DNA of 38,123 bases from Candidatus Thioglobus perditus (GTDB lineage Bacteria; Pseudomonadota; Gammaproteobacteria; PS1; Pseudothioglobaceae): positions 1 through 38,123 of the forward strand of contig PNQY01000030.1 in NCBI GenBank assembly GCA_002909145.1, given 5' to 3'. Shown here one piece after another: positions 1 through 38,123 of this stretch. Made by a program: the position numbers and the translations under genes. Position 1 is the stretch's first letter. The number at the start of each line of letters is the position of its first letter. The notes under the pieces were generated by a model. The model was not told where the DNA came from. It worked only from the letters and a program-made list of their open reading frames with translations, and ran no database searches.

Positions 1-1
1 G

Positions 2-94
2 TTTAACGTTCCTGGCGCTAAAGGCGACACGATCGAACTTGCATATAAAGACAGCAAAGGTAAATCAGGTTCTGCAACTGCAAAGTCTAAGTAA
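2..94 (+). CDS. soxZ: SoxZ, C-terminal end (partial)
   Basis: The window opens inside this gene; only the last 30 codons and the TAA stop are present. The readable tail starts FNVPGAKGDTIEL and then has a lysine/glycine/serine-rich strand. It matches the last beta strands of SoxZ, which with SoxY forms the periplasmic carrier of thiosulfate-oxidation intermediates. SoxZ itself carries no catalytic cysteine, so nothing is lost for judging activity. The assignment rests partly on context: soxA follows after 24 bp with its own strong ribosome binding site, the usual soxYZ-soxA order. soxX and soxY are presumably just left of the window. The short tail alone would not be enough for certainty. Confidence 0.8.
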   Translation, partial: FNVPGAKGDTIELAYKDSKGKSGSATAKSK

Positions 95-118
95 ATTACC
101 TTTATTGAGGAGAGATTA

Positions 119-943
119 ATGAAAAAACTAATAACCATAGTGCTTGGTTTGGGTTTGATGATAGGTGCAGCATCTGCAGTAGAGGTGGATGTTGAGGCCG
201 ATCGTAAAGCCTTTGTTAAGTATTTTAATAACGTTTTTCCGAATGTTGAGTTTGCAGACTACACTAATGGCGTTTACGCTATTGATGAAGGTTCAAGAGA
301 ACAATTCGAAGACATATTAGATGGCATTCCTCCATACGAGGAAAATGTTGAAAAAGGTGAGGCTGAGTTTGAAAAGTATGGCATGGGTGACTGTGCTGAA
401 TTTAAAGACCTATCTACAGCACGTATAAACTATCCATATTTTGATGAGAAATCACAGCAAGTGGTAACTCTTGAAGGTGATATTAAAAAGTGTTACAACC
501 AACAAACTGGTAAGAAAATGGCAAATATGAAGGGTAGGATTACTCGAATAAGTGCTTATATTTCTAATCAGGCAGCTGGTCAAAAGATAAATGTCAAGGT
601 TGAGTCTGAAGGTGCTAAAAAAGCATACGCTAAAGGCAAGGCTTTCTTCTATGCTAAGCGCGGACAATTTAATATGTCTTGTGCTGATTGTCACGTATAC
701 AATACTGGTAAAAAAGCTAGAGCGGATATCTTATCCCCAGCATTAGGTCACACAACTCACGTACCAATGTATCGTGCTAAATGGGCCGGTATGGGTACAC
801 TGCACCGTAGATATGGTGGTTGTTTGAAGAATATGCGTGCTAAGCCTTTGTTTGCTCAATCTGAAGAGTATCGTAATATGGAGCTCTTCCATCAAGCCAT
901 GAGTAACGGTCTTGAAATTACTGATGCTCGTTATAGAAAATAA
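119..943 (+). CDS. soxA: SoxA, c-type cytochrome subunit of SoxXA (single-heme form)
   Basis: SoxXA joins thiosulfate to the carrier cysteine of SoxY in the periplasm, the first step of the Sox cycle. The 274-aa product has a Sec signal peptide ending near residue 20 (AASA). A C-terminal cytochrome domain holds one heme-binding motif, C188-A-D-C191-H192. The active-site cysteine is C235 in RRYGGCLKNMRAKP, the position that carries a persulfide in characterised SoxA. The N-terminal domain has lost its CxxCH: only C92 and C125 remain, which in monoheme SoxA proteins are expected to form a disulfide. The ATG at 119 follows GAGGAGAG at suitable spacing. It lies between soxZ and a SoxK-like gene 9 bp downstream, in one transcript. 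Identification is secure; the disulfide is inferred. Confidence 0.95.
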   Translation: MKKLITIVLGLGLMIGAASAVEVDVEADRKAFVKYFNNVFPNVEFADYTNGVYAIDEGSREQFEDILDGIPPYEENVEKGEAEFEKYGMGDCAEFKDLSTARINYPYFDEKSQQVVTLEGDIKKCYNQQTGKKMANMKGRITRISAYISNQAAGQKINVKVESEGAKKAYAKGKAFFYAKRGQFNMSCADCHVYNTGKKARADILSPALGHTTHVPMYRAKWAGMGTLHRRYGGCLKNMRAKPLFAQSEEYRNMELFHQAMSNGLEITDARYRK

Positions 944-952
944 GAGGATATT

Positions 953-1273
953 ATGAGAAAGGTATTATTAATAACTTTAAGTGTATTTGCCCTAACAACT
1001 CAGGCTGATTATTTACCTGCTTCGCATAACTGGAACGATGGCTCAGTTGATCCATTTGTTGTGGCTATAAGCGCTGCACAAAATGATTATAGCAAAGCTT
1101 TAGCTGCTGCTATGGCATGGCGTGATACTGGTAGTATGATTGACAAAGCTAAAGATTTGCATAAAGCTGGAAAAGTTGATGAAGCAACTGAATTAGCTAA
1201 AAAAGCTCACAATCAGGCTGTTTCGTCTCTAGCTCAGATTGAGTTAGCCAAGAGTGCTGGGCCACGTTTCTAG
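953..1273 (+). CDS. soxK: SoxXA-binding protein, SoxK-like
   Basis: This is a small exported protein of 106 aa with a signal peptide cleaved near residue 18 (TTQA-DYLP). The mature part is alanine- and lysine-rich and predicted mostly helical. It contains WRDTGSMIDKAKDLHKAGK followed by a repeat-like helix rich in AxxLAKKA, and ends in AGPRF. From memory, the WRDTG-helix-GK-helix pattern is typical of SoxK (also called SAXB), a small protein that binds SoxXA and raises its thiosulfate-oxidising activity in green sulfur bacteria. Position supports this: it starts 9 bp after soxA, with GAGG just before the ATG, and is the last gene before a strong terminator. It has no cysteines, so it does not carry sulfur covalently. 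The gene name is given with moderate confidence. Confidence 0.65.
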   Translation: MRKVLLITLSVFALTTQADYLPASHNWNDGSVDPFVVAISAAQNDYSKALAAAMAWRDTGSMIDKAKDLHKAGKVDEATELAKKAHNQAVSSLAQIELAKSAGPRF

Positions 1274-1298
1274 ATATATACAGCAAAGTTAATTAAAA

Positions 1299-1325
1299 GA
1301 CACCCCTCTTGGGGTGTTTTTTTTT
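1299..1325 (+). terminator. Rho-independent terminator of the sox operon
   Basis: A perfect 6-bp GC-rich stem (CACCCC 1301-1306, GGGGTG 1311-1316) with a TCTT loop is followed by nine T. It lies 27 bp after the soxK-like stop codon. It is the clearest intrinsic terminator in the window. Confidence 0.95.
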
Positions 1326-1579
1326 GCAATTTTAAAAATTTCCAAAATTTTTATAAGTTTAGTAAAAAGCCTCTAATAAATTTAATTTATTGAGTAAAAG
1401 TTAATATTTGTCTATATTTATAACTCTAAAAACAGCTGTTTATATCGATATCTAGAGGTGCAGGTGTTACCTTGTTAATTATTTAGTTTTATTTAAATAA
1501 TTTCCAATATTTTTCAAGGTTTAGACTTGTAAAATGGAAAAAATTATTACAATATTTTTATATTTTTTAAGCCTATTTA
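1326..1579. other. AT-rich leader region of dnaE
   Basis: No ORF is supported here. The region separates the sox terminator from dnaE and must hold the dnaE promoter, but no clear -35/-10 pair stands out because almost everything is A+T. It holds a nested palindrome cluster at 1424-1457: CTCTA, then AAACAGCTGTTT (1430-1441), then ATATCGATAT (1442-1451), then TAGAG. An inverted repeat TTGTAA/TTACAA lies at 1527-1532 and 1547-1552. Either could be an operator, but no regulator can be named. The dnaE start codon has no clear Shine-Dalgarno sequence. Confidence 0.5.
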
Positions 1580-4500
1580 ATGCCTGAAGCTAATTTCGTA
1601 CATCTGCAATGTTATAGTGAGTTTTCTGTAAAGAATGGATTGTTGCGCATACCAAAATTAATAGAAAAAGCTAAGGAATTAGGTATGAGTAGTATTGCTC
1701 TTACAGATGATTCGAATTTATTTGCTGCAGTTAAGTTTTATCAAAAAGCAATAAGTAATGGCATTAAGCCAATTTTTGGTGCAAAGCTTAGGGTTAAAAA
1801 TGATGATGAGATATTTACAGTATTATTGCTTTGTCAAAATCATCAGGGTTATCTTAATTTATCAGAGCTTATATCTCTTGCCTATACCAAAGGTCAATCT
1901 ATTAAAGGCGTTAGTGTAACTCAAGAGCAGCTAGTTAATTACAATCAAGGTTTGATTATGATTAGCCCGCCAATTCATAGTGACATCTCTCAATATTTGC
2001 TTGCAAATCAGATTGTAGAGGCTCAGCAAAAAACAAAGTATTGGCAAGAGATTTTTGCTGATCGTTTTTATTTGGGGGTGCAAAGAACTAGTAGAGAATT
2101 TGATGAAAGGCATCTTCATCTTTGTGTTGAGTTAGGTTTAGAAAACGATGTAGCTCTTGTTGCTACAAATGATGTTGAGTTTTTAGTTGCCGATGATTTC
2201 AATGCACACGAGGCTAGAATTTGTATTTCTGAAGGTGGATTGCTTGATGATGCTAGGCGTGAGAAGATTTATAGTGCTGAGCAGTATCTTAAATCACCAG
2301 ATCAAATGCATAAGTTGTTTGCTGATTTGCCAGAGCTAGTAGAAAATAGTATTGAGATTTCAAAGCGTTGTAACGTACATTTTGAGTTGCATAAAAAGAA
2401 CTACTTGCCTAATTTTCCAGTGCCTGATGGTTTAACTATTGCACAGTTTTTTGCGCAAGAGTCACAACGCGGAATGAATAAGCATTTAGCCAATTCGAAT
2501 CTTGACAAAAAAACTTATAACGATCGTCTTAAGTTTGAACTTGATGTAATTATCCAAATGGACTTTCCAGGGTATTTCTTAATTGTTGCTGACTTTATTC
2601 GCTGGAGTAAAGAAAATGGCATACCAGTTGGTCCCGGTAGGGGCTCTGGTGCAGGATCTTTAGTGGCATATGTATTGGGTATTACTAATGTTGATCCAAT
2701 TAAACACGAGCTTCTATTTGAAAGGTTTTTAAATCCTGAACGTGTATCTATGCCGGATTTTGATATTGACTTTTGTACTGATCGCCGTGATGAAGTGATT
2801 GAATATGTGGCTAATAAATACGGTAGTGAAAAAGTATCGCAAATTATTACTTACGGAACTATGGCGGCAAAAGGAGTTGTACGTGATGTAGGACGAGTTT
2901 TGGGCCACCCTTATGGATTTAGCGATAAGATATCTAAGCTTATTCCAAATGAATTAAAAATGACATTGTCTAAAGCACTAGGCCCAGCAGAAGATGGTGG
3001 ATCTGATGATTTAAGAGTGAGGTATGATGCTGAAGAAGCGGTCACTGAATTAATTAACTTATCTAAAAAGCTAGAAGGCGTGGTACGTAATGTTGGTACT
3101 CATGCTGGTGGCGTAGTTATTGCTCCAAGCAAGATTAGTGATTTTTGCCCAGTTTATAAGGCCAGTGAGACAGATGGAGTGGTATCTCAATTTGACAAGG
3201 ATGATGTAGAGGCGGTTGGCCTGGTTAAGTTTGATTTTCTAGGCTTGTCTAACTTAACAGTAATTGATAAAGCTATAAAAATGATAGATGCTAAAGGGCT
3301 TAGTGATAATCCAATAGATCTTGATTCCTTAGCACTTGACGATAAAAAAGTATTTGAATTATTACAGCGTTGTGATACTACAGGAATATTTCAATTAGAG
3401 TCAGAGGGTATGAGAAGCTATCTGAAGAGACTTAAGGCTGACTCATTTGAAGATATTGTAGCAATGTTGGCGCTATATAGGCCAGGTCCGCTTGATGCAG
3501 GAATGGTAGATGACTACATCAATGTTAAGCACGGTGCACAAGTTAAATATCCTCACCCTATGTTGCAAGAGATTCTTGAGCCAACTAATGGAGTGTTTTT
3601 GTATCAAGAGCAGGTAATGAAATCAGCCCAAATTATGGCTGGTTATTCTCTTGGTGGTGCAGATTTGTTACGCCGGGCTATGGGTAAGAAAAAAGTAGAA
3701 GAGATGAATCGTCAACGTGATGTGTTCGTTAAAGGCGCTGCTAAGAATAAAATTAAAGAAAAGAAAGCCAATGAGATTTTTGATTTAATTGATAAGTTCT
3801 CAGGATACGGCTTTAACAAGTCTCATTCAGTGGCTTATGCTTATGTGTCATATCATACAGCATATCTAAAGTCCCATTATCCTGCGCCATTTATGGCGGC
3901 AGTTCTATCTGGGATGATGGATGATACTGATCGCATAGCTTTCACAGTTGGTGAAGTGCAAACAATGGGCTTAATAGTAAACGGGCCTAATATTTGTCAG
4001 TCAGATTATGAGTTTACTATTCAAGATGACAAGGTAATTTATTACGGTCTTGGAGCTATAAAAGGTGTAGGCGAAGGTTTAGTTGAGGCTTTGGTTAAAG
4101 AAAGAATAGAGAAAGGTGAATACAAAGATATATTTGATTTTTGCAATAGGATTGAGAAAAAGCATCTTAATAGAAGGGCAATAGAGGCGCTAATATATTC
4201 TGGGGCATTTGATGTGTTTGGAATTGATAGGGCTGGCCTAATAAAAACCTATCCAAGCGCTGTTAAACAAGCAGAACAAAGGCAAAAAGATAGCTCTAGT
4301 GGTCAGGGTGGTTTATTTGCCAATACACAAGTACATAATGAATACGAAGCTAAATATCTAAGCGCGCCAAGTTTTGCATTTAAAGAAAGATTACAACTAG
4401 AAAAAAGCGTAATGGGTTATTATTTTTATGACCACCCTACGGATGAATATAAGGCTGATTTAAAGCATATTAGTGCAACCCTTCCTAGTGATATTATTTT

Positions 4501-5008
4501 TAGAAATAATAAAGATGTGCGTGTATTAGCGCTTATTTCAGAGTTGCGCTATAGGGCTACTAAAAGTGGTGGACAGATTGCTAGCATTACCATTGAAGAC
4601 GGGTCAAAGCAACTTGGTGCTGTAGTATTTACTAAAGTGTTAAGCTCGGTTAGTGATAAGTTAATTGTTGATGATGTGGTAGTAATTTCAGGCAAGGTTA
4701 GTAAAGACTTCAGAGATCAATGGCAGGTGGTAATTGATAAGATTGATAGTGTTGATGATATTAAAATGAAACACGCTAAGAATTTTGAAATATTGCTAAA
4801 TTCCAAACATCAACATATATTTACAAAGCTGTCTAATACTTTATTGCAGCATAAAGGTAATTGCCCAGTAAAGATATCTTACGTGTCTGATAATTTGAAA
4901 GGCAGTATGCTATTAAACGGCGAGTATTTGGTGTCTCCTAATCAACAACTAATTGACGCGGTTGATGCTTTGACTAAAGATAGAGTTAGTAAGATTCATT
5001 ATCACTAG
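1580..5008 (+). CDS. dnaE: DNA polymerase III alpha subunit
   Basis: This is the replicative polymerase catalytic subunit, 1142 aa against about 1160 in E. coli. Domains in order: an N-terminal PHP domain (HLQCYSEFSVKNGLL near residue 8); the C-family polymerase core with the PVGPGRGSGAGSLVAYVLG motif; and catalytic aspartates in MPDFDIDF (D395 and D397) and VKFDFLG (D552). A helix-hairpin-helix region and a C-terminal OB-fold follow. QGGLF at 909-913 fits the internal beta-clamp-binding motif. The PHP motif keeps H8 but has Q and Y where active PHP enzymes have metal ligands, as in E. coli, so proofreading presumably comes from a separate DnaQ. The ATG at 1580 aligns with the family N-terminus. 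The 3' end overlaps the convergent comEC by 4 bp. Confidence 0.98.
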   Translation: MPEANFVHLQCYSEFSVKNGLLRIPKLIEKAKELGMSSIALTDDSNLFAAVKFYQKAISNGIKPIFGAKLRVKNDDEIFTVLLLCQNHQGYLNLSELISLAYTKGQSIKGVSVTQEQLVNYNQGLIMISPPIHSDISQYLLANQIVEAQQKTKYWQEIFADRFYLGVQRTSREFDERHLHLCVELGLENDVALVATNDVEFLVADDFNAHEARICISEGGLLDDARREKIYSAEQYLKSPDQMHKLFADLPELVENSIEISKRCNVHFELHKKNYLPNFPVPDGLTIAQFFAQESQRGMNKHLANSNLDKKTYNDRLKFELDVIIQMDFPGYFLIVADFIRWSKENGIPVGPGRGSGAGSLVAYVLGITNVDPIKHELLFERFLNPERVSMPDFDIDFCTDRRDEVIEYVANKYGSEKVSQIITYGTMAAKGVVRDVGRVLGHPYGFSDKISKLIPNELKMTLSKALGPAEDGGSDDLRVRYDAEEAVTELINLSKKLEGVVRNVGTHAGGVVIAPSKISDFCPVYKASETDGVVSQFDKDDVEAVGLVKFDFLGLSNLTVIDKAIKMIDAKGLSDNPIDLDSLALDDKKVFELLQRCDTTGIFQLESEGMRSYLKRLKADSFEDIVAMLALYRPGPLDAGMVDDYINVKHGAQVKYPHPMLQEILEPTNGVFLYQEQVMKSAQIMAGYSLGGADLLRRAMGKKKVEEMNRQRDVFVKGAAKNKIKEKKANEIFDLIDKFSGYGFNKSHSVAYAYVSYHTAYLKSHYPAPFMAAVLSGMMDDTDRIAFTVGEVQTMGLIVNGPNICQSDYEFTIQDDKVIYYGLGAIKGVGEGLVEALVKERIEKGEYKDIFDFCNRIEKKHLNRRAIEALIYSGAFDVFGIDRAGLIKTYPSAVKQAEQRQKDSSSGQGGLFANTQVHNEYEAKYLSAPSFAFKERLQLEKSVMGYYFYDHPTDEYKADLKHISATLPSDIIFRNNKDVRVLALISELRYRATKSGGQIASITIEDGSKQLGAVVFTKVLSSVSDKLIVDDVVVISGKVSKDFRDQWQVVIDKIDSVDDIKMKHAKNFEILLNSKHQHIFTKLSNTLLQHKGNCPVKISYVSDNLKGSMLLNGEYLVSPNQQLIDAVDALTKDRVSKIHYH

Positions 5009-7278
5009 CATTGGCGCATATAGTATCGAGCATAATCTTTTCTATATTTGTTTATCTTAATACTGTTATCTAAATAAACATCTATTTGTCCAGCACAATT
5101 AGTATTTATAGTGCTTATATTGTTGACTTTATAGCGATCCATTACTATCTTCGCTGGATGTTTAAATCTATTTTTATAACCACTAGATATAATTACAAAT
5201 TTTGGACGTACTTTTTGTAGAAACTTATCACTTGATGAGGTTTTACTGCCGTGATGTGGAGCTATTAAGATGTCACTACGCAACCGATCCCCGATAGTTT
5301 CAACTAAGTGTCTTTCGGCTTTTTTCTCAATATCAGCACTTAGTAGTATAGAGTGTTTATTTGTAGAAATTTTAAGCACACAAGAGCCATTGTTGCCTAT
5401 AAAGCTGTTGTTTATATTTAACATTTCAAATATTACATTGTCCCAATTCCAAGATTCTATGCTGGAGCAGGTCTTAGCATTATGTTTAATTTTGTTCGGC
5501 ACTGAGCTTAGTATTTCATCCGTATTAAACTCCATTAGAACACTGTCTAGACCACCAATATGGTCATTATCACCATGAGATATAATTATTTTGTCCAAAC
5601 TCTTTATTTGTTTTGATTTTAAATATGGGTTAATAACACTATCACCCATATTAAATCCAGATGGGTATGCAGCTCCAGTATCAAACAATAAAGTATGATT
5701 TTTAGTTTGCACCACGATCGCTAATCCCTGTCCAACATCAAGCGTGGTTATTAATACTGAGTTTTTGTTTGGTATTGGCGTTGGTGAATATAGTACAAGT
5801 ATTAATAACAGTACAGAGAGTTTTCTTAGTTGTAATTGTTTTGGTAGGATTAATGTTATTACAGATACAATCAGTATTATCAAATCAATACTTGAAGTTT
5901 GAGTGTATCTCCATTTGTTAAAACTAAAGCCTTGCAAATATTCTAATATGTAGGATAAGTACATCAAAGATTGATTACTAATCTCAAATGCAAATTTAGC
6001 TAAATAATCTAGATGCATAAGACTAAATAAAGCTCCAATTAATGACACTGGAGTGGTGATAAAGCTAAATATTGGAATAGCTATTAAATTAGCAATAGGA
6101 GAAAGCATAGACCCCTGGGAGAAAAACCAGGCTATAAGTGGAATGGTGGCTATACTAATTAGTATCTGTATGTATATTAATCGGTACAACCAGTGGCTAT
6201 TTTTGTGCCTGCTGGCAGCATAAATAATAACCGCAACCACATAAAATGATAACCAAAACCCGACACTAAAAATACTAACTGGATTGACTATTAATACCAG
6301 TATTAATGCAATTGCGTAGAGTTGCCATATATTGTGATGACGTCGAAGTATTATTGAGATAAATACAACGCTGGCCATTATAAAAGCCCTTTGTGTAGGA
6401 ATAGAAAAACCAGCTATTAGTGCATATAATAATGCAGATATAATGCCAAAATAACTACCTATAATTTGAGATGGCGTGTGTGATGTACAAACCCTGCATT
6501 TACGTGATACAAAGCTAGCCAATAGAAATACAAAGCCAGATATAAGTCCAATATGTAAACCGGATATAACACTAAGATGGGTAGTATTTGTGGATTTAAA
6601 TAACTCCCAGTTGTGTTTATCAATAAAAGATCTATCGCCGACAATAACGGCATTAATAACTCCACCAAATTCTAGTTTGGATAAAAACTTTTGTAAAAAA
6701 TTACGTGTATCTTGCCTAATTTCATTAATTGAAAAGCCTTGTGATTTTTCTAAAAGCTTATTGTTGTTTGATGATTTGACATAACCGGTAGCGTCAATTT
6801 GCTGATAAAACAACCATCTTTCATAATCAAAACCTCCAATATTTTGATAGCCGTTATTGTTTTTTAGTTTTACTGTTAAGTTCCACTTATCTCCAGTTCT
6901 TATAGTTGGTAGATTTTTGCCATACCACGATAGTTTTATTTTGCCTTTAAATGGATCTGTTACATTAAAGATAAATTTAGTTTTTTCTGATGATATTTCA
7001 GGCAATTCAGAAATTAAACCAGTAATATTTATTGATTTATTTAGATAAATGTCTTTAATTTTGCCGTTGATAATACTACTGGAAAACACCCCCATCCAGG
7101 CAAAACCAAGTGCAAATATAATTATATTAATTGATAGTGCTTTAAAGCGCCTAAATAGTGACAAAATTAGTAAAAATATGGTAAAAATTATCGCCAATTC
7201 AGAACTTGATATTTCTAGTGTGTTTTTATATGAAAAAAGAACAATTCCAAGTAGGAAATTCAAGGCGTAAATTAGCAT
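5005..7278 (-). CDS. comEC: ComEC/Rec2 DNA-uptake channel protein
   Basis: This inner-membrane protein is expected to carry single-stranded DNA across the cytoplasmic membrane during natural transformation. It is 757 aa and full length for the family. The N-terminus has several membrane helices and a soluble DUF4131-like domain. The competence domain carries the signature HLSVISGLHIGLISG followed by a run of TM helices, including GFSIPTQRAFIMA. The C-terminal metallo-beta-lactamase domain starts at TTLDVGQGLA and has the metal motif ISHGDNDHIGGLD and IAPHHGSKTSSS. No other competence gene lies in the window, so whether the cell is transformable cannot be judged. Together with intact recA it suggests that foreign DNA could be taken up and recombined. 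The only clear start is the ATG at 7278; there is no strong SD. Confidence 0.93.
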   Translation of the reverse strand: MLIYALNFLLGIVLFSYKNTLEISSSELAIIFTIFLLILSLFRRFKALSINIIIFALGFAWMGVFSSSIINGKIKDIYLNKSINITGLISELPEISSEKTKFIFNVTDPFKGKIKLSWYGKNLPTIRTGDKWNLTVKLKNNNGYQNIGGFDYERWLFYQQIDATGYVKSSNNNKLLEKSQGFSINEIRQDTRNFLQKFLSKLEFGGVINAVIVGDRSFIDKHNWELFKSTNTTHLSVISGLHIGLISGFVFLLASFVSRKCRVCTSHTPSQIIGSYFGIISALLYALIAGFSIPTQRAFIMASVVFISIILRRHHNIWQLYAIALILVLIVNPVSIFSVGFWLSFYVVAVIIYAASRHKNSHWLYRLIYIQILISIATIPLIAWFFSQGSMLSPIANLIAIPIFSFITTPVSLIGALFSLMHLDYLAKFAFEISNQSLMYLSYILEYLQGFSFNKWRYTQTSSIDLIILIVSVITLILPKQLQLRKLSVLLLILVLYSPTPIPNKNSVLITTLDVGQGLAIVVQTKNHTLLFDTGAAYPSGFNMGDSVINPYLKSKQIKSLDKIIISHGDNDHIGGLDSVLMEFNTDEILSSVPNKIKHNAKTCSSIESWNWDNVIFEMLNINNSFIGNNGSCVLKISTNKHSILLSADIEKKAERHLVETIGDRLRSDILIAPHHGSKTSSSDKFLQKVRPKFVIISSGYKNRFKHPAKIVMDRYKVNNISTINTNCAGQIDVYLDNSIKINKYRKDYARYYMRQC

Positions 7279-7407
7279 AAATATTTAATATTAACCTGGT
7301 ATTTTCCTAAATCAAATAATTGGTATTTCATAATAGTCTAATGTGTCGTGAAACCATTGATTTAATGCGTGAAACACTGTAAGTTTTCCTCAAAACAACA
7401 CTTTATT

Positions 7408-7434
7408 TTGTAAATGGGTGTTTTCTAATATAAT
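7408..7434 (+). promoter_or_regulatory. Possible + strand promoter in the comEC-coaBC gap
   Basis: TTGTAA (7408-7413) and a perfect TATAAT (7429-7434) are separated by 15 bp, slightly short of the usual 16-18. A start near 7441 would give a transcript of about 180 nt ending at the terminator at 7585-7619. In DNA this AT-rich a TATAAT alone is weak evidence. Confidence 0.35.
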
Positions 7435-7564
7435 ATTTATTTATTTATTTTTATAAGTTATTGATTTTTAAGTAAAAATTATAACTGATTAGTTTTTACT
7501 CAAAACCATAAAAATACGCAATATACCAACGTTTTTTGCACTTTTTAAGGAGATATTAACAGAG

Positions 7565-7573
7565 TTATCCACA
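7565..7573 (+). promoter_or_regulatory. Consensus DnaA box TTATCCACA
   Basis: This is a 9/9 match to the strong DnaA box, next to a very AT-rich stretch. It is single: I found no second box nearby. It could act in regulation or DnaA titration. It is not enough to call an origin. Confidence 0.4.
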
Positions 7574-7584
7574 GTTTTGTTCGT

Positions 7585-7619
7585 AACCTTGCTTAATGTT
7601 GATTTAACAAGGTTTTTTT
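7585..7619 (+). terminator. Intrinsic terminator on the + strand with no upstream gene
   Basis: AACCTTG (7585-7591) pairs perfectly with CAAGGTT (7608-7614). The stem extends by TTAA/TTAA past one bulged C, giving a 7-nt loop, and a run of seven T follows (7613-7619). Read on the - strand, there is no T-run after the stem, so it does not suit coaBC. It therefore points to a + strand transcript in the gap, or to a barrier against antisense transcription into coaBC. Confidence 0.7.
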
Positions 7620-7623
7620 GTAT

Positions 7624-8817
7624 TTATAAGAGTTCTTTAATAAAGATTTTTATGATTTTTTTTGCAACTTTATATTTAGAGTTTTTTGCAATTTTTTGAT
7701 TGATGTTTTTACTTAAAAAATACACCTCATTTTCATCGGAATTAAAGCCAAAGTCATCATTTGAAACATCGTTAAGAATAATTGCGTCACAGGCCTTGTT
7801 TTTGAGCTTTTTTTGCGCGTTTTCAATTGTATTTTGGGTCTCAGCAGCAAAGCCAATACAAATCGGTTTTTCTTCCAATTTGCATACGTCTGCAAGTATG
7901 TCTTTATTTGGAGTTAGCTCAATAGTAAGATCTAGATTATCTTTCTTAATTTTGTCATGAGCAATGTTTTTAACTCGATAATCGCTCACAGCAGCACATG
8001 CTATAAAAACATCCTGATTTTTGATATTTTGCATCACCTTTGTGTGCATTTGCTCAGCACTATTTGCCGATATATTGTTAGATCTATTATTTAGTATGGT
8101 GGAAATATTGCCATATATACAAGTAACATCTGCACCAGACTCTATACATGCATCTACAAGTGCGGATCCCATCTTGCCACTACTATGGTTTGAAATGTAT
8201 CTTACTGGATCTATGGCCTCAATTGTGGCTCCAAGAGTAATAAGAACTTTTTTGCCAGTTAGTTTATTATTGGTAAATTTTCTTGCAACTTGTTCTGCTA
8301 TCTCGCTAGAGCTAGCAAGTCTGCCTTGCCCGATATCACCACAAGCTTGATCACCATACTCTGGGTCAATGATTTCGACATTACGATTTTTTATAGTGTT
8401 TAAGTTGTCTTGCAATGCATTGGATTTATACATCTGTTGATTCATTGCCGGTGCTATTAGCAATTCTGCATCACTTGCAAGAATGACACTTGTGAGTAAA
8501 TCACAAGCTTTGCCTGAGCTTATATTGGCAATAGTGTTTGCACTTGCTGGAGCTATAAGTATGGCATCAGCCCATTTGGCTAATTCTATGTGCCCCATGG
8601 ATAGTTCTGCTTCTTTGTCCCATAAATTGTTATGAACTTTATTTTGTGAGATTGATTGCAGGGCTAGCTCGGTTATAAACTTTGCACCGCCATCTGTAAG
8701 AATTACTTTTACTTCAGCACCAAGATCTTGCAATCTACGTACTATATCTGGTGATTTATAGGCGGCTATAGAGCCGCTAACCCCAATAACTATGCGCTTG
8801 TTGGTTAAGCTTAGCAT
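7624..8817 (-). CDS. coaBC: Bifunctional CoaBC: phosphopantothenoylcysteine decarboxylase / phosphopantothenate-cysteine ligase
   Basis: CoaBC makes 4'-phosphopantetheine in coenzyme A synthesis: CoaB joins cysteine to phosphopantothenate, then CoaC removes the carboxylate. It is 397 aa and complete. The N-terminal flavoprotein (CoaC) half has GVSGSIAAYKS, catalytic H76 in MGHIELAKWAD, PASANT, PAMN (N126) and the substrate-lid cysteine C159 in ACGDIGQGRL. The C-terminal ligase (CoaB) half begins at KKVLITLGATIEAIDPVRYISN and has SSGKMGSAL. The usual gammaproteobacterial partner, dut, is not adjacent. Instead it overlaps the 3' end of ribD by 7 bp and is co-transcribed with it, a plausible link because CoaC needs FMN. 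Confidence 0.96.
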   Translation of the reverse strand: MLSLTNKRIVIGVSGSIAAYKSPDIVRRLQDLGAEVKVILTDGGAKFITELALQSISQNKVHNNLWDKEAELSMGHIELAKWADAILIAPASANTIANISSGKACDLLTSVILASDAELLIAPAMNQQMYKSNALQDNLNTIKNRNVEIIDPEYGDQACGDIGQGRLASSSEIAEQVARKFTNNKLTGKKVLITLGATIEAIDPVRYISNHSSGKMGSALVDACIESGADVTCIYGNISTILNNRSNNISANSAEQMHTKVMQNIKNQDVFIACAAVSDYRVKNIAHDKIKKDNLDLTIELTPNKDILADVCKLEEKPICIGFAAETQNTIENAQKKLKNKACDAIILNDVSNDDFGFNSDENEVYFLSKNINQKIAKNSKYKVAKKIIKIFIKELL

Positions 8818-9860
8818 TTTATTGTGGCGGTAGTTTTAATATCATTACCAATAACCCTAATATCACTAATATTAAGCTCAATTTTGTCTTGCATATTTTT
8901 AATATTTAAATTTGCCATAGATTTTGCATCACTGCCCATAAGTATTGGGGCAGTATAAATTATAAACTCATCAATAAGACTGTTATTAATCATGGCACCA
9001 ATAAGTCCGGGGCCAGATTCAAGTAGAACATTGTTAATCCCCTTATCTCCAAGCTGGGTTAGTGCATCTGTTAAATCCAGCTTGCCTGATTCTAATATTT
9101 TAGTATTTGTTGAATTTAGAATTAGTGTTGGAGCTTCATCTGAAAAGATATTAAGAGTTTTGTCTTCTATTTTATCTTTACTATCAATTACCACTCTTAG
9201 CGGAATGGCTCTGGAATTTTCAAGGCGCACAGTCATTGATGGGTTATCATCAATTACGGTTCCAGATCCGGTAATGATAGCTTGATTATTGGCGCGTAGC
9301 TTATGTACATCTTGTCTTGCAGCCTCTGAGGTTATCCATTTACTTTCCCCAGATGCCATTGAAGTTTTACCATCAACGCTCATTGCAATTTTGCAAGTAA
9401 CAAAAGGCATAGAGGTTTTCATACGCTTAATAAAGCCACGATTAAGTTTGTAAGCCTGATCTTCTAATAGACCAACTTCTACATCTATGCCAGCATCTTC
9501 AAGCAGGGCAACACCATCGCCACTTACTAGCGGGTTTGGATCAAGCATACATATAACTACTTTTCTAACCCCTGAGTCAATAATAGCTTGTGCGCATGGA
9601 GGGGTTTTTCCAAAGTGCGAACAAGGCTCTAAAGTTACATATAAAGTAGCATCTTTGGCTTTGTATTTAATTTGTTTTAAGGCGTTAATTTCTGCATGCT
9701 CTTCACCAAATGTTTTATGGTAGCCTTTTGCAATAATTTTATCGTCTTTTGTAATCACACAGCCCACCATAGGATTGCCCTTAACTCCAAGCATCCCCTG
9801 AGCTGCAAGCTCAAGTGCAATAGACATATTTTCTCTATCGTTTATTGAAAAAGTTGGCAT
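8811..9860 (-). CDS. ribD: Bifunctional RibD: diaminohydroxyphosphoribosylaminopyrimidine deaminase / 5-amino-6-(5-phosphoribosylamino)uracil reductase
   Basis: RibD carries out the second and third steps of riboflavin synthesis. It is 349 aa. The N-terminal deaminase domain has the zinc site H55-A-E57 and PCSHFGKTPPC (C80, C89). The C-terminal reductase domain begins near FVTCKIAMSVDGKTSM and has GSGTVIDDNPSMTVR and a late ESGPGLIGAMI motif. The start is the ATG at 9860, 68 bp from the divergent recA start. It is first in a two-gene operon with coaBC. The rest of the rib pathway is not in the window. Confidence 0.96.
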   Translation of the reverse strand: MPTFSINDRENMSIALELAAQGMLGVKGNPMVGCVITKDDKIIAKGYHKTFGEEHAEINALKQIKYKAKDATLYVTLEPCSHFGKTPPCAQAIIDSGVRKVVICMLDPNPLVSGDGVALLEDAGIDVEVGLLEDQAYKLNRGFIKRMKTSMPFVTCKIAMSVDGKTSMASGESKWITSEAARQDVHKLRANNQAIITGSGTVIDDNPSMTVRLENSRAIPLRVVIDSKDKIEDKTLNIFSDEAPTLILNSTNTKILESGKLDLTDALTQLGDKGINNVLLESGPGLIGAMINNSLIDEFIIYTAPILMGSDAKSMANLNIKNMQDKIELNISDIRVIGNDIKTTATIKC

Positions 9861-9871
9861 GATATTTCGGA

Positions 9872-9877
9872 TATAAT
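9872..9877 (+). promoter_or_regulatory. Probable -10 box of the recA promoter
   Basis: A perfect TATAAT lies 51 bp before the recA start, in the ribD-recA divergent gap. No good -35 is found at 16-18 bp. No LexA-type CTGT-N8-ACAG box is present between ribD and recA. Confidence 0.5.
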
Positions 9878-9928
9878 TGCTAAATTAATTAAATTAAATT
9901 TAACTATATTTTACCTTGGAGAGATAAC

Positions 9929-10936
9929 GTGGATGAACAGAAAAAACAAGCCTTAAAAGCAGCACTTACACAGATTGATAAGCAATTTGGCAAGGGTTCT
10001 GTTATGTTTCTGGGTGATGAGGAAACACAGACTGATATTGAGGCAGTTTCTACTGGTAGTTTAAGTTTGGATGTGGCGCTTGGAATTGGTGGCTTGCCAC
10101 GTGGTAGAGTAATTGAGATTTATGGCCCTGAATCTTCTGGAAAAACCACTCTTACTTTACATGTTATTGCTGAGATGCAAAAATTAGGTGGCACTGCAGC
10201 ATTTATTGATGCTGAGCATGCCCTTGATCCACAATACGCCAAGCGTCTTGGTGTTAATACAGATGATTTGTTAATCTCGCAACCTGATACTGGCGAGCAA
10301 GCTTTAGAAATTACGGATATGTTAGTACGCTCTGGTAGTGTTGATATTGTAGTGATTGACTCAGTTGCTGCACTTACTCCAAAAGCAGAAATTGAAGGTG
10401 AGATGGGCTCATCACATATGGGATTGCAGGCTAGACTAATGTCACAAGCATTAAGAAAGCTAACGTCAAATATTAAAAAAACCAATACCATGGTTATCTT
10501 TATTAATCAATTGCGTATGAAGATTGGTGTAATGTTTGGTAACCCTGAAACTACAACTGGTGGTAATGCATTGAAGTTTTATGCGTCAGTGCGTTTGGAT
10601 ATTCGTCGTATCGGCGCAATTAAAAAAGGTGATGAAATTTTAGGTAATGAGACGCGAGTTAAAGTTCTTAAAAATAAGGTTTCTCCACCATTTAAACAAG
10701 CCGAATTCCAAATTCTTTACAATCAAGGCATATCACGTGAAAGTGAAATCATTGATCTTGGAGTTAAGCTTGGCTTTGTTGAAAAGGCTGGAGCCTGGTA
10801 CAGTGTAGAGGGCGAGAGGATTGGCCAGGGTAAAGACAATGCTAGAGAGTATTTAAAAGAGCACATTGAGCTTAGCCAAAGTATTGAAACTAAGATTCGT
10901 GAAAGTCTAATGAGTAGTGGTGACGACAGCCAATAG
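9929..10936 (+). CDS. recA: RecA recombinase
   Basis: RecA forms the ATP-dependent filament for strand exchange in homologous recombination. It is 335 aa, shorter than E. coli RecA (353) because the acidic C-terminal tail is cut to SSGDDSQ. Walker A is G66PESSGKT73, at the same residue numbers as in E. coli. Also visible are [19 protein letters not shown], the L2 loop region [21 protein letters not shown], and [19 protein letters not shown]. The start codon is GTG at 9929, set by GGAGAG at 9918-9923; the nearby ATG at 9933 is out of frame. recX follows and overlaps by 20 bp. The lack of a LexA box suggests expression is not under a classical SOS circuit. Confidence 0.98.
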
Positions 10937-11344
10937 AGAAAAATGCTATGCATCTGCAATGCAGATGCTTATAAGGCGCGAACATTCAAAATTAGAACTT
11001 GAGCAGAAACTAACATCTAAAAATTTTAATATCGATGACATTGATTACTCAATTCAGTTATTGATAAAGAATAATTATCAAAGTGACAAGAGGTTTGCCC
11101 AAGAGTTTATACAAATGCGATTTAATCAAGGTAAGGGTCCACTTAAGATAACAGCTGAGTTAAAACAACGGGGGGTAGATGGTTTTGATTTATCAGAGTT
11201 TGATTTTTTCGCACTGGCTAAAAAAGTAAAAAACAATAAATTTGGTATAAACATCCCAACAGAATATAAACAGCAAGCAAAACAAAAACGCTTCTTACAG
11301 TCTAGAGGTTTTAGTTTTGATCAAATAAATAATGCTTTTGAATA

Positions 11345-11345
<1 letters not shown>
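10917..11345 (+). CDS. recX: RecX regulatory protein
   Basis: RecX binds RecA filaments and limits their extension. It is 142 aa, made of three-helix repeats. Recognisable segments are [40 protein letters not shown] and the conserved [16 protein letters not shown]. It ends with [20 protein letters not shown], typical of RecX. The start is uncertain: GTG at 10917 lies inside recA and has no good SD. GTG at 10920 or ATG at 10959 are alternatives, and the homologous part begins near YASAMQML. The stop overlaps the ABC transporter start by one base (TAATG), so recA, recX and the exporter are one transcription unit. Confidence 0.9.
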
Positions 11346-14562
<3,217 letters not shown>

Positions 14563-14586
<24 letters not shown>

Positions 14587-16413
14587 TTTTTTATCAAAAT
14601 AAACATCAAGCACCTGTCGTGCAAGTGGGGCGGCTTTCGAGCTACCACTACCAGCATTTTCAACAATAATAGCTATTGCTATTTCTGGATCTTCTATAGG
14701 GGCGAATCCAGTAAATAGGGCGTGGTCTCTGAGTTTCTCATCTAACTTTTCAGCAATATATTTAGCATCATTGTCTAGACCAAATACTTGGGCTGTGCCG
14801 GTCTTTCCAGCTAGAGTGTAGTCTAGGCCTTTATTAAGTCTTCTGGCTGTACCTTTGGGCCCGTAAATTGTTTGTTTCATACCTTCGATAACGTCTTCCC
14901 AGTTTTGAATATTTTTAATTGGTATTTGCTTGCTGTTATTTTTGTCATTTGCAGCAACACGCTCACCCGAGCTTTGAATATTTTTTAGTAGTTTTGGTTG
15001 AAATATTTTTCCTTTGTTTGCAAGTGCTGCTGTTGCCACTGCAAGTTGTAGTGGGCTTGAGGTCATAAAACCTTGTCCAATGCCGGCAATAAGAGTTTCA
15101 CCCCTATACCATGGCTCATCTTTGTTAATCTTCTTCCAAGCCTTGGATGGCAACACTCCACCGCGCTCACCAGGGATATCAATGCCAGTTTTTTTGCCAA
15201 AATTAAATAATTCTAGATTGTCATGTAGAGTATCTATCCCCATTTTACGGGCAAGGTCGTAGAAAAATATATCACAAGATTGTGAGATTGAGTCTTTTAC
15301 ATTAACATTACCATGGCCAGTTCTTTTCCAGTCGTTGAATTTACGTGAGTAGTTTGGGAGCTTGTAGTAGCCTTTACAGAATGTGGAGCTTTTGTTTGTA
15401 ATAACCCCTTCCTCTAGTCCGGCCAATGCAACCATTGGCTTAACGGTAGATCCAGGTGGGTACAACCCTTGAATGGATCGATTAAGCTGAGGAATATCTT
15501 TTGATAGTTGTAAGCTTTGATAATTTTTATGCGAAATTCCATTTACAAACCAATTCGGGTTGTAGACTGGTGTGCTAACTAGTGTTAACACCTCTCCATT
15601 TTTTACATTTACAGCTACTATAGAACCGCGTTTACCCTTTAACACTTCTTCAGCTTTTTGTTGCATATCCAGATCTATACTTAGATATAAGTCTTTTCCT
15701 GCTTTAGATGGCTGGGTTGTTTTGCTATCAATAACCCTTCCAGATACATTGCGCTCAACTTGTTTTAGTCCGCTAGTTCCATGTAGTATTGTTTCATACT
15801 GTTTTTCAATCCCAGTTTTGCCTACAAATGAGGTGCCTAAGTAGTTTTCTTTATCGTAGAAAAGCTTGTCCTTTTTGCTCATTCTAGACACATAGCCAAC
15901 AGCATGAACGCTAGAGTCATTATTTGGATATACCCGATGTAAATATGGCTCAATATCAGTGCCGATAAATTTATTACTAACTAAAAATTTAGCAACCTGT
16001 TCTTCACTTAGATTATGCTTTAGAGGTATGTTGTGGAATTTTTTGTAACGCTTTCTGTTTTTATAAAATAACTCAATATCACTATTGTTAATAAAATTGT
16101 GTTTCTTAAGAGACAATAGGGTTTTAGCTATGTTTTTGGATTTTTCAGGGGTTATGGTTAGTCTGTATGATAGTTTATTGTCTGCCATAACTCTACCATT
16201 TCTATCAAATATCCTGCCCCGTACTGGGGTAATAGGCAGCGTATGCATTTGATTGCCAAGCGCTTCTTCAGTGTAGTATTCGTGATTGGTGACTTGCAGA
16301 TTGTAGGTTCTTAGTATTAGCGCCATTGTTAAGATAAATACAAAGAATATTGCAAACTTTAATCTGCTTAAAAAAATATTATTTTCTAACGCAGTGTTAC
16401 TAAATTTATCCAT
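14563..16413 (-). CDS. mrdA: Penicillin-binding protein 2 (PBP2), elongasome transpeptidase
   Basis: PBP2 is the class B transpeptidase that cross-links peptidoglycan during cell elongation. It is 616 aa. One N-terminal TM helix lies around residues 17-35. The dimerisation domain begins at MHTLPITPVRGRIFDRNGRVMADN. In the transpeptidase domain the active-site serine is S322 in PGSTVKPMV, SxN is SQSCDIFFYDLARKMG (C in place of the N), and KTG is K537-T-G539 in LAGKTGTAQVFG. It is last in the mreB-mreC-mreD-mrdA operon, 2 bp after mreD. rodA, its usual glycosyltransferase partner, is not next to it. The SxN variant with C is common in PBP2 proteins, so activity is expected. Confidence 0.96.
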
Positions 16414-16415
16414 TT

Positions 16416-16886
16416 TTACTGGTGTTTGCAGTTTATTAGTGCAAGTCTAATTAGTGACCAAAAAATAGCGCTTGATAATGGAGCAATTAGTATGTAGTAG
16501 CTAAAATTAAAGTCTTGAGTAAGAATATGAACTATTAATATAGATGCTAAATATATAACAGAGGCAACAAATACATATACTTGCTGAGTGCTTACGTTAG
16601 ATACAAAAAACGATTGTTTGGCTTTAGCAATAAAGGCGCTACTTAAAATTAAGGCTAATGCGTTTTGACCCATTATGCCTCCTTGTAATATATCAAGCAG
16701 TATTCCTAGTATTAAAGCTAAAGAGAAGATGCTCTTAGCCGGAAGGTAGCTGATCCAGTATGTATAGAATAGTAGCATCCAAAAGGGTGATATATCTAAA
16801 AATATTTCAGGCAATGGTATTGCACTTATAACTAGAGCAAAGAAGGTAATCTTTATCAAAAATATGTAAGGTCTCTGAGTATTCAT
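16416..16886 (-). CDS. mreD: MreD rod-shape membrane protein
   Basis: This is a 156-aa integral inner-membrane protein with about five TM helices. Recognisable pieces are ALVISAIPLPEIFLDISPFWMLL near the N-terminus and LALILGILLDILQGGIMGQNAL, the conserved GLLxDxxxGxxxGxxAL motif of the family. MreD links the MreB filament and MreC to the elongation enzymes. It lies 2 bp from both mreC and mrdA, so translation is probably coupled. Length is normal. Confidence 0.94.
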   Translation of the reverse strand: MNTQRPYIFLIKITFFALVISAIPLPEIFLDISPFWMLLFYTYWISYLPAKSIFSLALILGILLDILQGGIMGQNALALILSSAFIAKAKQSFFVSNVSTQQVYVFVASVIYLASILIVHILTQDFNFSYYILIAPLSSAIFWSLIRLALINCKHQ

Positions 16887-16888
16887 AT

Positions 16889-17683
16889 CTAGTCAGTAGC
16901 AATAAGCACAAATTCTAATTTATTAGTACTTTGAGTGGGGTTTAACTGAATGTGTAAAAAATGGTCATTATCATGTTTTTCAATATGTGTAACTTCTCCT
17001 ACCGGATGTCCTTGAGGAAATTTTGATCCAATGGCGCTAGTTAAAAATATATCTCCAACAACTACATCGGTGTCATTTTCAATAAAATTAACCATAAGTT
17101 TATTTTGATTAGATGCAACACCTTTGGTAATACCACGAACTCCATTACGAGAGTTTTTAACTGGTACATATTGAGTTGGATCTGTAGTTAACAGTATGGT
17201 TGAATATAGTGGAGTTACTTGGGTTATTTGCCCGACAATTCCATTTTCTGCCAGTGCAATTTGCCCGACTTTTAAATTGTCATTACTGCCTTTGTTAACA
17301 ATAATTTGTTTTTTAAGTCGTGACTGGCTAATGGAGCTTATACGAGCTAATGTTAGTTTTTGATTCTTAACTTTATAACTAGAGTTAAGTAGAGAGTTTA
17401 GTTTTTTGTTTTCTAATAGCAGGGCATTGTAGGTTTGAATTTTGGTTTTTAACTCCCTGATCTCTACATTTAAGCGTTTATTTTGTTTTAGCAGTTGTTC
17501 TTTTTCACTACCTTGTTCATTAACCCAATTGTACAGTTGAGATGGTAGATCTACCACTATATAAATTGGAGATATTAGTGTAGATGCAGATTGTTTTAGT
17601 TGGTCTAGATATGAAAACTTATGATCAGATATTATTAGAAAAATAGCAATAATTACAGGGGTGAAAAGTTTAACAAACTCCAT
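16889..17683 (-). CDS. mreC: MreC rod-shape protein
   Basis: MreC is anchored in the inner membrane and organises the elongasome in the periplasm. It is 264 aa, with one TM helix near residues 7-19 (FTPVIIAIFLIIS) and a coiled coil around residues 57-98 (EKEQLLKQNKRLNVEIREL and onward). The beta-barrel domain that follows includes IIVNKGSNDNLKVGQIALAE, GIVGQITQVTPLYSTILLTT and FPQGHPVGEVTHIEKH. It is somewhat shorter than E. coli MreC (367) because the C-terminal extension is missing, as in many relatives. It sits 42 bp after mreB and 2 bp before mreD. Confidence 0.95.
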   Translation of the reverse strand: MEFVKLFTPVIIAIFLIISDHKFSYLDQLKQSASTLISPIYIVVDLPSQLYNWVNEQGSEKEQLLKQNKRLNVEIRELKTKIQTYNALLLENKKLNSLLNSSYKVKNQKLTLARISSISQSRLKKQIIVNKGSNDNLKVGQIALAENGIVGQITQVTPLYSTILLTTDPTQYVPVKNSRNGVRGITKGVASNQNKLMVNFIENDTDVVVGDIFLTSAIGSKFPQGHPVGEVTHIEKHDNDHFLHIQLNPTQSTNKLEFVLIATD

Positions 17684-17725
17684 AATTTATATTTATTCGT
17701 AAGGTTTTCGCCTGTTTTTTGATAG

Positions 17726-18757
17726 CTACTCTGCAGCTAAAAAGCCCATATTGTGTTCACTAATCATATTAAGGGCGACACCGCCACCACGAGCTACACA
17801 AGTAAGAGGGTCGTCAGCAATACGTACTGGAAGGTTGGTCTCTTGATTTATAAGCTTATCAAGACCATCTAGAAGCGCTCCACCACCGGTAAGCACAAGG
17901 CCGTTTTCAGCAATATCAGAGCTAAGCTCTGGCGGGGTTTTTTCTAATGCAGTTCGAACAGCCCCTATTATCATTTTTAATGGCTCTTGTAATGCATCAA
18001 GTATCTCGGTGTTAGTAATTTCGAAACTAACAGGTATACCTTTAGCAACATCTCTACCTCTAAATTCTATTTTTTTAACTGCGCTTGATTTGAACGCAGA
18101 CCCAACTTCTTGTTTGATTTGTTCAGCAGTTGCATAACCAATAATAATTCCATGTTCACGACGTACAAATCTAACAATAGTTTCATCAAATACATCGCCA
18201 CCGACCCTAAGTGAGTCAGAATAAACTATGCCGTTTAAAGACATAATTGCGATTTCGGTAGTACCACCACCAACATCAATCACCATAGCGCCAGAAGCTT
18301 CTTCAATTGCCATTCCAGCGCCCAAAGCCGCAGCCATTGGTTCTTCAATTAGATAAACATCACGCGCACCAGCGCCAACCGCGCTTTCTTTAATAGCACG
18401 ACGTTCAACCTGAGTTGCGCCACAAGGCACACAAATCAAAACCTTAGGACTAGGTGAGAAAAATCCAGATTTAAGAACTTTGCGTATAAAGTGTTGAAGC
18501 ATTTTTTCAGTAACTTTAAAGTCAGCAATAACACCATCTTTCATAGGTCTGATCGCTTCAATAGAGCCAGGGGTTCTTCCAAGCATATTTTTTGCGTCTT
18601 GACCAACTGCAATTACAGTGGATTCTAATGAGCCTTTGTCATTGCGAATAGCTACTACTGATGGTTCATTTAGTACAACCTGATCATTCATATAAATTAG
18701 TGTATTGGCAGTACCTAGATCGATAGAAAGACTCTGACCTTTAAAAAAATTAAACAT
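17726..18757 (-). CDS. mreB: MreB actin-like rod-shape protein
   Basis: MreB forms membrane-bound filaments that position the elongation machinery. It is 343 aa (E. coli 347). Motifs are [14 protein letters not shown] (phosphate 1), [19 protein letters not shown] (phosphate 2) and [18 protein letters not shown] (adenosine). The membrane-binding amphipathic start MFNFFKGQ is present. It is first in mreBCD-mrdA, with a good promoter 45-73 bp upstream and AGGA before the ATG. It is divergent from the fumarase gene. The presence of the whole elongation set implies rod-shaped or elongated cells. Confidence 0.98.
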
Positions 18758-18795
18758 AAAAAAATCCTAATTAAATATTAGATAAAATAAGAAGA

Positions 18796-18801
18796 TATAA
18801 T
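18796..18801 (+). promoter_or_regulatory. Probable -10 box for the fumarase gene
   Basis: A perfect TATAAT lies 47 bp before the fumarase ATG, directly abutting the -10 box of the opposing mreB promoter. No good -35 is seen. The two divergent promoters would compete for the same DNA. Confidence 0.5.
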
Positions 18802-18830
18802 ACTATAAACATCCATTATAAATTAGGCAA
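18802..18830 (-). promoter_or_regulatory. Sigma-70 promoter of mreB
   Basis: On the - strand, TTGCCT (18830-18825) and TATAGT (18807-18802) are separated by exactly 17 bp. They match consensus at 4/6 and 5/6 positions. Transcription would start near 18795, giving a leader of about 38 nt with AGGA before the start codon. Confidence 0.7.
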
Positions 18831-18848
18831 TATTCACAGTAGAAAAAT

Positions 18849-20348
18849 ATGAGAATTCAGCAAAAACATGTAATTGAAAGTGTGGCAAATGCTTTGCAAT
18901 ATATATCTTATTATCACTCAAGTGATTTTATTAAATCTATGTCAAATGCATACGCAAAAGAAACCCATAATTCAGCAAAAAATGCAATTGCTCAAATTTT
19001 AATTAATTCAAAAATGGCAGCCATAGGTAAGCGTCCAATTTGTCAGGACACAGGCATCGTTAATGTATTTGTTGAAGTGGGCATGGATATTACTTGGGAT
19101 GCCGACCTATCTCTTGAAGATATGATTAATGAAGGAGTTCGTCGTGCGTATGCATATACTGGGAACCCTTTGCGTGCTTCAATTGTTAAAGATCCACTAT
19201 TTTCTAGGGCTAATACTAAAGATAATACCCCAGCGGTAATCCATATGAAAGTTGTTCCTGGAGATAGGCTTAATTTTATTGTAGCTGCCAAAGGTTGTGG
19301 GTCTGAAAATAAGGCAAAGTTTGTAGTTTTGGCGCCTGATGATAATATTGTTGATTGGGTGTTAAAAATGATTCCAACTATGGGCGCTGGTTGGTGTCCA
19401 CCAGGGATTATTGGTATTGGTGTGGGCGGTACAGCAGAAAAAGCTATGCTTATGGCTAAAGAAAGCTTAATGGAGCCAATTGATATCGTAGATATTGCCA
19501 ATAAGTCAAATCCAAGTGATATTGAAAAGCTACGCTTGGAGTTGCTAGAAAAAATCAACAATTTAGGTATTGGAGCTCAAGGGCTTGGCGGATTAACAAC
19601 AGTACTTGATGTTAAGATTAAAGATTATCCAACTCATGCGGCTTCTCAGGCGGTTGCTATGATTCCAAATTGTGCGGCTACACGTCATTTGCATTTCTCA
19701 TTAGATGGGTCAGGTGTAGCCAAACTACCAGAAGTAGATCTTGATTCATACCCTGATATAGAGATGGATTACTCTCAGTATAAAAAGGTTGATTTATCAG
19801 TCCTTACTAAAGAGCAAATGAATGACTGGAGTGTTGGTGATACACTGTTACTAACTGGAACTATTATTACTGGTAGAGATGCAGCGCATTCACGTATCAA
19901 ACAAATGCTTGATAATGGTGAAGGGCTGCCCAAAGGGGTGGATTTTAATAATAAATTTATCTATTATGTTGGTCCGGTGGATGCAATAGGTAATGAGGTA
20001 ATTGGGCCGGCAGGACCTACTACTTCAACACGCATGGATAAATTTAGTGATACGATGTTAGATAATACTGAGATTTTAGGCATGATTGGCAAAGCTGAGC
20101 GTGGCGAGGCTACAATCCAAAGCATTAAAAAGCACAAAGCTAGTTACTTAATTGCAGTTGGCGGTGCAGCATACTTAATTTCAAAATCTATTAAAAAAGC
20201 CAAAAAGCTTGCTTTTGAAGATATGGGTATGGAAGCTATTTATGAGTTTGAAGTTGAAGATATGCCAGTTATTGTAGCGGTGGATAGTGCAGGTAATAAT
20301 ATTCACAGTGTATTTCAAAACATTCAAACCATTACTACTAAATTATAA
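18849..20348 (+). CDS. Class I (iron-sulfur) fumarate hydratase, single chain
   Basis: It interconverts fumarate and malate in the TCA cycle with an oxygen-sensitive [4Fe-4S] cluster. It is 499 aa: an alpha part (to about residue 285) fused to a beta part containing GRDAAHSRIKQML and GPAGPTTSTRMDKF. The three cluster ligands expected from FumA are C65 (CQDTG), C183 (GWCPPG) and C275 (NCAATRH). One extra cysteine, C150 in AKGCGSENK, sits where relatives have glycine or alanine. Labels fumA and fumB would be arbitrary, so no symbol is given. It is monocistronic, reading towards rnpB; the stop codon overlaps a TATAAT at 20344-20349. Confidence 0.95.
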   Translation: MRIQQKHVIESVANALQYISYYHSSDFIKSMSNAYAKETHNSAKNAIAQILINSKMAAIGKRPICQDTGIVNVFVEVGMDITWDADLSLEDMINEGVRRAYAYTGNPLRASIVKDPLFSRANTKDNTPAVIHMKVVPGDRLNFIVAAKGCGSENKAKFVVLAPDDNIVDWVLKMIPTMGAGWCPPGIIGIGVGGTAEKAMLMAKESLMEPIDIVDIANKSNPSDIEKLRLELLEKINNLGIGAQGLGGLTTVLDVKIKDYPTHAASQAVAMIPNCAATRHLHFSLDGSGVAKLPEVDLDSYPDIEMDYSQYKKVDLSVLTKEQMNDWSVGDTLLLTGTIITGRDAAHSRIKQMLDNGEGLPKGVDFNNKFIYYVGPVDAIGNEVIGPAGPTTSTRMDKFSDTMLDNTEILGMIGKAERGEATIQSIKKHKASYLIAVGGAAYLISKSIKKAKKLAFEDMGMEAIYEFEVEDMPVIVAVDSAGNNIHSVFQNIQTITTKL

Positions 20349-20379
20349 TAACTCTTGAAGTTGGCCGTATAGTCGCTGG
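20344..20379 (+). repeat. Partial duplicate of the rnpB promoter -10 and 5' end
   Basis: The 24 bases at 20356-20379 match the first 24 bases of rnpB (20440-20463) with two differences, 84 bp apart. A TATAAT precedes both copies: at 20344-20349 (6 bp before the match) and 20427-20432 (7 bp before). The upstream copy lacks the rest of the RNase P RNA, so it is a fragment. Its AGTCGCT (20371-20377) is also the exact reverse complement of AGCGACT (20434-20440) just before the true gene. Confidence 0.85.
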
Positions 20380-20403
20380 AGTGCTTGATGCTTTAAGTGA
20401 GTA

Positions 20404-20432
20404 TAGCCACAACAATGCTTAGCTAGTATAAT
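20404..20432 (+). promoter_or_regulatory. rnpB promoter
   Basis: TAGCCA (20404-20409, 4/6) and a perfect TATAAT (20427-20432) are separated by 17 bp. The predicted start, near 20439-20440, coincides with the expected 5' end of RNase P RNA. Confidence 0.75.
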
Positions 20433-20439
20433 TAGCGAC

Positions 20440-20780
20440 TGAAGTTGGTCGGATAGTCGCTGGTAGGTTTGCCTATCAGAGGAAAGTCCGGGCTCCATAG
20501 AGCAAAGTGCTAGCTAACTGCTAGGTATGGTGACATAACGGAAAGTGCTGCAGAGATTTAAACTACCCATTTATGGGAAAAGGTGAGAAGGTGCGGTAAG
20601 AGCGCACCGCGCGGGAGGCAACAACCGTGGCAAGGTAAACCCCACTTGGAGCAAGCTCAAATAGGCTACCATTGATGCGGCTCGCATAAGGTAGCGGGTA
20701 GAGTGCTAAAGCGTCTTGGCAACATTGCGCGTAGATGAATGACTGTTTATTACAGAACCCGGCTTATAGACTAACTTCAT
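20440..20780 (+). ncRNA. rnpB: RNase P RNA, bacterial class A
   Basis: This is the catalytic RNA that removes the 5' leader of pre-tRNAs. It is recognised from the universally conserved blocks: GAGGAAAGTCCGGGC (20479-20493, P4 5' strand), the AAGAGCGCACCGCGCGG block, the GGCAAGGTAAACCCC segment, ATGAATGACTGT, and ACAGAACCCGGCTTAT (from 20752, P4 3' strand). The 5' GAAGTTGGTC and 3' GACTAACTTC (to 20778) form the closing P1 helix, which sets both ends. The length of about 340 nt is a little shorter than E. coli (377). P1 followed by a T-rich stretch probably also terminates transcription. Confidence 0.97.
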
Positions 20781-20808
20781 TTTTATTTTGTTGTAGAATA
20801 GAAATACT

Positions 20809-21078
20809 ATGGTGGTAACTCGACAATTAGTTATGGCAATACTATTTGGTATATCAGCGCAAGTGCATGCTGATAAAGAGATTTATTACGCTAATAAAAG
20901 TATCACAATTTATACAGATAATACTGTTGTTTATACTGGCAAAAACGAATCACCGGTTTTTAAACCTTCAGAAACTTGGGTAGAGGAGGACTACTTTACT
21001 CAGCAAGAAAAATACTGCGAAGTTGGCTCTAATTATATTGACAAACTTAAAAAAAGTTTAAACAGTCAAACTCAATAG
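20809..21078 (+). CDS. Small exported protein, unknown
   Basis: This is a predicted 89-aa protein with a hydrophobic N-terminus (VMAILFGISAQVHA) that looks like a signal peptide cleaved before DKEIYYANKS. The mature part is short, strand-rich (SITIYTDNTVVYTGK) and has a single cysteine in EKYCEVGSNYI. I do not recognise a family. The ATG at 20809 has no convincing SD; an alternative is the internal ATG at 20833. It lies 29 bp after rnpB and 5 bp from the convergent prmC. A hairpin GCAAAT/ATTTGC (21078-21096) spans the junction but has no T-run. The well-formed signal peptide supports a real gene. Confidence 0.6.
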   Translation: MVVTRQLVMAILFGISAQVHADKEIYYANKSITIYTDNTVVYTGKNESPVFKPSETWVEEDYFTQQEKYCEVGSNYIDKLKKSLNSQTQ

Positions 21079-21083
21079 CAAAT

Positions 21084-21869
21084 TTACTTTATTTGCGCAA
21101 CAATTGCACGGTCGTTTTTGTTGTAATCTCTAAAAGTTTTAATATTTATAAAATCTACAGATAATAATTCAATTATTTTTGCTTGTTGATCATAACCGTG
21201 TTCTAAAAGTATGTATCCATCCTTATTTAGGTGTTTTGGTGCATTGTCAATAATAATTCTAATATCATCCAATCCGTCTCTACCCGAGGTTAGTGCAGTT
21301 ATGGGTTCGTATGTTAAATCATTTAGGTACGGGTCATTTTCTCTTATATAAGGCGGATTAGATACAATTAAGTCAAAAGTTTTATTGGGTACTGCATCAA
21401 ACCAACTGCCTTTTTGAAAGTTAATAGCTGTTGTTGTATTTTGTTTGGCAATGTTAAGGGCTGATTGTGAATAATCAGTTGCAGTTATATTCCATTTTGG
21501 ATTTTTATCGGCCAGGGTGATGGCAATAATTCCGCTACCAGTACCCAGATCAATAATTTTAGGATGTTGTTGTTGATTGAATAGATCTAGCGCTATATCG
21601 ATTAATAACTCTGTCTCAGGTCTTGGTATTAGTGTATCAGGGGTTACTTTGAATTCAAGATGATAAAAACCTTTTGTACCGCTTATATAGGCAAAAGGGA
21701 CACCTTTTTCTCTTTGAGAGATTAATTTGTTAATTTTTGATTTTTCCTCATTTGATAAACAGTGGTCATTATAGGCAATGAGTTGTGCTTGGTTTTTTCC
21801 AAGCATTAAAGATAAAAGTGGCGCAATATCTTTTGCGCCACTGTTTAAATAATCTTGTATTGTATCCAA
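21084..21869 (-). CDS. prmC: Peptide chain release factor N5-glutamine methyltransferase PrmC (HemK)
   Basis: It methylates the GGQ glutamine of release factors RF1 and RF2 using SAM. It is 261 aa. An N-terminal helical domain (REKGVPFAYISGTKGFYHLEF, then LIPRPETELLID) precedes the SAM-binding domain with IIDLGTGSGIIAITLA. The catalytic NPPY is in LIVSNPPYIRENDP. The start appears to be TTG at 21869, 3 bp after the rhodanese stop and without an SD, so translation is probably coupled; the next in-frame ATG would remove conserved sequence. prfA, its usual partner, is not adjacent. Confidence 0.95.
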   Translation of the reverse strand: MDTIQDYLNSGAKDIAPLLSLMLGKNQAQLIAYNDHCLSNEEKSKINKLISQREKGVPFAYISGTKGFYHLEFKVTPDTLIPRPETELLIDIALDLFNQQQHPKIIDLGTGSGIIAITLADKNPKWNITATDYSQSALNIAKQNTTTAINFQKGSWFDAVPNKTFDLIVSNPPYIRENDPYLNDLTYEPITALTSGRDGLDDIRIIIDNAPKHLNKDGYILLEHGYDQQAKIIELLSVDFINIKTFRDYNKNDRAIVAQIK

Positions 21870-21872
21870 AAG

Positions 21873-22520
21873 TTATAGGTTAACTGTTGTTAGACCTAAT
21901 GCTTTCCAATTTTGCATTCCACCACGGAAATATTTGATTTTTGCAGCGGGGTACCCATAGCTTAGAAGGGCCTTAACTGCAGCTGGTGTTTGTCCACACC
22001 AAATGCCGTTGCAATACATAACCAAGGTTTTAGCATAGGTAAAGTCAAATACGTCGTCAACTTGCACTCCTAATTGGTCTTCCATAATCTCTAATGCTTT
22101 TTCTTTTTTCTTAAATTTTGTATACGGGACATTGATTGCAGTAGGTATGCCACCAGATCTAGCCACCCAGTTTGGAGTGCGAGTGTCAATGATTACAAGT
22201 GCATCATCACCATCTGACTTTTGTTTAATATAGTTAATCATTGCTAGTTCACCAATAGTTTCCACCAAGTGTGGTGCAAATGGATGCATTGGTTGAATTT
22301 TGCCACGTGTAGTTGGTAGGTAAAAATCTGATATTTCGTTATCTCTATCTTGATTGCGTTTGAGATTTACAACTTTACCATTATGGCTGACATCAACTGA
22401 GACTACTCCTGGTGAAATAAATACTTTTTTAGTCTGTTCACCTTCTGCACCTACGTTTAGTGATAATATAGCTATAAATAAAACCGTTAGTTTTTTACTA
22501 TAACTTACTTTGCTTATCAT
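21873..22520 (-). CDS. Exported rhodanese-domain protein
   Basis: This is a predicted periplasmic sulfurtransferase-like protein of 215 aa with a Sec signal peptide (LTVLFIAILSLNVGA, cleavage near residue 25). The rhodanese domain covers about residues 90-213: LVIIDTRTPNWVARSGGIPTA is the entry motif, and the active-site loop is YC170-NGIWC175-GQTPAA. C170 aligns with the catalytic cysteine of single-domain rhodaneses; C175 is an extra thiol in the loop that could form a disulfide with it. A strong SD (GGGAGAG) precedes the ATG. It lies between rnfE (19 bp) and prmC (3 bp). In a Sox-type organism, handling of sulfane sulfur in the periplasm is plausible, but the substrate is unknown. Confidence 0.85.
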   Translation of the reverse strand: MISKVSYSKKLTVLFIAILSLNVGAEGEQTKKVFISPGVVSVDVSHNGKVVNLKRNQDRDNEISDFYLPTTRGKIQPMHPFAPHLVETIGELAMINYIKQKSDGDDALVIIDTRTPNWVARSGGIPTAINVPYTKFKKKEKALEIMEDQLGVQVDDVFDFTYAKTLVMYCNGIWCGQTPAAVKALLSYGYPAAKIKYFRGGMQNWKALGLTTVNL

Positions 22521-22539
22521 TTTCTCTCCCTCGTTTTAT

Positions 22540-23175
22540 TTAAGATTTTCTTAAATCAATAAAATTCTTTAAAGCAACTATCAGTCCCAGGCCAATAAAA
22601 GCCCCTGGTGGCAAAATTGCAAGCAGTGTGCCTTGATAGTCTTCAAATACATTGACGCTTAAAGTGTCGCCTAAGCTACCTAATAATAAAGCAGATTGAT
22701 CAAACAAAGTGCCTGAGCCAATTAGTTCACGCATTGCTCCTAATACAATCAAAACAACAGAAAAACCAACTCCCATCATTAGGCCATCTAGTAGAGATTT
22801 ACCCCAAGTGTTTTTACTAGCAAAAGCCTCGGCGCGACCCAAGATTGCACAGTTGGTCACAATTAGTGGTACAAAAATACCTAGAATTAAATACAGTTCA
22901 TAAAAATATGATTGCATAAGTAATTCTACAATGGTTACAAATGAGGCTATTAGTAGTACAAATATAGGTATACGAACCTCTTTGCGAATTTGATTGCGAA
23001 AGATTGATATGGTTACGTTAGATGCTACTAGTACAAAAGTTGTAGCTATACCAAGACCTATGGCATTAACAATGTTATTGGTAACAGCAAGAAGAGGGCA
23101 TAAGCCCAAAAGTGCAACTAAGGCCTGGTTATTGCTCCATAAACCATTTTTTGCAATTTTTATATAATCTTCCAT
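22540..23175 (-). CDS. rnfE: RnfE/RsxE subunit of the Rnf electron-transport complex
   Basis: RnfE is a membrane subunit of the ion-translocating ferredoxin:NAD oxidoreductase. It is 211 aa with about six TM helices. It matches RsxE closely: [51 protein letters not shown] and [18 protein letters not shown]. The paired half-helix cysteines, in LCPLLA and TNCAILG, are conserved and belong to a membrane Fe-S site shared with RnfA. No other rnf gene is adjacent: clpB is upstream and a rhodanese is downstream. A perfect TATAAT (- strand, 23189-23184) lies only 8 bp before the ATG, which has no SD. Confidence 0.93.
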
Positions 23176-23220
23176 AGGGGCTGATTATATCAATCTCTAT
23201 GGAATAAGTGGAAGTTGTAT

Positions 23221-25779
23221 TTAAGAAAAAACTACCCCATCGTTGGTAACATCGGCTTTAATAGTTGTGCCTGGTAAAAAATCACCAGCCAATATTCTTT
23301 GAGACAGTGGATTTTCCAGTAGTTGTTGAATAGTGCGTTTTAATGGTCTTGCGCCAAATACTGGGTCGTAACCTCTATCTACAATCATACTCATAGCTTT
23401 ATCACTAAGATCCAGCTTAAGGTTAAGGTCTCCTAGACGTGATGATAGAATTTCAATTTGCAGTTTAGCAATACCCTTAATTTGATCCTTTTCTAGAGTC
23501 TTAAAGGTAACTATTTCATCAATACGGTTAACAAATTCAGGCCTAAAATGCTCACCAACTAGTTTGGTTAGTTCTGTTTGCATATCCTTACCTGGATTTT
23601 CTTGAATCAAGTGTGACCCAAGATTGGAAGTCATAACAATTACAGTGTTTTTAAAATCAACTGTGCGACCTTGGCCATCAGTTAAGCGCCCATCATCAAG
23701 TACTTGTAGCAATACGTTAAACACGTCTGGGTGAGCCTTTTCAATTTCATCTAAAAGAATAATTGAATACGGCTTGCGACGTACAGCTTCAGTAAGTGCA
23801 CCACCTTGCTCGTAGCCCACATAACCTGGGGGCGCGCCAATCAAACGTGCAACTGAGTGTTTTTCCATAAACTCACTCATATCTACACGCACAATTGCTT
23901 GCTCAGTATCAAACAAGAAGTCTGCTAAGGCCTTGGTGAGCTCTGTCTTACCTACACCAGTTGGGCCCATAAATAAGAATGATCCATCAGGACGATTAGG
24001 ATCAGACAGTCCTGCACGCGAGCGACGTACTGCGTCAGAAATTACTTTTACTGCTTTATCTTGGCCAACCAGGCGTTTATGAATAATATTTTCCATTTGC
24101 AAAAGCTTGTCTTTTTCACCTTCCATCATTTTGTCAACAGGAATACCAGTCCAGCGTGCAACAATATGTGCAATTTCATCTTCTGTCACTTTATTTCTAA
24201 GTAGAGTCATATCTTCACCATCAGAGCTTTCAGCTTGGGTTATTTTTGCTTCTAATTCTGGGATGATTCCGTACTGTAGTTCACTCATTTTGGCTAGATC
24301 GTTTTTTCTATGTGCACTTTCCAAGTCGGATTTTGCTTGCTCTAAATCTTCTTTAAGATTGTGAGCCCCTTTAACTACTAGTTTTTCTTTTTTCCAAATT
24401 TCCTCAAGATCACCATACTCTTTTTCTAGATTTTTAATCACACCCTCTAATTCTTTTAGTCGTTCTTTAGAGGCTTTATCCTTTTCCTTTTTTAGTGCCA
24501 TACGCTCAATTTTTAGCTGCACTAATTTGCGATCAAGCTTATCCATTGATTCTGGCTTGGAATCAATTTCCATGCGAATTTGCGATGCCGCCTCATCAAT
24601 AAGATCGATAGCTTTATCTGGAAGCTGTCTATCAGTAATATAGCGTTGGGAGTAGGTAGTAGCTGCAATAATCGCAGGGTCAGTAATTTCTACACCATGA
24701 TGAACTTCATATTTTTCTTTAAGGCCGCGTAAAATAGCAATAGTATCCTCCTCAGTAGGCTCATCTACCAATACTTTCTGAAATCTACGCTCAAGCGCTG
24801 AATCTTTTTCAATATATTCTCTATACTCATCTAGAGTAGTTGCACCCATACAATGAAGATCTCCACGTGCCAAAGCCGGTTTTAGCATATTTCCGGCGTC
24901 CATTGCTCCGTCAGATTTTCCGGCTCCGACCATAGTGTGAAGCTCATCAATAAACAGGATCACCTGTCCTTGCTCAGACTCTAATTCTTTAAGTACAGCT
25001 TTCAGACGCTCTTCAAACTCACCACGGTATTTTGCACCAGCAACAAGTGCCGCCATATCTAGTGAAAGTACACGCTTTCCTTTAATTCCTTCTGGAACCT
25101 CTCCATTAATAATGCGTTGTGCTAAACCTTCTACAATTGCAGTTTTGCCCACACCAGGCTCACCAATAAGTACAGGATTATTTTTTGTGCGACGTTGCAA
25201 TACTTGAATAGCACGACGAATTTCACCGTCACGACCAATAACTGGATCTAACTTGCCTTGAGTGGCAAGTTCTGTTAAATCCTGAGTGTATTTATTAAGC
25301 GCATCCCTATTGCTTTCTGCATTTTGATCATTCACGTTTTCACCTCCTCTAAGGTTTTTAATTGCGGCGCTTAAGCTTTTTCCATTTGCACCAGCATTTT
25401 TTAGTAATTTTGTAGTTGTGTCATTGCCTTTAATAATTGCCAATAAAAACAACTCTGTTGATAAATAAGCATCACCTTTATCTGTGGCTAGCTTGTCAAC
25501 TTGATTCAATAAGCGTAATAAATTTTGAGAAATATTTATATCGCCATTTGGGCTGTTGACAGTAGCTAGAGAATTTAATTCTTTATCAATATTTTGTTTA
25601 AGTGTAGTGGTGTCAACATTAACACTAACGAGTAGATTGTTAACACTGCTCTCAGTATCTTGCAACATAGCATATAGCACGTGTAGTGGCTCTATAGCTG
25701 TGTTATTTCTAGCTATTGCTAAAGATTGAGCACTCCCCAAGTCTTGTTGAAATTGGGAGGTTAATTTGTTAATATCCAT
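23221..25779 (-). CDS. clpB: ClpB disaggregase chaperone
   Basis: ClpB works with DnaK to pull proteins out of aggregates. From the ATG at 25779 it is 852 aa (E. coli 857). Domains: the Clp N repeat domain ([15 protein letters not shown]), AAA1 with Walker A G206EPGVGKT213 and [20 protein letters not shown], the coiled-coil middle domain (about 405-525), and AAA2 with Walker A G605PTGVGKT612 and [20 protein letters not shown]. The Walker positions equal those of E. coli, supporting this start. A longer frame opens at 25842 but would begin within the sigma-32 -35 box and is rejected. No clear SD precedes the ATG. The gene is heat-shock controlled by its promoter. Confidence 0.97.
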
Positions 25780-25815
25780 AGGTTTTTTATTTTGATTTTT
25801 GTTTTTATGCCTACT

Positions 25816-25843
25816 ATCTATGGGATGATTAATGCATTTCAAG
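25816..25843 (-). promoter_or_regulatory. Sigma-32 (heat-shock) promoter of clpB
   Basis: On the - strand, CTTGAA (25843-25838) is followed after 13 bp by CCCATAGAT (25824-25816). The sigma-32 pattern is CTTGAA, about 13-14 bp, CCCCATnT; only the first C of the -10 differs. Transcription would start near 25812, leaving a leader of about 33 nt to the ATG at 25779. Its position before clpB, a classic heat-shock gene, adds weight. Confidence 0.8.
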
Positions 25844-25860
25844 TACCAAAATAAAATATT

Positions 25861-26322
25861 ATGTTAAATTTAGTGTTGTTTGAGCCAGAGATTCCTAACA
25901 ATACCGGTAGTCTTATTCGCCTATCAGCGAATATGGGAGCGAGTCTACATTTGATTAAACCTTTTGGTTTTGAAATTACTGATAAACGCTTAAGAAGAGC
26001 GGGGCTTGACTATAAAGAATTGGCAAAAGTAACAGAATATGAAAATTTTGAAGATTATTTGGATAGAGCAAAGCCAGGGAGGATTTTTGCTGTAAGTTCT
26101 AAAGTAAAGCAAAATTATGCTGAAGTTGAATATCAAGAAGGTGATTCATTTTTATTTGGTCCGGAAACTCGAGGATTGCCTCAAGAGGTACTTGATCAAT
26201 ACCCAGGGATTACTCTTCCTATGCAGGCGGAATCAAGAAGTTTAAATTTATCAAATTGTGTTTCGATTGTGGCTTATGAAGCCTGGAGACAGATAGGCTT
26301 TATTGGAAGCAAAAGTGTTTAA
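25861..26322 (+). CDS. trmL: tRNA (cytidine/uridine-34-2'-O)-methyltransferase TrmL
   Basis: This SPOUT-family enzyme methylates the wobble ribose of leucine tRNAs. It is 153 aa, standard for TrmL. The N-terminal [20 protein letters not shown], then [19 protein letters not shown], and the trefoil-knot SAM site [10 protein letters not shown] with [22 protein letters not shown] are diagnostic. It diverges from clpB; the start lies 17 bp from the clpB -35 box. There is no SD before the ATG, and TAAAAT sits immediately upstream, so the leader may be very short. Confidence 0.95.
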
Positions 26323-26345
26323 AAATAACTGGATAGTCTGTAGCT

Positions 26346-26540
26346 TTAATAAAAAAAATTAAAATAACCGACAAAGACATTAGTAATAATGGATGCATAA
26401 AGAACACCAGTGACTACAATTAATACCCCAATAACAACAGATGCTTGGCCAATTAACACATAAATTACTGCACATAAATTTATTGCCTAATCTATAAAAC
26501 GTAATAAGTGGAAGGGCTAATGTGCGCTTAAGAAGCGTTT
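26346..26540 (-). pseudogene. Frameshifted remnant of a small membrane protein
   Basis: On the - strand, two adjoining frames both look protein-coding. One reads KTLLKRTLALPLITFYRLGNK (from about 26540). After a shift near 26475-26485 the other reads CAVIYVLIGQASVVIGVLIV and continues hydrophobically, ending in GYFNFFY and TAA at 26346. Neither has a start codon with an SD, and a stop (26489-26487) blocks the second frame upstream. The hydrophobic composition and clean end suggest a decayed gene downstream of fmt. I cannot name the family, and an alternative is chance hydrophobicity in AT-rich DNA. Confidence 0.4.
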
Positions 26541-26542
26541 TT
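26524..26542 (+). terminator. Probable + strand terminator between trmL and fmt
   Basis: CGCTT (26525-26529) pairs with AAGCG (26533-26537) around a short loop, followed by five T (26538-26542). It could end the trmL transcript about 200 bp after its stop. The stem is only 5 bp. Confidence 0.45.
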
Positions 26543-26543
26543 A

Positions 26544-27473
26544 CTATTGCAACTTGGTTAGCTTGTAAGCGTTAGTAAAATCTTTAATATTTGCAATTTT
26601 TTTGCCAGCCAATTGAACTGTTTGTAGACTTAAAGAGCCATTGGTGGTTGCTACAATACAAGTTCCTTTTCCATATTCAACTATTTCTCCAGGCTGTGTG
26701 TTGTAGGTCTTTTCTATAACGGTGGCGGATAAAATTCGTAGAACTTTAGAGTCAAATTTATCACTAGATGCATTTGCCTGGGCAATTGGGTAGGGGTTAA
26801 AGGCTCTAATTTGTTGGTTAATTTCAATTGCTGATTTTGACCAGTCAATCCAAGCCTCATCTTTTGTAAGTTTTTTGGCGTAATTAACACCACTTTCGTC
26901 TTGTGCAGTAGGCGTCAATTGGTTAATGTTATCGAGTGCCTCAACTATCACTTGAGCGCCCAGTTCAGCTAATTTGTCATGCAATGATTTTGCGGTATCA
27001 GATTTTAAAATATCACAAGTTTTTTCAAGCAGTATATCGCCGGTATCTAAACCCTCGTTCATTTGCATAATGCCAACACCAGTTTGCTTATCTCCTGAGA
27101 TGATAGAGCGTTGAATTGGTGCAGCTCCACGCCAGCGTGGAAGTAAAGATGCGTGAATATTAAGACAACCATACTTAGGCGCCTCTAGTACTTCTATGGG
27201 TAATAGTTGTCCATAAGCCACCACCACCATTACATCAGCTTGAAGATTATTGAGTTGGCTTTGCATTTCTTTATCTTTTAGGCTTTCAGGTTGAAAAACA
27301 GGCAGGCCTAATTCTAGTGCTCTTTCTTTAACAGGGCACGGCGTTAAGAACCGTCCACGACCTTTAGGGCGGTCTGGTTGAGTGTAAACACCTTTAATTT
27401 CATGTCCAGCATTTGATATTGCATCAAGAATACCGACTGAGAATTCAGGCGTGCCGGCAAAGATTACTTGCAT
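26544..27473 (-). CDS. fmt: Methionyl-tRNA formyltransferase
   Basis: It formylates initiator Met-tRNA using 10-formyl-THF. It is 309 aa. The Rossmann N-domain starts [19 protein letters not shown], with the tRNA-contact loop QPDRPKGRGRFLTPCPVK. The catalytic motif is NIHASLLPRWRGAAPIQRSI (the N, H and downstream D triad), with MQMNEGLDTGDIL. The C-terminal OB domain begins near RAFNPYPIAQA. It overlaps argH by one base (TAATG), so its translation is coupled to argH. def and rsmB, the usual neighbours, are missing here. Confidence 0.96.
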   Translation of the reverse strand: MQVIFAGTPEFSVGILDAISNAGHEIKGVYTQPDRPKGRGRFLTPCPVKERALELGLPVFQPESLKDKEMQSQLNNLQADVMVVVAYGQLLPIEVLEAPKYGCLNIHASLLPRWRGAAPIQRSIISGDKQTGVGIMQMNEGLDTGDILLEKTCDILKSDTAKSLHDKLAELGAQVIVEALDNINQLTPTAQDESGVNYAKKLTKDEAWIDWSKSAIEINQQIRAFNPYPIAQANASSDKFDSKVLRILSATVIEKTYNTQPGEIVEYGKGTCIVATTNGSLSLQTVQLAGKKIANIKDFTNAYKLTKLQ

Positions 27474-28858
27474 TACTTTAAAGACTCTCTTGCGGTTTTT
27501 ATAGCTTTTTTAACTTGGTTAGAAGAAGTGGCTCCTAGGTGATCTCTGGCTTCTAGTGAGCCTTCCAATGACAAAATATCAAACACATCATTTTCAATAC
27601 GATCATCAAAAACTTGCAACTCTTCAAGGCTTAATTCTGAAAGATCCTTTTGGTGCTCAATACCGTAGGAAACAGACTTACCAACAACTTCGTGCGCATC
27701 ACGAAATGGCAGACCTTTATTAACAAGATAGTCAGCAAGGTCAGTAGCAGTAGTGTAGCCCTTTTTAGTTGAGTTGTACATATTGTCACGCTTAGCTTCA
27801 ATAGTAGGCACCATATCTGCAAATACACGCAAACAAGCTTTAAGCGTATCAACTGTATCAAATAGTGGCTCCTTGTCCTCTTGGTTGTCTTTGTTGTAAG
27901 CTAAAGGTTGTGATTTCATAATAGTTAACATTGAAGCCAAATTTCCATATACACGACCAGTCTTGCCACGTACTAATTCTGGCACATCAGGGTTTTTCTT
28001 TTGCGGCATAATTGACGATCCTGTGCAAAAGCTATCCGGTAATTCAATAAAATCAAATTGAGCACTAGACCACATAATTAATTCTTCTGAGAAGCGTGAT
28101 AAATGCATCATAATAATACTACTAGCTGATAAAAACTCAATGGCAAAGTCACGGTCACTTACCCCATCTAAAGAGTTTAGACAGATGCGATCAAAGCCCA
28201 ATAGTTCAGCTGTTCTTTCGCGGTTAATTGGATAAGTGGTGCCTGCTAATGCGGCAGATCCTAGTGGCATAGAATTTATGCGTTTGCGACAATCTATAAG
28301 TCTTTCAGCATCACGAGTTAGCATTTCAAAATAAGCCATCATATGATGTCCAAAACTAACGGGTTGCGCAGCTTGAAGGTGGGTAAATCCTGGCAATATT
28401 GTACTTGCCTCTTTTTCAGCCAAATCAAGTAGTGAGTTCTGCAGGCGTTTAATTTCAGATAATATGCCATCAACTTGATCGCGCAAGTATAGTCGTATAT
28501 CTGTTGCCACCTGGTCATTCCTAGAGCGTCCAGTATGAAGTTTTTTGCCAGCATCGCCACAAATTTCGGTCAAGCGAGATTCAACGTTCATATGTACATC
28601 TTCAAGAGCAACAGACCACTTAAACTCTCCAGCTTCTATTTCAAGTAGAATTTTATTTAAACCGCTAATTATTTGATCTTTTTCATTTTTAGTAAGCAAA
28701 CCAACTTCTTGCAGCATAGTTGCATGAGCGATAGATCCTTGTATGTCGTAAGGGGCTAGGATTTTGTCGAAAAATACAGATGCACCAAATATTTTCACAA
28801 ATTCATCAGTTGGCTCGTTAAACCGCCCACCCCAAGATTGGTTAGTTTTTGTACTCAT
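27473..28858 (-). CDS. argH: Argininosuccinate lyase
   Basis: This is the last step of arginine synthesis, splitting argininosuccinate into arginine and fumarate. It is 461 aa. It has the superfamily signature [12 protein letters not shown] with the catalytic-loop serine, the N-terminal [36 protein letters not shown], and [12 protein letters not shown]-like [19 protein letters not shown] strong SD (AGGAGAG) precedes the ATG. It is first of a two-gene unit with fmt, an unusual pairing of arginine synthesis with translation initiation. Its presence indicates arginine prototrophy if the rest of the pathway exists. Confidence 0.97.
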
Positions 28859-28884
28859 TTTTATACTCTCCTAGTGCTGATGCT

Positions 28885-29364
28885 TTATAGTTTTGCACTC
28901 ATTTGTTTTTTTAGTTTTACTGTTGACTTATTAATGACTTCATCAAGGTCAGTCCAATAATAATCCATATTTACTACGCCTACAACTTTATCTAATGTTG
29001 CGCCATAATTGTCAACTATTAATACTGTTGGAAAAAAGTTTACTGCATATTTAAATGCAAGCTCATTATGCGACACCTCTTCATTATAGAAGTTATTAAC
29101 CTCATCAAAGCTATCAACATTAATATGCCTAATTATAACTTTATCATCATATTCTTTCAGATCGGCCATTGGCCCAATAACATTTTCCTTGACTTTCTCA
29201 CAAAATCCACAATTAGGAATGGAAAACATTATTAAAATAGGGATTTTATTTTTCCAAACTTTTTGCGAATCCATGAAAAAATTTTTTGCTGGTGGCAAAT
29301 TTAACTCATATGCAAAAGCAAAATTAGAAACAATTGCTAAAAGTAATAGATAAAATTTAAACAT
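28885..29364 (-). CDS. Exported thioredoxin-fold protein (CGFC)
   Basis: This is a periplasmic thioredoxin-like protein. The ATG at 29364 is chosen because AGG lies just before it and a signal peptide follows at once ([15 protein letters not shown]); a longer frame from 29427 would overlap hemC. It gives 159 aa. The redox motif is C52-G-F-C55 in [16 protein letters not shown], with the conserved cis-proline in [10 protein letters not shown]. The CGFC dipeptide is not the CPHC of DsbA or CGPC of thioredoxin, so its redox role is open; similar proteins are often called SoxW-like or DsbD-partner proteins. It is followed by argH (26 bp) and divergent from hemC by only 31 bp. Confidence 0.8.
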
Positions 29365-29395
29365 CGGCCTCATTTTAATACAAAGACTTATAAAT

Positions 29396-30310
29396 ATGAA
29401 CAAAACCCTAAAAATTGCAACACGCAAATCACCATTGGCATTATGGCAAGCGGAGCATGTTAAAGCTAGATTGGAAGCTCAACATCCTGCTTTAAATGTT
29501 GAACTAGTCAAGATGACTACAAAAGGTGATCAAATACTTAATTCTCCACTCTCTAAAATTGGTGGAAAGGGATTATTTATTAAAGAGTTAGAAATTGGAA
29601 TGATGGAAGGTGAAGCTGATATTGCTGTACATTCAATGAAGGACGTGCCATATGAAATTCCACAAGGTTTTGAGCTTGGTGCAGTTCTACAGCGTGAAAA
29701 TCCATTCGATGCTTTTGTATCTAACAATTTTAATAGTATTGATGAGCTGCCACAAAATGCCAAAGTAGGCACTTGCTCAATGCGCAGAATTGTACAACTC
29801 AAAGCTATAAGGCCAGATTTAGAGATTCTTGATTTACGCGGCAATGTAAATACTAGACTTAAAAAACTAGATGATGGTGAATATGATGCGATCATCCTTG
29901 CTTGCGCCGGACTTATTCGACTTGGTTTTGAAGATAGAATTAAACAGCAAATTCCACAGGAGCAAAGTATCCCTGCTGTTGGACAAGGTGCTGTTGGTAT
30001 AGAAATTCGTGCTAACGATAATGAGATTATGGATATTATCAAACCGCTTATTGATACACAAACCACATATAGAGTTACTGCAGAAAGAGCTATGAATGCT
30101 AGATTAGAAGGAGGGTGCTCGGTACCAATTGCAGGGTTTTCAACTATTGATGGCGAGCAAATTACATTAACAGGCTTGGTTGGTAATGTTGATACAGGGG
30201 TGATATTAAAAGAACAAGTGTCAGGCAATGTATCTCAAGCTGAGCAGCTTGGTGTTAAGTTGGCAGATTTATTAATTTCTTTAGGAGCTAAAGAAATCTT
30301 AAAAGGATAG
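29396..30310 (+). CDS. hemC: Hydroxymethylbilane synthase (porphobilinogen deaminase)
   Basis: It joins four porphobilinogens in heme and siroheme synthesis. It is 304 aa. It has [18 protein letters not shown], the loop [49 protein letters not shown], and the cofactor-binding C241 in [10 protein letters not shown]. Heme supply is needed for SoxA and the other cytochromes. hemD, the normal partner, does not follow; an unknown two-TM protein does. The ATG has no SD; TATAAA ends 1 bp before it. Confidence 0.97.
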
Positions 30311-30319
30311 AGGTTGGTG

Positions 30320-30994
30320 ATGTTGGGATTTATTGAGAGAAATTTTTTTGTTATTGTGCAAAGATTAGGATTGTTGTTTGCTTTTATTGCATTTGTTGCA
30401 GTTATAGCGCTTGGAATCTTAAGCTATGAAAAAATTAGCATTAAGCCAAGTGATAAAATAAAAACTCCTGTTGTTGAGTTTGCAAAATATCAAAATCCAA
30501 TTAGTGTTATTAGCAAAAAAGATGCTAATATCAATAAAAATGTTAAAAAATTCAAAAATAAAGAAAAATTTGAAAAAGAATTTGATGGTTATATAAGAAA
30601 AATTATAGCTAATTTGGAAACTTTACCTGATGATGTTATTGATAAAGATTATTTAAGAAGCTCGTTTAAGACTGAGGTAAAGATTAAATCTAACACTTAC
30701 ACAAGGGATTTAAAGCTCGCTTATGCTAGTTCATTAGCAAGACTTACAAAGCAAGTGGTTAATGTTGGTGGTAGCCAAGTAAATGTTGGTGATTTTCTTA
30801 AATGGCATGATAAAGAATTCGCAGAACAGGTTGACTCTCAAACTCAAAATAATTTATTAAAAATGGGCACAATTAAAGCACAAAAAGCAACAGGCTTTAT
30901 GATGCTTGGTATGACTATTGTTGCATTGGGAATGTTCATTATGTTTGTAATGATGTTAGCAATGCTTAGAATTGAAAGAAATACCAGGAAATAA
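30320..30994 (+). CDS. Two-TM membrane protein with a charged periplasmic or cytoplasmic domain (unknown)
   Basis: I do not recognise a family. The ATG at 30320 is preferred, with GAGG at 30310-30313 placed correctly; TTG at 30314 opens the same frame. It gives 224 aa. One TM helix lies near residues 15-37 (LGLLFAFIAFVAVIALGIL) and a second near the C-terminus (GFMMLGMTIVALGMFIMFVM). Between them is a lysine-rich, soluble, mostly helical region of about 140 residues. There are no cysteines or nucleotide motifs. It starts 9 bp after hemC and ends 2 bp before the oxidoreductase, so it is part of that operon. The position recalls hemX, but there is no sequence basis for that name. Confidence 0.8.
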   Translation: MLGFIERNFFVIVQRLGLLFAFIAFVAVIALGILSYEKISIKPSDKIKTPVVEFAKYQNPISVISKKDANINKNVKKFKNKEKFEKEFDGYIRKIIANLETLPDDVIDKDYLRSSFKTEVKIKSNTYTRDLKLAYASSLARLTKQVVNVGGSQVNVGDFLKWHDKEFAEQVDSQTQNNLLKMGTIKAQKATGFMMLGMTIVALGMFIMFVMMLAMLRIERNTRK

Positions 30995-30996
30995 CT

Positions 30997-31980
30997 ATGC
31001 AGGCGGTTGGTTATAATGGCGTTGAGTTTGTAGAATTTGAGCAAAATTTAGAAAATCCAACAGGATATGATTTATTGGTTGAGATTAAGGCCGTTGCCAT
31101 TAATCCAATTGATGTCAAAGTTAAATCCACAATTACATCGGCACAAGATACTCCAAAAATACTAGGCTATGATGCTTGTGGTGTTGTTCTTCGAATTGGA
31201 GAAAAAGTTTCATTATTTAAACCTGGTGACGAAGTATTTTATGCGGGCGACATAAGCCGTAGTGGTTCAAATGCAGACCAGCAATTAGTAGACGAACGCA
31301 TTGTTGGTTTTAAGCCGAAATCTCTAAACTTTGGAGAGTCTGCGGCTATACCATTAACAGCTATTACCGCATGGGAGTCCATATTCCATCGATTAAAAGT
31401 TAACTCTAATGACAAAGGAAAAACTATATTACTTATAGGCGCTGCTGGTGGGGTTGGGTCAATGGCAATTCAGTTTGCTAAATATGTAGCAGGGTTAAAT
31501 GTAATTGCAACAGCATCAAGAGACGAGTCTAGAGCCTGGTGTAAGAAAATGGGTGCAGATATGGTGCTTGAGCATCATAATTTAGATCAACAGTTTAAAA
31601 AAGACAATATTCCCGCGCCAGATTTTATTTTGTGCATGGGTGATACTGATGATTATTTTGTAACAATGGCAGATGTTATAAAACCACAGGGAAGCATTTG
31701 CTTGCTTGCAAATGCTACTGAAAAATATGATATCAACATATTAAAATCCAAAAGTATTACACTGATTTGGGAGATGATGTTTACTAGGTCAATGTATCAA
31801 ACCCAAGATATTCTTAAGCAACATGAAATCCTAAATGAAGTTTCTAGTTTGATTGATAATAAAAAGATTGTAACCACAATAACAAGCAGTCTAAGTCCTA
31901 TTAATGCGCAAACTATTGCCAAAGCTCATAATGCTATTGAGGATGGCAGTGTTATTGGTAAGCTAGTTATTACAAATTAA
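30997..31980 (+). CDS. MDR-family NADPH-dependent oxidoreductase (zinc-type alcohol dehydrogenase-like)
   Basis: This is a medium-chain dehydrogenase/reductase of 327 aa. The GroES-like part has VAINPIDVKVKS, LGYDACGVVLRIGEKV and FKPGDEVFYAGDISRSGS. The Rossmann part has the coenzyme motif LLIGAAGGVGSMAIQFAK. The catalytic zinc ligands of true alcohol dehydrogenases are not evident, so it is probably a zinc-free quinone/enone reductase-like enzyme despite the family name. The substrate is unknown. The ATG is 2 bp after the preceding stop and has AGGAAA upstream. Its end overlaps the convergent adaptor gene by 11 bp. Confidence 0.88.
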   Translation: MQAVGYNGVEFVEFEQNLENPTGYDLLVEIKAVAINPIDVKVKSTITSAQDTPKILGYDACGVVLRIGEKVSLFKPGDEVFYAGDISRSGSNADQQLVDERIVGFKPKSLNFGESAAIPLTAITAWESIFHRLKVNSNDKGKTILLIGAAGGVGSMAIQFAKYVAGLNVIATASRDESRAWCKKMGADMVLEHHNLDQQFKKDNIPAPDFILCMGDTDDYFVTMADVIKPQGSICLLANATEKYDINILKSKSITLIWEMMFTRSMYQTQDILKQHEILNEVSSLIDNKKIVTTITSSLSPINAQTIAKAHNAIEDGSVIGKLVITN

Positions 31981-32461
31981 TATATTCAATTACCATTAAC
32001 ACTTCTGGTGCATTTGCATTTGTAGTATTTCTTAAATTAGGTGTTGCTTTGATAGTTCCACTTAATGGTGATTTAATAGTGTATTTTTCAAGCTCTATTT
32101 CTTGAATTTTGACCTTAAGATTATGCGCATCAAGATCATGTTTTTTTGCGTCAAAATCAATTTTTGCAATATCTAGATCACGATGAGAGGCAACCATGCG
32201 ATCATATAATTCCTGTGTTTGGTTAAGATTGAGTTGAGCATCATCAAATGCTTGTTGTTTGGTTTTCCCTATCACCTGAAGCAGTTGCAGTTTAAGTTTT
32301 GCCTGTCTATCATCAATCTTAACAATCTCATCTCCTATGTTTACTTGTTTGCCAACAGTTTCTATATTCAAAATTTTGCCAGATACTTGTGGGTAAATAT
32401 CAAGTGCTGAGGCGCTAGTGCAAAGTAATAAGCTTAGTATTAAGTTTTTGTTAAACTTCAT
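31970..32461 (-). CDS. Minimal membrane-fusion (HlyD-type) periplasmic adaptor
   Basis: This is a short efflux-type adaptor, 163 aa where usual ones have 330-400. It has a signal peptide (ILSLLLCTSASA), the first lipoyl half (YPQVSGKILNIETVGKQVNI, GDEIVKIDD), an alpha-helical hairpin (about residues 52-128: KLQLLQVIG to IQEIELEK), and the second lipoyl half (YTIKSPLSGTIKATPNLR). It then ends: the beta-barrel and membrane-proximal domains are missing. The stop is clean, with no remnant beyond it, so this looks like a stable short form rather than a fresh truncation. Its start overlaps tolC-like by 11 bp, with AGGAGA as SD. It presumably caps the TolC-type channel, but no pump gene is near. Confidence 0.85.
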   Translation of the reverse strand: MKFNKNLILSLLLCTSASALDIYPQVSGKILNIETVGKQVNIGDEIVKIDDRQAKLKLQLLQVIGKTKQQAFDDAQLNLNQTQELYDRMVASHRDLDIAKIDFDAKKHDLDAHNLKVKIQEIELEKYTIKSPLSGTIKATPNLRNTTNANAPEVLMVIEYINL

Positions 32462-33698
32462 AATCTTCTCCTATAAGATAATGTAATTGCATTAATGTAA
32501 TTACATAGTCAAATTCATTTTCAGCTAGTTTTTTCTCACTGTCAGTGTAGTTAACCATAGCATTCCCAATATCACTTTTTATTTCCAACTCATAATTAGC
32601 GCGAGCCTTTTCTAAATATAAGTCACGATAATCAAGCTCAATAATTAGAGCTTTATGAATTTGTTGTAGTGATTTAAGTTTTAAGTAGTAGTCAAGCGCC
32701 ATACCAATAAGAGACTGCTGGTGTTGTTCAATTTGGAGCTGTTGTTGTTTAGCCTGAATTTGCAGTTGCGATATTTTGTTATCTTGTTTGGAGTCAGTGC
32801 CAAATGGCATTGATAGATTAATTCCAAGGCGCCATTTGCCATTTTTATCACGCTGATAAGCTTGCTCGCCGAGTCTTGCATTTGAGCTAAGCACAATACC
32901 TAAATTATCTTTTTCTTGAGAGATTTGCCTTTTTATAGATTTTAAAGATTGTTCAAGTTGTTTGAGTTTTGGGTTGTTGGTTAATTGTTTTTGGTAATGT
33001 TCAAATTCTGCTAATTTTTTCTCAAGTAGTTTTTTAAAGTCTGGCTTTACTACATCATCTGGGCGTTGTTCATAGTTAATGTTAAGCAATTGCGCTAAGT
33101 TTGCTCTAGTTTGAATTTGTTTAGACTCTGTCTTAATACGCTGAATTTGACTAATTTGAGTATTGGTTTGTTTTTCTAATAACTCCACTTCTGATGCTTG
33201 CTGTATGTCATAGTCATCCTTTACTCGTCCTTCACGAATAGCAGACATAGCAAGTTTTTCCAGTGCTGTTTCATAAGACATGTCTGCCAAAATAATATCA
33301 AAAAAACTACGCATAATATTAATGATTTTATTTTGCTGTAATTGTTGAAAAGATAAATTGGCATTACCAATACTCTCAAGTTGAGTATCTTTACCAATTT
33401 CAATATTTTGATCGTAAAGTGTTTTTTTAAGATAAACAAACCCGTGAGAATTGTTGGTGCCGGAGCTGTACTCACTTCGATTGGCAAGCTCTAAATCAAG
33501 CGTTGCCCGTGTATCGTATTGACTTTCCCAGTCATTAAGTTTCAGTTTGCTTTTATCAATATTAAGTTGTTGTTGTTTTTGGTCAAAGTTATATTTGTTT
33601 GCAATTTTTACAACATCTTTTAGTGTTAGAGGGTTGGGCAAATCTTGCGCCCAAGAAAGGCTGGAAAAAATAAACCCTATAAAGATTAGAACTCTCAT
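32451..33698 (-). CDS. TolC-family outer-membrane channel protein
   Basis: This is a 415-aa outer-membrane efflux protein with a signal peptide ending SLSWA-QDLPNP. It has long alternating helices typical of the TolC barrel/tunnel: LTLKDVVKIANKYN, the QQLNIDKSKLKLNDWESQYDTR repeat start, and the second repeat from LEQSLKSIKRQISQEKDNLG. It is trimeric in known relatives. Usual TolC-family proteins have about 420-490 aa, so this one is slightly short. It overlaps the thioredoxin gene upstream by 4 bp and the adaptor downstream by 11 bp, so all three are translationally coupled. The substrate is unknown. Confidence 0.88.
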   Translation of the reverse strand: MRVLIFIGFIFSSLSWAQDLPNPLTLKDVVKIANKYNFDQKQQQLNIDKSKLKLNDWESQYDTRATLDLELANRSEYSSGTNNSHGFVYLKKTLYDQNIEIGKDTQLESIGNANLSFQQLQQNKIINIMRSFFDIILADMSYETALEKLAMSAIREGRVKDDYDIQQASEVELLEKQTNTQISQIQRIKTESKQIQTRANLAQLLNINYEQRPDDVVKPDFKKLLEKKLAEFEHYQKQLTNNPKLKQLEQSLKSIKRQISQEKDNLGIVLSSNARLGEQAYQRDKNGKWRLGINLSMPFGTDSKQDNKISQLQIQAKQQQLQIEQHQQSLIGMALDYYLKLKSLQQIHKALIIELDYRDLYLEKARANYELEIKSDIGNAMVNYTDSEKKLAENEFDYVITLMQLHYLIGEDYEV

Positions 33699-34198
33699 CG
33701 GTTTCTGCGCTTATAGCGTACAAAATTTTCTTGTTTGTAGGCTTTTTCTGTCATATATTTAGCCAATAGTAGAAACTCCTGTTTGTTGGCAAAACCCGTT
33801 CGCCTAACAACTCTATTGCCTTCTAGGTCGAAAAAAGCTAATACTGGTGTTGCGCCAATACGATTGTGCCTTTTGGCAAAAGTTCTTTCCAAAGTATCGT
33901 TGCCATCAAAATCTATTAATTCTAGATTTGATTCGGTATTTATTTTGTAATTAAGAAAGTGAGATTTAAAGTAGCTAATAACTTCATCTTGGTTTAATAC
34001 TTGGCGCTCCATTTTTTGACAAAAAGGGCAGTCGTCCATAAAGAAAAATACAAATATTCCATCTTTATTAGCATCTTGGGCATCACCAAGGTTTTCGGAG
34101 TAGTCATTAAAATGCTGGTCAAACATTGCACTATTTGAAAATACCGGCAGAGTTGTAATTAAACCAATAATCAGAACAAGGTGTTTATGTATTTGCAT
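33695..34198 (-). CDS. SoxW-like periplasmic thioredoxin (CPFC)
   Basis: This is a 167-aa exported thioredoxin-fold protein with a signal peptide (LVLIIGLITTLPVFSNS). The redox site is C57-P-F-C60 in FFMDDCPFCQKMERQVL, followed by FKSHFLNYKINTES and the cis-proline region GATPVLAFFDLEGNRVVRRTGF. This is the pattern of SoxW and related thioredoxins that keep sulfur-oxidation proteins reduced. It is not in the sox operon but leads a unit with a TolC-type channel and a mini adaptor, overlapping the channel gene by 4 bp (ATGA). AAGGAG precedes the ATG. Palindromes lie upstream at 34232-34278. Confidence 0.85.
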   Translation of the reverse strand: MQIHKHLVLIIGLITTLPVFSNSAMFDQHFNDYSENLGDAQDANKDGIFVFFFMDDCPFCQKMERQVLNQDEVISYFKSHFLNYKINTESNLELIDFDGNDTLERTFAKRHNRIGATPVLAFFDLEGNRVVRRTGFANKQEFLLLAKYMTEKAYKQENFVRYKRRNR

Positions 34199-34231
34199 AG
34201 CTCCTTAAGCAATGTTTGTTAATAATGAAAG

Positions 34232-34244
34232 CTGATAATATCAG
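34232..34244 (-). promoter_or_regulatory. Palindrome CTGATA-A-TATCAG upstream of the SoxW-like operon
   Basis: A perfect 6-bp dyad with a 1-bp centre lies 34-46 bp upstream of the thioredoxin start codon, where a repressor or activator could act. The regulator is unknown. The same word CTGATA recurs in the inverted repeat at 37976-38027. Confidence 0.4.
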
Positions 34245-34246
34245 AA

Positions 34247-34278
34247 ACTGGTAATAATAATAAAATATTTTTACCAGT
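34247..34278 (-). terminator. Inverted repeat after ftsY, possible terminator
   Basis: ACTGGTAA (34247-34254) and TTACCAGT (34271-34278) form a perfect 8-bp stem with a 16-nt AT loop, starting 9 bp after the ftsY stop. Only three T follow on the - strand, so it is a weak terminator; it may instead protect the ftsY 3' end or work with the adjacent palindrome. Confidence 0.45.
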
Positions 34279-34286
34279 AAAGGTTG

Positions 34287-35243
34287 TTATTCAAACAATG
34301 CTTCAACAAATTCTTTTGCATTAAAAGGCTTTAGGTCATCGATACCTTCGCCAACTCCGATATATCTAATAGGCAGGTTAAGTTCGTCTGATATTGCAAA
34401 CAATACACCACCTTTTGCAGTGCCATCAAGCTTGGTAATGCTAATGCCACTAAGTTCAATAGATTTGTTAAATTCTAGCGCTTGATTGATGGCATTTTGT
34501 CCAGAACCGCCATCCACCACCAGCATAGTTTCATGTGGCGCGTCTTCATTATGTTTTTTAAGTACACGTTTGATTTTTTCCAACTCTTGCATTAAGTTAC
34601 CTTGAGTATGCAATCTTCCGGCTGTATCAGCAATAAGAATATCTATGTTTTTTGCACGTGCTGATTCGTATGCATCATAAATTACTGATGCTGCATCTGC
34701 TCCTGTTGTCTGTGCCACTACTGGTATTTCGTTACGCTCACCCCAAACCTTAAGTTGCTCAACTGCTGCTGCACGGAAAGTATCGCCAGCTGCCAGCATT
34801 ACTGACTTGCCTTGATTTTGGAATGATTTTGCAAGTTTGCCAATTGTTGTGGTTTTTCCAGCGCCATTAATACCAACCACTAAGATTACAAAAGTTTCTT
34901 TAATATCAGTATTTAGCTGAGTGTCTTCAATTAATAGTTCTTCTAGATCATCTTTTAAGAATTTATACAGACTATCAGAGTCTTTTAGAATTTTGCGTGA
35001 TGCGTTTTTACGCACTGATTCAAGAATTTTATCTGTTGTGCCTATGCCAATATCAGCAGTAATAAGTAAGGTCTCTAATTCTTCCAGTAAATCATCATTA
35101 ATCTGCTTTTTGCCTAACAGTAAAGACGATAGTCCAGAGCCAAGTTTTTGTCTTGATTTGGTTAGCCTATCTTTTAATGAAGTAGGTTTTTGTGCTTTTG
35201 AACTTAATTGTTCAGATTTGTCTTTTTTTAAAAAATTAAACAA
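34287..35243 (-). CDS. ftsY: FtsY, signal recognition particle receptor
   Basis: FtsY receives SRP-ribosome complexes at the membrane; it is a GTPase. It is 318 aa. The N domain helices (KQINDDLLEELETLLITADIG) precede the G domain: VVGINGAGKTTTIGKLAK (G1), DTFRAAAVEQLKVW, LIADTAGRLHTQGNLMQEL (G3), ITKLDGTAKGG (G4) and YIGVGEGIDDLKPF. The acidic A domain of E. coli is almost absent. The start must be TTG at 35243: a stop lies four codons upstream, and no ATG or SD is present. It is divergent from the M16 pair by 25 bp. Confidence 0.96.
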   Translation of the reverse strand: MFNFLKKDKSEQLSSKAQKPTSLKDRLTKSRQKLGSGLSSLLLGKKQINDDLLEELETLLITADIGIGTTDKILESVRKNASRKILKDSDSLYKFLKDDLEELLIEDTQLNTDIKETFVILVVGINGAGKTTTIGKLAKSFQNQGKSVMLAAGDTFRAAAVEQLKVWGERNEIPVVAQTTGADAASVIYDAYESARAKNIDILIADTAGRLHTQGNLMQELEKIKRVLKKHNEDAPHETMLVVDGGSGQNAINQALEFNKSIELSGISITKLDGTAKGGVLFAISDELNLPIRYIGVGEGIDDLKPFNAKEFVEALFE

Positions 35244-35268
35244 GGCTAGTAGTTATAATTGTTGAAAT

Positions 35269-36594
35269 ATGAAAAAGTTAATTTTACTACCCTTTGTTTT
35301 ATTTCAATGTGTTTTTGCATTTGCACAGGATTTAAATAAATATCATATAACTCAAACCACTTTAGATAATGGCCTAAAGGTTGTGGTAAAGGTTGATAGT
35401 CGTTCCCCAGTATTTATTTCTCAGCTTTGGTATAAGATTGGGGCTAGTGATGAACGCTCTCCTATCACTGGAGTCTCGCATATGTTAGAACATATGATGT
35501 TTAAGGGTACTCATGATTATAAAGCAGGTGAGTTTTCACGTATTATTGCTAGAAATGGCGGTGATGAAAATGCATTTACCTCTAAAGACTTCACCGCATA
35601 TTATCAAAAAATGCACAAATCAAAACTTGAGATAGCAATAAAAATGGAAGCTGATCGTATGCGTAATCTTACTTTTTCTAACGCAGAGCTTACCAAAGAA
35701 AGACAAGTTGTTATTGAAGAAAGACGGATGCGTGTTGAAGATAAACCCAATGCAAAAGTTTATGAAAACCTTAGGTTGATATCATTTGCTGATTCTGGTC
35801 CATATCATGCGCCAGTAATTGGTTTTAAAAAGGATATTGAGAGTTACAAGCTTGCTGATTTGCGCAATTGGTATGAAAAGTATTATGCCCCAAACAATGC
35901 AACCTTGGTAGTGGTTGGTGATGTTGATGCTGATGAGGTTATAAAGTTAGCTGCTAAATATTTTAGCAATTATAAATATAATCATAATATTAAGGATCTA
36001 AAACAAAAGTCTATTGCACTTAAGGGTAACTCAAAGGTGTTAAAACTTAAGGCGGAGTTACCATACTATGCTATGAGTTTTCATGTTCCAAGTTTATTAA
36101 CTAGCAAGAATGAAGATGAGGCATACCAGTTGGAGATGCTAGCTTATGTTTTAGATAATGGCCTATCAAAAGCTCTAATTCGCAATCAGCAAATTGCCTC
36201 TAGTATTGGTGTTGGCTATCGCTTATATGACAAGTTCGATACTTTGTTTACTATTAGTTTTGTACCTGCTCAAGGTGTTAGCAATGAGACTATATTAAAT
36301 GAGATAAAGAACCAAGTGACAGAGCTTATTGATAAGCCGTATTTAATTCAGCCAGAATTAAAACGCACTAAAGCGCAATTAGAGGCTAGCTTTGTTTATG
36401 AACAGGACAGAATATCCACCCAATCCTATTACCTAGGTATGCTGGAGACTGTCGGACTTGGAATTAATAAAATGTTTGAATATGTTGATAAAATGAACTT
36501 AATTGCGGCTAATGAGTTGTCAATTGTTGCTAAAAAGTATTTATTATTTGCTGATATGAATAAAGTTGAGCTAATTCCTCAGGGGGTTAAATGA
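35269..36594 (+). CDS. M16-family zinc metallopeptidase, catalytic subunit
   Basis: This is an exported insulinase-like peptidase of 441 aa. The signal peptide ends near FAFA-QDLNKYH. The inverted zinc motif is H71-M-L-E74-H75 in GVSHMLEHMMFKGT, with the third ligand E151, 76 residues after H75, in VIEERRMRVED. A C-terminal M16 domain follows from about residue 190. It overlaps the next gene by 4 bp (ATGA). Bacterial pairs of this type form heterodimers in which one subunit is catalytic. The expected site of action is the periplasm. TATAAT (35254-35259) lies only 9 bp before the ATG, which has no SD. Confidence 0.94.
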   Translation: MKKLILLPFVLFQCVFAFAQDLNKYHITQTTLDNGLKVVVKVDSRSPVFISQLWYKIGASDERSPITGVSHMLEHMMFKGTHDYKAGEFSRIIARNGGDENAFTSKDFTAYYQKMHKSKLEIAIKMEADRMRNLTFSNAELTKERQVVIEERRMRVEDKPNAKVYENLRLISFADSGPYHAPVIGFKKDIESYKLADLRNWYEKYYAPNNATLVVVGDVDADEVIKLAAKYFSNYKYNHNIKDLKQKSIALKGNSKVLKLKAELPYYAMSFHVPSLLTSKNEDEAYQLEMLAYVLDNGLSKALIRNQQIASSIGVGYRLYDKFDTLFTISFVPAQGVSNETILNEIKNQVTELIDKPYLIQPELKRTKAQLEASFVYEQDRISTQSYYLGMLETVGLGINKMFEYVDKMNLIAANELSIVAKKYLLFADMNKVELIPQGVK

Positions 36595-37880
36595 GAGTTA
36601 TAGCTTTATTCTTAATACTTGTGAGTAGTGCACATGCAAAGCTAAATATTGAGCATTGGAAAACCCCAGAAGGGGCTAGAGTTTTATTTGCTCAGACTAA
36701 GGGCTTGCCTATGCTTGATGTGCAGCTTAATTTTGATGCCGCTAGTTCTAGAGATGGTGATAAATTTGGACTGGCCAAACTTACAAATAGTTTATTGGGA
36801 ACTGCTACTAAGTATCATTCTGAAGAGCAAATTATTGAATCATTTGAATCGGTTGGTGCTGAGTTTTCAACTAGTTCGCTCAAAGATATGGCAATTGTGT
36901 CAATGCGTACACTTTCACGTAATGATATTTTAAAAAGATCGCTTAATATCTTTACCGAAGTAATATCTCAGCCAAAATTTGAACAAAAATATCTTTCTCG
37001 TGAAAAGAAACAAAATCTTCGATCAATAAAAGCTGGTAAACAGTCCCCAGCTACAGTGGCATCATTAGCCTTTGATGAGGCGGTATTTACAGGACATGCT
37101 TATGCACACGCAAAAATTGGCACTGAGGATTCAATTGGACGCATATCCATTGACGATTTAAACGAACACTATAAAGAATATTATGTCGCTAAAAATCTAA
37201 CTATTGCTTTGGTTGGAGATATTTCTAAAACTCATGCTAAGCAAATAGCAAGACAAATCTCACACGGCCTTAATATGGGCAAAAAAGCTCGGAAAAATCC
37301 AATAGTTAAGCCACTAGAAAAGTCACAAAATATCCATATTGATTTTCCATCCAAACAAACTCATTTATTAATTGGACAAACTGGCATTAATCGTTCTCAT
37401 ATAGATTACTATTCACTTTATTTGGGAAATCATATTTTTGGTGGAAGTGGACTGACCTCTATTCTAAGTGATGAGATTCGTGAGCAAAGAGGTTTGGCTT
37501 ATTCAACATTTAGTTATTTTACTAAGATGCAATCAAATGGTTATTTTCTAATTAAAGTGCAAACTAAAAATTCACAAGCAGATCAGGCCAGAGATATCGC
37601 AATTGAAACACTTAAAAATTTCGTAAATAATCCAATTGATAAAGAAAATCTTCAAGATGCCAAAGATAATATTATTGGTGGTTTTGCGTTAGAGACTTCA
37701 AGTAATGCCAATATTCTTACTTATCTCTCAATTATTGGCTTTTATGACTTACCGCTAGATTATTTAAGTAGTTTTACCGGCAAAATCAAAGATATTGGCG
37801 CCATAGACATACAGAAATCCTACAAAAAGCTGATTGATATGGATAAGCTTGTTGTTTTAACTGTTGGAAGTCAAGAGTAG
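36591..37880 (+). CDS. M16-family peptidase partner subunit, lacking the metal site
   Basis: This is a 429-aa exported protein with signal peptide ALFLILVSSAHA. The position where the catalytic HxxEH should be reads FGLAKLTNSLLGTAT, so it cannot bind zinc. It keeps the C-terminal substrate-handling motif REQRGLAYSTFSYF, which in M16 heterodimers completes the active site of the catalytic partner. It therefore probably works as the second subunit with the gene just upstream (4-bp overlap). Length and domains are full. Confidence 0.93.
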   Translation: MRVIALFLILVSSAHAKLNIEHWKTPEGARVLFAQTKGLPMLDVQLNFDAASSRDGDKFGLAKLTNSLLGTATKYHSEEQIIESFESVGAEFSTSSLKDMAIVSMRTLSRNDILKRSLNIFTEVISQPKFEQKYLSREKKQNLRSIKAGKQSPATVASLAFDEAVFTGHAYAHAKIGTEDSIGRISIDDLNEHYKEYYVAKNLTIALVGDISKTHAKQIARQISHGLNMGKKARKNPIVKPLEKSQNIHIDFPSKQTHLLIGQTGINRSHIDYYSLYLGNHIFGGSGLTSILSDEIREQRGLAYSTFSYFTKMQSNGYFLIKVQTKNSQADQARDIAIETLKNFVNNPIDKENLQDAKDNIIGGFALETSSNANILTYLSIIGFYDLPLDYLSSFTGKIKDIGAIDIQKSYKKLIDMDKLVVLTVGSQE

Positions 37881-37962
37881 GTCGTCTTAAAAGCTCATCA
37901 AATTCTTTATTTAAGATTGGCTATTTAAAAAAATGTAGACTATTATGAGCTTAAAATAGCTT

Positions 37963-37968
37963 TATAAT
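37963..37968 (+). promoter_or_regulatory. -10 box of a promoter near the right edge
   Basis: A perfect TATAAT, 7 bp before the 12-bp inverted repeat. No good -35 lies 16-18 bp upstream. The predicted start, near 37975, coincides with the first base of the repeat arm. Confidence 0.5.
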
Positions 37969-37975
37969 ATCAAAG

Positions 37976-38027
37976 TTGTTGTATCAGTTTTATAACTCTC
38001 CTCAGTCTTATTTTTCTGATACAACAA
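37976..38027 (+). repeat. Perfect 12-bp inverted repeat with 28-nt loop
   Basis: TTGTTGTATCAG (37976-37987) and CTGATACAACAA (38016-38027) are exact reverse complements. No T-run follows, so it is not a terminator. The loop word ATAACTCT (37992-37999) is complementary to AGAGTTAT (38038-38045) downstream, so a pseudoknot could form. AGAGTTAT itself lies in a competing hairpin, ATAAGA-gtta-TCTTAT (38035-38050). Confidence 0.75.
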
Positions 38028-38048
38028 AACCACTATAAGAGTTATCTT

Positions 38049-38093
38049 ATGAATTATTTATGCATTCATTCTTTTCTGTTTATAAATATATAA
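38049..38093 (+). CDS. Possible 14-codon leader peptide
   Basis: ATG at 38049 opens a frame of 14 codons (MNYLCIHSFLFINI) ending in TAA at 38093. AAGAG lies about 8 bp before it, inside the small hairpin at 38035-38050. Position after a structured leader fits a leader peptide, but short frames are common in AT-rich DNA and the downstream gene is outside the window. Confidence 0.25.
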   Translation: MNYLCIHSFLFINI

Positions 38094-38123
38094 TAACACT
38101 TTGTATAAATAACTCATATTGCA

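Follow-up and report, generated by a model that had tools for sequence, protein, structure and literature searches.

A three-gene operon coding for a periplasmic thioredoxin, a TolC-type outer-membrane factor (TolC), and a short periplasmic adaptor, with no pump gene beside it, was identified in the window, defined here as the whole 38,123-nucleotide stretch of Candidatus Thioglobus perditus DNA that was analyzed. The set recurs more than chance would allow and hardly occurs outside genomes that carry genes for sulfur oxidation. The operon may encode a transporter-independent outer-membrane conduit that serves Sox-type sulfur oxidation, with DsbD-reduced thioredoxins keeping a sulfur cargo mobile. 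This preferred reading is tentative and is given somewhat less than an even chance. The features of the operon are as follows.

33695-34198, minus strand: thioredoxin, first gene of the operon; 167 amino acids, Thioredoxin_2, CPFC active site, cis-Pro TP, periplasmic
33695-33698, minus strand: 4-bp overlap of the thioredoxin end and the TolC start
32451-33698, minus strand: TolC-type outer-membrane factor; 415 amino acids, Pfam OEP, no cysteine
32451-32461, minus strand: 11-bp overlap of the TolC end and the adaptor start
31970-32461, minus strand: hairpin-only periplasmic adaptor; 163 amino acids, likely signal peptide, lipoyl domain, alpha-hairpin

All three open reading frames lie on the minus strand where the sequence-only reading had placed them, and their positions bear out its claim of a three-gene coupling through overlaps of 4 and 11 bp. 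The host genome is 1.59 Mb, and its nearest relatives are SUP05/Thioglobus-type bacteria. Next to the operon is an ADH-family oxidoreductase gene; at its opposite end are an ftsY-like gene and two genes for M16-type peptidases (the latter named by eye). A second secreted Thioredoxin_2 protein is encoded at 28885-29427 (minus strand), adjoining hemC at a distance of 4-5 kb from the operon. Related genomes, too, have a similar gene adjoining hemC. The region 30314-30994 (plus strand) encodes a 226-amino-acid protein that probably has two membrane segments and could not be assigned convincingly to any family; its gene is kept beside hemC and the operon across the host family.

The TolC protein belongs to the outer-membrane factors. 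It matches Pfam OEP (E 7e-16), the profile match extends over most of its length, and its profile matches E. coli TolC structures. The mature protein is free of cysteine in 89 of 97 cases, so the operon thioredoxin probably acts on something other than TolC. Redox gating of TolC or of the adaptor through cysteines is unlikely for the same reason, as both proteins are mostly Cys-free. An altered aspartate gate in TolC, suggested by inspection by eye, was dropped, since aligning the profile with E. coli TolC puts Asp at that position, with a 2-residue gap. A plasmid search for TolC gave no match.

The thioredoxin matches Pfam Thioredoxin_2 (E 3e-14), and its C57, P58, C60, and T117-P118 are unchanged across 38 relatives. 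It had been labeled SoxW-like, which is loose, because the operon subfamily is approximately 165-190 amino acids in length and scores at least 148 bits, while longer relatives of approximately 340-400 amino acids score 80-111 bits and form a separate group. Some of these longer proteins are encoded near soxB (G146 and G223). In the host genome, the operon is not in or beside the sox cluster; soxB is on contig C5 and the operon on contig C2. A distant relative of the operon thioredoxin, a 343-amino-acid secreted protein with two CxxC motifs, is encoded at L211:4396-5427 (G000:C176). Long proteins of this kind, whose genes lie close to soxB in other genomes, could represent SoxW proper.

The adaptor aligns to the NCBIfam RND_mfp model at positions 28-149 of 322 only, below the model cut-off. 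The window adaptor was modeled with AlphaFold from 61 sequences (pLDDT 91.5). In the model, one half of a lipoyl domain is followed by a helix of 36 residues (52-87), a helix of 33 residues (93-125), and the other lipoyl half, where the protein ends. The best structural matches found with Foldseek are AcrA chains, with the lipoyl domain and hairpin superposing at approximately 1.8-2.2 Angstrom over 145 columns. The model thus has the lipoyl domain with an inserted alpha-hairpin that is typical of adaptor proteins. The beta-barrel is absent from the window adaptor and from 31 other short adaptors. No membrane-proximal domain is present either; the window model stops after the lipoyl domain, and that of a 257-amino-acid relative stops after the beta-barrel. 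The model of this relative (pLDDT 93.5) consists of lipoyl domain, hairpin, and beta-barrel, and matches the AcrA core fragment 2F1M.

The tail that follows the lipoyl domain is bimodal in length, with approximately 29-36 residues in one class and 99-128 in the other (contig-cut sequences aside). The short-tail adaptors, which lack the beta-barrel, occur in the host family, Hydrogenovibrio, one Arcobacter, and a Thiohalomonas-like group. The 80-odd adaptors of the long class have a tail sufficient for a beta-barrel. Outside the host family, an adaptor is either short, with no beta-barrel, or approximately 255 amino acids long, with a beta-barrel and no membrane-proximal domain. The claim that the adaptor consists of the lipoyl and hairpin parts only is therefore correct for the window, according to the model, but not in general, as most relatives outside the family have a beta-barrel. 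The window adaptor represents the small extreme of a family whose complete members are all too short to contain the membrane-proximal domain of canonical adaptors. The features missing in general are a membrane-proximal domain (as judged by length and one model), a lipid anchor, and a linked pump. Repeated independent loss of the beta-barrel is not claimed; a quick TolC tree needs 3 changes, but the AU test does not reject a single short-adaptor clade (p-AU 0.78).

A lipobox was found in one of 114 adaptors. With a signal-peptide-like start and no lipobox, the window adaptor is probably a soluble periplasmic protein. When the RLS-type tip motif (RxxxLxxxxxxS), the part that binds TolC, is scored on alignment columns, 107 of the 114 adaptors retain Leu, 90 retain Ser, and 74 retain Arg. 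In most short adaptors, including that of the window, the R position is occupied by Q, and L and S are kept.

Within the host family, an adaptor of approximately 160-180 amino acids is present in 20 of 60 genomes, this genome included, and the gene order is identical in the carriers inspected. A recent truncation is rejected, since 19 other host-family genomes carry an adaptor of about the same size. That the operon is a decaying remnant of an efflux operon is highly improbable. Pseudogene fragments do occur in several host-family genomes of genus g2, but the frames are intact, the size is constant, and the tip motif is conserved across many genera.

A thioredoxin profile run over GTDB contigs gave at least 530 confirmed relatives. 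Among the best 80 of these, TolC is directly downstream in 75; four of the other five are on contigs that end soon after the thioredoxin, and the fifth (L143) has approximately 1.2 kb with no detected TolC. The adaptor follows in the best 80 wherever the contig runs past TolC, and in many of them a TlpA gene precedes the thioredoxin. An even sample of 232 Gammaproteobacteria contained 59 thioredoxin carriers, defined by a score of at least 148 bits. Outside the host family, TolC adjoins the thioredoxin in 51 of the 56 genomes fetched, and the adaptor follows in all of these except two that are cut by a contig end. Four low-scoring thioredoxins (G060, G210, G269, and G165) have no convincing adjacent TolC, and neither does G117. 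The set is therefore conserved, recurring in the family and across sulfur-oxidizing Gammaproteobacteria, and RND and ABC searches of 115 loci revealed no full-length adaptor with a pump near it in relatives. One locus is from Arcobacter, whose own genome is the only one among 150 of its class with a high-scoring copy. TolC/HlyD of Sulfurovum is induced on S0 (PMC10045233); this is not used as support here, since only the genome of the Arcobacter locus scores high in that class sample.

The link between the operon and sulfur oxidation is supported statistically. The 59 carriers of the even sample include 56 with soxB, 44 with dsrA, and 58 with either. Among genomes with neither gene, the thioredoxin is present in 1 of 126 (Fisher p 6e-24, not corrected for phylogeny). 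The odds ratio between carriers and non-carriers is approximately 150 for soxB/dsrA (58/59 vs. 1/126, likewise uncorrected for phylogeny). The association is little changed when the four low-scoring loci without TolC are excluded. The one sampled genome with the operon and without soxB or dsrA (G232, locus L177) is a fragmented assembly of 410 contigs, and the exception may reflect an assembly gap or another sulfur pathway. Within the host family, the adaptor is present in 20 of 47 soxB-positive genomes and in none of 13 soxB-negative genomes (p 0.003, with most of the 13 from one genus and no correction for descent). The remaining 27 soxB-positive family genomes have no intact adaptor, which makes the adaptor dispensable. 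Genus g3 (G002, G012, G020, G054, and others) has neither a true soxB nor the adaptor; its soxB matches are weak only, of a kind also seen in E. coli.

The absence of a pump gene, claimed for the window, stands there and extends to the relatives, as searches of 115 loci for RND and ABC pumps came up empty in 114. The exception (L066) is an RND gene approximately 3.5 kb from the operon and beside its own part-adaptor. The operon might still be part of a tripartite pump in which an unlinked RND, ABC, or MFS transporter recruits the short adaptor and TolC to expel sulfur or thiol compounds that are toxic. This is considered somewhat unlikely. The TolC gene often lies apart from the genes of its pumps, and the host genome encodes three full-length RND pumps, the third of which (C35) is beside typA and has no adjacent adaptor. 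EmrA-type MFS adaptors also do without a membrane-proximal domain (PMC4446572, PMC4158417). The operon adaptor, however, lacks the lipid anchor and the membrane-proximal domain, and in the short class the docking beta-barrel as well; each of the other two RND pumps comes with a full-length adaptor of its own, and 114 of 115 loci have no linked pump. The search for unpaired pumps thus did find one (C35), but it is adaptor-less in all family genomes inspected, with or without the operon, and it is not supported as a dedicated partner. RND genes with no adaptor or TolC, mostly beside typA, are family-wide (L079:5451-8498 in G000:C35, L225, L226, L227, L215, and L228), and G054 of genus g3 has two adaptor-less RND pumps in tandem.

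DsbD is encoded 17 bp after the adaptor in G010, a family outlier, and downstream of the operon in eight further loci; in the host genome it is elsewhere. At L216:712-2931 (G000:C39) is a 739-amino-acid DsbD that apparently has two N-terminal DsbD domains. The genes that recur at the flanks have a housekeeping character and change from lineage to lineage (for example hemC, ftsY, acylphosphatase, and cutA, assigned by eye except for acylphosphatase). The operon might instead secrete a periplasmic protein or peptide, with the thioredoxins acting on its disulfides; an adhesion or sulfur-binding factor that contains Cys would be an example. The presence of two periplasmic thioredoxins (TlpA and the operon thioredoxin) in many loci would suit the handling of thiol proteins, but this reading is improbable, with no recurrent cargo gene in the neighborhoods of the loci and flanks that are housekeeping-like and lineage-variable.

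The preferred reading, a transporter-independent conduit, would work as follows. The adaptor would be soluble in the periplasm, and its hairpins would dock tip-to-tip on TolC and open it, consistent with the largely kept RLS-type tip. Because the adaptor has no membrane-proximal domain, no lipid anchor, and here no beta-barrel, the lower end of the duct would open to the periplasm and not be seated on a pump, and flow would be downhill. The thioredoxin, together with TlpA in many lineages, would be kept reduced by DsbD. It would in turn keep sulfane-sulfur or thiol compounds, such as polysulfide, persulfides, and thiol carriers, reduced and mobile at the mouth of the duct. Sulfur would then leave the cell or be re-mobilized from extracellular sulfur. 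Precedent for opening by an adaptor exists, as adaptor binding is enough to open the outer-membrane factor in a leaky MtrE mutant, with neither energy nor a transporter, and the hairpins on their own bind the outer-membrane factor more tightly than the full adaptor does (PMC4446572).

We infer both a thiol or sulfane-sulfur cargo and the direction of its transport. The narrower proposal of an outer-membrane sulfur gate, in which zero-valent sulfur, polysulfide, or persulfide mobilized by DsbD-fed thioredoxins passes through a pump-free TolC duct opened by a soluble hairpin adaptor, is unlikely. In support of the conduit reading, extracellular S0 requires an outer-membrane route that is unidentified (PMC12285230), and Hydrogenovibrio, which carries the operon (L104, L130), forms extracellular sulfur globules by an 'unknown sulfur trafficking process' (PMC5733100). 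The operon is also carried by tubeworm symbionts (L155, L160). Tubeworm symbionts store sulfur inside the cell, so the operon is no simple marker of extracellular sulfur, and its presence there counts against pure export. The opposite direction, in which S8 or polysulfide chains are attacked by the reduced thioredoxin and sulfane sulfur enters the periplasm through the conduit for Sox/Dsr, is quite unlikely. The near-restriction of the operon to sulfur oxidizers and the DsbD link are in keeping with import, as is the need of periplasmic enzymes for access to extracellular S0 (PMC12285230). Against it, the sequence gives no direction of transport. Symbiont lineages receive dissolved sulfide, and the operon in such lineages also counts against import.

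How S0 gets through the outer membrane is a recognized question (PMC12285230), and the operon supplies an outer-membrane channel, a protein that probably opens it, and a reductant for thiols. If the conduit reading is true, TolC and an adaptor can function together with no pump; if the sulfur gate is true, the operon is one missing route for S0 across the outer membrane in sulfur oxidizers. The three- to four-gene set makes the sulfur-route question testable by deletion of one operon in a cultivable strain. The operon is in addition a sequence marker that tracks sulfur oxidizers.

The sequence-only reading knew of no described system of this composition, and no published description of the three-gene set was found in the open-access literature. 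The thiocyanate dehydrogenase cluster of Thiohalobacter and Guyparkeria comes closest, with thioredoxin-superfamily and TolC/CusC-like genes near each other in sulfur oxidizers, but it contains a CusA or HlyB-type pump and its thioredoxin-like protein has no Cys motif (PMC6504805). SoxW and DsbD-linked periplasmic thioredoxins share the Thioredoxin_2 fold, the CxxC motif, and co-occurrence with Sox, and differ in size and score as described above. BesA of Borrelia is likewise an adaptor that is missing a domain, but BesA lost the hairpin (PMC3807786), whereas the operon adaptor keeps the hairpin and misses the pump-side parts. EmrA-type MFS adaptors share the absence of a membrane-proximal domain; EmrA has a beta-barrel, a long coiled coil, and an MFS pump (PMC4158417), in contrast to the short hairpin and lack of a linked pump here. 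Tripartite efflux systems (AcrA-TolC, MacA-TolC, and MexJ) share the TolC fold, the lipoyl domain and hairpin (approximately 2 Angstrom to AcrA), and, for the most part, the RLS-type tip. Unlike them, the operon has no linked transporter, membrane-proximal domain, or lipid anchor, has no beta-barrel in the short class, and includes a thioredoxin. The parts belong to known families, and their pumpless combination appears to be new.
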